A program made the position numbers and the translations under genes. From a virus, in the IMG/VR virus record IMGVR_UViG_3300049324_000058, positions 1-41,709 of that record: a DNA stretch of 41,709 nt. One strand, written 5' to 3'. Each line of letters opens with the position of its first letter. Position 1 is the stretch's first letter. A model generated the notes under the pieces. That model had not been told where the DNA came from. It saw only the letters and a list, made by a program, of their open reading frames with translations, and searched no databases. Positions 1 to 41,709 of the stretch are shown here, in pieces.

Positions 1-156
1 CACCGCGTCGCGCACCGCGTCGCGCACCGCGCCGCGCACCGCGTCGTCCACCGCGCCGTCCACCGCGCCGTCCACCGCGTCGTCCACCGCGCCGCGCACC
101 GCGCCGCGCACCGCGCCGTCCACCGCGCCGTCCACCGCGCCGTCCACCGCGTCGCG
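1..156. repeat. 12-bp tandem repeat inside the DUF6745-like gene
   Basis: About 13 units of a 12-bp repeat run from the window edge to about 156. On the plus strand each unit is CACCGCG followed by variants such as TCGCG, CCGTC or CCGCG. Read on the minus strand in the frame of the overlapping gene, each unit encodes four residues of the form (D/R)(G/D)AV, so the array is a coding repeat. The array may continue beyond position 1. Confidence 0.95.
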
Positions 157-399
157 GCGGCCGGCCCGGAGAAGGTGGAGGGCGATGGGTGCCGCGAAGG
201 CACCCACCAACGGCGACGGGACGCGCACGACCACGCCTGGCCATGGGATGCCCGCGAACCGGTAGCACTCCTTGGCCGCTGCCTCGAACCGCTCCCAGTC
301 GGCCTCGCCCGTGCGCAGGCCGATCTCGATCCACCTGTCGGCCCACTCGTCGAAGCGGGCCCTCTGGGCATCGGTCAGGAGGTCGATGCGCGTCGGCAT
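1..399 (-). CDS. DUF6745-like protein, N-terminal part (truncated by window edge)
   Basis: The gene starts at ATG 399, three bases after the stop of the upstream gene, and is still open at position 1, so only about 133 codons are seen. The first 75 residues include DEWADRWIEIGLRTGEADW and a hydrophobic stretch LVGAFAAPIALHLL. They are followed by the (D/R)(G/D)AV tetrapeptide repeats. This arrangement resembles DUF6745 proteins of actinobacteria as I remember them; their function is unknown. It is probably the last or a late gene of the leftward operon headed by the XRE gene at 1872. The family call rests on recollection of the N-terminus and repeat style. Confidence 0.7.
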   Translation of the reverse strand, partial: MPTRIDLLTDAQRARFDEWADRWIEIGLRTGEADWERFEAAAKECYRFAGIPWPGVVVRVPSPLVGAFAAPIALHLLRAGRRDAVDGAVDGAVDGAVRGAVRGAVDDAVDGAVDGAVDDAVRGAVRDAVRDAV

Positions 400-402
400 C
401 GC

Positions 403-726
403 CTAGTCCTGGACCTGGCGCGGAAGGGCGCCGGGTGCGTACTCGCGCTGCCTGGTGACCCGGTAGTCGCCCGGCGGCAGGGCGATCGCGCCGTGCTCCT
501 GGTGCTCGAGCGGGGTCGGCGCCATGATCCGCAGGAACACGCCGAGGGCCCCCGCGTCGATCAGCTCGGCGTCCTGGACGGCCACGCTGTGGTGGTGTCC
601 GGTCGCCTCGCCCCGGGCCAGGATCAGCCGTCCCTGCTCGGCCTGGAGGCGGGAGCCCTCGGGCGCCTCGTCCACGGCCCGTAGCAGGAGGTCTCCCTGG
701 CGGTACATCGGTCGGTTCACGTTCAT
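403..726 (-). CDS. conserved phage/plasmid protein with YRQGD and H-EHG motifs
   Basis: This protein of about 107 residues has a recognisable conserved layout: MYRQGDLLLRAV near the start, then LARGEATGHHHSV, then LEHQEHGAIALPPGDYRV and a final RQREYAPG. Small proteins with this pattern occur in many phages and mobile elements. I know no biochemical role; the His-rich motifs could bind a metal. The longest start is ATG 726, but the GAGGAG Shine-Dalgarno touches it. GTG 720 (six-base spacing) or ATG 708 may be the true start. The gene before overlaps it by ATGA, and the DUF6745-like gene follows after three bases. Confidence 0.8.
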   Translation of the reverse strand: MNVNRPMYRQGDLLLRAVDEAPEGSRLQAEQGRLILARGEATGHHHSVAVQDAELIDAGALGVFLRIMAPTPLEHQEHGAIALPPGDYRVTRQREYAPGALPRQVQD

Positions 727-917
727 CTCCTCGGTGGTTCAGGCGCCCCGGCCGAAACCGGGCCGCCATGGAAGGGGTTGCAGCCAGCAGAGACGGCCGC
801 TGCTCGGCGCGGCCGGTCGCGCAGCACGAACGAGGAAGCCCTTTCCCCCGAGAGGGCCCCGATGACCGCAGAACAGCGGCCGAGCCCGCTGTGTGGAGTT
901 CTCGCCTGGTCAGCCAT
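723..917 (-). CDS. small hypothetical protein, 64 aa
   Basis: I do not recognise this 64-residue basic protein. Its support is positional. ATG 917 overlaps the end of the CxxCxGxG mini-gene, and its stop overlaps the next start as ATGA, so it fills a gap of roughly 180 bp with no non-coding bases. It has two cysteines and no membrane segment. The amino-acid composition is not strongly protein-like, so it could be a fortuitous open frame. Confidence 0.45.
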   Translation of the reverse strand: MADQARTPHSGLGRCSAVIGALSGERASSFVLRDRPRRAAAVSAGCNPFHGGPVSAGAPEPPRR

Positions 918-1008
918 TGCCGGTCCCGTTGCAGGAGCCGCAGACCTGACCGTTCTTGACGCCGCTGCCGCGGCAGCCCATGCAGATGCCGCTGAGCTGT
1001 TCGGTCAT
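910..1008 (-). CDS. 32-aa zinc-ribbon mini-protein (CxxCxGxG repeats)
   Basis: ATG 1008 overlaps the upstream stop as ATGA and opens a 32-residue protein. Most of it is two zinc-knuckle repeats of the DnaJ type, CMGCRGSG and CGSCNGTG. In DnaJ this arrangement coordinates one zinc ion through four cysteines. Here it stands alone, without J domain or substrate-binding domain. Such mini zinc ribbons are common in actinophage early operons; a role as an adaptor is only a guess. Translational coupling on both sides supports a real gene. Confidence 0.7.
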   Translation of the reverse strand: MTEQLSGICMGCRGSGVKNGQVCGSCNGTGNG

Positions 1009-1367
1009 GGCTTCGACGCCTCGACCGGCGCATTGGCCAGGGCGGCGCGAAGATCGAGCCTGGCCACCGCGAACGCCGCGAACTCGGTCGTTTCCCAGAC
1101 GTTGTCGGCGTCCGCTGAGTTCAGCCAATCCACGTAGGTCAGCTCGACTTCTCGCGCCGCCGCCTCCACGCGTTTGGCGTGCTCCAGCCTCGCCAGGATG
1201 CCGGGAAGCTGGCCAAGCACGCGCTCGACGTCCTCCATCCAGCGCTCGCTGAGGCCGGTCCGCAGCATCGCGTCGGTGACCGTCAGCGGCAGCGAGACGG
1301 TGCCGGTCGCGACGATCCGGCGCAGCGCGTCGAGGTCCATGGCCGGGGCGGTGGCGGGGTTGGTCAC
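1005..1367 (-). CDS. hypothetical early protein, 120 aa
   Basis: The product is acidic, mostly helical by appearance and lacks membrane segments or a recognisable motif. It starts at GTG 1367, overlapping the upstream stop as GTGA, and its own stop overlaps the mini zinc-ribbon gene as ATGA. Middle residues such as LERWMEDVERVLGQLPGIL-like stretches suggest amphipathic helices. I cannot assign a function. Its place directly behind the XRE gene and an 81-residue protein suggests an early or regulatory role. Confidence 0.75.
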   Translation of the reverse strand: MTNPATAPAMDLDALRRIVATGTVSLPLTVTDAMLRTGLSERWMEDVERVLGQLPGILARLEHAKRVEAAAREVELTYVDWLNSADADNVWETTEFAAFAVARLDLRAALANAPVEASKP

Positions 1368-1609
1368 GAGGCCCTCCGCCGCGCCGAGCGCATCCGGGCG
1401 TAGTGCAGCTTCAGGCGCAGCGCCAGCCGGTAGGCCAGCTCAGGCCCCTCGGTGACCCCTTCGGCCGCCAGCTCGCGGACGAACCGCTGCCGAAGGCCTT
1501 TCTGTCCCCGCCGGCCCTGCGCGACCCGCTGGTCCTTCGTGGCCGCGTTCCAGCGCGTCAGGCCACCGAGCTGGCCTGCCTCCTGCTGCTGCGTCGGGCG
1601 CTGGTTCAC
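1364..1609 (-). CDS. small basic protein, 81 aa
   Basis: This is an 81-residue, strongly basic protein that begins at GTG 1609, overlapping the stop of the XRE gene as GTGA. It carries an N-terminal motif AGQLGGLTRWNA and an Arg-rich C-terminus (MRSARRRAS). Small proteins with a similar GGLxRW motif occur near regulators in actinobacterial mobile elements, where their function is unknown. DNA or RNA binding is plausible from charge alone. Confidence 0.75.
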   Translation of the reverse strand: MNQRPTQQQEAGQLGGLTRWNAATKDQRVAQGRRGQKGLRQRFVRELAAEGVTEGPELAYRLALRLKLHYARMRSARRRAS

Positions 1610-1872
1610 GCCGCGCTCTCGGGCTGCTCAGCCGGCGACAGCAGCGAGTCGATGATGGGATCCACGTCGCGGTCCTTCAGGTATTCCGCGACGCGGCGGA
1701 GGGTGCTGGACTTCGGCGGGTACTTCCCATGCCGAAGGCTGTTGACGGTCGAAGACCCCAACGCGAGAGGCGGCTTCATGAGGTCGGACCAGCACAGGCC
1801 CCGCCGGCGGAGCTGGTATTCGAGCTTCTCGGGCCGGTAGTTGAGCGTCAGGGTGGATTTGGGCGGTGCCAT
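1606..1872 (-). CDS. XRE-like transcriptional regulator (leftward)
   Basis: This 88-residue protein has one helix-turn-helix region at about residues 15-70. The recognition-helix portion is LGSSTVNSLRHGKYPPKSST, followed by LRRVAEYL as in Cro/C1-type domains. It has no cleavage or dimerisation domain, so it resembles a compact Cro-like or immunity regulator. ATG 1872 is preferred because an extended -10 box (TGGCATAAT on the minus strand, core 1885-1890) lies just upstream, leaving almost no leader and no Shine-Dalgarno. It heads the leftward operon and diverges from another XRE gene at 1973, so the two may form the lysogeny switch. Confidence 0.85.
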   Translation of the reverse strand: MAPPKSTLTLNYRPEKLEYQLRRRGLCWSDLMKPPLALGSSTVNSLRHGKYPPKSSTLRRVAEYLKDRDVDPIIDSLLSPAEQPESAA

Positions 1873-1972
1873 ATCTCGATGGCCATTATGCCACGCGAAT
1901 GTAGGCACGACGCAACGGATATTGGACAAGGGCCTGACCGCGATGACCGGACGCGGCTACGCTGTCCGCGCC
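1873..1972. promoter_or_regulatory. divergent regulatory region between two XRE genes
   Basis: This 100-bp region separates two divergent HTH genes. On the minus strand, CATAAT (1890-1885) preceded by TGG is a good extended -10 for the leftward gene. On the plus strand, TACGCT (1958-1963) is a candidate -10 ten bases before ATG 1973. Possible operator elements are the direct repeat TGACCG at 1935 and 1944 and the inverted pair GGACA (1924-1928) with TGTCC. The layout matches a phage genetic switch, but binding is inferred. Confidence 0.6.
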
Positions 1973-2326
1973 ATGAGTCGCAGGCAGGATGGCCCCGAGT
2001 CCGAGACACCTCGGCAGGAGCAGGTTCGCCAGGTGGCCCAGCTCGTCCGAGCGGCCCGGCGGCGAGCCGGTTTAACCCAGGCGGGCCTCGCTCACCGCAT
2101 GACCCAGCTTGGCGAGAAGACCACTCGCAGCCAGGTCTCGATGTGGGAGACGAGCCGGCTGCCGAACGCGTTCAAGCTGATCAGGCTGGTCCACGCCGCC
2201 GCCAGCATGCCCCAGACCCACGGCGAGGGAGACCGCGCCCTGGACGACCTCCTCGATGCGTTTCGCGACCTCGGGCGGCCGCCCGCTTCCCCGGGACGTT
2301 CGCCCGGTCGACGGCGGGACGACTGA
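1973..2326 (+). CDS. XRE-family transcriptional regulator (rightward)
   Basis: This 117-residue protein contains a helix-turn-helix domain at about residues 23-75. The motif starts VRAARRRAGLTQAGLAHRM, where AGLTQAGLA is the typical XRE helix 2-turn, and SQVSMWETSR is the recognition helix. The C-terminus is Arg- and Pro-rich and probably disordered. ATG 1973 is chosen over upstream frames because codon context and a nearby -10 (TACGCT) fit it; no Shine-Dalgarno is evident. It diverges from the other XRE gene and lies upstream of the integrase, so it may control integration or the lysogenic state. Confidence 0.88.
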   Translation: MSRRQDGPESETPRQEQVRQVAQLVRAARRRAGLTQAGLAHRMTQLGEKTTRSQVSMWETSRLPNAFKLIRLVHAAASMPQTHGEGDRALDDLLDAFRDLGRPPASPGRSPGRRRDD

Positions 2327-2456
2327 CCGGCTAACCTCCCTGTTCAGCCATCCCGAACGTCGGGCAGGTGGACTACAGTAAACCCCGCGCGACAAATGTG
2401 ACTCAGATGTTGCGTAGAGAGGGGAGCCCCGGTGCTGGCGGCATGGGAGGTGCCAG

Positions 2457-2627
2457 ATGGACGTCAACGATCGGATCAAGATCCTGGAAGACGGCGTCGA
2501 GGCCCTCAAGGCGCCTGAGTACCTTGCCGAGCTGCTCGTCTCGCGCCTGGCCGCTGACGGCTTCGGCGCCGCCGTCCTGACGCAGGCCCAGGAGCTCCTC
2601 GCGGCCATCCGTGCAGCGAGCGGATAA
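2457..2627 (+). CDS. small acidic helical protein, 56 aa
   Basis: A 56-codon reading frame begins at ATG 2457 behind a strong Shine-Dalgarno, GGGAGG, with six-base spacing, and ends at TAA 2627. The product begins MDVNDRIKILEDGVEALKAP and is amphipathic and helical throughout. It lies between the rightward regulator and the integrase on the same strand. I do not recognise a family. Its position and size fit a small phage regulator or excision-type accessory, but it lacks the basic character of a typical excisionase. Confidence 0.65.
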   Translation: MDVNDRIKILEDGVEALKAPEYLAELLVSRLAADGFGAAVLTQAQELLAAIRAASG

Positions 2628-2824
2628 TCGATCCTCTGGAACGACATCTGATGGAAATCGATCCATCGCCGTTCGGATCCGAGGGGATCCCGGTCGGCTG
2701 CGGGATCGACTACGGCAGCAATAATCGTTCCAACGGCTTCCCGGCGGCGCGCATTTTGGCCATTTAGGCGTGGCAATGTCCACGATTGAGTGGTGCCGAA
2801 TTCGTGGCATCGTGCTAGATTGCC
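2628..2824. promoter_or_regulatory. integrase upstream region with extended -10; possible arm repeats
   Basis: No gene is seen in these 197 bp. The sequence TGCTAGATT (2813-2821) is an extended -10 (TGnTAnnnT). Its downstream edge is seven bases before GTG 2828, so integrase mRNA could begin at or next to its start codon. CGTGGCA occurs twice as direct repeats near 2769 and 2804, and GGATCC twice near 2676 and 2690. These might be integrase arm or operator sites, which is speculative. Confidence 0.5.
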
Positions 2825-3793
2825 GTGGTGGGCGAACAATCGCGCGCTTCCAGCGAGTTCGTCGCCTGTAGCAGCCCCCTGGACGCGCTCGTGGACGACT
2901 ACCTGAACGAGTGCCGGGCCCGCGGCTTGCGCACCAAGACGGTGCAGCGCTCCTACGCCTGGCCCCTCCGACAGCTCTTCCTCCCCTGGTGCGCGAGCGA
3001 GGGCGTTAGCCAGGCGGGCGAACTGACCCGCGGCCTCGTCAACCGCTGGACGGTCAGCCTCCACGAGACCGGCGGGCCGCGGGGTCCGCTCCGGCCGGCC
3101 AGCGTGCTGGTCTACGTCGTGACGGTGAACCGGTGGCTGCGCTGGGTGCATATGCAGGGCGAGACGGACAAGGAGCTGAGGGCCCAGCTCCCGCGCCTGC
3201 CGAAACGGGTGATCGAGATCCTGACCCCGGCCGAGGTCGACCGGATGATCGATACCGCTCGGACCGGGCGCGACAAGCTCCTGGTCAGGTGCCTGTGGCA
3301 GACGGGGTGTCGGGCGAGCGAACTCCTGCACCTGCGCCTCGACGACCTGGTCGAGCAGGGCCGCCACCGCTTCCTCCGACTCCTGGCCCCGGACCTGGGC
3401 GGCGGGGCCAAGGGCGGCCGCGAGCGCCTGGTCCCCATCCCCCGCCTCTACCCGGACCTACGCCGCTACGTTGATCGTGAGCGCCCGGAGTCCTACAGCG
3501 ACCGCCTGTGGCTGAGCCTGCGCAGGACGCCCAGCGGCGAGTACGTCCCGCTCGAGCTCGGCGGCCTGGAGCAGCTCATCCGCCAGCTCGCCCAAGACGC
3601 CGGGATCAGAAAGCGGGTCCACCCGCACCTGTTCCGGCACTCGGCGGTGACCCACTGGCTGCGGAAGGGCATGAACCCGCTGCAGGTGGCGAACATCGTG
3701 GGGCACAGCTCGCTGAAGATGATTCAGGCGGTGTACGCCCACCTGGATTCGGCGGACGCCTACGAGGCCCTCTCCCGGGTGCTGGACACCTGA
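2825..3793 (+). CDS. int: tyrosine recombinase / phage integrase
   Basis: This 322-residue protein is a tyrosine site-specific recombinase that would integrate and excise the element. It has an N-terminal SAM-like core-binding domain (about residues 18-115) and a C-terminal catalytic domain (about 130-315). The catalytic set is visible: R163 in TGCRASELLHL, K197 in GGGAKGGRERL, H268 and R271 in HPHLFRHSAV, H294 in VGHSSLKM, and nucleophile Y304 in AVYAHLD. It resembles XerC/D-size integrases and lacks a long arm-binding N-terminus. GTG 2825 and GTG 2828 are both possible starts; the latter fits the -10 spacing. An inverted-repeat terminator follows at 3868. Confidence 0.95.
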   Translation: MVGEQSRASSEFVACSSPLDALVDDYLNECRARGLRTKTVQRSYAWPLRQLFLPWCASEGVSQAGELTRGLVNRWTVSLHETGGPRGPLRPASVLVYVVTVNRWLRWVHMQGETDKELRAQLPRLPKRVIEILTPAEVDRMIDTARTGRDKLLVRCLWQTGCRASELLHLRLDDLVEQGRHRFLRLLAPDLGGGAKGGRERLVPIPRLYPDLRRYVDRERPESYSDRLWLSLRRTPSGEYVPLELGGLEQLIRQLAQDAGIRKRVHPHLFRHSAVTHWLRKGMNPLQVANIVGHSSLKMIQAVYAHLDSADAYEALSRVLDT

Positions 3794-4002
3794 GCTGGCC
3801 CAGGCCTTCTCCCCCACTCCCCGGCGACCGCATCTGACCCGATATCGCGGCCCCTTGGAAAAACAGAAGGCCCGGTCTCCCGGGCCTCTGGCGAAACATA
3901 CTGCACACGTTCTCCTCTACGCGCCGCGCCCTGCGCGGTGGTGGCTCATTCGATCGGTTCCTCCTTGTGGTGGTCCGCCGGCGGGTGCCGGGCGGGATGT
4001 CG
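3794..4002. other. intergenic region between convergent genes
   Basis: These 209 bp separate the integrase end from the end of the leftward membrane operon. They contain the hairpin described separately. On the minus strand there is a Shine-Dalgarno-like AAGGAGG before a 10-codon frame around 3953-3921, too short to call as a gene. The phage attachment site may lie here or upstream of the integrase, but I cannot identify a core without the host junctions. Confidence 0.6.
3868..3887 (-). terminator. rho-independent terminator
   Basis: The hairpin AGGCCCGG-TCTC-CCGGGCCT has a perfect 8-bp stem and a 4-base loop. On the minus strand it is followed by TCTGTTTTTCC, so it would end the leftward membrane operon. 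It could also block read-through from the integrase, although the plus strand lacks a T run. Confidence 0.8.
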
Positions 4003-4362
4003 CTACAGGCGCCGCGCCGCCCAGATGCAGTCGCCCTCGGCCCACAGCTCGATGCGGGTGACGCGGGGCTCGGCGGCGACGATCGCCACCACGAGCTCCC
4101 GCGCCGGGCCGACGTCGGCGAACTGGTGGAAGGCGATGAACTCCTCCTCGTCTTCCTTGCCCTCCAGGTACCAGCCGGCGGTGTCGCTGCCCTCGCGGGC
4201 CGGACCCACCAGCTCCGCCGCCAGCTCGAACCCGGGCGGCGGGGCCATGACGGGGTAGGACCGCAGCCAGCGGGCGCCGAAGTCCCGCCAGCGGGCGGCC
4301 ATGTGCTCGTGGTCGTGCGCGAGCGTGTCGACGAGTGGCTCGAGGTCGGATGTCACGTTCAT
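4003..4362 (-). CDS. hypothetical protein, 119 aa
   Basis: This is a soluble, acidic protein of unknown function. ATG 4362 has AAGGA five bases upstream. The sequence has an N-terminal His/Asp-rich helix (LVDTLAHDHEHMAARW) and a C-terminal half that looks like a beta-alpha fold ending RIELWAEGDCIWAARRL. It is the last gene before the leftward terminator and is separated from the preceding gene by 86 bp, so it may be translated independently. I found no recognisable motif. Confidence 0.75.
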   Translation of the reverse strand: MNVTSDLEPLVDTLAHDHEHMAARWRDFGARWLRSYPVMAPPPGFELAAELVGPAREGSDTAGWYLEGKEDEEEFIAFHQFADVGPARELVVAIVAAEPRVTRIELWAEGDCIWAARRL

Positions 4363-4448
4363 GTGTCCTTGGGGTGTGGCCCGCTGGCGGGGTGCCGGCG
4401 GAGAGGTCGTCAGTCCCAGCGTCAGGTGGGACTGGTCCACGGCGAGCG

Positions 4449-4679
4449 CTATCCCTCCCCCGCCGCCACGAAGACGCCCTCGACTCCCGGCCGCGGGTCG
4501 CGCATCGCGGCCGGCGCCCGCCTCGCCAGGTCGCGGGTCCAGGCCGGCGTCCGGACGTCGTACGGCACCAGCCGCCGCAGCCAGCGCGTGCGGCGCCACG
4601 ATCCGACCTGGCGCCCGTCGCTGAGGATCACGATCAGGCCGCTCGGCCAGGCGACGGCCGTGCACTGGTGATCGCTCAC
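4449..4679 (-). CDS. hypothetical protein, 76 aa
   Basis: GTG 4679 overlaps the upstream stop as GTGA. The 76-residue product begins SDHQCTAVAWPSGLIVILSD and is basic in its middle (SWRRTRWLRRLV), with no membrane helix. It appears to be a small beta-rich domain. No family is recognised. The tight coupling to two upstream genes supports membership of the membrane operon. Confidence 0.65.
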   Translation of the reverse strand: MSDHQCTAVAWPSGLIVILSDGRQVGSWRRTRWLRRLVPYDVRTPAWTRDLARRAPAAMRDPRPGVEGVFVAAGEG

Positions 4680-4861
4680 TGCCGCCACCGCGTCTCGTGG
4701 ACGTCGCAGCCGCGCCGGCACTGGCGCGACTCGATCTCGAGCGCCCACCCATCGCGCCCGCGCCGCCAGCGGCCCTCGAACTTGTGCCCCTTGACCTGGC
4801 ACTCCGGCTTTGGGTGGTCGAGCCCGTGGCCGCTCAGCCACGTCCCTCGGGTTCCCGTCAC
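4676..4861 (-). CDS. small Cys/His-rich protein, 61 aa
   Basis: GTG 4861 overlaps the preceding stop as GTGA and the gene ends by GTGA overlap with the next one. Cysteine and histidine residues are spaced as C21, H26 (ECQVKGHKFEG) and C48, C52 (RQCRRGCDVHE), suggesting one zinc site. Small proteins of this type recur in actinobacterial mobile elements, but I know no function. Confidence 0.65.
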   Translation of the reverse strand: MTGTRGTWLSGHGLDHPKPECQVKGHKFEGRWRRGRDGWALEIESRQCRRGCDVHETRWRQ

Positions 4862-6003
4862 GATGCTCTGTCCTCCTCGACGGCCAGACGCTGCCAGCCG
4901 CCCTTGACTCTCCGCAGGCCGAGCTCGGGCGCGAGCTTCGGCAGCCAGCGGTTGACCCAGTCGTGCGGGAGCTTGGCGCGCCGGGCCAGCTCCCGCGCCG
5001 GCGCGACCTGTGCTCCCAGCCCCTCCGCCGCGCGCTTCAGCCGCTCCCGGCGGACGGCGTGCGGCTCCTCGGGCGCTGACGGGACCGGCGGCGGGATCGT
5101 CGCCTCGTCCTGCTGCGCCTCGACCTCCTCGTTCTCGTCGTCGTCGAGATCGGCGCCGTCGTAGAACCACCGGACCTGGACGATGTTGGCCGGCTGGTCT
5201 GAGTCGCGGCCCGAATCCACGATGCGGACATGGGAGACGGGCGCGCCGATCCCCGAGGCCGCTCGGCGGACATCGAGATCCACCGCGATGTGGCCACTTA
5301 CCAACTCCACGGTGAGCAGGCGATGGTCCTCGTCGAGGTCCGCCACGGCCGAGCGGATCTTCGACCGCGGCACCTTCCCCCAGTAGCTGGCCGTCTCCCA
5401 GCTCGCCATCGCCCGGCGGATCTCTCGGTGCGAGATCCGCCTGAACTGCCATCGCTCCCATTGCCAGGGCAGAATCGACCCTCCCCTCACGCGCACGCGT
5501 GCGCGAGGGGACTGATGGCGAATCCAGATCCAAGCGGCGACCATAGTCAGGAGCGCCAGGCTGCCGAGCACGACCGGATCGGTCAGCCCGGCCCACCAGG
5601 CCGCAGCCGCCCAGAGCCCGGCCGCGCCGGCGCCGGCGGCATACCGGACGTGAATGGGCCGGTGGGCCCAGAGGCCGATGCTCCCGGCCGCGGCCAGGCC
5701 TGCCAGGAGTGGCACCCAGGCCAGGCCCTCGGAGGCGGCATGCCCAGCGGCCGAGGTCATGGCCAGCCCCAGGGCGGTGGCCGGCAGGAGCAGCTGGCGA
5801 CGGTATCGCCAAGCGAGCCGGGACAGGGCCAGGGTCAGCAGCAGGGCCCACCGCTTCCCCCATCCCCCACCGACTGTCTGAAGGGCCTCGCGCTCGCGCG
5901 AATCGCGGGGGCGCGACGCGCGCGCGCGCGAATCAGACAGCTCGCCGGGAGCCTTCGGTGACGAAGGCCCTGTATGGAGGCGGGGGGTGGGGAGGGGCCG
6001 CAT
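4858..6003 (-). CDS. large membrane protein of the DUF2637 operon
   Basis: This 381-residue protein has an Arg-rich N-terminus, then roughly four hydrophobic segments at about residues 50-160 (for example ALGLAMTSAAGHAASEGL and ALLTMVAAWIWI). A cytoplasmic part of about 200 residues follows, with an acidic linker (DGADLDDDENEEVEAQQDE). The C-terminal 60 residues look like a winged helix (ARELARRAKLPHDWVNRWL). I see no Walker A or B, so it is not an FtsK/TraB translocase. In plasmid transfer operons, proteins with membrane segments plus a DNA-binding-like tail occur beside the translocase; that role is an inference. ATG 6003 is the longest start and lies four bases after the upstream stop. Confidence 0.7.
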   Translation of the reverse strand: MRPLPTPRLHTGPSSPKAPGELSDSRARASRPRDSREREALQTVGGGWGKRWALLLTLALSRLAWRYRRQLLLPATALGLAMTSAAGHAASEGLAWVPLLAGLAAAGSIGLWAHRPIHVRYAAGAGAAGLWAAAAWWAGLTDPVVLGSLALLTMVAAWIWIRHQSPRARVRVRGGSILPWQWERWQFRRISHREIRRAMASWETASYWGKVPRSKIRSAVADLDEDHRLLTVELVSGHIAVDLDVRRAASGIGAPVSHVRIVDSGRDSDQPANIVQVRWFYDGADLDDDENEEVEAQQDEATIPPPVPSAPEEPHAVRRERLKRAAEGLGAQVAPARELARRAKLPHDWVNRWLPKLAPELGLRRVKGGWQRLAVEEDRAS

Positions 6004-6007
6004 CGGA

Positions 6008-6340
6008 CTACGCGTGCCCCGTGAGCTGAGCGGTGACCCAGACGCCGAGGCCCATGTGCCAGGCGAAGTCGATGGCCAGCAGCGATCCCGAGCTGATGCC
6101 GGCGGCGATCGCGTGCTCGAGGTGGTGGATGGCCAGGTAGACGACCGCGAGCAGGCCCGCGAAGGCCGCCGCGTAGGGCAGAAGCACGATGGCCAGCTCG
6201 ATGAGGAGGAGCACCTTCGTCCCCAGGAAGGCCCCGACCGTGGCGACGGTGAGGCCTGTCGTCTGCATGATCCAGGCCAGGGCGATGAGGCCGGCCACGA
6301 CGAACACGGCGGCCGGCAGTCGGCCCAGAAGCGCGAGCAT
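6008..6340 (-). CDS. multi-pass membrane protein, 110 aa
   Basis: The 110 residues are almost entirely hydrophobic. Segments at about 8-28 (PAAVFVVAGLIALAWIM), 30-45, 50-75 (LIELAIVLLPYAAAFAGLL) and 85-105 predict three or four membrane passes. ATG 6340 overlaps the upstream stop as TGATG. It resembles small spread-type membrane proteins of actinobacterial plasmids in size and operon position, but I cannot assign it to a family by sequence. Confidence 0.75.
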   Translation of the reverse strand: MLALLGRLPAAVFVVAGLIALAWIMQTTGLTVATVGAFLGTKVLLLIELAIVLLPYAAAFAGLLAVVYLAIHHLEHAIAAGISSGSLLAIDFAWHMGLGVWVTAQLTGHA

Positions 6341-6657
6341 CAGGTCATCTCCTTCGGCCCGACGTGGGCCAGCGTGAGGGCTCGACTGGCGGCCCAGGCG
6401 ACGCCCCGGTAGCCCCAGATGAATCCAGCAATCACGTAGACGGCGGCGATCCCGATCAGGCGCCCGACGAACCGGGCGACCTGGTGCTGGCGCGGGCTCA
6501 GGACCTGGACGTCGACGACCTCCCCCGCGAGAGGGAAGGCGCCGTCCACGTGCCGAGCCCGCTTCGGCTGGACCCGCTTGGCGAGGCGCTCGAGGAACGC
6601 GGCCTCGGCAGCGGTGGGAACATCGTCGTCTCGGAAGTCGGTGACCCGGCCGGTCAT
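6340..6657 (-). CDS. single-pass membrane protein, 105 aa
   Basis: The N-terminal 65 residues are charged and hydrophilic, with a basic stretch KRVQPKRARHVD. One membrane helix follows (FVGRLIGIAAVYVIAGFIWG, about residues 63-82), then a short tail. ATG 6657 overlaps the lysozyme-like gene stop as ATGA, and its stop overlaps the next start. The likely orientation is a cytoplasmic N-terminus. Function unknown. Confidence 0.75.
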   Translation of the reverse strand: MTGRVTDFRDDDVPTAAEAAFLERLAKRVQPKRARHVDGAFPLAGEVVDVQVLSPRQHQVARFVGRLIGIAAVYVIAGFIWGYRGVAWAASRALTLAHVGPKEMT

Positions 6658-7151
6658 ACCGCGAACCTGCCCGTGCCCCAGGGCGAAGCGCCCACCGCGG
6701 CTGCCACGCAGGGCGCGCAGTTGGCGGCGGCGAGAGCGGCCAGGATGCCGCCGTAGCGCCCGTTCCGGAGCGTGGCCACGGTGGCCGCGAGGCCCTGGTC
6801 CCAGCTCGTGTACGCCTGGACCCCGACCGAGTTCATGGCCGCGCTCCCCGGCTCCTTCTGCGTCGTGTTCAGCGGGTTGAAGCGCGCCGAGTTCGACCAG
6901 TGGCCGCCCTCTGCCCGCTCCCAGCTCGTGATCGCACGCACGTTCTCGGAGGTCGCCGGATCGCCGAGCGCGCCGAGGAGCGCCTGCGCCCAGGTCGTCG
7001 GTGTCGTGGAGTCGGTCAGGGCGTAGGTGGTGGTCACGGGAGCCGCGACGTGGCTGCGGACCGCCGAGCAGGTGACCTGCAGCACGATCAGGACCAGCAG
7101 CGGGTACCGGAGCTGCCAGAGCAGCACGAGGACCCGAAGCGCGTCGATCAC
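6654..7151 (-). CDS. membrane-anchored lysozyme-like protein
   Basis: This 165-residue protein has an N-terminal signal-anchor (residues 8-28, LVLLWQLRYPLLVLIVLQVT) and an extracytoplasmic domain. The latter carries AITSWERAEGG (E78 or E81 as candidate acid), RFNPLNTT and VQAYTSWDQGLAATVATL. That pattern is shared by a lysozyme-like fold family found in actinobacterial phages and transfer systems, where it cuts peptidoglycan locally. GTG 7151 overlaps the previous stop as GTGA. In this operon it could open the wall for a membrane complex. Local wall remodelling is inferred. Confidence 0.75.
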   Translation of the reverse strand: MIDALRVLVLLWQLRYPLLVLIVLQVTCSAVRSHVAAPVTTTYALTDSTTPTTWAQALLGALGDPATSENVRAITSWERAEGGHWSNSARFNPLNTTQKEPGSAAMNSVGVQAYTSWDQGLAATVATLRNGRYGGILAALAAANCAPCVAAAVGASPWGTGRFAV

Positions 7152-7363
7152 CTCGACGGCCCTCCCCGGCCGCCGGTCAGCCCAGCGGCCGCGAGCGCCA
7201 GTCCGACGGCGACGACGGCCCCCGGCGGGACCCCGCGCAGTACGTCGCGCTGGTACCAGGCCAGCAACCCGGGCAGGGAGTCCAGGAGGACCGCCAGCCC
7301 GAGCGCCAAGCCGGCCAGGATCACGACCGGGCCGAGCAGCCACGCGAGAGGGCGACGCATCAT
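7148..7363 (-). CDS. two-helix membrane protein, 71 aa
   Basis: This small protein has two hydrophobic segments, residues 8-32 (WLLGPVVILAGLALGLAVLL) and 48-65 (GAVVAVGLALAAAGL), joined by a polar loop. ATG 7363 overlaps the DUF2637 stop as ATGA, and its own stop overlaps the lysozyme-like gene. Holin-like topology is possible, but its place among early membrane genes rather than lysis genes argues for a structural role in a membrane complex. Confidence 0.75.
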   Translation of the reverse strand: MMRRPLAWLLGPVVILAGLALGLAVLLDSLPGLLAWYQRDVLRGVPPGAVVAVGLALAAAGLTGGRGGPSR

Positions 7364-8355
7364 CCGGCTACCTCCTGGGCAGGCTGGGTGGACAGGGCGG
7401 ACAGGGCGGACGCCCGCAGCCGGTAGATGGACGGACGCGGGATGCCCGTCGCCGCCTTGATGGCGGACACGCCGACCTTGGCCGGGTCGTGACCGGCGGC
7501 CGTCTGTTCGCGCAGGAACGCGACGATGGACGCCACGCGGGCCGCCACCTGTTCGGTGTCCGCCTTGGGGCCGGACGGCGGACGCTCGGTCGTGTCCGTG
7601 CCCGTTCCAGCGGACGGCGCGCCGCCGCCGGTGTCCGTGGTCACGGCCGGGGCGGGCTGGGGGACCGGACACCAGCGTCCGCCGTCCCACCACCAGGCTC
7701 CGTCCGCCGACCGGACACCGTAGTTCGAGATGACCGGCTCCGAGGTGGACGCGTCCGGCTGGACGCCATCGACAGCGCCCCGGTGGACGTGCCGCCAGAG
7801 GATGACGAGCTGGTGGACGATGAGCGCGATCCACAGGCTGGGCACCCCGGCTGCGAAGTACGACCACGGGGCGGGCAGGAGATGCGTACGCGTGTACGGG
7901 CCAGCCATGTTGGCGGCCATGGACACCGCGACGGACGCCAGGATCAGACAGCCCAGGTAGATGCGTGTCCGCCGCTTCACCGTCCGGGCGATGGACACCA
8001 GCGCGAGCGTGCCGATGGCCATCTCGCCGTCCACGATCACCGGACACAGGAGCGCGAACAGGAAGGGGATGGACGCCGCCTGGGCACCGGCCACGATGGC
8101 GTCGAACGAGACCGTCCAGCAGGCCAGCATCACGCCGCCGGTGCCCCCGACCGCCAGCCGGACGTTGGCCGGCCAGGCGTCCCATGGACGCGGTGTCCGC
8201 TCGCGGCGCGGACGGGGAGCGGGGACCTGTTCGACGGCCGCGGGCACCGGCGGCGCCCCGGCCGCCACGAGCCTGAAATCGGAGGGGACCCAGAGCGATG
8301 GGGCGGACACCTGTCCGTTGCCCGTTCGCTTGTCCATGGACATGTCCGTGGTCAC
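7360..8355 (-). CDS. DUF2637 membrane protein with C-terminal helix-turn-helix
   Basis: This protein of about 331 residues heads the leftward membrane operon. An N-terminal polar region is followed by four membrane helices characteristic of DUF2637 (for example FLFALLCPVIVDGEMAIGTL, with a conserved-looking D in a membrane helix). A Pro/Thr-rich linker leads to a C-terminal HTH-like segment (GVSAIKAATGIPRPSIYRL). DUF2637 proteins occur in actinobacterial plasmids and integrative elements near transfer and replication genes; their role is not established. Start options are GTG 8355, at the predicted transcript start, or ATG 8343. An operator-like inverted repeat lies just upstream. Confidence 0.8.
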   Translation of the reverse strand: MTTDMSMDKRTGNGQVSAPSLWVPSDFRLVAAGAPPVPAAVEQVPAPRPRRERTPRPWDAWPANVRLAVGGTGGVMLACWTVSFDAIVAGAQAASIPFLFALLCPVIVDGEMAIGTLALVSIARTVKRRTRIYLGCLILASVAVSMAANMAGPYTRTHLLPAPWSYFAAGVPSLWIALIVHQLVILWRHVHRGAVDGVQPDASTSEPVISNYGVRSADGAWWWDGGRWCPVPQPAPAVTTDTGGGAPSAGTGTDTTERPPSGPKADTEQVAARVASIVAFLREQTAAGHDPAKVGVSAIKAATGIPRPSIYRLRASALSALSTQPAQEVAG

Positions 8356-8360
8356 ACCTG

Positions 8361-8410
8361 CATCCTGAACCCACTTGATTGCGTTGTCAAGTGGTGCTAG
8401 GGTAATCGCT
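8361..8410. promoter_or_regulatory. divergent promoters with 8-bp inverted-repeat operator
   Basis: CCACTTGA (8371-8378) and TCAAGTGG (8387-8394) form a perfect 8-bp inverted repeat with an 8-base spacer. On the minus strand it overlaps a -35 TTGACA (8389-8384), which is 17 bases from a weak -10 CAGGAT (8366-8361). On the plus strand it sits just upstream of an extended -10, TGCTAGGGT (8395-8403). A regulator bound here could control both directions, and the XRE-DUF5753 protein is the obvious candidate. Confidence 0.7.
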
Positions 8411-8545
8411 GTGTTCAAACAGGGCAGGGCGAGGCCGTCCTTGCCTCTCGACCCCGCGCCTGACCCTCAACCCTTGGCGTCCTCGCCGATCCCGATTACG
8501 CTGATGCCAACGCGGCTGGAATCGGATTCAAGCGAGGTGCAGGAC

Positions 8546-9256
8546 ATGACACAGGCGTGCTCGGGCGCGGGCGGCTGCCCGCGGGTATTCGTGGACGCCG
8601 GCGGTGACGTGATCGTCCAGGGATACGAACAGGGCGTCGCCGGCATGGCATCGCCGCCGGCGGGGGAGGCCCATGTCCGGATGGACCTGATGACTTGGCG
8701 CGAGCTGGCGCGTCAGGTGGAGGCGGCCCAGGCGGACCCGTTCGTGGCGTTCGCGGACAGCGCGTGGCGGCTGGAGACCAAGCCGCAGTACCTCGTCGAT
8801 GTGGAGGCGGAGCGCTTCCAGGCCTTCCGCGAGGGCCTGGCTCTGCCGCCCTGGCCCGCCGCGAGCGTGGAGTGGTTCGCGGGGATCGCGGCCCAGGTGG
8901 CTGCGGGCCGGCAGTGGGGCCGGGTCCACGTCGTGGATGAGCCACTGAGCGACTACACGCTGTTCGAGCTGGAGTGCTACCGCGACAACATCGCCGCCGG
9001 CGAGGACGTGAGGATCGCGATCCGCGATGCTCGGCCGGAGCTCGCGGGACTGGCCGAGGATTTCTGGCTGTTCGACGTTGGGACGGACCGCCCGCTCGCG
9101 CTCCTGATGAAGTACGACCCGGACGGCCGGTGGCTCGGCTACTGGCGCACGGAGGACCCGGCTGTGATCGGGGAGTGCAAGCGCCAGCGGGGCGTAGCTC
9201 TCGCCGCCGCCGTGCCGCTGGACGCCTACCTCGCCGCGTCGGTGGGCGGCCGGTAG
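8546..9256 (+). CDS. DUF6879-like protein with Cys-containing N-terminal domain
   Basis: The C-terminal part (about residues 70-230) matches DUF6879 as I know it: VDVEAERFQAFREG, WGRVHVVDEPLSDYTLFELE, NIAAGEDVRI and DFWLFD. The first 60 residues (CSGAGGCPRVFVDAGGDVIV) form a small beta domain often encoded beside these regulators. DUF6879 genes usually sit next to XRE-DUF5753 genes in actinobacteria, where they may act as partner or antitoxin-like proteins; the mechanism is unknown. ATG 8546 is used. GTG 8411, in frame and eight bases after an extended -10, would add 45 low-complexity residues as a leaderless start. Confidence 0.85.
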   Translation: MTQACSGAGGCPRVFVDAGGDVIVQGYEQGVAGMASPPAGEAHVRMDLMTWRELARQVEAAQADPFVAFADSAWRLETKPQYLVDVEAERFQAFREGLALPPWPAASVEWFAGIAAQVAAGRQWGRVHVVDEPLSDYTLFELECYRDNIAAGEDVRIAIRDARPELAGLAEDFWLFDVGTDRPLALLMKYDPDGRWLGYWRTEDPAVIGECKRQRGVALAAAVPLDAYLAASVGGR

Positions 9257-9260
9257 ACGT

Positions 9261-10127
9261 ATGGCCGGCGGCCCGAGTGCGTTCCAGGCCGAGCGGCTCA
9301 GCCTCGCCGCCGAGCTGAAGCGGATCCGGGAGGCCGCCGGCCTGACCACGCGGGACATGGCGGGCGCGCTGGGCGCCAGCCAGACGAAGGTGGTGCATCT
9401 CGAGATGGGTCGCCGCGGCGCCCGGCCGGACGATGTCCGCGCATGGGCGCTGGCGGCCGGCCTCGCGCCTGACGATGCCGCCGCCCTCTCGACGCGCGCC
9501 GAGAAGGTGCAGACGGACATCACCGACTGGCGTCAGGCAATGCGGGCGGCGGGGTCGTCCGGGATGGCGACCATCCAGCAGGAGTGGGCGGCTATGGAGC
9601 GGCTGGCCCCGATCCAGCGGGAGTATCAGATCCTCGTCGTGCCGGGCCTTCTGCAGACGGCCGAGTACGCGCGCCGGGTCTTCGCCGTCGAGGAGGAGGG
9701 GGAGGGGCAGAACCTTGCCGCGGCAGCCGCGGAGCGCCTGGAGCGGCAGGCTGCGCTCTACGATCCCTCGAAGCGATTCGAGTTCGTTGTGCACGAGGGA
9801 GCTCTGCGCTGGCGGATCGGACCGCCGGCCGTGCACGCGGCCCAGCTCGACCGCATCCGCCAGGTGGCGACCCTGTCCGGCGTCTCGCTGGGCATCATCC
9901 CGATGGACGTCGAGGCGACGATCTGGCGCTATCACCCGTTCGCCATGCTCGATGGCCCCGACGGCTACGAGGGGCTGGTGGAGGTCTTCGTGGAGCTACT
10001 CGGCAAGAATGTGGGCATCAGCGACCCCGAGAGTGTGGAGCGGTACCGCCGCACGTTCCGACAGCTCCAGGCGATCGCGGCCACCGGCGGCCAAGCCGCA
10101 GCAATCATCGATAGGGTGGGACAGTGA
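9261..10127 (+). CDS. XRE-DUF5753 transcriptional regulator
   Basis: This 288-residue protein has an N-terminal helix-turn-helix (about residues 14-70: ELKRIREAAGLTTRDMAGAL, then SQTKVVHLEMGRRG). A DUF5753 domain follows (about 110-280), marked by QEWAAMERLAPIQREYQ, VPGLLQTAEYARRVF, HEGALRWRIG and LGIIPMD. This architecture is almost restricted to Actinomycetota, where such regulators commonly pair with DUF397 or DUF6879 proteins. The start lies four bases after the DUF6879 stop. It may bind the inverted repeat at 8371-8394. Confidence 0.93.
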   Translation: MAGGPSAFQAERLSLAAELKRIREAAGLTTRDMAGALGASQTKVVHLEMGRRGARPDDVRAWALAAGLAPDDAAALSTRAEKVQTDITDWRQAMRAAGSSGMATIQQEWAAMERLAPIQREYQILVVPGLLQTAEYARRVFAVEEEGEGQNLAAAAAERLERQAALYDPSKRFEFVVHEGALRWRIGPPAVHAAQLDRIRQVATLSGVSLGIIPMDVEATIWRYHPFAMLDGPDGYEGLVEVFVELLGKNVGISDPESVERYRRTFRQLQAIAATGGQAAAIIDRVGQ

Positions 10128-10420
10128 ACCCGCCCGAGGTCAACCCGCGCCTGATCGGCACACAGCACAGCGCGGACCACTACGAGAGCAAGGGCGGTCC
10201 GCCCGCGCACCGTTGCCGCCCGCCAGGCTGGTGGCGACGATGGCGCGACGGCGTGAGGCCCGGGGCGATCTGGCGCTGCGCGTGCGGCGAGCGCTACGAG
10301 TTCCGCCCGGGCGAGCTGGTCTACCGGTCCATGTACCAGGCCGGGCAGGAGCTGGCGCCCTGGTGGCACCTGTTCGACGCGCCGGCCCACCCGCCACCGC
10401 CTCGGGCGGGTGGGCTGTGA
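10124..10420 (+). CDS. small zinc-ribbon-like protein, 98 aa
   Basis: GTG 10124 overlaps the regulator stop as GTGA. The protein has Cys pairs consistent with a zinc ribbon (HRCRPPGWWRRWRDG and WRCACGERYEF), an aromatic middle and a Pro-rich C-terminus. Similar short Trp- and Cys-containing proteins are frequent in actinophages. I do not know the function. It is co-transcribed with the regulator pair. Confidence 0.75.
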   Translation: MNPPEVNPRLIGTQHSADHYESKGGPPAHRCRPPGWWRRWRDGVRPGAIWRCACGERYEFRPGELVYRSMYQAGQELAPWWHLFDAPAHPPPPRAGGL

Positions 10421-10851
10421 TGTTCGCCGGCCCCGAGTACGCCTCCTACGTCCAGCTCTGCCGCGAGCTGCTGCTGGAACGAGAGTTGCAACAAGGCGAC
10501 TTCTACGTCGAGTTCCAGGACGCTCTTCGGCTGGCCTCCGTCCACGTGTACGCACCGGTAGTCTGGCCGTCGAAGAGCCCGGTGGTCGTACCGCGCGGCT
10601 CCCCGGCGAAAGGAACCGTCTGGCTTCCCCGCCTCGACCAGTGGCTCGCGATGCTGGAGGGGATCGGCGTCCGGCTGATGGCCTTCGAGCCGCTGCCGCC
10701 GGACGAGGACCACGCCACCGAGACCTGGAACTGCGCCGCGCGCGGCGTGCTCGGAGTGGGCGTCACCCGCGAGGAGGCGGCAGCCCGGCTCTGGATGGCG
10801 CTGGCGCACGGGCCCGCGCACGATCTGGCTGGCGACGACTGCGCAGGGTAG
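10420..10851 (+). CDS. hypothetical protein, 143 aa
   Basis: ATG 10420 overlaps the preceding stop as TGATG (GTG 10417 is one codon earlier). The protein is soluble, with an N-terminal helix (YVQLCRELLLERELQQGDF), a central beta-rich part and a C-terminal helix typical of scaffolds that end in REEAAARLWMALAHG. No known domain is recognised. It is the last gene of the rightward regulatory operon and faces the end of the late operon. Confidence 0.75.
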   Translation: MFAGPEYASYVQLCRELLLERELQQGDFYVEFQDALRLASVHVYAPVVWPSKSPVVVPRGSPAKGTVWLPRLDQWLAMLEGIGVRLMAFEPLPPDEDHATETWNCAARGVLGVGVTREEAAARLWMALAHGPAHDLAGDDCAG

Positions 10852-11110
10852 GCCCCGGCCTGGCTGACGGCCTTCCCCCACCTGTCGTCCCTGTCGACCG
10901 GGGCCGCAGGCAAGGGTACCTCTCCCCGCGCATCCGGCAAAACACCTGTTCGTGTACGTACAGCAGTACTTCGGCGCGCGGCGGGAGCGGGAAACTACTG
11001 TCCCCTGGAACGACGAAACGGCCCCGCCGCCCGAGGTGGGCAACGGGGCGCGATCGAGGTCAGCGAAGGAGCCGCCTGTGGGAGGGCGAAAGGAGTGGGG
11101 CTCCCTCGCG
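10852..11110. other. intergenic region between convergent operons
   Basis: These 259 bp hold no convincing gene. GGCCCCGG (10851-10858) and CCGGGGCC (10898-10905) are perfect complements 39 bases apart, starting at the stop codon of the rightward operon, so they may form a rho-independent-like hairpin without T run. GTACGTAC and GTAC around 10955-10970 form small palindromes. The late-operon terminator is described separately. Confidence 0.7.
11011..11049 (-). terminator. late-operon terminator
   Basis: On the minus strand GCCCCG (11049-11044) pairs with CGGGGC (11026-11021), with an inner GCCC/GGGC stem around ACCTC. It is followed by CGTTTCGTCG. The strong GC stem and short T run lie downstream of the last late gene, so this is the likely end of the leftward late transcript. 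Confidence 0.7.
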
Positions 11111-11209
11111 TCAGGTCGGGCGGATGAAGAGCACGATGGTCCCGGCCGGGAGCGAGAGCCAGGTCACGGTGAACGGGGTCGCGCTGGTGAGCGGGGGAGG
11201 GGCGATCAC
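11111..11209 (-). CDS. 32-aa putative membrane-surface peptide
   Basis: GTG 11209 overlaps the upstream stop as GTGA and a 32-codon frame runs to TGA at 11111. The product ends with TWLSLPAGTIVLFIRPT, a short hydrophobic stretch. The overlap mode is the same as that of neighbouring genuine genes, which is the main support. It would be the last gene of the late operon. Function unknown; it may be spurious. Confidence 0.4.
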   Translation of the reverse strand: MIAPPPLTSATPFTVTWLSLPAGTIVLFIRPT

Positions 11210-11352
11210 GTCAGCCGCGCGATGGCCAGCGCGCCGATCAGGATGGCCACGACCTGGACCGTGAAGGGCAGGATGCCGAGCCCCAGCAGCACGGCCAGGA
11301 CCAGGACCACGACGGCCAGCGCCGACCCGATGTTCAGCGCCGGCCAGGTCAC
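11206..11352 (-). CDS. small two-helix membrane protein, 48 aa
   Basis: GTG 11352 overlaps the holin stop as GTGA. The 48 residues form two hydrophobic segments (ALAVVVLVLAVLLGLGI and VQVVAILIGALAIA) separated by a proline turn. Small membrane proteins directly behind the holin are common in actinophage lysis cassettes and may act as second holin or holin regulator. Confidence 0.7.
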   Translation of the reverse strand: MTWPALNIGSALAVVVLVLAVLLGLGILPFTVQVVAILIGALAIARLT

Positions 11353-11711
11353 TGGACCGCGCGCCGGGCCTGCGCCTGGCCCAGGGAGGGCGCGTTGGGC
11401 ACCAGGAAGACGCCCACGGCGACGCCGGCCGCGATCAGGACCTGGATCCACTGGGCCGCGGTCACGCCGCCCAGGCTGCCGGCGCCGACGAACGTGACGA
11501 GGGCGGCCAGGCCGGCGGCGAGCGCCGAGAGGACGAACTTCGTGTACGAGGCGCCGGGCACGTTCGGGCTGGCGAAGACCATGAGGGCGCCGACGCCGAC
11601 GAGGGCGACGTTGATGAGCCCACCGGTGGTCAGGTGGCCGGCCTGGAGCAGCGGCACCAGGGCCGCGAGCACGGTCCCCAGGACCGCGACGAACATCTTG
11701 AGGTACTGCAT
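11349..11711 (-). CDS. holin-like membrane protein
   Basis: This 120-residue protein has four predicted membrane helices: about 5-23, 32-50 (LINVALVGVGALMVF), 60-80 (FVLSALAAGLAALVTFVGAG) and 85-105 (IQVLIAAGVAVGVFLV). A short basic C-terminus follows (GQAQARRAVQ). Size and topology fit holins of actinophages, which permeabilise the membrane and release or activate lysin. ATG 11711 directly follows the TAG of the Acb2-like gene. The lysin itself is about 2.2 kb upstream in the same operon. Confidence 0.8.
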   Translation of the reverse strand: MQYLKMFVAVLGTVLAALVPLLQAGHLTTGGLINVALVGVGALMVFASPNVPGASYTKFVLSALAAGLAALVTFVGAGSLGGVTAAQWIQVLIAAGVAVGVFLVPNAPSLGQAQARRAVQ

Positions 11712-11963
11712 CTACGGGGAACCTCCAGTGCTATCGGGGGATCGGGCCAGGGCCGCGTTGGCCCAGAACATCGCCTCCTCGATCTTCGTGATCGCCAGCG
11801 ACTTCTCGCGACCGTCTGGCAACACCTGATCGAGATGCCACGCCAGGCTGTGGCACTGCTCGCGCACCGCTTGGTGCTGGCCGCGCCGCTTCTCTGAGCG
11901 AGGCGGGTGGTAGTCGAAGCGCTCCGCGAGGTCCTGGACCGGCCGGCCGGTGGGCGAGCTCAC
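11712..11963 (-). CDS. Acb2/Tad1 hairpin-domain-like protein, putative anti-CBASS sponge
   Basis: This 83-residue protein has the layout I associate with the Acb2/Tad1 hairpin family: a FDYHPP motif (residues 16-21), a helix with HQAVREQCHSLAWHLDQVLP, then GREKSLAITKIEEAMFWANA and ALAR at the end. Acb2 proteins are small helical phage proteins that sequester cyclic nucleotide signals of CBASS immunity; Tad1 sequesters Thoeris signals. GTG 11963 overlaps the protease stop as GTGA. Late-operon placement would be unusual for early anti-defence expression unless it is also read early. Ligand specificity cannot be deduced. Confidence 0.7.
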   Translation of the reverse strand: MSSPTGRPVQDLAERFDYHPPRSEKRRGQHQAVREQCHSLAWHLDQVLPDGREKSLAITKIEEAMFWANAALARSPDSTGGSP

Positions 11964-12847
11964 AGCCCGTGCCGCTGCAGCCAGGCGTCGACCGCGCCCA
12001 TGAACTGGCGGAGCAGCGCGCCGAGCTCGTGCAGCGGGTCGCCCGGAGCGGGCGGGGGAGGGGCCGGGCCGCCGCCCTCCGTCTCCTGCGTGACGACCCA
12101 GAAGTCGGAGGCGTAGGTGGGCGAATCGAGGTAGCCGTAGGGCGCCGTGAAGTACCCCGCCTGGCCCCAGCCGTCGCCCCAGGAGTTCCGGCAGAGCCAG
12201 GTCCGCGCCGCGTCGTCGTACCCGACCAGGAGTACGGCGTGGCCGCCGACCGGGGACTCGCCGCGGCCGGGCGCCGGCAGGACGCCGGTGCTCGCCACCT
12301 CGGCGGACTCGATGGCCGCGAAGGCGTCGAATCCGATCGCGACCGGGAAGCCGGCGGCCAGGGCCTGCTTCATGGACGTCGCGGTGACCTGGACCCGCAT
12401 GTACTTGGTGGCCTTGTCCCGAGCGGCCTCGTCGACGACGGCCTGGGGCGGCGCCTGCGCGAAGCGCGCGATGTCGTAGGGCCACTCCGCCTCGTCCACG
12501 TAGCCCGGCTGCCCGGCCACCACCTTCAGCCCGTCGCGCAGCTCGGCGCCGGCGTCGTCGCGCGTGGAGTTCTCGATGGCCCGCTCCCAGTAGTAGAGGG
12601 CGAGGCGGGCCGGCGTGATGTGCTGCTCGAGCTTGGTGGCGCGCTGGACGTACATCAGGGCGCTGGCGATCGCGTTGGCGGTGCAGCTTCCGATCTGACC
12701 CTGGTCGAAGATGGGATCGTCGAGGTTTCCGGTCGTCCGAAGATCCACTGCGGCCGGGAGCGTGGCGGCCGTCGGCAGCGCGATGTGCTCGTGCAGCCAG
12801 AAGTCACGGTGGTCAGGGCGGTCGGAACGCCAACCGTAGGCGGGCAT
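11960..12847 (-). CDS. papain-family (C1A-like) cysteine protease
   Basis: The 295-residue protein carries a full papain-type catalytic set: Q51 and C55 in FDQGQIGSCTANAIASAL, H203 in GGHAVLLVGYDD and N221 in CRNSWGDGWG. There is no signal peptide and almost no propeptide, so it may be active as made. The C-terminus is Pro-rich (GGGPAPPPPAPGD) followed by an amphipathic helix. ATG 12847 overlaps the upstream stop as TGATG. Papain-like proteases are uncommon in tailed-phage lysis regions. Possible roles are cleavage of a virion, host or cell-surface protein, or of the wall peptide as in related folds. Confidence 0.92.
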   Translation of the reverse strand: MPAYGWRSDRPDHRDFWLHEHIALPTAATLPAAVDLRTTGNLDDPIFDQGQIGSCTANAIASALMYVQRATKLEQHITPARLALYYWERAIENSTRDDAGAELRDGLKVVAGQPGYVDEAEWPYDIARFAQAPPQAVVDEAARDKATKYMRVQVTATSMKQALAAGFPVAIGFDAFAAIESAEVASTGVLPAPGRGESPVGGHAVLLVGYDDAARTWLCRNSWGDGWGQAGYFTAPYGYLDSPTYASDFWVVTQETEGGGPAPPPPAPGDPLHELGALLRQFMGAVDAWLQRHGL

Positions 12848-13137
12848 CAGGCGCGCTCCGGCCAATGCCAGGTGCCCGCGCCGCCCGCCTCGTCGTGCAC
12901 GACCGAGGTCGCCCACATGACCGCGGGCAGCTCGTCGTTGTAGGCACCGTCCGCCCCGGTGTCGGTGAAGACCTGGAGCTGGACGGTGCCCAGCGCGGTC
13001 GCCGGCAGCGTGCCGGCCGCGACCTGGTCCTCGCCCCACACTCGGACGATGACGGCTGGCCGGTGGTCGCCGGAAGAGCGGCCGCTCGGCAGGACGTAGT
13101 GGACGATGCGCCCAACGCTGGGCTGCTGGTCGGTCAA
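12847..13137 (-). CDS. conserved small phage protein, 96 aa
   Basis: TTG 13137 is chosen because AGGAGG lies five bases upstream; a longer frame starts at ATG 13158 without a good Shine-Dalgarno. The protein is beta-rich, with VGRIVHYVLPSG, HRPAVIVRVWGED, VQLQVFTDTGADG and a C-terminal GTWHWPE. Proteins of this pattern are widespread in phages near lysis and tail genes, with no established function. It overlaps the protease start by one base. Confidence 0.8.
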   Translation of the reverse strand: MTDQQPSVGRIVHYVLPSGRSSGDHRPAVIVRVWGEDQVAAGTLPATALGTVQLQVFTDTGADGAYNDELPAVMWATSVVHDEAGGAGTWHWPERA

Positions 13138-13170
13138 GATCGCCTCCTGCCGGGCCATGCCGGCGGAACA

Positions 13171-13182
13171 GGTACTAGTACC
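13171..13182. promoter_or_regulatory. 12-bp perfect palindrome in lysis-region gap
   Basis: GGTACTAGTACC is a perfect 12-bp palindrome, flanked by imperfect GC-rich complements (TGCCGG on the left, CCCGGCA on the right). It sits in one of the few non-coding gaps of the late operon (13138-13197). An operator, a transcript hairpin or an RNA-processing site would all fit. Confidence 0.5.
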
Positions 13183-13197
13183 CCGCCCGGCACCGGA

Positions 13198-13593
13198 TCA
13201 GGGCAGCGGCGCGCAGGTCTGAGGGGCGAAGAGGTGGTCTACGTAGACCCGGAACTGGTCGATCTGGCGCTGCTCGGCGGGGGTCCGCGGCGTGCTCGGC
13301 GGGATCGCCAGGTACGCGTGCCAGAGCTGCTGCTGCCCGGCCCGCGTCGTGTTGCCCGCCAGGCACGCGTTCCTCTGCCGGCTCTGGATCGAGTTCGCCT
13401 GCTCCGCCGTAGCGTTGGCCTTCCAGGCCACGTAGCCCACGGTGGCGCTGAGTAGGATGTCGAGCGCCACCGACACGCCCAGGATCCGCAGGAAGACCGT
13501 GTTGCGGCGGGCGGTCCGTGCCGCCTCCTGCACGACCGCGGATCGAGCGATGCGCGCGTCCAGGTCGTCGGCGCGCTGCAGCAGGTCACCCAC
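13198..13593 (-). CDS. single-pass membrane protein, 131 aa
   Basis: GTG 13593 opens a 131-residue protein with an N-terminal amphipathic helix (DLLQRADDLDARIARSAVVQ), a membrane helix (ILGVSVALDILLSATVGYVA, about residues 37-56) and an extracytoplasmic tail with two cysteines (NACLAGNT and QTCAPLP). Such proteins are frequent in actinophage lysis regions. A spanin-like or lysis-accessory role is possible. The start overlaps the end of the next upstream gene by eight bases. Confidence 0.75.
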   Translation of the reverse strand: MGDLLQRADDLDARIARSAVVQEAARTARRNTVFLRILGVSVALDILLSATVGYVAWKANATAEQANSIQSRQRNACLAGNTTRAGQQQLWHAYLAIPPSTPRTPAEQRQIDQFRVYVDHLFAPQTCAPLP

Positions 13594-13939
13594 CGGATTC
13601 GGCCTCCGCCAGCCGCCGCTCCAGGTGATCGATCTTCTCCAGCAGGACTACCGCCTGGGCCTTCAGCGTGTCGCTGAGCGTTATCAGGCCAGCAGCCTGG
13701 GTCTTCAGGTTGTCGCTGAGGGCGGTCAGCTCGACCACTCGAGCTCGCAGGGCGACCACCTCAGCGCGGAGTTCGATGCGGATCTCCTCGCTCGCATGCC
13801 AGAGAGTGGCGGCGTCGCTGGTGCCGATCGATCCGGATGTGCTTCGACGGGCGACGAGGTAGGTGACCGCCCCGCCCACGCCGGCCGCGAGCATGGCCAC
13901 GAGGGCTACGACGACCGCCGTAGCGTCGAGCACCGGCAT
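13586..13939 (-). CDS. membrane-anchored coiled-coil protein, 117 aa
   Basis: ATG 13939 begins a protein with one membrane helix (residues 7-30, AVVVALVAMLAAGVGGAVTYL) and a long coiled coil to the C-terminus. The coil contains an imperfect internal repeat (LTALSDNLKTQAAGLI and LITLSDTLKAQAVVLL). No strong Shine-Dalgarno is seen; the start lies eight bases after the lysin stop. The topology recalls spanin-like or tail-tip-associated rods, but no lipobox is present. Its exact start is uncertain. Confidence 0.65.
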   Translation of the reverse strand: MPVLDATAVVVALVAMLAAGVGGAVTYLVARRSTSGSIGTSDAATLWHASEEIRIELRAEVVALRARVVELTALSDNLKTQAAGLITLSDTLKAQAVVLLEKIDHLERRLAEAESGG

Positions 13940-13946
13940 CCACGCG

Positions 13947-14813
13947 TCAGCCGTTCGCCAATCGCGTGGCGAGCGACGTGGCCAGCTCGGCGGCGACGTC
14001 CTTCCCCAGGTGGGGCGCCAGGTCGGCGGCGAGCTTGGCCTCGTCGATGACGTCGGCCAGGTGGGGCGCCAGCGCCGTGGCCAGCGCGTCCACGTCGATC
14101 GCTCCGACCTTGGCCAGCCCGGCCAGGATGGTCGGCATGTTCCCGCGCAGGGTGGCCCAGGCATACGCGATCTGCGTGGGCATGGAGATCGGCTGACCTT
14201 CCGGGTTCACCTCGTTCGCGTTGTGCAGCAACAAGTTCCACAGGTCGTCGATCTGCTTCTCCGACAGGGCGCTCATGTCGTCGCTTCCTCCTCCAAACCA
14301 GTCGTCCAGCCAGGATCGATCGACGGTGCAGCCGAACTCGGAGTGGGAGCCCTGCCACTGCCAGCCGACCGGGCCTGACGGACGGGCCACGTCCGCCGGC
14401 CAGGTGGCGCGCGGGTCGCGGCCGGGGTAGCGGGCGATCACGTGGAAGGCGGCGGCGCGGCCGCCGTGGACCGCGGCCAGCCCATAGAGCCCGGCGCCGC
14501 TGGCGTTCAGCCAGTCCTGCACCCAGGGCCCGTTGTCGCGGATCCCGGCCTCCACGTCCAGGCAGGGGCGCACGCTCCACGCCGCGGCCAGGTTGCGCAC
14601 GGCGCCCGGGTCGTCGCGCCCGCTGCAGTACGCGATCGGCATCCCGCCGCAGAGGCGGGCGTTCTCGAACGCGCCCCGCGGCCAGGGGGCCGCCAGGCCC
14701 ACGTTCGAGCGGGTGGCGATGTAGCCGCACCAGACCCGGACGCCGGCTGCCGCGGCTGCGCGCGCCGCATCCGCGCTCGGCGCCGAGAAGCTGCTGTCGA
14801 GAGCGGCGATCAC
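13947..14813 (-). CDS. endolysin with GH25-like glycosidase domain
   Basis: GTG 14813 has AGGAGG five to six bases upstream. Residues 1-175 form a GH25/DUF1906-like barrel with catalytic-type acids D6 (AALDSSFS), D86 and E88 (CLDVEAG) and D165 (GCTVDRSW), plus the WQWQ motif near 151-154. GH25 enzymes cleave the MurNAc-GlcNAc bond of peptidoglycan. The C-terminal 100 residues are Ala-rich helical repeats (APHLADV, APHLGKD), as seen in actinophage lysins, perhaps for wall binding or oligomerisation. No signal peptide is present, so release needs the holin at 11349. Confidence 0.85.
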   Translation of the reverse strand: MIAALDSSFSAPSADAARAAAAAGVRVWCGYIATRSNVGLAAPWPRGAFENARLCGGMPIAYCSGRDDPGAVRNLAAAWSVRPCLDVEAGIRDNGPWVQDWLNASGAGLYGLAAVHGGRAAAFHVIARYPGRDPRATWPADVARPSGPVGWQWQGSHSEFGCTVDRSWLDDWFGGGSDDMSALSEKQIDDLWNLLLHNANEVNPEGQPISMPTQIAYAWATLRGNMPTILAGLAKVGAIDVDALATALAPHLADVIDEAKLAADLAPHLGKDVAAELATSLATRLANG

Positions 14814-14823
14814 AGCGTCCTCC

Positions 14824-15699
14824 TCACGGGGTCAAGTACGTGGTGACTTCCCCGGTGACGGTGGAGCCGTCGCTCGGGAACAGGCGGATCGTCGTCAGGG
14901 CCCCGGTCCCGTTCCAGAACCCATGGCGGAGCGCGAACTGCAATCCGGGCGTGCCGAGGCCGAATGAGCCGTCGGTCCAACCCCTCGCCTTCTTGATCTG
15001 CGCCGCAGCGTAGTCCTCGATTTTGATCTCGCCCTGCCCGAACATGCCCGCCGTGGCACCTCCCTGCGGGAGCAGGCCGATGCCGATCCAGGTCTGCGCG
15101 AACTGCTCGTTGTAGCCCGCCGAGGAGGGGGGAGTGTTGAACAGCTGCGCCCACGCGTAGTTCCCCGAGGCGTCCCCGTTGAACTGCATGTAGAGCGAGG
15201 CCGTCCCGTTGGGCGCGGCGCTGGTGCGCAGCCGGTAGCGGATCTCCAGGTGCCGCCAGTTGATCCCGAGGTAGGACGCCGGGATCGTCCCCGAGGCCGG
15301 GATGGTGACCGCCGAGACGGCGCTCACCGTCTGCTCCTCGAACTTCCACGGCACGCTGGCGATCAGGTCCTCAGCCAGCCAGCCGACGGCGACGATGGCA
15401 CCGGCTGAGAAGTTCTTGGCGGTCGTGCTGGCCTCTCCGCGGGTCAGGCCGCTGAGCGTGTTCGTGCCGGTGTTGTTCGAGGTGTAGCTGGCGTACTCGA
15501 AGGGCGTGGCCAGGGGCGCGTTGGCGTTCCAGCCAGCGTTGCCGGCGTCGAGGATCGTCAGCCTTGCGGCGGCGCTGCCGAAGCTCTGCGGAACGGGGAA
15601 GCCGGCCGTGCTCCCGCCCACGAACGACGTCGCGCCGGACGCGAGCGGGAGGGCGATCGTGGTCTGCGCGCCAGCGTTGGCGGGAAGGCGGAGCGGCAT
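14824..15699 (-). CDS. tail fibre / receptor-binding-like protein
   Basis: ATG 15699 has GGGAG seven bases upstream. The 291 residues are Thr/Ala/Gly-rich and beta-structured throughout. The N-terminal part (AGAQTTIALPLASGATSFVG) and the segment LSGLTRGEASTTAKNFSAGA resemble phage proteins containing a fibre-type anchoring repeat; the C-terminal half looks like a jelly-roll carbohydrate or receptor domain. It lies after the tail hub genes and before the lysin, where receptor-binding proteins are usual. The virion role is inferred. Confidence 0.75.
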   Translation of the reverse strand: MPLRLPANAGAQTTIALPLASGATSFVGGSTAGFPVPQSFGSAAARLTILDAGNAGWNANAPLATPFEYASYTSNNTGTNTLSGLTRGEASTTAKNFSAGAIVAVGWLAEDLIASVPWKFEEQTVSAVSAVTIPASGTIPASYLGINWRHLEIRYRLRTSAAPNGTASLYMQFNGDASGNYAWAQLFNTPPSSAGYNEQFAQTWIGIGLLPQGGATAGMFGQGEIKIEDYAAAQIKKARGWTDGSFGLGTPGLQFALRHGFWNGTGALTTIRLFPSDGSTVTGEVTTYLTP

Positions 15700-15700
15700 G

Positions 15701-15713
15701 TACTCTCCCGGAC
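15701..15713 (+). promoter_or_regulatory. -10-like promoter element for the counter-transcribed membrane gene
   Basis: TACTCT (15701-15706) is followed after seven bases by ATG 15714, so a transcript would start at or one base before the start codon. No Shine-Dalgarno is present on the plus strand. The same bases carry the Shine-Dalgarno of the fibre-like gene on the other strand. Confidence 0.5.
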
Positions 15714-16262
15714 ATGGAGGCGGGCTGGCTGTACTCGCCCCTCGCGCAGATCCGCTGGAGCACCGTGCTCATGGCGGCGGCGATCCTCGTCCTCGTGGCC
15801 TGGCGGACCCGGCGGCCCGCGCTGGCCGTGCTCACGGTGCTGGCCTGGGTCGGGCTCTACGAGCTGATCTGGGACGTGGCCAGCCTGGTCAACGGCGGCC
15901 GCCAGACGGTGGGCGGGATCATCTGGATGGCGGGCGCCATCGGAGTCGCTCCGGTCTTCGCCCGCCACCTCGGGCTGAGGCTCTGGCTGCCGGCCTACCT
16001 CGTCTGCGCCGCGGCCTTCGTGGCCTGGGACCTGACCGGCTTCGCGTGGAACCGGCCCGGGCAGAGCGGCCCGCTACTGATCGGGCCCGAGGTCCTGAAC
16101 GTCCTCTCCAAGGATGGCCTGGCTCTGGCCTACCTGGTCGGCGGCCTTCGCCTCGAGCGTGGCCAGACGCGCGCGCAGCGAGGCGATCTCGGCGTCGCGG
16201 TGGAGCGCGTCCGGGTCGCGGCGGGTCTCGAAGCGGATGTTGCAGGCGCCGATGCCGCCTAG
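15714..16262 (+). CDS. counter-transcribed multi-pass membrane protein (moron-like)
   Basis: This 182-residue protein runs against the late operon. It has about five membrane helices: near 17-32 (VLMAAAILVLVAW), 37-53 (LAVLTVLAWVGLYELIW), 66-80, 92-112 (AYLVCAAAFVAWDLTG) and 132-145. The final 40 residues are polar and overlap the convergent 144-residue gene by 189 bp, so the functional part is probably the first 145 residues. With its own -10 and opposite strand, it looks like a lysogen-expressed moron. Superinfection exclusion is a typical role for such proteins, but this is an inference. Confidence 0.7.
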   Translation: MEAGWLYSPLAQIRWSTVLMAAAILVLVAWRTRRPALAVLTVLAWVGLYELIWDVASLVNGGRQTVGGIIWMAGAIGVAPVFARHLGLRLWLPAYLVCAAAFVAWDLTGFAWNRPGQSGPLLIGPEVLNVLSKDGLALAYLVGGLRLERGQTRAQRGDLGVAVERVRVAAGLEADVAGADAA

Positions 16263-16508
16263 GGCGCCCGGCTCGGGCGCGCCGGCCGCCAGGTTGCCGT
16301 TCACGCAGAGATGGAAGGCTGGGCCCGCGAAGCCGGCCTCGGCCAGCAGCACGGCGGCGTCCATCGCCATCCAGGCCGAGGAGAGCGCGTCGACGTCGGG
16401 CCAGTCCATCGCCGCCATCGCGGCGCGGGCGTCCGCCCGGACGCCCGCCGGCGTCGACCAGCGCGCCTCGAGGTGCTGGTCAGCAGGCACGAAGACGGAG
16501 TAGCTCAC
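16074..16508 (-). CDS. hypothetical tail-region protein with C-terminal coiled coil
   Basis: GTG 16508 overlaps the HNH stop as GTGA and gives 144 residues. The first 100 form a mixed domain beginning VSYSVFVPADQHLEARWSTP with a helix VDALSSAWMAMDAAVLLAEA. The end is a coiled coil (EIASLRARLATLEAKAADQV). It lies between the hub-like gene and the fibre-like gene, separated from the former by the inserted HNH gene. It may be a minor tail or chaperone protein; no family is recognised. Confidence 0.7.
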   Translation of the reverse strand: MSYSVFVPADQHLEARWSTPAGVRADARAAMAAMDWPDVDALSSAWMAMDAAVLLAEAGFAGPAFHLCVNGNLAAGAPEPGALGGIGACNIRFETRRDPDALHRDAEIASLRARLATLEAKAADQVGQSQAILGEDVQDLGPDQ

Positions 16509-17158
16509 CGGGCCCTCGCCTGACCTCGATGCGCTGCGTACTGGCATTTACGGGAGCAGTAGGTCTTGCCGGCGTTGTAGGCGGTGACGTAGAAGGTCGC
16601 CCCGCAGACGGCGCAGGCTTTGTCCATTCCACTACGCCGCCCCTGGGTCGGCGGGGTCCAGTGTCGATTCTTCATCTGCTCGCTGTGAGTAGCCCACCGG
16701 CAGTTGGAGGGCTCGTAGTTGCCGTCGTTGTTGATCCGGTCGATTGAATGATCCTTGGTCGGCCGCGGGCCCATGTCGGCCAAGAAGGCCGGGAAGCTGT
16801 CGGCCCACCGTTGGCAGACCGTGATCCCTCTGCCGCCATACAGATGGTACGTGTGGTTGTTGACATTGAAACAGCGGTTCTTCATGTTCGACCATGTCCG
16901 ATATTCGGCCGTCTGATTCCCCGCCAGGGCCGCGCCGTGCTTGGTGAAGTTGGTCCGGATCACATCTCGGGAGCGCTCCCGCTGGAAGCAACCGCATGAC
17001 CGAGTGATCCCCGCCTTCAGGTGATCACCTCTCACCACGACCTGGACCCCGCAGTCGCATTTGCACTGCCACCTGGCGCCGTGGTCCAGGCGGTCCAAAT
17101 GCAGAACGACGAGGCGCCCGAACCTCTGGCCGGCAATGTCGATAGGAGGTCTTGCCAC
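16505..17158 (-). CDS. HNH homing endonuclease with AP2-type N-terminal domain
   Basis: This 217-residue protein has an AP2-like DNA-binding start (IAGQRFGRLVVLHLDRL, CKCDCG, TRSCGC) and a central HNH region with YRTWSNMKNRC, YGGRGITVCQRW and HSIDRINNDGNYEPSNCRW. A C-terminal zinc finger follows (CAVCGATF and CSRKC). Such freestanding endonucleases nick or cut DNA and spread by recombination. GTG 17158 is used because a perfect TATAAT lies six bases before it, with no Shine-Dalgarno, implying leaderless mRNA. It sits between the hub-like gene and the 144-residue gene on the late strand. Confidence 0.93.
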   Translation of the reverse strand: MARPPIDIAGQRFGRLVVLHLDRLDHGARWQCKCDCGVQVVVRGDHLKAGITRSCGCFQRERSRDVIRTNFTKHGAALAGNQTAEYRTWSNMKNRCFNVNNHTYHLYGGRGITVCQRWADSFPAFLADMGPRPTKDHSIDRINNDGNYEPSNCRWATHSEQMKNRHWTPPTQGRRSGMDKACAVCGATFYVTAYNAGKTYCSRKCQYAAHRGQARAR

Positions 17159-17170
17159 ACACGAATTATA
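17159..17170 (-). promoter_or_regulatory. consensus -10 (TATAAT) for the AP2-HNH gene
   Basis: On the minus strand, TATAAT occupies 17170-17165 and the six bases TCGTGT separate it from GTG 17158. Transcription would begin at about the first base of the start codon. The box lies just after the hub-like gene's stop codon at 17175. Confidence 0.75.
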
Positions 17171-17174
17171 CCCG

Positions 17175-19157
17175 CTACCCAGTGCTTCCCGCGATCCATA
17201 TTTGGTGGAAAAATCCGCTTACCAGAAGCGTCTGGCCGGTATCCGCAGCTCCCTCCATCTGCACTGTGTACGTGCCGGGCGGGATCCCGCCGACCGGGAA
17301 GAACCACAGCGAGCCGCTGACGAGTCCGGTCACGCCCTTGTCGTAGGCGAGGTCGGCGCTCGAGTTGAAGCCGACGATGTTGGCCCGAATGTACGCCAGC
17401 GTGCCCGAGCCCCCAGACGTCTTCGCCGTCGCGTAGAGCCAGAGCATGATGTTCTGTGCGCGCCCGCCGATGTTGGGGATCGTGATCGAGTAGGCCGAGC
17501 CCGTGATGACGGTCTTGTTCGCGGCCCCGGTTCCGACGATGCTCTGGTTCGGGCCGCCGGCCGCGAAGTTCAGCGGCTTGGCGGTGCCGAAGAGCCCGAA
17601 GCTGTCCATGATCGGCGCGCCGCTGGCGTCGTTGACCCGGATCCCCCATCCGGCCGGCGAGGAGCCGAGCAACGGCAGGTTGCCCTCCTGCAGGCGGGCC
17701 ACGCCGGCCGGGTCGAAGGCTTGGAACATGGTCGGGTCGAGGCGCCAGAGCCCGGCCGGCAGCGGCGGCCCGCTGGGCTGGACGATGGAGCCTGTGCCCG
17801 ACTGGAACGTCCCGGTCAGCACCTGCCGCGTGGAGAGGCTGGCCCCGGCCACCTGGAAGGCGTTCAGCGCGCCGCGGCTGACCAGCGATTGCACCAGGTT
17901 GTCCACGTCCGTCGAGGAGGTCACCGGGATGGAGCCGGCCTCGATCGTCTGCCGGAGCCCGTCGTGCTCGACCTGCTGGCAGATGAACGGGCCGACGTAT
18001 CCAGCGACCGCTCCCGTCTCGGGCAAGGGGGTCACGCCCGGCTCCCAGTACCGCACCGTGGCCCCGCCCGGCTGGCTCATGTGGATGCGCTTCCCGAAGC
18101 CGGGGAGGGCTGTGAGCGAGACGCGAGTCCAGGTCTGATCGAGCGTGCCCAGCACGCCGATGGCGATCAGGTTCAGCGTCGTCTGGTCGGTGATGCCCGG
18201 GGCCTGGATGGGGGGGTCGAGCGTGCGGACGCCGAGCGCGCCCTGGCTGGCCCCGTTGGCGATGGCGGTGATGTTGGCGCTGCCGCCGTCCGGTACGCCG
18301 CCCACGGCCGGGACCTGGTTGATGCGGTCGACGATCGAACCGCCGTTCGACGTGCGGTCCTCGTAGTCGGCGCCGCCCATCAGCGTGTAGACGGCCGGCG
18401 AACCCTGCGGCTGCAGCCACACTCGGCCCAGCTCATCGCAGTGCCAGAACCAGGTCGGGCCGAGGATCGAGCGCGCGGCATCCAGGACCTGCTGCACCTT
18501 CTGGCCGCGGTAGTCCACCGCACCGTTCACGGCAACGAAGACGCCCGTTGACGCCGGCACGGAGACGGGATCGCACGAGCAGTGCTGGGTCTGCGCCACC
18601 GCGTCGCGGACCGTCTGGACGACGTCGGTTGGGGCCGTGTACACGAGCTGCGTGGGGACGCGGCCCAGCTCCCAGCCGAAGGGGCTCAGCAGGATCCCGT
18701 GGCTGACGCCGGCGCTCGTACGCACGTCGGGGAAGCCCTCGACGATGCCGCTGTAGATGACGCCCTTCCAGGGGCCGCCGACCTCGGTCAGGCGGATCAC
18801 GTTGCCCTGCTCGAGGCCCAGGCCCACCCCACCCCAGACATGGCTACCGTAGACCGAGCTGCCCCAGACGGCCGCGCCCTTGGGGATGCCCGCCACCTCG
18901 ATCGTGATCTGGTCCTGACCGCCGTTCGCCGTCATCGTCTTCAGCGCCGGGCGGTTGAGGATCGGGAAGGTGGCCGTCGGGGCGGGCGTGACGCCGTCGT
19001 TGAGGTAGGCGTGCGCCAGCAGCGGAAGCGCGGAGGAGCCGAGCGGGCCGGCCTTGACTGCCAGCGGGCGGTCCCAGGTCGAGACCAGGGGCGGGCCGCC
19101 GAGCTGAACCGGATGGAGGGCGGTCCAGCCCAGGGAGCCGGTGAAGGCGGTCGCCAT
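17175..19157 (-). CDS. tail hub / baseplate-type minor tail protein
   Basis: At 660 residues this is a large structural protein. ATG 19157 directly follows the TAG of the spike gene. The N-terminal 400 residues contain a region typical of siphophage hub or endopeptidase-tail proteins: VVQTVRDAVAQTQH, DYRGQKVQQVLDAARSIL, TWFWHCDELGRVWLQPQG and YEDRTSNGGSIVDRINQV. The C-terminal 150 residues (about 510-660) form a beta-sandwich-like domain (NQSIVGTGAANKTVITGS to VQMEGAADTGQTLLVSG) of carbohydrate-binding type. It probably forms the tail tip with the Dit protein. The exact family is uncertain. Confidence 0.75.
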   Translation of the reverse strand: MATAFTGSLGWTALHPVQLGGPPLVSTWDRPLAVKAGPLGSSALPLLAHAYLNDGVTPAPTATFPILNRPALKTMTANGGQDQITIEVAGIPKGAAVWGSSVYGSHVWGGVGLGLEQGNVIRLTEVGGPWKGVIYSGIVEGFPDVRTSAGVSHGILLSPFGWELGRVPTQLVYTAPTDVVQTVRDAVAQTQHCSCDPVSVPASTGVFVAVNGAVDYRGQKVQQVLDAARSILGPTWFWHCDELGRVWLQPQGSPAVYTLMGGADYEDRTSNGGSIVDRINQVPAVGGVPDGGSANITAIANGASQGALGVRTLDPPIQAPGITDQTTLNLIAIGVLGTLDQTWTRVSLTALPGFGKRIHMSQPGGATVRYWEPGVTPLPETGAVAGYVGPFICQQVEHDGLRQTIEAGSIPVTSSTDVDNLVQSLVSRGALNAFQVAGASLSTRQVLTGTFQSGTGSIVQPSGPPLPAGLWRLDPTMFQAFDPAGVARLQEGNLPLLGSSPAGWGIRVNDASGAPIMDSFGLFGTAKPLNFAAGGPNQSIVGTGAANKTVITGSAYSITIPNIGGRAQNIMLWLYATAKTSGGSGTLAYIRANIVGFNSSADLAYDKGVTGLVSGSLWFFPVGGIPPGTYTVQMEGAADTGQTLLVSGFFHQIWIAGSTG

Positions 19158-20789
19158 CTACTGCCCGGTGATCCGGCTGACCAAGCGCCAGTTCGTGCCG
19201 TCGTCGGTGACGAACTTGTCGATGGTGCGCGTGTTGGCCCCGGTCGTGATGGCGGTCACCGCGCCCGTGCCGGTGGTCTTGTACACGGCGTTGTACGTGA
19301 CCGTCCTGGTGCCCGTCCCGTCCTGGAGCCAGATGCACAGCAGCTCGTCGCCAGCGGCCCCGTTGGTCGGCGCGCCCACCGTGACGTTGCCCGTCATGGC
19401 GGCCGGAGCGAAGATGCTGCCGAGCGCGACGTTGGGCGTCGGGGTGGCGGAGTGGGCTGGCGTCTGGACGGTGCGGCGGAGCATGCCGCCAGCCTTCAGG
19501 TACTGGCCGGCGGCGGTCTGGAACGGCCATGTCAGGTTGGCCCGGGAGCCGTCGAAGGAGAGGTCGGCCCACCCGGAGTCCCCCGACTGGTAGAGGCGCA
19601 GCAGGTTGCCGCCATGGATCTCGACCTGGCCAGGAAAGCGCGACACCGTGCCGGCCACGCCGTTCGCCCGCAGCATCATGTGGGTGAGCGCCGAGATGGT
19701 CCCCGTGGTCGGGGTCCCGCTGGCCTGGTAGACGTCCGCCGCGATCAGGGCGCCGCCGTCGTTCACGAACTTGAGGCTGCCGCTCGTGCAATTGTTGATC
19801 TTGGTGCCCCAGACGGCCAGGTCTTGACGGGTGCCGCCGGTACCGATCTCGATGCCGACCGGTGCCGTGATCACCCCGAAGCCGTAGATGAAGCCGCCGA
19901 TGGTCCAGCAGTCGTTGGCGTCGAGCGCGAGCTGAGCGGTGCTGGCGCCCTCGAAGACGCAGCCCGAGGCCCCGCAGCCGGTGGCCCCGAAGTAGCACGC
20001 GTAGGTCTGCGTCAGGCCCCAGGAGTGGACCCCGAACAGGATCAGGCCGTCGCCCTTGGCGTCCGCGAAGATGCCGCGACCGCCGTTGTTGTAGACCTCG
20101 CCCAGGCTCCACTGCGTGTCGTGGGGTCCCTTCCAGTGCACCCCGTGCGATCCGTGGTCGTGCGACTTGAGGTTGACGAGGAAGGACATCATCGAGTCGT
20201 TGCCGGGCGAGGGCAGCGAGGTCGACCACTCGCTGTAGAGGCCCACGTTGTTGCCGTTGCGGAAGACGACGTCCTCGATACGGAAGCCGTAGCCGTAGAG
20301 GCGCATCAGCGGGACCGTGCTGGCGACGTTGGCCTTGTTCCCGTCCAGCGTCATCGAGTCGAACATGAAGTTGACCTCGCCGCCGGTGCTGGTCCCTGCG
20401 CCCGCGCCGCCGCCGCCGGCCGCCAGAGAGGCGAAGCCGTTGGTCTGGATCAGGGGCGTGGTCGTCGAGGCGCCCGTGCGCAGCTTCAGGATCGTGTTCT
20501 CGATGCCGGCGCCGAGGTGCTTCACCCTCCCGTAGACGTTGATCGCCGTGCTGCACGGGTACACCGCCGGCGGGTAGTAGACGGTGGCGCCCGCCGTCTG
20601 GGCCGCGTTCTCGGCGGCCTGGAGAGCGGCAGCCACGTCGGTCACGCCGTCGAAGGTGCCGCCCCACTGGTCGGACATGACGTTGACCCAGGCTGGGCCC
20701 ACGACGATCCGCTGCGGGCCCAGGACCTGGCTGGCGCGCTCGGTGCTCTGGCCGTCCACGAGGGAGTCGACGGTGGTCGGAAAGGCCAA
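19158..20789 (-). CDS. tailspike-like right-handed beta-helix protein
   Basis: TTG 20789 has GAGGT six to seven bases upstream. Residues 40-400 resemble the pectate-lyase-superfamily beta-helix of phage spikes: FDGVTDVAAALQAAENAAQT and GATVYYPPAVYPCSTAINV at the start, then repeated short strands such as FRIEDVVFRNGNNVGLY and GVHWKGPHDTQWSLGEVYNN. The C-terminal 140 residues are a beta-rich attachment or trimerisation domain. Such proteins bind or degrade surface glycans of the host. Catalytic residues cannot be identified confidently. Confidence 0.85.
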   Translation of the reverse strand: MAFPTTVDSLVDGQSTERASQVLGPQRIVVGPAWVNVMSDQWGGTFDGVTDVAAALQAAENAAQTAGATVYYPPAVYPCSTAINVYGRVKHLGAGIENTILKLRTGASTTTPLIQTNGFASLAAGGGGAGAGTSTGGEVNFMFDSMTLDGNKANVASTVPLMRLYGYGFRIEDVVFRNGNNVGLYSEWSTSLPSPGNDSMMSFLVNLKSHDHGSHGVHWKGPHDTQWSLGEVYNNGGRGIFADAKGDGLILFGVHSWGLTQTYACYFGATGCGASGCVFEGASTAQLALDANDCWTIGGFIYGFGVITAPVGIEIGTGGTRQDLAVWGTKINNCTSGSLKFVNDGGALIAADVYQASGTPTTGTISALTHMMLRANGVAGTVSRFPGQVEIHGGNLLRLYQSGDSGWADLSFDGSRANLTWPFQTAAGQYLKAGGMLRRTVQTPAHSATPTPNVALGSIFAPAAMTGNVTVGAPTNGAAGDELLCIWLQDGTGTRTVTYNAVYKTTGTGAVTAITTGANTRTIDKFVTDDGTNWRLVSRITGQ

Positions 20790-20808
20790 TCAGTACCTCA
20801 CGGTCTCG

Positions 20809-20822
20809 TAAAATGCATCTGT
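20809..20822 (+). promoter_or_regulatory. -10 (TAAAAT) for the plus-strand HNH gene at 20826
   Basis: TAAAAT (20809-20814) precedes in-frame TTG 20823 and GTG 20826 by eight to eleven bases. No Shine-Dalgarno is visible. The predicted transcript start near 20821 would give a leader of zero to five bases. Confidence 0.6.
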
Positions 20823-20825
20823 TTG

Positions 20826-21353
20826 GTGTACCCCTCTCCGAGGACCTGGGCCCTCTTCTGGGCCAAGGTCATACAGCGCGACAGATGCTGGTTGTGGACT
20901 GGGGGCAGGACCCGCAACGGTCACGGGCAGTTTGGCCGTCGGCCGGGTGTCAGCTCGACATTGTCGCATCGCTTGGCCTACGAGTGGCTCATTGGGCCAA
21001 TCCCGCAAGGTCACCACCTACACCACCTGTGCGCGACGAAACTTTGCGTAAACCCAACCCACTTGGCGCCCTTGCTTCCAGGAGACCATCACCGGATTGA
21101 GCAACTGGCGCATGTCACCGGCGCGCCCGCCATCCGTCGAGCAATCACCCACTGTCCTCGCGGACATCCGTACGAAGGGGCCAACCTCTATGTCTCCGTC
21201 GAAGGATGGCGCAGGTGCAGGGAGTGCAGGCGACAGAAGAACCGAGCCCAGTACCAACGGGTGAAGGATGATCCGGAGTTCAAGGAGCGCAACCGTCGGC
21301 GGGTGCGCGAATACGCGCGCCAACGAGCGTCTCAGATTAGCCACCTCGCCTGA
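20826..21353 (+). CDS. HNH endonuclease, counter-transcribed, with altered HNH motif
   Basis: This 175-residue protein (TTG 20823 would add one residue) contains DRCWLWTGGRTRNGHGQF, then GPIPQGHHLHHLCATKLCVNP, the HNH region, and a C-terminal zinc motif THCPRGHPYEGANLYV with CRECRR. It is similar in layout to the gene at 27122. Where that protein has LDHLC, this one has LHHLC, so the metal-binding Asp is replaced by His. Activity may be reduced or altered. It lies on the plus strand between the Dit and spike genes, and its 3' end overlaps the Dit gene by 22 bp. Confidence 0.9.
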   Translation: MYPSPRTWALFWAKVIQRDRCWLWTGGRTRNGHGQFGRRPGVSSTLSHRLAYEWLIGPIPQGHHLHHLCATKLCVNPTHLAPLLPGDHHRIEQLAHVTGAPAIRRAITHCPRGHPYEGANLYVSVEGWRRCRECRRQKNRAQYQRVKDDPEFKERNRRRVREYARQRASQISHLA

Positions 21354-22201
21354 TACGTCGCCCCGATCGTGCAGCTCGTGGCGGTGCCGCTCGCCGGAGT
21401 CAGGGTGCCGCGGATCTGCTGGACCTGGCCAGCTGGCCCGTGGAGACAGGGGAACGCGTTGCCGGCGACATCGTAGCTCCGCCCGGCGCCGTCCACCACG
21501 GTCATGGCGCTCGAGTCGATGGTGATCGTCCAGGCCGTCGAGGCGGCGAGGTTGCCCGGGAACACGATCACCAGGTCCTCGCCGGACATCACGTTCTGGA
21601 GCTCGAAGGCGGCGATCGGGGCCGCGTTGCCGACCGGGATCGTGAGCGTCCAGACGGGCTTGGCGAAGATGGAGCCGGCGTACGTGACGTTGAAGTTGGT
21701 CAGGGTGCCGCTGTTGAGCGTGACCGGGCTGACGATCGTGGCCGAGAGATCCTGGAACCACTGCTGGCGGGTGGTGAACTCCAGCTCGACGGTCCACCGA
21801 GGGACCGCCGGACCGTACATGACTGCCTGCCGATTGGTCTCGGCGGCGAAACGGGCAGGGATCCCGGTCAGGTTGTCAAAGGTCAGGTACTGCTCGCCCG
21901 CCATGGCCAGCCGAGCCACAGCGGCGCCCAGCGTCTGGCTCGCCTCCCGGTACTCCATGGCCAGTCGAATGGATCCGGCCGGGAAATCGGAGGCGAGGAA
22001 GGCGCTCTCTGCCCGCCAGGCCAAGGCACCGAGGGACAGCGCCTGTATCACATCCATGTGGAAATCCTGGAGGAACCAGGACGTCCAGTCGTTGAGGTTC
22101 AGGTAGCCCTGCACCCCCTGCCCGTTGGGGAGCGCGAGGCCGCCGAATTGGCAGACCCGGCCAACGGCGGCCGATGTCTTGACGAAGGTGGCCTGCGGCA
22201 T
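21332..22201 (-). CDS. distal tail (Dit)-like protein
   Basis: This 289-residue protein follows the tape measure with a TGATG overlap. The N-terminal half has a Dit-like belt region (WTSWFLQDFHMDVIQ to PRWTVELEFTTRQQWFQDLS). The C-terminal half is a galectin-like beta sandwich (WTLTIPVGNAAPIAAFELQ, LVIVFPGNLAASTAWTI, SSAMTVVDGAGRSYDV). Dit proteins form the hexameric ring that joins the tube to the tip. Position immediately after the tape measure is standard for siphophages. Confidence 0.85.
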   Translation of the reverse strand: MPQATFVKTSAAVGRVCQFGGLALPNGQGVQGYLNLNDWTSWFLQDFHMDVIQALSLGALAWRAESAFLASDFPAGSIRLAMEYREASQTLGAAVARLAMAGEQYLTFDNLTGIPARFAAETNRQAVMYGPAVPRWTVELEFTTRQQWFQDLSATIVSPVTLNSGTLTNFNVTYAGSIFAKPVWTLTIPVGNAAPIAAFELQNVMSGEDLVIVFPGNLAASTAWTITIDSSAMTVVDGAGRSYDVAGNAFPCLHGPAGQVQQIRGTLTPASGTATSCTIGATYQARWLI

Positions 22202-25200
22202 CAGGCGCCGTAGGCTCGGTTGCTGAAGATCGGCGCCGAGCTCGACGCCGCGATCCGCTCGAGCAGGTGATTCTGCTGTGCCAGCAGGCGCTCCATGCGG
22301 GAGGTGGACATCCGGCTCCCCACGCGCGAGAGCTGGTCCTCGGTAAGCACGTACTCGTCGCGTCCGCTGGTGTTGACGCCCACAGTCCCGCTGGGCCAGA
22401 TGCCGCCCTCGTCGAAGCGGCTCGCCACCCCCGCGATGATCTGGCCGATCAGGCCGCCGGCCACCGACCCCTGCCAGCCTCCGAGGCCGCCCAGCGCTCG
22501 GTTCACCAGGCCCTTCATGGCGGCCGTGGCATCGAAGACGCCGCCCGGCAGCCCGGCGGCGGGGATGCCGGCAATGTAGCCGGCGATGCGGGGGACGTCG
22601 CTGAGGTTGTGGATGCGCACCCGCTCGTCGAGGCCCCAGTTGCTGTCGATGACCTTCCCGCCGCCGATCACGATGCCGGTGTGGCCGAACGGCGGCAGGG
22701 TGGAAACGAAGATCTCGCCTGGCGCCGGCCTGCTGGCGTTCACGAACTGGCTCATCTGCGAGGCCATCGCGACCGGGAAGTGGTGGTTGGTCCAGCTCTC
22801 CACTGCCACCACGCACTGGCCAGCCCAGTCTCCCGGCGTGGTGCTGGCGCCGAGGCCGTGCACGCCGAGCATCTCGCCCGCCTGTCGCCAGAGCGCCAGG
22901 GCTCCCGGGCCGCCGCCGAGCGGGATCAGCGCCTCCGGGCCCGCCTCCCCGAACACGCCGACGGTGGGTCGGTTGACGATCCCTCCCTCAGCGAAAGCGG
23001 GGAGGCGAGGCAGGTTCAGGATCCCGCCGATGACGGGGATGTTGTCGACCATCTGATCGAAGCGGTCGATCACCCCGACCACGGCGGAGAGGCCGCTGTG
23101 GATGGCGCCGCCGATGCCCGAGAACGCCCCGCCGATCGCGCCGGCGACGGCGTTCGCCACGCCGCCCAGCGCCGAGAGGGCGTCGCCCGTGTGGGCGAAC
23201 CAGTTGATGACGGCCGAGAGGACCCCTATGACCTGGTTCCAGTGCGAAACCACGAGCACGATGGGGCCGAGCAGCACCGTCAGGGCGGCCTGCAGCCAGG
23301 CGTGGGCTTGGACGACCTGCAGGATCCACCCCCACGCGGCGCCCAGCGCTGCAGAGACCTGGTCCCAGTGGGTCACCACGAGCACGATGATTGCGATCAG
23401 GGCGGCGATGCCGAGGATCACGAGCCCGATCGGGTTGGCGGACATGGCCGCGTTGTAGGCCCACTGCGCCGCTGTCGCCACTCCGGTGGCCACCGCTCCC
23501 GCGACGTTCGCCACCCGAGCGGCCACCAGGCCCGCGACATAGATAATGGTGCCGATGTAGCCGCGTTGGAGCGCGAACGTGTTCAGGTCCTGGGCCAGGG
23601 CGCAGGCGTCGGCCACGATCGTCCATGCCGTCATGGCCGCACGCACCACGTAGGTAGCGGCCACGTACGCGTAGATGCCCGCGGTCTGCGCCCAGAGCAC
23701 GATGTTGGTCGCCAGGATGACCGTCTGCCAGATGCTCCAGCCGACCACCAGGGCCGTGAAGACCGGCCTCAGCGTGTCCATGTGGTCCGCCGTCGCCTTG
23801 ATCGCCGGAGCCAGGAACTGCGCCACATCGTTGGCCAGGTCGAGTGCTGGCGGGACGGCCCTGAGCAGCAGATCCCCGAGATCCTTCAGCATCGGGCTGG
23901 CCGACCGGGCGAGGCTGTCGAAGGCGGCCGCCAGCCTTCCGACCGAAGCCGAGATGTCCGTGATCGGACCGGCGATCTTGCCGGCGGCCTCTGGGCTCAT
24001 TCCGACCGCCTCCAGGCCGGCCATCGCCGTCTGGCCCACGCTGCGCTTGCCGGACAGGAGCCCGCTCGCCGCGTCGAACGCTCTTGGCAGCGCTTCGCCA
24101 GCTCGCTTGGTCAGCGCCTCCATCCCGGGCTCCAGGCGTTGGTAGATCTGGAGGCTCATCGTCTCCATCTCCGACTGGACGGCCCGGATGGCTCCGCCCA
24201 GGCCCTTCGACTTGGCGCTCGCCACGTCCTGCGCCGCGCCGACCTTGGTCACGGCCGCGTGCATGGCGTCGAAGACGCCAACGCCCTGGCCGAAGATGAT
24301 GTTGGCCGCTCGCGCCGCGTCGCTGCCGAAGATGGTGGCCGTCGCCTGGTCGCGCTGCTGGGGCGTCAGCTTGGCCAGCGCGTCATGCGCCCTGACGATG
24401 ATGTCGCGGAAGGGCACCATGTTCCCGTGGGCGTCGTAGATCGACAGCCCGATCGCCTTCATCGCGTCCGAGGCCTGGCCGCTGGGGCCCTGGAGCTTGA
24501 GGAGCACCTCCTTCAAGCTGGTGCCGGCGTCGGAGCCCGCGATGCCCGAGTTGGCCATCTCGCCGATGGCCGCTACCAGGTCGTCGATCGGAATCTTGGC
24601 GGCCGAGAAGATCGCGGCCGACTGCTGCATGGCGAGGCCGACCTGGCCGATGTCGGCGGCCGACGCGTTCGCGCTCGCTGCCAGCAGGTCAGCAACGCGG
24701 ACCGCCTCCTTGCCTTGGAGGTGGAAGGAGTTGAGAGCCGTGGCGGCGAGCGTGGCCGCGGTGGCCTCGTCCACGCCGGCGGCGGCGGCCAGCTGCAGGG
24801 TGCCCTTGGCGGCGGCCATCGAATCGCCCACCGAGAGCCCGGCTTTGGCCAGCTCGGTCATCGCAGCGGCGGCGTCCGACGCTGACGTGTTCGGCAGAGT
24901 CAGGTCGTTACCGAGGTCGATCGATTTCTGCTGGAGCTGAGCCATCTGCGCCGCGGTCGCCCCGGTGACGGCCCGCAGCGTGTTCATCTGGTCGCCGAAG
25001 GCGATCCCGGCGCCGATGGTCGAGCGGACGGCACCGGCGACCGTGCCCATGATGCCAGCGAAGCCCGCATAGGCGGCCATCCCGCCCACGACCCCGGCGG
25101 CCATCCCGGCAAAGGATGTCCCCAGACGGGTGACGGCCGAATGTGTGTTCCCGGCCTCGCTCTGGATGCGGCGCAGGCCCGAGGTCGATGTATTGGCGGC

Positions 25201-25308
25201 GGCCTCGACGTGACGCGCCATCTGCGTCACCGCCTGGGCGGCCAGCTGGAGATCGCTGTTGTCGAGCTTCAGGCGCGCGACGAGATCGGGCAGCGCTCGA
25301 GCGGCCAT
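22201..25308 (-). CDS. tape measure protein with embedded CHAP-like peptidase
   Basis: The 1035-residue protein sets tail length; at roughly 0.15 nm per residue the tail would be about 150 nm. Residues 95-345 form the TP901-type core (GDQMNTLRAVTGAT, KAGLSVGDSMAAAKGTLQLA, IFGSDAARAANIIFG). Residues 520-705 hold several hydrophobic helices. Residues 825-912 resemble a CHAP amidase/endopeptidase with C832 (WAGQCVVAVE), H876 (FGHTGIVIGGGKVI) and N890 (DSNWG), which would clear peptidoglycan during DNA entry. FAEGGIVNRP and FDEGGIWPSG are typical tape-measure C-terminal motifs. ATG 25308 overlaps the GT stop as TGATG. Confidence 0.93.
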   Translation of the reverse strand: MAARALPDLVARLKLDNSDLQLAAQAVTQMARHVEAAANTSTSGLRRIQSEAGNTHSAVTRLGTSFAGMAAGVVGGMAAYAGFAGIMGTVAGAVRSTIGAGIAFGDQMNTLRAVTGATAAQMAQLQQKSIDLGNDLTLPNTSASDAAAAMTELAKAGLSVGDSMAAAKGTLQLAAAAGVDEATAATLAATALNSFHLQGKEAVRVADLLAASANASAADIGQVGLAMQQSAAIFSAAKIPIDDLVAAIGEMANSGIAGSDAGTSLKEVLLKLQGPSGQASDAMKAIGLSIYDAHGNMVPFRDIIVRAHDALAKLTPQQRDQATATIFGSDAARAANIIFGQGVGVFDAMHAAVTKVGAAQDVASAKSKGLGGAIRAVQSEMETMSLQIYQRLEPGMEALTKRAGEALPRAFDAASGLLSGKRSVGQTAMAGLEAVGMSPEAAGKIAGPITDISASVGRLAAAFDSLARSASPMLKDLGDLLLRAVPPALDLANDVAQFLAPAIKATADHMDTLRPVFTALVVGWSIWQTVILATNIVLWAQTAGIYAYVAATYVVRAAMTAWTIVADACALAQDLNTFALQRGYIGTIIYVAGLVAARVANVAGAVATGVATAAQWAYNAAMSANPIGLVILGIAALIAIIVLVVTHWDQVSAALGAAWGWILQVVQAHAWLQAALTVLLGPIVLVVSHWNQVIGVLSAVINWFAHTGDALSALGGVANAVAGAIGGAFSGIGGAIHSGLSAVVGVIDRFDQMVDNIPVIGGILNLPRLPAFAEGGIVNRPTVGVFGEAGPEALIPLGGGPGALALWRQAGEMLGVHGLGASTTPGDWAGQCVVAVESWTNHHFPVAMASQMSQFVNASRPAPGEIFVSTLPPFGHTGIVIGGGKVIDSNWGLDERVRIHNLSDVPRIAGYIAGIPAAGLPGGVFDATAAMKGLVNRALGGLGGWQGSVAGGLIGQIIAGVASRFDEGGIWPSGTVGVNTSGRDEYVLTEDQLSRVGSRMSTSRMERLLAQQNHLLERIAASSSAPIFSNRAYGA

Positions 25309-25888
25309 CAGCGCGGCCGGCCGCTATTCGCCTGCTTGAGAGCTCGTTGGTGCTCGGCCAGCAGCACATCGATCTGGGCCAAGGTCAGGCTCCAGAAATC
25401 GTCGGGCGAGAGGTGGAAGTCGACCATCCCGACGTAGAGGAGTCGGGTCCAGGGGATGGGGCTGTCGTCAGCCCATTCGGGTTTCCCCGGCCCGCCTCCG
25501 GCGCCGGCGGCATGGCCTCGATCAGCGCCGCGCCCATGGCCTCGATGTAGTCGTTGAGCCGGCGCACGTCGATGAGGTCCCAGACTCGGTCGACCGGCTG
25601 ACCCAGGATGAGGCCGAGCGTGAACGCGAGCAGGCCGAACAGCTTTCCGCCCGTGCCTTCGCTCAGGGCGGTCATGTAGGCGTTGAGGCTGCCGTACTCG
25701 GCCTCGATGCGGGCGAAGGAACGGGCCGAGTAGACGATGGTCACGGTCGAGCCGTCGGCCAGGACCAGGTCGGAGCCGCGGGCGATCAGGCGCCTGATCT
25801 GTTCGGCCGCCTCTGCGGCCTGCCTGGCGGCATCGTCTGGGTTGGCGCCGCCGGCGAGCGCCGCGACCACAGTGGAATCGAGGGACAC
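25308..25888 (-). CDS. tail assembly chaperone GT (-1 frameshift product)
   Basis: Translation starts at GTG 25888 (AGGAGG upstream), runs 136 codons to the slippery site at 25487-25481, then shifts to the -1 frame and adds 57 residues (PEWADDSPIPWTRLL through FWSLTLAQIDVLLAEHQRAL) to end at 25308. The product has 193 residues. In siphophages G and GT coat the tape measure and recruit tail tube protein; GT is the minor product. The T part lies directly before the tape measure with a one-base overlap, as expected. Confidence 0.88.
25385..25888 (-). CDS. tail assembly chaperone G (unshifted product)
   Basis: Without frameshifting, the same GTG 25888 start gives a 167-residue protein ending at 25385. 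Residues 1-130 form the G domain, with an Ala-rich helix (DDAARQAAEAAEQIRRLI), a beta stretch (LVLADGSTVTIVYSARSFAR) and long helices to 128. The last 31 residues after the slip site (NGLTTAPSPGPDSSTSG) are low-complexity, consistent with being a by-product tail. G would be the abundant chaperone. Confidence 0.85.
   Translation of the reverse strand: MSLDSTVVAALAGGANPDDAARQAAEAAEQIRRLIARGSDLVLADGSTVTIVYSARSFARIEAEYGSLNAYMTALSEGTGGKLFGLLAFTLGLILGQPVDRVWDLIDVRRLNDYIEAMGAALIEAMPPAPEAGRGNPNGLTTAPSPGPDSSTSGWSTSTSRPTISGA
25458..25487 (-). promoter_or_regulatory. programmed -1 ribosomal frameshift signal
   Basis: The heptamer G GGA AAC (25487-25481) lies exactly in the X-XXY-YYZ phase of the G frame (codons CGG GGA AAC). 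After a 6-base spacer (CCGAAT) comes a stem-loop GGGCTG-ACGA-CAGCCC (25474-25459) with a perfect 6-bp stem. Slippage to the -1 frame continues as CCC GAA TGG. This is the classical signal for making GT. Confidence 0.92.
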
Positions 25889-26002
25889 GGAGATCCTCCT
25901 CGGGCTTCGAGAGGGACGATCGCGGGCGCCGCAACGCGACCCCGCAGGGCATGTGTCCGTGGCCGAAAACGACTGGCCACGCGTTGTATGGACGTGGACA
26001 AA

Positions 26003-26473
26003 ATGAGAATGCTCGTGGGCGGCGTGGCCGCCCTAACTCTCGCGGCCTGTGGTACGGGCGGCTCCAGCTCGCCGTCACCCTCGCCGACTCAGCGCCTCTA
26101 CGCGGTCGGGCAAACGGTGCCGGGGCCCGATTCGGTGGGCCTGACCGTCTTGGAGACGAGGATCGATCCGCCTGGCGAGTTCTTCCCCCTGACGCCGACG
26201 GGGCGCTGGATCAACGTCCGCCTGGCGGTCCGCAACCAGGGCCAGCAGCCGTATGCGCGCTCAGCCTTGGACCTGGTGATGGACATCCTGGTCCGCGACC
26301 AGAACGGCACCAACTACGCGGCGTCGGCGCGGGCCGAGGGAGACGCGGCGCTCGGCGCTCCCGTCCTGCCCGGCCAGACCAGCATCGGCTGGATGCGCTT
26401 CGCGGTGCCGGCGCAGGGCTCGCTGCGCCTGCTCTGGGTCTCGGCCCTGGCCGAGGTGCGGCTGGCTACGTGA
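26003..26473 (+). CDS. counter-transcribed lipoprotein (moron-like)
   Basis: This 156-residue protein has a lipoprotein signal: residues 1-16 MRMLVGGVAALTLAAC, with lipobox LAAC and C16 as the lipidated residue. A Ser/Pro linker (SSSPSPSPTQ) and an Ig-like beta domain (VGLTVLETRID, GRWINVRLAVRNQGQQPY, WMRFAVPA) follow, resembling DUF4352-type domains. It lies on the plus strand between tail tube and chaperone genes. ATG 25988 (five residues longer) is another start. Prophage-encoded lipoproteins often block superinfecting phage DNA entry; that role is possible here but unproven. No clear promoter is seen. Confidence 0.8.
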   Translation: MRMLVGGVAALTLAACGTGGSSSPSPSPTQRLYAVGQTVPGPDSVGLTVLETRIDPPGEFFPLTPTGRWINVRLAVRNQGQQPYARSALDLVMDILVRDQNGTNYAASARAEGDAALGAPVLPGQTSIGWMRFAVPAQGSLRLLWVSALAEVRLAT

Positions 26474-26519
26474 CGGCGGTAGCGAGCCCGCTGCCGCGAC
26501 GCCAAACGGGAACGAAAAC

Positions 26520-27092
26520 CTAAGTTATGGCGACCACCGTCTCGTTCGCGATGATCGACATCCACGCGTTGGCCGGGCCGCCGGCCACGGTACCGATCAG
26601 CGGGACGGCCACGAAGTCGGCGGACTGCATGCGGTAGTCCTCCTCGGAGAACCCCGACATGAAGTTGCCCGGCATGCACTTGTAGCAGATCACGTGCACG
26701 TCGCCGCCGATGTAGTCGGTCTGCTTGCACTGCCCCTCGACCTTGAAGAAGGCGGGGGCAGTGATCTGTGTGATCGTGAGCGTGGAGATCTGGTTCGGGG
26801 TCGTACCCGAGTCAGTGGTCAGCGCGGAGCTCAGCGCCGCCCAGACGTCGAAGTTGTGCTTCGCGTAGTCGAGCTTGCCCGAGATCTCCTTCAGGACCGA
26901 GTCGGCAGCCAGCAGCGTGTTGTCGCCGCGCAGCTGCTTGGTGTCCGTGGCCAGGGTCGCCTCCATCGACTTGGCCCCGACCACATCCACCTTGGCAGCG
27001 TAGGTCGGAGCGGTGGCGGCGACGTCCGTGGAGAGCTTGAAGACCCCCATGTCGTTGATGCCGAATACGCGCGTTACATGAGCCAGGGCCAC
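26520..27092 (-). CDS. major tail tube protein
   Basis: GTG 27092 has CTGGAGG nine bases upstream. The 190-residue protein is beta-rich with a central helix: VFGINDMGVFKLSTD, SMEATLATDTKQLRGDNTLL, LKEISGKLDYAKHNFDVW, then beta strands to the end. Its position just before the G/GT chaperone and tape measure identifies it as the tube subunit. The -10 of the divergent HNH gene overlaps the Shine-Dalgarno region. Confidence 0.85.
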   Translation of the reverse strand: MALAHVTRVFGINDMGVFKLSTDVAATAPTYAAKVDVVGAKSMEATLATDTKQLRGDNTLLAADSVLKEISGKLDYAKHNFDVWAALSSALTTDSGTTPNQISTLTITQITAPAFFKVEGQCKQTDYIGGDVHVICYKCMPGNFMSGFSEEDYRMQSADFVAVPLIGTVAGGPANAWMSIIANETVVAIT

Positions 27093-27109
27093 GTTACTTG
27101 CCTCCAGGT

Positions 27110-27121
27110 TATACTATCGGG
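27110..27121 (+). promoter_or_regulatory. -10 (TATACT) for the HNH gene at 27122
   Basis: TATACT (27110-27115) is followed by six bases and then ATG 27122, the same spacing as for the AP2-HNH gene at 17158. The transcript would begin at the A of the start codon. No Shine-Dalgarno is present. Confidence 0.72.
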
Positions 27122-27781
27122 ATGACATCGGCTTGCTCTGAGACGGGTTGCCTCCGACCTAGTCGAGCCCGAGGGCTATGTGACATGCATTGGCAACGGT
27201 GGCGTAAGCACGGCACGACGGCTGATCGCCCTTCTCTCGCGGACCGATTTTGGCTCCGCGTAGAACATGGGGAGGCAACCGACTGCTGGCGTTGGAAGGG
27301 CGCCCTATTCCCGCAGGGCTACGGCCTGCTCAACGTCGACGGGCGCCCCAAGGGCGCTCATCGCGTCAGTTATGAACTCGTCATTGGACCAATTCCGAAG
27401 GGCGTCCACCTGGACCACCTTTGCCGGAACCGCGCCTGCGTCAACCCAGCTCACCTGGAACCGGTCACGGCCCGCGTCAATATCCTGCGCGGCGAATCGA
27501 CCTCGGCGGCCAACGCCACGAAGACGCATTGCAAGCGCGGCCATCCCTTCGACGAGGAGAACACCTACGTCTACAAGGGAAGACGGGGTTGTCGTGAATG
27601 CAGGCGGGCGCTGTGGCACGCCGCGCATCCCCCCGCCGGGACAGCTAATGCCTCCAAGACGCACTGCGCCGCCGGGCACGAATACACCCCTGAAAACACC
27701 TACTGGAGGAAGTCGGGGCAACGGCGTTGTCGAGCCTGCACCTTGGAGCGCAACCGAGCGTCAGCGGCCCGATCGGGATAG
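27122..27781 (+). CDS. HNH homing endonuclease with three zinc-finger-like modules
   Basis: The 219-residue protein has an N-terminal Cys/His module (ACSETGCLRPSRARGLC, MHWQRWRKHG), a central HNH domain (CWRWKGALFPQGYG, GPIPKGVHLDHLCRNRACVNP, with D98, H99, N109 and H111) and two tandem C-terminal zinc motifs (THCKRGHPFDEENTYV and THCAAGHEYTPENTYW, each followed by CRxC). It is transcribed against the late operon from its own -10. Its 3' end overlaps the convergent 111-residue gene by 21 bp. It is a likely mobile insertion. Confidence 0.94.
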   Translation: MTSACSETGCLRPSRARGLCDMHWQRWRKHGTTADRPSLADRFWLRVEHGEATDCWRWKGALFPQGYGLLNVDGRPKGAHRVSYELVIGPIPKGVHLDHLCRNRACVNPAHLEPVTARVNILRGESTSAANATKTHCKRGHPFDEENTYVYKGRRGCRECRRALWHAAHPPAGTANASKTHCAAGHEYTPENTYWRKSGQRRCRACTLERNRASAARSG

Positions 27782-28096
27782 CGCAGCGTTCGCGCGAAGG
27801 ACGAGGTCGGGGGTCACCCAGCGCACTCGATGGCACGCCGGGCACCGCACGCGCAGCGGAAGATCGCACTCGCGGGCCAAGGCGGCGCCGACGATCATCC
27901 GCTCGCGGCCCGTCGTCTCGTGGAGAAGGTGACGCTCCTGGCGGAGGGTGAAGTCGTTGAAGGTGAGGCACCCGTCCGTCCAAGCCCACCCGGGCTGGAT
28001 GCGCCAGACGAGGCGGGGGCCTTGGAGCGCGGTCAACGAGGAGCCGATCTCGCCCAGCAGCTCGGCGCAGTCAGAGCCGGCGCAGTGGACTCTCAC
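27761..28096 (-). CDS. zinc-ribbon-like protein of the tail module, 111 aa
   Basis: GTG 28096 overlaps the tail terminator stop as GTGA. The N-terminus has Cys residues (VHCAGSDCAEL), the middle is beta-rich (LVWRIQPGWAWTDGCLTFND) and the C-terminus has LRVRCPACHRVRW, a half zinc ribbon. I do not recognise a virion family. Its place between tail terminator and tail tube suggests a structural or assembly role, but its mostly soluble Cys-containing sequence is unusual there. Confidence 0.65.
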   Translation of the reverse strand: MRVHCAGSDCAELLGEIGSSLTALQGPRLVWRIQPGWAWTDGCLTFNDFTLRQERHLLHETTGRERMIVGAALARECDLPLRVRCPACHRVRWVTPDLVLRANAALSRSGR

Positions 28097-28479
28097 AACT
28101 CGCGGAGCACGTCCACGTCGATGATATGGCGGATCTGGGTGTTCTGGAGGTCCACGTCTCGGATCACGTTGCGGACCAGGGCCGCGTAGACCAGCTTCGT
28201 CCCGATCGAGGCCAGGCGGGCGCCGTGAAGGCCAGCGGTGATTCCCTGCAGGAGCGCGTAGTCCTCGGCGCCCAGCGTCTCGTAGACCTCCACCTGGACC
28301 AGCTCGGCGCCCGTGGTCAGGTGGCCGTCCTCCAGCGAGTCGGGGGTCATGGCGATCGACTCCTGAATGGACACGTAGGGCTTCGCCTGGCCAGCGGGCG
28401 GCTGGTCTCGGTAGGCGGAGATGCCCAGGCCCAGGCTCTCGATCTTGGCCTTCAGGGCGCCGGCAGTGGTGGCGGCCAT
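28093..28479 (-). CDS. tail terminator / tail completion protein
   Basis: ATG 28479 directly follows the preceding TAG. The 128-residue alpha-beta protein (ALKAKIESLGLGISAY, KPYVSIQESIAM, LVQVEVYETLGAEDYALLQG) fits DUF3168-type or gpU-like tail terminators, which cap the tube and join it to the head. Its position after the HK97 gp10-like gene and before the tube gene is canonical. Confidence 0.75.
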   Translation of the reverse strand: MAATTAGALKAKIESLGLGISAYRDQPPAGQAKPYVSIQESIAMTPDSLEDGHLTTGAELVQVEVYETLGAEDYALLQGITAGLHGARLASIGTKLVYAALVRNVIRDVDLQNTQIRHIIDVDVLREL

Positions 28480-28680
28480 CTACTCGCCCGTCACGAGGAA
28501 CGCATCGGCCTCGCCCAGGGCCAGCGTGACGAAGGCGGCGCGCGCCATCTCGTAGCGCTTCACCGCGAGGTCGTGGTCGCGCTTCAAGCTGGCCTCCATC
28601 TCGTCCATCTGCTGCTCGCAGTGCTGGAGCTGCAGATAGGCGATGCGGTACTCCTCGGCGATGGCGTCGAAGTCCGCCAT
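28480..28680 (-). CDS. small coiled-coil protein, 66 aa
   Basis: ATG 28680 overlaps the gp10-like stop as TGATG. The 66 residues are almost wholly helical (AIAEEYRIAYLQLQHCEQQM, ASLKRDHDLAVKRYEMARAA) and predicted to form a coiled coil. It resembles no family I can name. It may be a connector or assembly helper in the head-tail joining region. Confidence 0.7.
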   Translation of the reverse strand: MADFDAIAEEYRIAYLQLQHCEQQMDEMEASLKRDHDLAVKRYEMARAAFVTLALGEADAFLVTGE

Positions 28681-29192
28681 CAGCGGCGCCGGCGGAGGCG
28701 GTAGCGGTTGCTCACGGCACGGCTGGCCAGGCGGGCCTGCGCAGTCGTGACGCTGCCCGTCCGCCGGTAGCTCCTGATCGCGCTTCGCAGGCCGGCCCGT
28801 TTGGTGACGCCTCTGCTCGTCGCGGAGCCTCCCCGTCGCGCCTTGCCGCCGGCCATCTTGATCCCGGCCGCAACCGACGCCAGCGCTGGGCGCATGAACG
28901 GCTGGGCGCGATCGAAGGCGGTCCCGTACTCCTGATAGAAGTCCTCGCGACTGGTCGGGGGACTGATCACGCCGACCTCGACCCAGGGGCCGCGGTCGGT
29001 GCTCCCCCTTCGCATCCCGAGGCCGGCCCGGATCCCCCCGGTGGCGCCCACCGGGGCCCTGGAGCGGGCGTACCCGAGAACGTGAGTGGCGAGCTCGTCG
29101 AGGAAGTCCGCGCCATCGTGCTCCATCTCCCGCAGGGCGGTGGCCAGGCCGGCGCGGAACGCCTTGTCGTCGATCTTCAGCTCAGACGGCAA
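28680..29192 (-). CDS. HK97 gp10-like head-tail/tail protein
   Basis: TTG 29192 has GGAG in reach and overlaps the preceding gene by eleven bases. The 170-residue protein begins LKIDDKAFRAGLATALREME, continues with YARSRAPVGATGGIRAG and contains FYQEYGTAFDRAQPFMRPAL. That is the hallmark of gp10-like (HK97) proteins, with the FMRPAL motif near residue 100. The basic C-terminal 70 residues are an extension. Gp10 family proteins act at the head-tail interface or tail completion. Confidence 0.88.
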   Translation of the reverse strand: MPSELKIDDKAFRAGLATALREMEHDGADFLDELATHVLGYARSRAPVGATGGIRAGLGMRRGSTDRGPWVEVGVISPPTSREDFYQEYGTAFDRAQPFMRPALASVAAGIKMAGGKARRGGSATSRGVTKRAGLRSAIRSYRRTGSVTTAQARLASRAVSNRYRLRRRR

Positions 29193-29529
29193 CGATCCGC
29201 TCCACGCAGAGCGCCTGCACCATCCGGTTCTGCTCGTCCACGTTGTAGACGGTTCGGACGTCGAGGACGCGGGCGCCGAGCAGGACCCGGGACTCGTGGG
29301 TCACCGCTGACGGGTGGTGGAAGGTCAGGACGTGCACGATGTCCTGCTCGAGCTGGCCGGCCGTCAGCACCTCGGCCGCGCTGCGCGTCTCTACGGCGGC
29401 CATCTCCCGGCGGGCGGTCGCCCACGCGACCACCGAGTTCCCCTCGGTGTCGGTCGTCACGGTCCTGCTCTGGATGGTGACCGGACTCCGCAGGCGGCCC
29501 GCCCGGATCGCGACCGAGCGCGACTTCAC
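29182..29529 (-). CDS. head-tail adaptor / closure protein
   Basis: GTG 29529 overlaps the connector stop as GTGA. The 115-residue beta-barrel protein (RSPVTIQSRTVTTDTEGNSV, HVLTFHHPSAVTHESRVLLG) matches the Phage_H_T_join type (SPP1 gp16-like), which closes the head below the portal. Neighbouring genes are the connector and gp10-like protein, in canonical order. Confidence 0.87.
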   Translation of the reverse strand: MKSRSVAIRAGRLRSPVTIQSRTVTTDTEGNSVVAWATARREMAAVETRSAAEVLTAGQLEQDIVHVLTFHHPSAVTHESRVLLGARVLDVRTVYNVDEQNRMVQALCVERIVAV

Positions 29530-30185
29530 CGCATCAGAACCTGGCCGTAGCCGCCCATCAGGGCATCGACCCCCATCGGCAGCGAGACGGCCACCACGCG
29601 GGCATCGGCAACCACCTGCTCGCGGTTGGCGTAGAGGTGACCGAGGTAGAGCAGCAGCGCCGCCTTCCAGTCATCGGGGACGAGGCCGGGCGAGGCGAAG
29701 CCCGCGACGAACTCGATCCTGATCGCGGCCGGCGCGAGGGCGACCACCGGCCAGATCTTGTTGAGGGCGGGATAGACGCGGGCCTCCGAGCCCTCCGAGC
29801 CAGGATCGAGCGTGTAGTTCGCGCTGGCCAGCGTCTGAGTCGCGCCCGAAGGGTCGAGGTAGGTGATGGACGTGATCGACTGGACCGGGGGCCGCAGTTC
29901 GATCATGCTCCAGGTCACGCCGAGGCCCATTGCCCAGGTCGAGGGGGACACGCCGTAGAAGGACTCCGAGATCCACTTCGATTGGTCGAAGCGATCCAGC
30001 GTCAGGACCAGCGTCTGCGTCAGGAAGGCCCGGTCGTACTTCCACTCCAGGTTCCGGCGCGCCGCCCGGATCTGGCCCTGGACCATGGCGTCGTGGTCGT
30101 CGAACGTGATGGCGAGGTGGTCCTTGGCCTCCTTCAGCGAGATCGGCTCTACCGTCGGCGGCGTCTTCACGGTGAGGACGCCCAT
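29526..30185 (-). CDS. head-tail connector (phiE125 gp8 / HK97 gp6-like)
   Basis: ATG 30185 overlaps the SDR stop as TGATG and gives 219 residues. The family pattern is evident: PISLKEAKDHLAI near the start, QIRAARRNLEWKYDRAFLTQ, SITSITYLDPSGATQTL, IRIEFVAGFAS and WKAALLLYLGHLYANREQV. This protein docks on the portal and extends the connector. Normally it lies right after the capsid gene; here a sugar cassette of about 4.3 kb stands between. Confidence 0.9.
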   Translation of the reverse strand: MGVLTVKTPPTVEPISLKEAKDHLAITFDDHDAMVQGQIRAARRNLEWKYDRAFLTQTLVLTLDRFDQSKWISESFYGVSPSTWAMGLGVTWSMIELRPPVQSITSITYLDPSGATQTLASANYTLDPGSEGSEARVYPALNKIWPVVALAPAAIRIEFVAGFASPGLVPDDWKAALLLYLGHLYANREQVVADARVVAVSLPMGVDALMGGYGQVLMR

Positions 30186-31084
30186 CAAGCGACCGCCTCC
30201 TGGCCCAGCGCCATCCTGGCGCCCTCCTCCAGGCTCACTCGAGGCTGGTAGTGCTGCAGCATCAGCGTCGGGTCAGCCACCCGGTAGCGAACGCCGACCG
30301 GCTGGTCCGTCCGGTGCTCGATGCGAGGCTGGTACCCCGCCGCCCTGCACACGAGCGGGGCCAACTCGTTGAAGCTGGTCCCGATCCCGGTTCCGAGGTT
30401 CACGGGCCCCTCGATGCCCTCCTCGGCCAGCTTCAGCGTGGCGGCCACGATGTCGCTGACGTGGATGAAGTCGCGCACCTGCTCACCGTCGCCCCAGACG
30501 ACGAAGGGGTCCTCGCGACTTCGCGCCCGGTCGATGAAGGCGCGGAAGGGGTAGGCCGGATCCTGATCGGCGCCGTAGCCGGTGAAGGGGCGGACGACCG
30601 TCACCGCTACCCCTGCGGCCCGGGCGTGGCGCGCCAGCAGCTCGCCGGTGAGCTTCGACCAGCCGTAGAGGAGGTCGGGCGCCTTCGCGAAGTCGAACCA
30701 CGGGTCGACGTCATCCTCGCGAAGGCGGTACTCGGCCGTGGCGCCGTTGGCGTCCTGGTAGGCCACCGGATAGGCCGCCGAGCTGCTGATGTAGACCACC
30801 CGCCCCGGCCGCGTCCGCGCCGCCCACTGGAAGAGCTCAGCGTCGAGGCTCAGGTCGACCGCGAGCTCCAGCGGCGCGCCCTCGATCGTCTGCCGGCCAC
30901 CGACCACGGCGGCGCAGTGGATGGCGAGATCCACGCGGCTCGTGGCGCGCCGGAAGTAGTCGCGCGCGTCCAGCGGCTCGCGGCCGGCAACGTCCACGCA
31001 GCGGACCTCGTGGCCGTGGTCGCGCAGGGCGCGGACGAAGTGGCGGCCGAGGAAGCCGCTGGAGCCGGTGACGAGGGCCTTCAT
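30185..31084 (-). CDS. NAD-dependent epimerase/dehydratase (extended SDR)
   Basis: This 299-residue protein has the Rossmann motif VTGSSGFLGRHF (residues 5-16) and catalytic YxxxK (Y140 and K144 in LLYGWSKLTG). SSSAAYPV around residues 101-107 supplies the catalytic Ser/Thr region, and RDFIHVSDIVAATL is typical of nucleotide-sugar epimerases and dehydratases of the GalE/RmlB family. It would modify a nucleotide sugar, feeding the adjacent glycosyltransferases. ATG 31084 overlaps the methyltransferase stop as ATGA. Confidence 0.92.
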   Translation of the reverse strand: MKALVTGSSGFLGRHFVRALRDHGHEVRCVDVAGREPLDARDYFRRATSRVDLAIHCAAVVGGRQTIEGAPLELAVDLSLDAELFQWAARTRPGRVVYISSSAAYPVAYQDANGATAEYRLREDDVDPWFDFAKAPDLLYGWSKLTGELLARHARAAGVAVTVVRPFTGYGADQDPAYPFRAFIDRARSREDPFVVWGDGEQVRDFIHVSDIVAATLKLAEEGIEGPVNLGTGIGTSFNELAPLVCRAAGYQPRIEHRTDQPVGVRYRVADPTLMLQHYQPRVSLEEGARMALGQEAVA

Positions 31085-31647
31085 CGGCACCCCCAGATCT
31101 GGAACGCGTACACGCAGCCGGCGGGCCGCAGGTCGAGGTGGTTGTGCATGATCGGCGCGAAGCCGGCGGCCGCGAGCATGGCGCTGACCTCCTCGGAGTC
31201 CCAGCACCACAGGTGCTCTGGGTTGCTGTGGTCCGTCTCGCCGTCCGGGGTCGAGAGCAGCAGGCAGCTCGTGCGTGGCCGGATGGCGCGGAGAACCGCG
31301 TCCGGGTCGTCGAGGTGCTCCAGCGTCTCCGAGAGCACCCACAGGTCCGCGTGCTTGACCCGCTCGACGGTCTGTTCGATCGGCCCCACGTGCTCGTGGC
31401 CGGGGGCATAGTCGCCCAGCGTCAGGCGGGCCCGGCCACCGAACGCCGCTGAGATGCCTCGTGGGATCGCCGCATCACCGCAAGAGAGGTCAGCGATTAC
31501 TCCCTCGCCGCCGAGCAGGTGCAGCCCCATCGCCACGCTGACGTCGACGCGGACGCGGTGGTCCCACCAGTGCGTGTGGTCGTGCGGGCGCGGATAGAGC
31601 TGGCCCATCTCCTCTGCGGTCGGGGTCGGCCGCAGCCTCACACGCAT
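31081..31647 (-). CDS. class I SAM methyltransferase-like protein (second copy)
   Basis: The 188-residue protein has an SAM-type motif I, IADLSCGDAAI (residues 51-61), a downstream acidic loop and the segment SETLEHLDDPDAVLRAIRP, as in small-molecule or sugar methyltransferases. It shares the layout of the neighbouring 193-residue methyltransferase, including LEHL-DP and HLWCWD/HLWAFD, so the pair is probably a tandem duplication. ATG 31647 lies inside the end of the upstream gene. The likely acceptor is a sugar. Confidence 0.85.
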   Translation of the reverse strand: MRVRLRPTPTAEEMGQLYPRPHDHTHWWDHRVRVDVSVAMGLHLLGGEGVIADLSCGDAAIPRGISAAFGGRARLTLGDYAPGHEHVGPIEQTVERVKHADLWVLSETLEHLDDPDAVLRAIRPRTSCLLLSTPDGETDHSNPEHLWCWDSEEVSAMLAAAGFAPIMHNHLDLRPAGCVYAFQIWGCR

Positions 31648-32219
31648 ATGGCCATCACCACCTGGAACCAGCTCGCCCGCTCGTGGCGGATCACTCGCCA
31701 GCCCGCCCGTTCGATGAGGTCGCGGTAGCCCTGCAGGTCGAAGGCCCAGAGGTGGTGCTCGTAGTGCGCACGGTCGGTCTCCGTGGCCGGTGACGAGGCC
31801 ACGAGGATCCGGCTGCGCTGCGCGGCCCGCTGGAGGAGCGCCGCGGGATCCTCCAGGTGCTCCAGCACCTCGGTGGCCACCACCAGGTCCGCCCACTCCG
31901 GGTCGGCCGCCACGATGTCCTCGTAGCGCGCGTCGACCCCACGTTCCGTCGCGGCCGCGATGTTCGCCGGCGTCAGGTCGTAGCCCCAGGCGGCGAGGTC
32001 GGCCGGCAGCGTCGAGAGCAACCCGCCGTCGCCGCAGCCAAGGTCGACCACCGAGCGGACGGCGTAGCGGGTGCGGGCCTCCATGACGTAGTCGCGCGCC
32101 AGCATCAGACGCTCGCGGTGGCCCTCCTGATCGAGGTGGGGGACCGACTCACGGTCGCGGTGCCACTCCGGCGTCGTGCACTCGGGCGCGGGGCCGGCCG
32201 GGAAGAGGCGCCACCGCAT
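31638..32219 (-). CDS. class I SAM methyltransferase (first copy)
   Basis: ATG 32219 overlaps the upstream stop as TGATG and gives 193 residues. Motif I is VVDLGCGDGGL (residues 57-67), followed by WGYDLTPANIAAA. EVLEHLEDPAALLQRAA, RILVASSPATETDRAHYEHH and LIERAGWRVI match the Methyltransf_23/11 type. The target is unknown. Its place among glycosyltransferases suggests methylation of a transferred sugar. Confidence 0.92.
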   Translation of the reverse strand: MRWRLFPAGPAPECTTPEWHRDRESVPHLDQEGHRERLMLARDYVMEARTRYAVRSVVDLGCGDGGLLSTLPADLAAWGYDLTPANIAAATERGVDARYEDIVAADPEWADLVVATEVLEHLEDPAALLQRAAQRSRILVASSPATETDRAHYEHHLWAFDLQGYRDLIERAGWRVIRHERASWFQVVMAICV

Positions 32220-32905
32220 CAGGCAGGCGCGGCCTGGGCGATCATCGCGCGCAGCTTGGCGAGGGCCGCGGGGCTCTCCTCGCGCACCCAGCGCAGGAAC
32301 GTGGCGTGGTCGCGCGCGTACATCGCGGTCGAGTTCACCTCGCGGTAGCCGGCGTCCCACTCGGCGGTCTTGGCCAGCGGGTGCACGTGCTCGATCACGA
32401 CGTCGGGGAGGTAGCGGATGCGGCCGAGCTGCTGCCCCAGGCCCAACCAGTAGTTGTCGAGGAAGAGGTGGATCAGGCCGGGCGGATGGAAGTAGCCGAG
32501 CGCCTGGATGATGTCCGACGTCATCGCGACCGCGGTCGGCAGGTTCTCCCGCTGGAGGAGGTCGTTGCCGTACGCCAGGCCGGTGCCCATCTCGCGCAGG
32601 ACGGCGACCATGGTGGCGTCCCAGCCGACCGTACGCGGGCAGTGGTCGTCGCCCATGAAGCCGACCGCGAAGTAGCCCGGCGCCTCCTGGACGGCAAGCC
32701 GGTTCAGGGTCGGCCCCATGCGCTCTCGGGGGCCGATAGTGACGCTGGGGCAGGCGTCGAGATAGCCGAGCAGCTCGGGGTCGTCTTCGTCACAGGCCAC
32801 CAGGAGATGGGAGTCGCCGGCGGCCGTCTCGTCCCAGGCTGCCTGCAGGCGAGCGATGTTGCCCGGCCGCCCGCGCGACGGAACGATCATCAGGAGGTCG
32901 CTCAC
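32219..32905 (-). CDS. GT-A type glycosyltransferase-like protein
   Basis: GTG 32905 overlaps the preceding stop as GTGA. The 228-residue protein starts LLMIVPSRGRPGNIARLQAA, as in GT2-family enzymes, and carries FMGDDHCPRTVGWD (DD at residues 86-87) as the nucleotide-sugar and metal motif. FLDNYWLGLGQQLGRIRYLP and IEHVHPLAKTAEWD are typical later elements; the HVH may bind the metal. It differs from the paralogous pair next to it, so it probably adds another sugar. Confidence 0.88.
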   Translation of the reverse strand: MSDLLMIVPSRGRPGNIARLQAAWDETAAGDSHLLVACDEDDPELLGYLDACPSVTIGPRERMGPTLNRLAVQEAPGYFAVGFMGDDHCPRTVGWDATMVAVLREMGTGLAYGNDLLQRENLPTAVAMTSDIIQALGYFHPPGLIHLFLDNYWLGLGQQLGRIRYLPDVVIEHVHPLAKTAEWDAGYREVNSTAMYARDHATFLRWVREESPAALAKLRAMIAQAAPA

Positions 32906-33747
32906 TGGGCCGCCTCCTGCGGCTCGCCGGCGACGGTCCCCTCGGGCTCAGGCTTCGCGGGCGGCGGGTCCACGGCGCGGTCGCGCCAGTAGTCGTGCTC
33001 GCCGGCCCACATCTCCTTGTGGTGGCTGGTCGGGACCCCAGTGTGGACGTAGATCGGGATGTCGAGCGCGCCAGCACGAATGCAGAAGGAGAGGTCCTCG
33101 CTGACCATCTGGCCGGTGCTGGGGTTCGGGGTGCGGTTGTACCAGACCGGACCGAAACGCTCGGCGATCCGCTCGAGCACGGAGCGGTGGATCAGGATGC
33201 AGGCCGAGCCTGTCCCGTGGCACTTCACGAGGGCGTCTGGCGGGTAGTCCCACATCACCGCGAAGCCCTGCTGGCCGCGGTGCTGCGTCCAGTGGTAGAT
33301 GGTCGGCACCAGGCCCGCGTGGTGGCCGCCCATGCCGTCCAGGCGCAGCTCGCGGACGCTGAAGCAGAGGGCGCCGACGATCGGTCGCTCGACCGGATGA
33401 GCCCCGGCGAAGAGCCGGTCGACGGTGTCGGCGCCGAAGCCCATGTCGGTGTCGACCCACCAGAGCCAGTCGCCGCGGCCATCGGCAAGGAACTCCCGGA
33501 CGGCGCGGTTGCGCGACTCGATCAGGCCGTCGGTGCCGTACTTGATGCTGATGAAGCCGCCCGCCAGCACTCGGCCGTGGTTGGCCATGTCCCAGCCGAT
33601 GAGCTGGGTCATCGAGTGGTGCCAGGAGTAGCTGACCCTGGAGTCGTGCACGTAGGCCGCGACGACCGCCTGCGCCTTCTCGGCGGCATCGAGCACCGGG
33701 GCCGGCGCGGGCGGGTCCCAGGCTGCCGGGATCGGGGTCTCGCTCAT
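32902..33747 (-). CDS. GT-A glycosyltransferase, paralogue 2
   Basis: The 281-residue protein has the DxD motif in WWVDTDMGFGADT (D99, D101), IVGALCFS, HGTGSACILIHRSVLERI, SEDLSFCIRAG and YVHTGVPTSHHKE. The upstream neighbour shares nearly the same motif series, so the two arose by duplication. It has a Pro-rich C-terminal tail (PPPAKPEPEG). ATG 33747 overlaps the previous stop as ATGA. Similar proteins in actinophages are annotated as glycosyltransferases, and some modify virions. Confidence 0.88.
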   Translation of the reverse strand: MSETPIPAAWDPPAPAPVLDAAEKAQAVVAAYVHDSRVSYSWHHSMTQLIGWDMANHGRVLAGGFISIKYGTDGLIESRNRAVREFLADGRGDWLWWVDTDMGFGADTVDRLFAGAHPVERPIVGALCFSVRELRLDGMGGHHAGLVPTIYHWTQHRGQQGFAVMWDYPPDALVKCHGTGSACILIHRSVLERIAERFGPVWYNRTPNPSTGQMVSEDLSFCIRAGALDIPIYVHTGVPTSHHKEMWAGEHDYWRDRAVDPPPAKPEPEGTVAGEPQEAAQ

Positions 33748-34493
33748 GGGACGGGCGCCACCTCGCGGGAGCTGTGGGCGTCGCTCAGCCAGACCTGTTT
33801 CAGGTGGGAGGTGCGGATGCCCGTGTGGACGTGGATGGGGATGCCGGCGATGGCGCAGCGAAGGCAGAACGAGAGGTCCTCACCGATCACGCCGCCGACC
33901 TCGGGATTGGGCACCGGGTCGTACCAGCACGCGCCCTGTGTCTCCGCGATGATCGCCAGGGCGGCCCGGTGGATCAGGATGCAGGCGCTCCCGGTGCCCG
34001 CGCACTGGAGTAGCTCGTCGGCGGGGTACTCGCCGCGGCCGATGAAGCCACGGGCCTCGTCGTGGCTGACCCAGTCGTAGATGGTCGGTATGGACTCGGT
34101 GCGGTAGCCGCCCAGACCGTCCTCCTCGGGCATCTTCTGCGCGAAGCAGAGCGCGCCGACGATGGGTCGGGCGGCCGGGTCCGCCACGGCGAGCAGGCGC
34201 TCCAGCGTGTCGGGTGCGAACCCCATGTCCGTATCCGTCCACCACAGCCAGGCCACGCCAGTGCGGAGGAACTGGGCGACACCCTCGTTGCGCGCCGCCC
34301 ACACGCCCTGGAAGCCGCAGCGGACCTCGATCGCCCCGGCCAGGCGCTGGCCGGCGTCGCGGCGCTGGACGGCCATCATGCTCCGGTGCCAGGACATCGC
34401 CACCTCTGTCGAGTGGACGTAGGCAGCGGCGACCTGGTCAGGCGCGGGCAGCGGCGAGGGCCTCGCGCAGGCGCTGGATGCTCCAGCGCCCAT
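33744..34493 (-). CDS. GT-A glycosyltransferase, paralogue 1
   Basis: This 249-residue protein is the shorter paralogue. The DxD motif is in WWTDTDMGFAPDT (D87, D89), followed by IVGALCFAQ, AGTGSACILIHRAALAII, GEDLSFCLRCA and HVHTGIRTSHLK. ATG 34493 overlaps the upstream gene by 56 bp; the first 20 residues are not conserved with paralogue 2, so a later start is possible. It begins the sugar cassette directly after the small head proteins. Confidence 0.87.
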   Translation of the reverse strand: MGAGASSACARPSPLPAPDQVAAAYVHSTEVAMSWHRSMMAVQRRDAGQRLAGAIEVRCGFQGVWAARNEGVAQFLRTGVAWLWWTDTDMGFAPDTLERLLAVADPAARPIVGALCFAQKMPEEDGLGGYRTESIPTIYDWVSHDEARGFIGRGEYPADELLQCAGTGSACILIHRAALAIIAETQGACWYDPVPNPEVGGVIGEDLSFCLRCAIAGIPIHVHTGIRTSHLKQVWLSDAHSSREVAPVP

Positions 34494-34800
34494 CGACCTT
34501 GATCCCGGCGGCCTCGGCCTCGGCGCGGAGCCGCTCCAGCTCGGCGAAGGAGGCGTCGGCCTGGTTCGGGATCGTGACGTTGCGGCGCTCGCCGGGCGCG
34601 GCCGTGGTCTGCTCGATGCGAGGCTCGGGCGGGGGCGGGGCGCTGTAGCTCATGCCGTACTTCGGGTCCTCGGTGAACAGGTCGGGGTGGTCCACGACGA
34701 GCGGGTCATCGGCGCGCCAGTGCGTGCCCAGGTGGACGCCGAGGGGCCAGCCGCCGGGCATCGTCACGACGGTCGTGGCGGTGGCGTAGACGACCTTCAC
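34438..34800 (-). CDS. head-region protein with HeH/LEM-like C-terminus
   Basis: GTG 34800 overlaps the preceding stop as GTGA. The 120-residue protein has a beta-rich N-terminal half (VVYATATTVVTMPGGWPLGV, DDPLVVDHPDLF), a Pro-rich linker (SAPPPPEPRIE) and a C-terminal helix-extension-helix-like module (LRAEAEAAGIKVDGRWSIQR). Similar modules occur in phage head proteins. It may be a capsid decoration or maturation protein. Position after the capsid gene supports a head role. Confidence 0.7.
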   Translation of the reverse strand: MKVVYATATTVVTMPGGWPLGVHLGTHWRADDPLVVDHPDLFTEDPKYGMSYSAPPPPEPRIEQTTAAPGERRNVTIPNQADASFAELERLRAEAEAAGIKVDGRWSIQRLREALAAARA

Positions 34801-35078
34801 TCGTAGCCCATCTCCGCGAGCTGCTCGTCAATCTCCTTGATGGCGTCCTCGGCGTGCTTGCGGTTCGCGTCCGCGGCCGGGTTGTCGAGGTCCTTCAGGA
34901 TCAGCTCGTGGGACTGCCGCTGGGCGAGCAGGTAGTGGACGCCCGGGTCCCCGGACTCGCTGGCGCGCGCCTTCGGGGTCGACGGCTGGGCGGCCCCCGG
35001 TCGCTCGGACGAAGGGGCGTGCTGGGACGAAGACGAGGTCGTCGAGGCGGCCGGCTTGTCGGTCGACTTGTCGGACAT
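34797..35078 (-). CDS. small Ser-rich head-region protein, 93 aa
   Basis: ATG 35078 has AGGAGGG with a six-base gap. The first 45 residues are Ser/Thr/Pro/Ala-rich and probably disordered (KPAASTTSSSSQHAPSSE). The C-terminus is a charged helix (ELILKDLDNPAADANRKHAE, DAIKEIDEQLAEMGYE). It follows the capsid gene. A decoration or minor head protein is likely, and the Ser/Thr-rich region would be a possible O-glycosylation substrate, which is conjecture. Confidence 0.7.
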   Translation of the reverse strand: MSDKSTDKPAASTTSSSSQHAPSSERPGAAQPSTPKARASESGDPGVHYLLAQRQSHELILKDLDNPAADANRKHAEDAIKEIDEQLAEMGYE

Positions 35079-35095
35079 GGAATCCCTCCTGGATA

Positions 35096-35128
35096 GGGGG
35101 GAGGCGGGTCGCGACCGCGCCCGCCCCC
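35096..35128 (-). other. GC-rich hairpin after the capsid gene
   Basis: On the minus strand GGGGGCGGG and CCCGCCTCCCCC form a strong hairpin with one bulge around a GCGGTCGCGA loop. It stands between the capsid stop and the next Shine-Dalgarno. It lacks a T run, so it may be an attenuator or an mRNA-stabilising end that favours high capsid expression. Confidence 0.55.
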
Positions 35129-35141
35129 TTCGGATCTCAGA

Positions 35142-36692
35142 TCACGCGTTCACGAGGAGACGGAAGCCGAGGTCGTTGACGCTCCCGCCGCCGACCCTCG
35201 CGTAGGCGAACCAGCCGCGCTGGCCGGTGGGCCGGTTGTTGGTCACGTCGAAGAGCGTCGGCACGAGCTCGACCGACATCCCCCCTCGACGAGCGATCAG
35301 GTAGTTCTGGAAGTCGCCGACGACCGCCAGGCCGGTGGTCGCGCTCGTGCCGGTGGTGGTGTCCGGCATGTACGGCGACTCGTGGACGCCGCTCCGGAAC
35401 AGCGAATCGACCCAGCCCTCGGGCAGGTTGATCGTGTACGCGTGGTACACGTTCGCGGTCCCGAGCTGGCGGATCGCGTTGTTGGTGTTCACGCTCATGA
35501 GCCAGCTGGCCCGCCGGCGGAACTTCTGCGGCAGCGCGGCCCAGACCTTGTACGGGTCCGGCGCGCCGAGCGTGCCGCCGGTCGTCAGCGTCACCCGGAC
35601 GTTGGTGTTCGCCGAGAGCGCGGTCAGGATGCCCTGCGGCTCGCCCGAACCGGTGCCGCGGGTCAGCTTGTCGACCAGCAGCTCGTCGTACCCGGCAGCG
35701 AGCAGGGTCGCCATCTCGGCCGCGAAGCTGGGGTAGTCCTGGCTCACCTCGATCGAGTAGGGGATGAAGCCGCGGGCCATGTAGACCTGCACGCTCGGCT
35801 GGGCCAGGGTCGGGCTGTCGTCGCTCACCGCCGACGCCTCTGCGTCGAACGACCAGCTCACGCCGGCGGACGAGACGCCCTTCCAGGCGTTGGTGTTGAT
35901 GTCGACCTGGCGGGCCAGCTGGAGGAACGGGTTCCCCGACTCCTGGGCGGTCAGGATGATGCTCGGATCGATGAAGACCGGGATGCCGAAGCCGCCGGCC
36001 GTGGTCGTGCCCTCAGACATGGCCCGGTACTCGTTGTAGCGCAGCAGCGCGCCACGCTCGTCGTCAGTGAGGATCGGCTGCGTCTGGGTGACCATCTTCA
36101 GCCACGCCTCGCGGTAGTCGGGGTTCTCGGTGACGACCACCCGGCGGGCGATGTCCGTGCTCTTGCGGACCTGGCGCTCCAGCTCCTCGCGCTGGGGCGC
36201 GGTGAGGTGGGAGGCCGCGGAGCGGTCGTCGAGGACGCGCAGCGCCCGGTCCCGAGCCTCGGCGGTCGAGATCCGCACCACGCCACCCGAGGGGTCCTCC
36301 AGCCCGTGCCGGATGGTCTCGTAGGCGTGGCGGACGGCCTGGGGGCGCTGCGAGAGCACCTCCTGGATCTGGCGGTGCTCCTCCAGCATGGCCATCGCCT
36401 TCTGCCGGATCTCCAGACAGATGGCCATGGCCCGCTGCTCGGCCGCGTCGAGGTCGCGGAGCTCGCCGGCCTCGGTCTGGTGCAGCGCGCGGATGTGCGC
36501 GTCGAGCACCACGACTGTCTGGTGGAGCTGCTCAGGCGTCTGGCCGCGCAGGTCCTCCAGGGTCTGGGGGATGGCGGTGCCGGCCTCGTTGCGGACGCCG
36601 AGGGTGAACGGGTAGCGAGCCGCCGAGCGGTCCAGGATGGCGGCAGCGGCGGCCTGGAACGACCGCCAGGGGATCATCGCGTTGTCAGGCAC
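35142..36692 (-). CDS. major capsid protein, HK97 fold, with N-terminal scaffold domain
   Basis: GTG 36692 is chosen because GGAG lies seven bases upstream; the frame continues upstream without a good signal. The 516-residue protein has an N-terminal helical scaffold (delta-like) region to about 230 (QLHQTVVVLDAHIRALHQTE, AMAMLEEHRQIQEVLSQRPQ), followed by the HK97 capsid domain: GGFGIPVFIDPSIILTAQES, VSWSFDAEASAVSDDSPTL, YMARGFIPYSIEVSQDYPSF, RGTGSGEPQGILTAL and WLMSVNTNNAIRQLG. The scaffold is probably removed by the protease encoded just upstream. Confidence 0.94.
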   Translation of the reverse strand: MPDNAMIPWRSFQAAAAAILDRSAARYPFTLGVRNEAGTAIPQTLEDLRGQTPEQLHQTVVVLDAHIRALHQTEAGELRDLDAAEQRAMAICLEIRQKAMAMLEEHRQIQEVLSQRPQAVRHAYETIRHGLEDPSGGVVRISTAEARDRALRVLDDRSAASHLTAPQREELERQVRKSTDIARRVVVTENPDYREAWLKMVTQTQPILTDDERGALLRYNEYRAMSEGTTTAGGFGIPVFIDPSIILTAQESGNPFLQLARQVDINTNAWKGVSSAGVSWSFDAEASAVSDDSPTLAQPSVQVYMARGFIPYSIEVSQDYPSFAAEMATLLAAGYDELLVDKLTRGTGSGEPQGILTALSANTNVRVTLTTGGTLGAPDPYKVWAALPQKFRRRASWLMSVNTNNAIRQLGTANVYHAYTINLPEGWVDSLFRSGVHESPYMPDTTTGTSATTGLAVVGDFQNYLIARRGGMSVELVPTLFDVTNNRPTGQRGWFAYARVGGGSVNDLGFRLLVNA

Positions 36693-37821
36693 GGTAGTGC
36701 TCCTTCGGCATGAGCGGATTGACGTCGAGGGTCCGGAGTGCCGCCCGGACGCGGGACGCCTCGCCGTTTCCTGGCTGCGCGTCGTCGGAGCCACCGCCGC
36801 CCGTGCTTCGCGCCGCGGGCCGCCCGGTGAGATATGGAGCTCGTCCAGCGGCTCTGGCGGCCGCTGCGTAGGCGCCGGAGTCCCGGCGCTTGAGCTGGTC
36901 GTAGTACCGATCGGTGAGGCTGCGAACGCCAGCGCTGGCGGCCGGGTTGGCGGGGAACGTCACCGGGCCGAACTCCATGACGTGGGCCCTGGTGATCGTC
37001 CTCTCCGGCACGCCCTTGGGGTTGTGCGCGGAAGCGCCGGGCTCGTCGTCCCAGCTCTCCCCCAGGACCCGCATGCGCATGCTGGCCCCATAGACGCCCT
37101 TGCGCAGGCCGGGAAGGAGGTCGCGGTTGTAGCTGGTGTCGAAGAGGCCGCCCTCGTAGTAGGGGCCGATCTTGTCCTCGCGCACGTCGTCGACCGGGGC
37201 CAGCACCTTGTTGCCGATCTGCGGGTCGAAGCCGTGGTCGTAGAGGATGCGCATGTCGGCGCGGTCCTCCGCGATCGTCTGGGCGAAGCTCCCCGGCGCC
37301 ACGCGCTCCAAGAACTTGCCCTCCCACAGGCTGTCGACCTCGTACCAGACGTCGAAGGCGCTGAAGTGACCGCTCAGCGTGCCCAGCGTGTCCGTGCCGG
37401 CCGCCGCCGCCCGGAGCTCGACGGATTGAGGCGCGAGGCCCCGGACCACGTCGAGCTCGCGCGGCCCAGCGCTGGCCATGACAACGGGGAGAGTCGCCGG
37501 AGTGACGGGCTCAGACTCGTCCGGGTCGGGAAGGCCCATCGCCACCAGGAGCGCGTCGGAGGTCACCGAAGCAGCCACGGCGAGCGCGACGCCCTGGTCG
37601 GTCTCGCCGCCCTGGAAAGCGTCCATGGCCTCGTCGAGAACGGCGTCGAGAGCCTGGGCCAGCACGACGTAGTCCTCGTCCCATTCGGCCATGCCGTCCT
37701 GCTGCTGCGCGAGCGCTCGCAGGGCACGCAGGGCGCCATCGGTGGCCTTGCCGCTGTCGCGCAGCCGGTCGGCCAGCTCGCGGAGGCGAGGTGCCTGCTG
37801 GCGTGGGGTCTGACGGCTCAT
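36685..37821 (-). CDS. HK97-type prohead protease
   Basis: ATG 37821 overlaps the portal stop as ATGA with AGGAGG upstream. The 378-residue protein has an N-terminal helical extension (residues 1-110), then the U35-type protease (about 145-300): LSGHFSAFDVWYEV, FLERVAPGSFAQTI, candidate catalytic H196 in LYDHGFDPQIGNKVL, S247 in GVYGASMRMRV and VMEFGPVTFPANPAAS. It processes the capsid scaffold during maturation. The low-complexity C-terminus (STGGGGSDDAQPGNGE) is likely disordered. The N-terminal extension is longer than in HK97. Confidence 0.9.
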   Translation of the reverse strand: MSRQTPRQQAPRLRELADRLRDSGKATDGALRALRALAQQQDGMAEWDEDYVVLAQALDAVLDEAMDAFQGGETDQGVALAVAASVTSDALLVAMGLPDPDESEPVTPATLPVVMASAGPRELDVVRGLAPQSVELRAAAAGTDTLGTLSGHFSAFDVWYEVDSLWEGKFLERVAPGSFAQTIAEDRADMRILYDHGFDPQIGNKVLAPVDDVREDKIGPYYEGGLFDTSYNRDLLPGLRKGVYGASMRMRVLGESWDDEPGASAHNPKGVPERTITRAHVMEFGPVTFPANPAASAGVRSLTDRYYDQLKRRDSGAYAAAARAAGRAPYLTGRPAARSTGGGGSDDAQPGNGEASRVRAALRTLDVNPLMPKEHYRA

Positions 37822-39272
37822 CCTCGGTCCTCCTGTCGGCCGTTGCGTCCGGCCAGGGCGCGGGCCGGGGGCGCGGCTGGCGACGGGGAAGGGGTCGCGC
37901 CCGGCGGTTGCAGCTGGACGCTGAGCAATCCCGTGTGAACCAGGAGCGTCATGTTCTGGCCCATTACCGCGGCCTTGGCGCTCTCCCAGGTGAAGCCGCC
38001 GTTGACCAGCGCCACGATGGTCGCTGCCCGAATCTGCTCGATCTCGGCCGCGTCCTTGGCGTCCTCGCGCAGGATCGGCATGTCCTGGGTGTCGGCCCAC
38101 AGCTCGGCGTCGCTTGGCACCTGAATGAGCGGGGCCAGCGCCATCGCCACGTCCTGCAGCGTCGGCCAGATCCAGGTGTCCGCCCACAGGCGCCGCGCCA
38201 TCCCGAAGTTGCCGGCGTTGAGCGAGGAGCCAGCCAGGCCCTCAGCGATCCCGAGGATCGTGGCCGGCACCCGGGAGAGGAAGGCGATCCGCGTCTCGCC
38301 GGCGCCCTGCACGGACTTGAAGTCGAGCTGCTTCAGGTCGGCGCCCACCACCTTGGCGTCCGCGCCAGCCGTGAGGTACAGGGTCCGGTAGGCGTTGCGG
38401 ATCCCGGCGTGCTTGCCCTCCATCGCATCGACGATGTCGTCGAACTGCTGCTTGGTCGCCGCCGGGATGCCGGTGACCACCATGTTCGGCGTCGCGCCGT
38501 TGGCGAAGAACGCGAGCTTGTGCTCGGTCGCCGCCCGGTCGCCCTGGATCTCGCGGACGGCCGGTGTGATCCAGGACATGCCCAGGCCGGCCGCCTCCGG
38601 GTCAGGCACCGGCGCCCAGTGAGCCACCTCGTTCGGGAGCAGGGTGGAGGCGGGCTTGTTGGTGGACCCGATGCCGCCCTGCTGGTAGACGTAGCCGATG
38701 ATCTCGCCGTCGAGCGCGTGCGCGGGGTCGTCCGGCTCTCGCTGCGACCCGTAGACGATCCCCACCCAGTCCGGGCGCAGGACGCGCAGGCGACCGGGTT
38801 GCCGGGCGACGTAGGCGTTGCCGGCCAGCCCAGCGTGCCACTCCATCCGCGCCAGCAGTTCGCCGGTCGTCGCGCCGGGCCAGGGCCGCTCGAGCAGCGA
38901 CAGGGCCTGGGTGCCGAACAGGCGGCGGGGGGTGGGGGACGAGGGGCGGTTCCGGAACGTGAAGCGGGCCTGCGAGATCACGAGCGCGCGGACCAGCTGG
39001 GCGGCGAAGGCGGGCGGGCAGCGCTTCAGGGCTCCCGAGTAGCCCGGCAGGGTGGCCGTGACCTCGTGGATGCGCTGCCCCGCCATGGTCTGGACGACGC
39101 CACCGGCACCGACCTGGTAGAGGCCGCCCTGGAAGCCGAAGGTCGTCGCCGGAACCAGATAGTCGGTGATCCACTGGTCGATCGGGAAGGAGCGCTGCTC
39201 CGGGCTCTGTCGGGCCTGCGCTACGCGCTCAAGCAGCCCCAACGCGCCTTGCCCTCGTGGGCCTGCGCGCAT
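37818..39272 (-). CDS. phage portal protein
   Basis: The 484-residue protein has portal hallmarks: FRNRPSSPTPRRLFG, LLARMEWHAGLAGNAYVARQ, LRVLRPDWVGIVYGS, WAPVPDPEAAGLGMSWITPA, ATEHKLAFFANGATPNMVV, and the later IAFLSRVPATILGIAEGLAG. It forms the dodecameric ring at the packaging vertex. ATG 39272 overlaps the upstream gene by 44 bp; TTG 39242 is an alternative. The disordered C-terminus is Pro/Ala-rich. Confidence 0.93.
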   Translation of the reverse strand: MRAGPRGQGALGLLERVAQARQSPEQRSFPIDQWITDYLVPATTFGFQGGLYQVGAGGVVQTMAGQRIHEVTATLPGYSGALKRCPPAFAAQLVRALVISQARFTFRNRPSSPTPRRLFGTQALSLLERPWPGATTGELLARMEWHAGLAGNAYVARQPGRLRVLRPDWVGIVYGSQREPDDPAHALDGEIIGYVYQQGGIGSTNKPASTLLPNEVAHWAPVPDPEAAGLGMSWITPAVREIQGDRAATEHKLAFFANGATPNMVVTGIPAATKQQFDDIVDAMEGKHAGIRNAYRTLYLTAGADAKVVGADLKQLDFKSVQGAGETRIAFLSRVPATILGIAEGLAGSSLNAGNFGMARRLWADTWIWPTLQDVAMALAPLIQVPSDAELWADTQDMPILREDAKDAAEIEQIRAATIVALVNGGFTWESAKAAVMGQNMTLLVHTGLLSVQLQPPGATPSPSPAAPPARALAGRNGRQEDRG

Positions 39273-39471
39273 CCTGCCACCCGATCTTGGCCGCCGCGAT
39301 GGACCAGGTCACGGTCGCAGCCACGCCGAGGACGACCTTGCCGGCCAGCCAGCCGAGGACATAGAACATGCCGGCGATCAGGGTCAGGAGGCCGCGGCCG
39401 ATGCTGATCCGCTGCGCTTCGGCCTCGACGCGGTCCAGGTCGATGCGTTCGGCGAGCTGCTGCATGGTCAT
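39229..39471 (-). CDS. small membrane protein between terminase and portal
   Basis: ATG 39471 overlaps the terminase stop as ATGA; ATG 39465, with GGAG six bases upstream, is a likelier start. The 80-residue protein has an amphipathic N-terminus (QQLAERIDLDRVEAEAQRIS), one or two membrane segments (LLTLIAGMFYVLGWLAGKVV, VLGVAATVTWSIAAA) and a basic tail (RRPTRARRVG). Membrane proteins at this position occur in some actinophages with unknown function. Confidence 0.75.
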   Translation of the reverse strand: MTMQQLAERIDLDRVEAEAQRISIGRGLLTLIAGMFYVLGWLAGKVVLGVAATVTWSIAAAKIGWQDARRPTRARRVGAA

Positions 39472-41051
39472 CTCCAGGAGGCGAAGAACGGCTCGGGCGG
39501 AGTGAACGCGCCGTCCTCGATCGCCTGGCCGCGGGCGGTCTCGGCGAGCAGGCCGGCGATGAAGGCGTCGATGTTGACCGTCTCCCGCTTCTTCACCACC
39601 TTCAGGTAGTGGCGAGCCAGGGAGGGGTCCTCCTCGGGCCGGAGCCGGCGGCGAGCCCCCTTGGCCAGCGCGGCGGCCCTGGCGTGGGCGGCGAGGATCG
39701 GGTCGCCGTCGTGCGTGAAGTCGCCAGCGAAGACCGCCAGGAAGCGCGCAACGGCATCGTCCATGCGGCGGTCGACGTTGGTCGGGAACTCCAGGACCCG
39801 TTTCGGCCAGCGACCCTCCCAGAGGTCCGCGTACTCCTGCCACCGGTAGGGATCCATGAACAGGTAGCGGACGTCATAGGCGGCGAAGGCGTCGGTCATG
39901 ACCTGGTCGACCTCGGCTCGAGGCACGCGGTGATCGGGATGGTCGCCCGGGTCCCAGGTCCGAAGGTGGAACCAGCGGCCATCGCTGATCCGGCTGGCCA
40001 CGATCGACGTGCAGTCCCTCGAGCGCGACCCGTCGAAGCCGAGCGCGACCACGTCGCCGGGCTCGAGGTGGCCGGGCCGGGCCAGCGCGTCCCAGCGAGT
40101 TGCGTCCACCGCGTCCGACACGCCGACCTCGATGCGGTTGAGGAAGAAGCGCATCGCGTCTGCCGTGGTCGGGCAGACGGCCGGGTCGCGGGCGTCGGCG
40201 AGGACGCGGCGGAGGTCCACCCACCAGGAATCGCCGTAGACGAACCGGAGCATCTCCAGCGCGTCGTCGTCGTCGTCCAGGTCGGGACGGCGGGGCGGGG
40301 GCCGGTAGTCGATGAGCACGTCAGCCGCGCCGCTCTCCTGGGTGCGCTGCGCGATCGAGCGCTCGCTGGGGTCGTAGGGGTTCGTGGTCTCCAGCCACCG
40401 GCCGCCCATACCGCCGATGTTCCGCTTCATCGTGGTGGCCAGCAGCACGCCGCCGTTCGACTCCGTCATCAGATGCGGCTCGTCGAAGAGGGCGAACGAG
40501 AGTCGGGCGCCGAGGCGGGCGCGGCCGCTGGCGCTCCGCGGTTCGATCTTGCCGCCCGAGGGCAGGTTGATGTCGAGCAGGCCGATGTCAACGCCGGCGA
40601 TGTCCGCGATCGGCCCGCGGTTGGCCATCTCGTAGACCGCCAGCCAGGTGTTGTCCGTCTGCTCCTCGCTCGTGGCCACCAGCTGCACCCACGGCGTCGG
40701 ATGCGGCCGACCCACCGGCTCGCCGGCCGCGTCCCAGCCGTCGAAGCGGACTGGACCGAACGCCTCGACCAGGCAGACCGCGCCGCCGAACGGGCTCTTG
40801 CCCCACTTCTGGGGCCGCATGAGCTGGCCGCCGCGGTAGACGAACGGCGCCGACGGCCGCCCCTCCTCGACGATCGCCGCCGGGCGGAGCCGGTAGTACC
40901 GGAGGAGGAAGGCGAGCATCTCATCGGTCAGCCGGTATGGCTGGCCCTGGCGCTCGCCGTCAGGAATCGGAACCATCGCCTCGATCCACAGGCCGATCTC
41001 GTACCCCAGCGTCGGGTACTCGCCCTCCTCGCGGGGTCCGCGCCAGGGCAT
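39468..41051 (-). CDS. terL: terminase large subunit
   Basis: This 527-residue protein drives DNA packaging. The ATPase half has a Walker A-like RPQKWGKSPFGG (residues 79-90), Walker B LSFALFDE (184-191) with E191 as catalytic acid, and a coupling motif LLATTMKRN. The nuclease half has ALGFDGSRSRDCTSIVA (D340), LFMDPYRWQEYADL (D400) and VNIDAFIAGLL (D496) as RNase H-type metal ligands. ATG 41051 overlaps the upstream stop as TGATG. Confidence 0.95.
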   Translation of the reverse strand: MPWRGPREEGEYPTLGYEIGLWIEAMVPIPDGERQGQPYRLTDEMLAFLLRYYRLRPAAIVEEGRPSAPFVYRGGQLMRPQKWGKSPFGGAVCLVEAFGPVRFDGWDAAGEPVGRPHPTPWVQLVATSEEQTDNTWLAVYEMANRGPIADIAGVDIGLLDINLPSGGKIEPRSASGRARLGARLSFALFDEPHLMTESNGGVLLATTMKRNIGGMGGRWLETTNPYDPSERSIAQRTQESGAADVLIDYRPPPRRPDLDDDDDALEMLRFVYGDSWWVDLRRVLADARDPAVCPTTADAMRFFLNRIEVGVSDAVDATRWDALARPGHLEPGDVVALGFDGSRSRDCTSIVASRISDGRWFHLRTWDPGDHPDHRVPRAEVDQVMTDAFAAYDVRYLFMDPYRWQEYADLWEGRWPKRVLEFPTNVDRRMDDAVARFLAVFAGDFTHDGDPILAAHARAAALAKGARRRLRPEEDPSLARHYLKVVKKRETVNIDAFIAGLLAETARGQAIEDGAFTPPEPFFASWR

Positions 41052-41233
41052 CAGCTCTCGGCTGGGTGCTGGAATCCGGTGGGCCGATCTACCTTCGGAA
41101 TGACAGTGAGCTGGCTGGCGCCGCCGAGTACGTTCGCCTGCACCTGGCCGGCCGCCTTGTCCACAGCCTGGCCAGGGTCATCGGCCGTCACCGTGACCGG
41201 CTTCAGGTAGATCGTGACGTCGTACTCAGGCAT
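41051..41233 (-). CDS. small protein between terminase subunits, 60 aa
   Basis: ATG 41233 is chosen for its clear AGGAGG at four-base spacing. The product (MPEYDVTIYLKPVTVTADDP through QVQANVLGGASQLTVIPKVD) is a small alpha-beta domain. Similar short proteins occur beside terminase genes in actinophages. It may help packaging, but no function is known. Confidence 0.75.
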   Translation of the reverse strand: MPEYDVTIYLKPVTVTADDPGQAVDKAAGQVQANVLGGASQLTVIPKVDRPTGFQHPAES

Positions 41234-41240
41234 GCGCCTC

Positions 41241-41660
41241 CTACTCGACTGCCCGCAGCCGCTCGCGGATATCGACGACCGCCAGCTCGGGCTGTTCGCC
41301 GGCGGCCTCATCCACGATCGTCCACCGCAGTCGCAGCATCGCCATCGGCGAGAGCCCCAGCCGGTCCTCGAGCTGGCGAGCCTCAGCCATCGCCTGGTAG
41401 GGGGCGCCGCGCCTCTCGGCGACGGTCAGGACGCGGGCGTACCGCGCGACAGCATCGACCCAGTCCAACGCCTCCCAGGCGATCGCCTGGGGCGTCTTCC
41501 ACAGCCGAGCCCACAGCACGAGCTCGCGCCGCGTCGGGCGATCGAGCGGCCACTCCGGCCGCTCGCCAGTGCGGCCCGATCGCGGGAGCCTGACCTGCGC
41601 TGCGCCGCCGAGCCCGCGGTTGGGCTGCCGGGCGCCCGGCTTGGGAAGACGACCCTGCAT
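41241..41660 (-). CDS. terS: terminase small subunit
   Basis: The 139-residue protein has a family pattern: an N-terminal basic tail (MQGRLPKPGARQPNRG), LPRSGRTGERPEWPL, ELVLWARLWKTPQAIAWEAL, VARYARVLTVAERRG, and AEARQLEDRLGLSPMAMLRL with RW. This is typical of actinophage small terminases, which recognise DNA and regulate the large subunit. ATG 41660 is preceded by a TGA two codons upstream in the same frame. Start confidence is moderate. Confidence 0.82.
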   Translation of the reverse strand: MQGRLPKPGARQPNRGLGGAAQVRLPRSGRTGERPEWPLDRPTRRELVLWARLWKTPQAIAWEALDWVDAVARYARVLTVAERRGAPYQAMAEARQLEDRLGLSPMAMLRLRWTIVDEAAGEQPELAVVDIRERLRAVE

Positions 41661-41663
41661 TGG

Positions 41664-41709
41664 TCAGGCCACCCAGGGCCCGAATTCGCATGCGCTGCGA
41701 GAAACCTTG
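41664..41709 (-). CDS. 3' end of an unidentified upstream gene (partial)
   Basis: In the same frame as terS, a reading frame enters from the right edge and ends at TGA 41666-41664, giving KVSRSACEFGPWVA before the stop. Only about 14 codons are visible. The short gap and common frame suggest a gene preceding terS in the operon, but it is too short to identify and could be chance. Confidence 0.35.
   Translation of the reverse strand, partial: KVSRSACEFGPWVA

Follow-up and report, generated by a model that had tools for sequence, protein, structure and literature searches.

Six predicted sugar-modifying enzymes are encoded within the head operon of a soil phage, and we asked which molecule they would act on. 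The window, i.e., the whole stretch of DNA that was analyzed, is a 41.7-kb virus record of IMG/VR (IMGVR_UViG_3300049324_000058) with 70.4% GC, and its late genes lie on the minus strand. It also harbors an integrase (2825-3793, plus strand), a DUF5753-HTH gene, and a DUF6879 gene, the last two of which are typical of actinobacteria. From these three genes, we assume a temperate phage that infects actinobacteria.

The cassette within the head operon

The late genes are arranged in the order terminase, portal, protease, HK97 capsid, ser93, x120, the cassette genes A to F, head-tail adaptor, head closure, neck, and tail genes (Table 1). The six cassette frames are all open and intact and are sandwiched by small head genes and the adaptor. 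An earlier note, made from the sequence of the window, had recognized three glycosyltransferases (GTs), two SAM methyltransferases (MTs), and one SDR between the capsid-region genes and the connector. The Pfam and PHROG assignments, along with the models of A and C, bore out these families, and the flanking HK97 capsid, ser93, and x120 genes on one side and the adaptor on the other confirmed the location. The six genes are thus real, with two corrections to their description: all are encoded on the minus strand, and A and B are paralogues (46% identical).

The same note described the genes as fused into the late operon by stop/start overlaps. The genes do overlap (A/B 4, B/C 4, C/D 1, D/E 10, E/F 4, and F/adaptor 4 nt), but not all junctions are plain stop/start. 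The overlap between x120 and A is 56 nt if the ATG at 34493 is the A start. The GC3 of the cassette (0.89-0.94) is similar to that of the flanking head genes, and a consensus scan alone returned no promoter-like or terminator-like sites within the cassette interval. Hydropathy analysis of the six proteins found neither transmembrane-like stretches nor signal-like N-termini. Genes in relatives were picked by codon-usage calling (overlapping frames at 70% GC), and the identical order of A to F plus the adaptor was kept in three related loci (L005, L009, and L107), which argues that the arrangement is not due to chance.

Table 1. Positions, strand, and supporting evidence of the cassette genes and their neighbors in the window.
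Feature	Positions	Strand	Evidence and remarks
Major capsid protein, HK97 fold, candidate acceptor	35142..36692	-	Phage_capsid E 2.8e-29; PHROG 10 major head protein
ser93, Ser-rich 93-aa protein	34797..35078	-	undetected in many GT-bearing relatives
x120, small head protein	34438..34800	-	homologous to ThankyouJordi gp7 (hmmsearch E 1.7e-14) and Babsiella gp8 (E 1.7e-11)
A, predicted GT-A glycosyltransferase, divergent paralogue of B	33744..34493	-	PHROG 34859 E 1.5e-15; AlphaFold pLDDT 90
B, predicted GT-A glycosyltransferase, corresponding to the capsid-linked core GT	32902..33747	-	PHROG 34859 E 4e-13
C, second predicted GT-A glycosyltransferase, GTG start	32219..32905	-	PHROG 14945 E 2e-48; AlphaFold pLDDT 95
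D, class-I SAM methyltransferase	31638..32219	-	Methyltransf_23 E 3e-13; L017 has a C-D fusion
E, second class-I SAM methyltransferase, related to D	31081..31647	-	weak Methyltransf_23 E 1e-3; clusters with D
F, extended SDR	30185..31084	-	Epimerase E 9e-36; PHROG 540
Head-tail adaptor, marking the far end of the variable locus	29526..30188	-	TIGR02215 E 2.6e-25; PHROG 442

In 15 of 16 comparisons with relatives that have a single core GT, B was nearer to that GT than A was. The A/B family has invariant D87 and D89 (DTD), E205, and D206. The Foldseek matches of the A model were GT-A enzymes, and protein glycosyltransferases, e.g., COLGALT1/LH3 and ppGalNAc-T, ranked high among the PDB entries; since the TM-scores were only ~0.5, they were read as fold-level evidence, with no call of specificity. 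The C model matched bacterial GT-A polysaccharide enzymes, among them RmlT, WrtF, and TarP, and its DXD-like metal site is DDH. According to the models, A and C are predicted to adopt a GT-A fold with a DXD-like metal site, and the same fold is assigned to B through its homology to A. Sequence searches of the PDB, with either C or the A/B profile as query, returned no meaningful match.

The iterated C profile also matched the C-terminal half of fused GT-GT proteins of relatives. Profile drift was suspected because plain BLAST at 1e-5 gave no fused GT-GT protein, and it was rejected after a profile-profile comparison supported common descent (hhalign 98.5%, E 3e-15); the C family corresponds to the C-terminal domain of these proteins.

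E is similar to the D-type proteins of relatives. F retains an intact YxxxK motif and carries Ala at the position of the catalytic Cys of GME/GMER (ISSSAAYP versus SSCIYP/SSACIYP), and F was accordingly discarded as a nucleotide-sugar 3,5-epimerase of this type. Since GDP-mannose 3,5-epimerase and GDP-fucose synthase both require this Cys, F is probably an NDP-sugar 4-epimerase or 4-ketoreductase. It represents one donor-modifying SDR and no whole donor pathway. The set had been regarded as unusually complete, which holds only in part, since F alone is donor-modifying and many relatives harbor comparable or different sets.

A capsid-side glycosyltransferase and a variable module in relatives

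A capsid search resulted in 25 relatives, and those with enough downstream DNA bear an A/B-type GT soon after the small head genes. A search with the GT profile alone confirmed at least 569 GT relatives in viral contigs, of which 80 were kept; the loci obtained via the GT numbered 77 without duplicates, and the context was read in about 100 loci. The HK97 capsid gene was located upstream of the GT in 71 of the 77 loci retrieved via the GT alone, with at most four genes separating the two in 70. The comparison of genomic context in relatives, which the earlier note had proposed, hence revealed the A/B-family GT as a near-constant capsid neighbor in this phage group. This constancy and the exchangeable nature of the remaining module are points that the note had missed. 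In another locus (L002), a GT of the A/B family lies away from any capsid gene.

Five cultured actinobacterial genomes also carry one copy each of the GT adjoining an HK97 capsid gene: Amycolatopsis pretoriensis DSM 44654, Streptomyces speibonae, S. chumphonensis, Nonomuraea wenchangensis, and Acrocarpospora phusangensis. The A. pretoriensis locus holds GT-GT, a 2OG oxygenase, and an MT, and those of S. speibonae and S. chumphonensis hold the GT only. The GT is rare among sequenced hosts, because in a 396-genome sample of the Amycolatopsis phylum it was seen solely in the centre genome itself. Isolate phages (INPHARED) queried with A or a divergent family member gave nothing or distant matches only.

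The insertion site is precise. In the Gordonia phage ThankyouJordi and the Mycobacterium phage Babsiella, which have related capsids, the capsid, x120 homologue, and adaptor genes are consecutive, with no insert. In the GT-bearing group, the stretch from GT to adaptor may hold no gene at all (10 loci) or as many as about ten, although the longest counts may take in later genes because the adaptor profile can match more than one gp6-like protein. Across 100 loci, MTs were found in 58, SDRs in 26, C-type GTs in 25, and 2OG oxygenases in 4. A Pfam scan of 120 proteins of the stretch returned Methyltransf_23 (25), epimerases (12), RMNT_CmcI, a rhamnosyl O-methyltransferase family (4), sugar C-methyltransferases of Methyltransf_13/14 (3), TylF (2), and 2OG oxygenases (2), and 22 PHROG assignments were head-tail adaptors, the far boundary. 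The GT and the second GT often form one fused protein in relatives, with the fused domain belonging to the C family. Additionally, L006 encodes a single GT-GT-MT chain of 659 aa and L017 a single C-D chain, and these fusions tie the methyltransferases to glycosyl transfer.

The pairwise identities of the A/B-type GT and the capsid were correlated (r 0.81, n=63), and the correlation was 0.71 with the portal partialled out; the GT-portal value was -0.14 after accounting for the capsid. C and F identities were correlated with each other (r 0.82-0.86), with values of 0.09-0.40 for either against the capsid, and for the gap separating the capsid-GT and capsid-C correlations the 2.5% bootstrap bound was 0.16. 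The adaptor control was weakened, as paralogues may have been mixed. When loci selected through C are set aside, every F is accompanied by C (8/8, Fisher 1e-6), and every D or E by F. Since the GT sequence follows the capsid, whereas C and F follow one another, the locus looks like a capsid-matched GT joined to an exchangeable sugar cassette, C-D-E-F.

The capsid-GT signal may in part reflect tight physical linkage, so that the capsid is supported, not proven, as the acceptor. Capsid Ser/Thr positions special to GT-positive phages did not separate them clearly from the two GT-negative phages compared, and no acceptor residue emerged. Another virion protein encoded nearby or later, such as x120, ser93, or the tail tube, might be glycosylated instead of the capsid. 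x120 was detected in the capsid-GT gap of most loci, and the mycobacteriophage tail tube is also reported to be glycosylated (PMC12363180). Against such a target, the GT co-varied more strongly with the capsid (0.70) than with x120 (0.49, n=37), and x120 was outside the gap in L111-L113. A ser93 homologue was undetected in 45 of 99 GT-bearing loci, where x120 is usually the sole gene separating capsid and GT. We consider a target other than the capsid rather unlikely. The earlier note had proposed a glycan built and methylated on the capsid or on the adjacent Ser-rich protein; the capsid, or the virion in general, is the better-supported part of that proposal, and the Ser-rich protein, given its patchy detection, would be a poor general acceptor.

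Known virion-glycosylation systems and other possible targets

Phage-encoded GTs accompanied by a methyltransferase, as in the window, are found in the mycobacteriophages Corndog (gp35-38), a close relative of Firecracker, and Che8 (gp108-110). Head glycosylation in a few mycobacteriophages affects antibody recognition. Che8 gp110 and Corndog gp38 are reported as necessary for capsid glycosylation (PMC12363180). Corndog gp35-38 are produced in infected cells and were undetected in virions, and mass spectra yielded few capsid peptides (PMC4351075). The GT and MT genes of the window are situated within the virion structural operon; likewise, cluster O phages carry glycosylation genes inside the head-gene operon. 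The sites differ: x120-adaptor in the window, portal-protease in Firecracker, and near the genome end in Che8. In contrast to the Che8/Corndog type, the window has an SDR and its relatives have a variable downstream module.

The strongest functional evidence came through synteny in a relative, L020, whose capsid is 59% identical to that of the window. Its slot comprises two A/B-type GTs, followed by an MT and a GT. The MT shares 61% identity with the MT region of Che8 gp108 and 55% with Firecracker gp33; for the GT that follows it, the values are 49% with Che8 gp109 and 53% with Firecracker gp35. These accessory homologues (49-61%) are present in L020 and absent from the window itself. Neither BLAST nor hhalign linked Che8 gp110 or Firecracker gp36 with any of A, B, and C; therefore, the window was classified as working like the Che8/Corndog systems, not as homologous to them.

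The chlorovirus PBCV-1 (A064R, A061L, and A118R) resembles the window in that mostly soluble viral GTs and O-methyltransferases decorate the major capsid protein, and the layout of its GT-GT-MT protein is comparable to that of the 659-aa chain, with no homology claimed (PMC9614988). It differs as a eukaryotic virus with N-glycans, whose genes are not likewise tied to the capsid gene. Proteins of two large phages, EGole gp36 (Streptomyces) and Atuin gp170 (Arthrobacter), are 40-45% identical to C over ~95% of C. As in the window, another GT gene adjoins them, but in both genomes inspected they lie away from the head genes and are followed by a nucleotidyltransferase gene.

Given the location, the capsid linkage, and the Che8- and Corndog-type homologues in the slot of L020, glycosylation of the virion with methylated sugars has the best support among the readings. 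We judge it probable in its full form, with the capsid as the most likely acceptor, and virion glycosylation of any kind very likely. Remodeling of host envelope glycans, for instance to block superinfection as serotype-conversion genes do, would suit a temperate phage with an integrase, and in Rugosimonospora (L119) a GT of the A/B family adjoins an ABC-transporter gene. However, the six proteins have no transmembrane-like segments or signal-like N-termini that would mark a membrane-embedded flippase or GT, the genes sit in an overlapping late head operon and not in a lysogenic position, and the GT co-varies with the capsid, which makes this target improbable.

Modification of phage DNA by glycosylated bases has a precedent in the T-even phages, whose GTs act on hydroxymethylcytosine. 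The scanned window proteins of this possibly incomplete record included no hydroxymethylase, thymidylate-synthase-like, or base-hypermodification gene, and the relatives of rhamnosyl and macrocin O-methyltransferases suggest sugar chemistry; we regard DNA as a highly improbable target. Finally, HNH endonuclease or DNA-methylase genes lie shortly after the GT in some relatives, as could be expected of passenger cargo at a permissive insertion site without concerted function, but the conserved order, nested co-occurrence, C-D and GT-GT-MT fusions, intact frames, and head-like GC3 leave that explanation barely credible.

Proposed scheme and implications

For virion glycosylation, we infer an acceptor, order of steps, sugars, methylation positions, and biological purpose along the following lines. 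While late genes are being expressed, B, together with its duplicate A, would act in the cytoplasm and place the first sugar or sugars on a head protein, for which the major capsid protein is the likeliest candidate. The next sugar would then be attached by C. F would supply the donor from a nucleotide-sugar of the host, most likely via 4-epimerization or 4-ketoreduction, and D and E would O-methylate the glycan. With a B-type GT that matches the capsid and an exchangeable C-D-E-F module, related phages would bear different capsid glycans, somewhat like bacterial O-antigens.

This kind of system is already known from mycobacteriophages and chloroviruses. New are the site, the GT family, the SDR, and the modular diversity. 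New too are the pairing of a constant, capsid-matched GT with a sugar-tailoring module that can be exchanged, the spread of this arrangement, and its capsid-side presence in cultured strains. A modular head-operon locus is thereby found in many environmental phage contigs, with tailoring families that are elsewhere characteristic of the biosynthesis of antibiotics and O-antigens. Tentatively, and with slightly less than even confidence, we propose a large, largely uncultivated group of soil actinophages with a dedicated capsid-glycotype locus, comprising a capsid-matched initiating GT and an exchangeable cassette of GTs, SDRs, and O- and C-methyltransferases, sometimes with prolyl-hydroxylase-like oxygenases. 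If true, each phage would be differently coated with a methylated, possibly branched-deoxysugar glycan, resulting in O-antigen-like diversity on the phage head. Because five sequenced actinobacterial strains bear the GT beside a capsid gene, the acceptor, sugar, and purpose of this coat glycan become testable if their prophages are inducible. In one further locus (L122), similar genes surround the terminase and portal of a different head lineage.

Oxygenase genes beside the capsid-adjacent glycosyltransferase

In some relatives, the 2OG-Fe(II) oxygenase genes, together with the collagen-type GT-A matches of glycosyltransferase (GT) A, suggest that hydroxylated residues are glycosylated. Two of these genes are listed in the table; L031 and L098 likewise carry a prolyl-hydroxylase-like 2OG-Fe(II) oxygenase gene next after the capsid-adjacent GT.

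Features in the window and in loci carrying its relatives
Location	Strand	Feature	Setting
L118:11358-11990		2OG-Fe(II) oxygenase gene, prolyl-hydroxylase-like	immediately past capsid-adjacent GT
L044:7468-8088		2OG-Fe(II) oxygenase gene, prolyl-hydroxylase-like	immediately past capsid-adjacent GT
L122:5478-16007		SDR, methyltransferase and terminase genes; next an A/B-type GT; portal and protease genes follow it	Streptomyces iconiensis contig
L119:7393-13326		A/B-family GT	adjoins ABC-transporter gene and SDR; Rugosimonospora
L020:6630-7876		homologues of Che8 gp108-109, also of Firecracker methyltransferase and gp35	inside variable locus
L024:4684-7079		capsid gene, broken/incomplete	
Window 8537-10127	+	DUF6879 gene	adjoins HTH-DUF5753 regulator gene
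Window 11960-12847	-	gene for a cysteine protease of the papain family (Peptidase_C1)	
Window 27098-27781	+	HNH endonuclease ORF	adjoins major tail protein gene, opposite strand

Other settings of the GT family

The portal and protease genes of L122 represent a different head lineage. In L119, the A/B-family GT is not adjacent to a capsid gene, and the region is possibly a host polysaccharide locus. L020 is a window relative with genes like those of mycobacteriophages Che8 and Firecracker in its variable locus.

Broken capsid genes and other window genes

The capsid gene is also broken or incomplete in L017, L037, L084, and L085. The capsid match is split into two pieces in L024 and L017, and a 217-aa ORF separates the pieces in L024. 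An intron, an insertion, or an assembly frameshift could account for this. In the window, the Peptidase_C1 gene is carried by a temperate phage, and the DUF6879 and HTH-DUF5753 pair is familiar from actinobacterial chromosomes.
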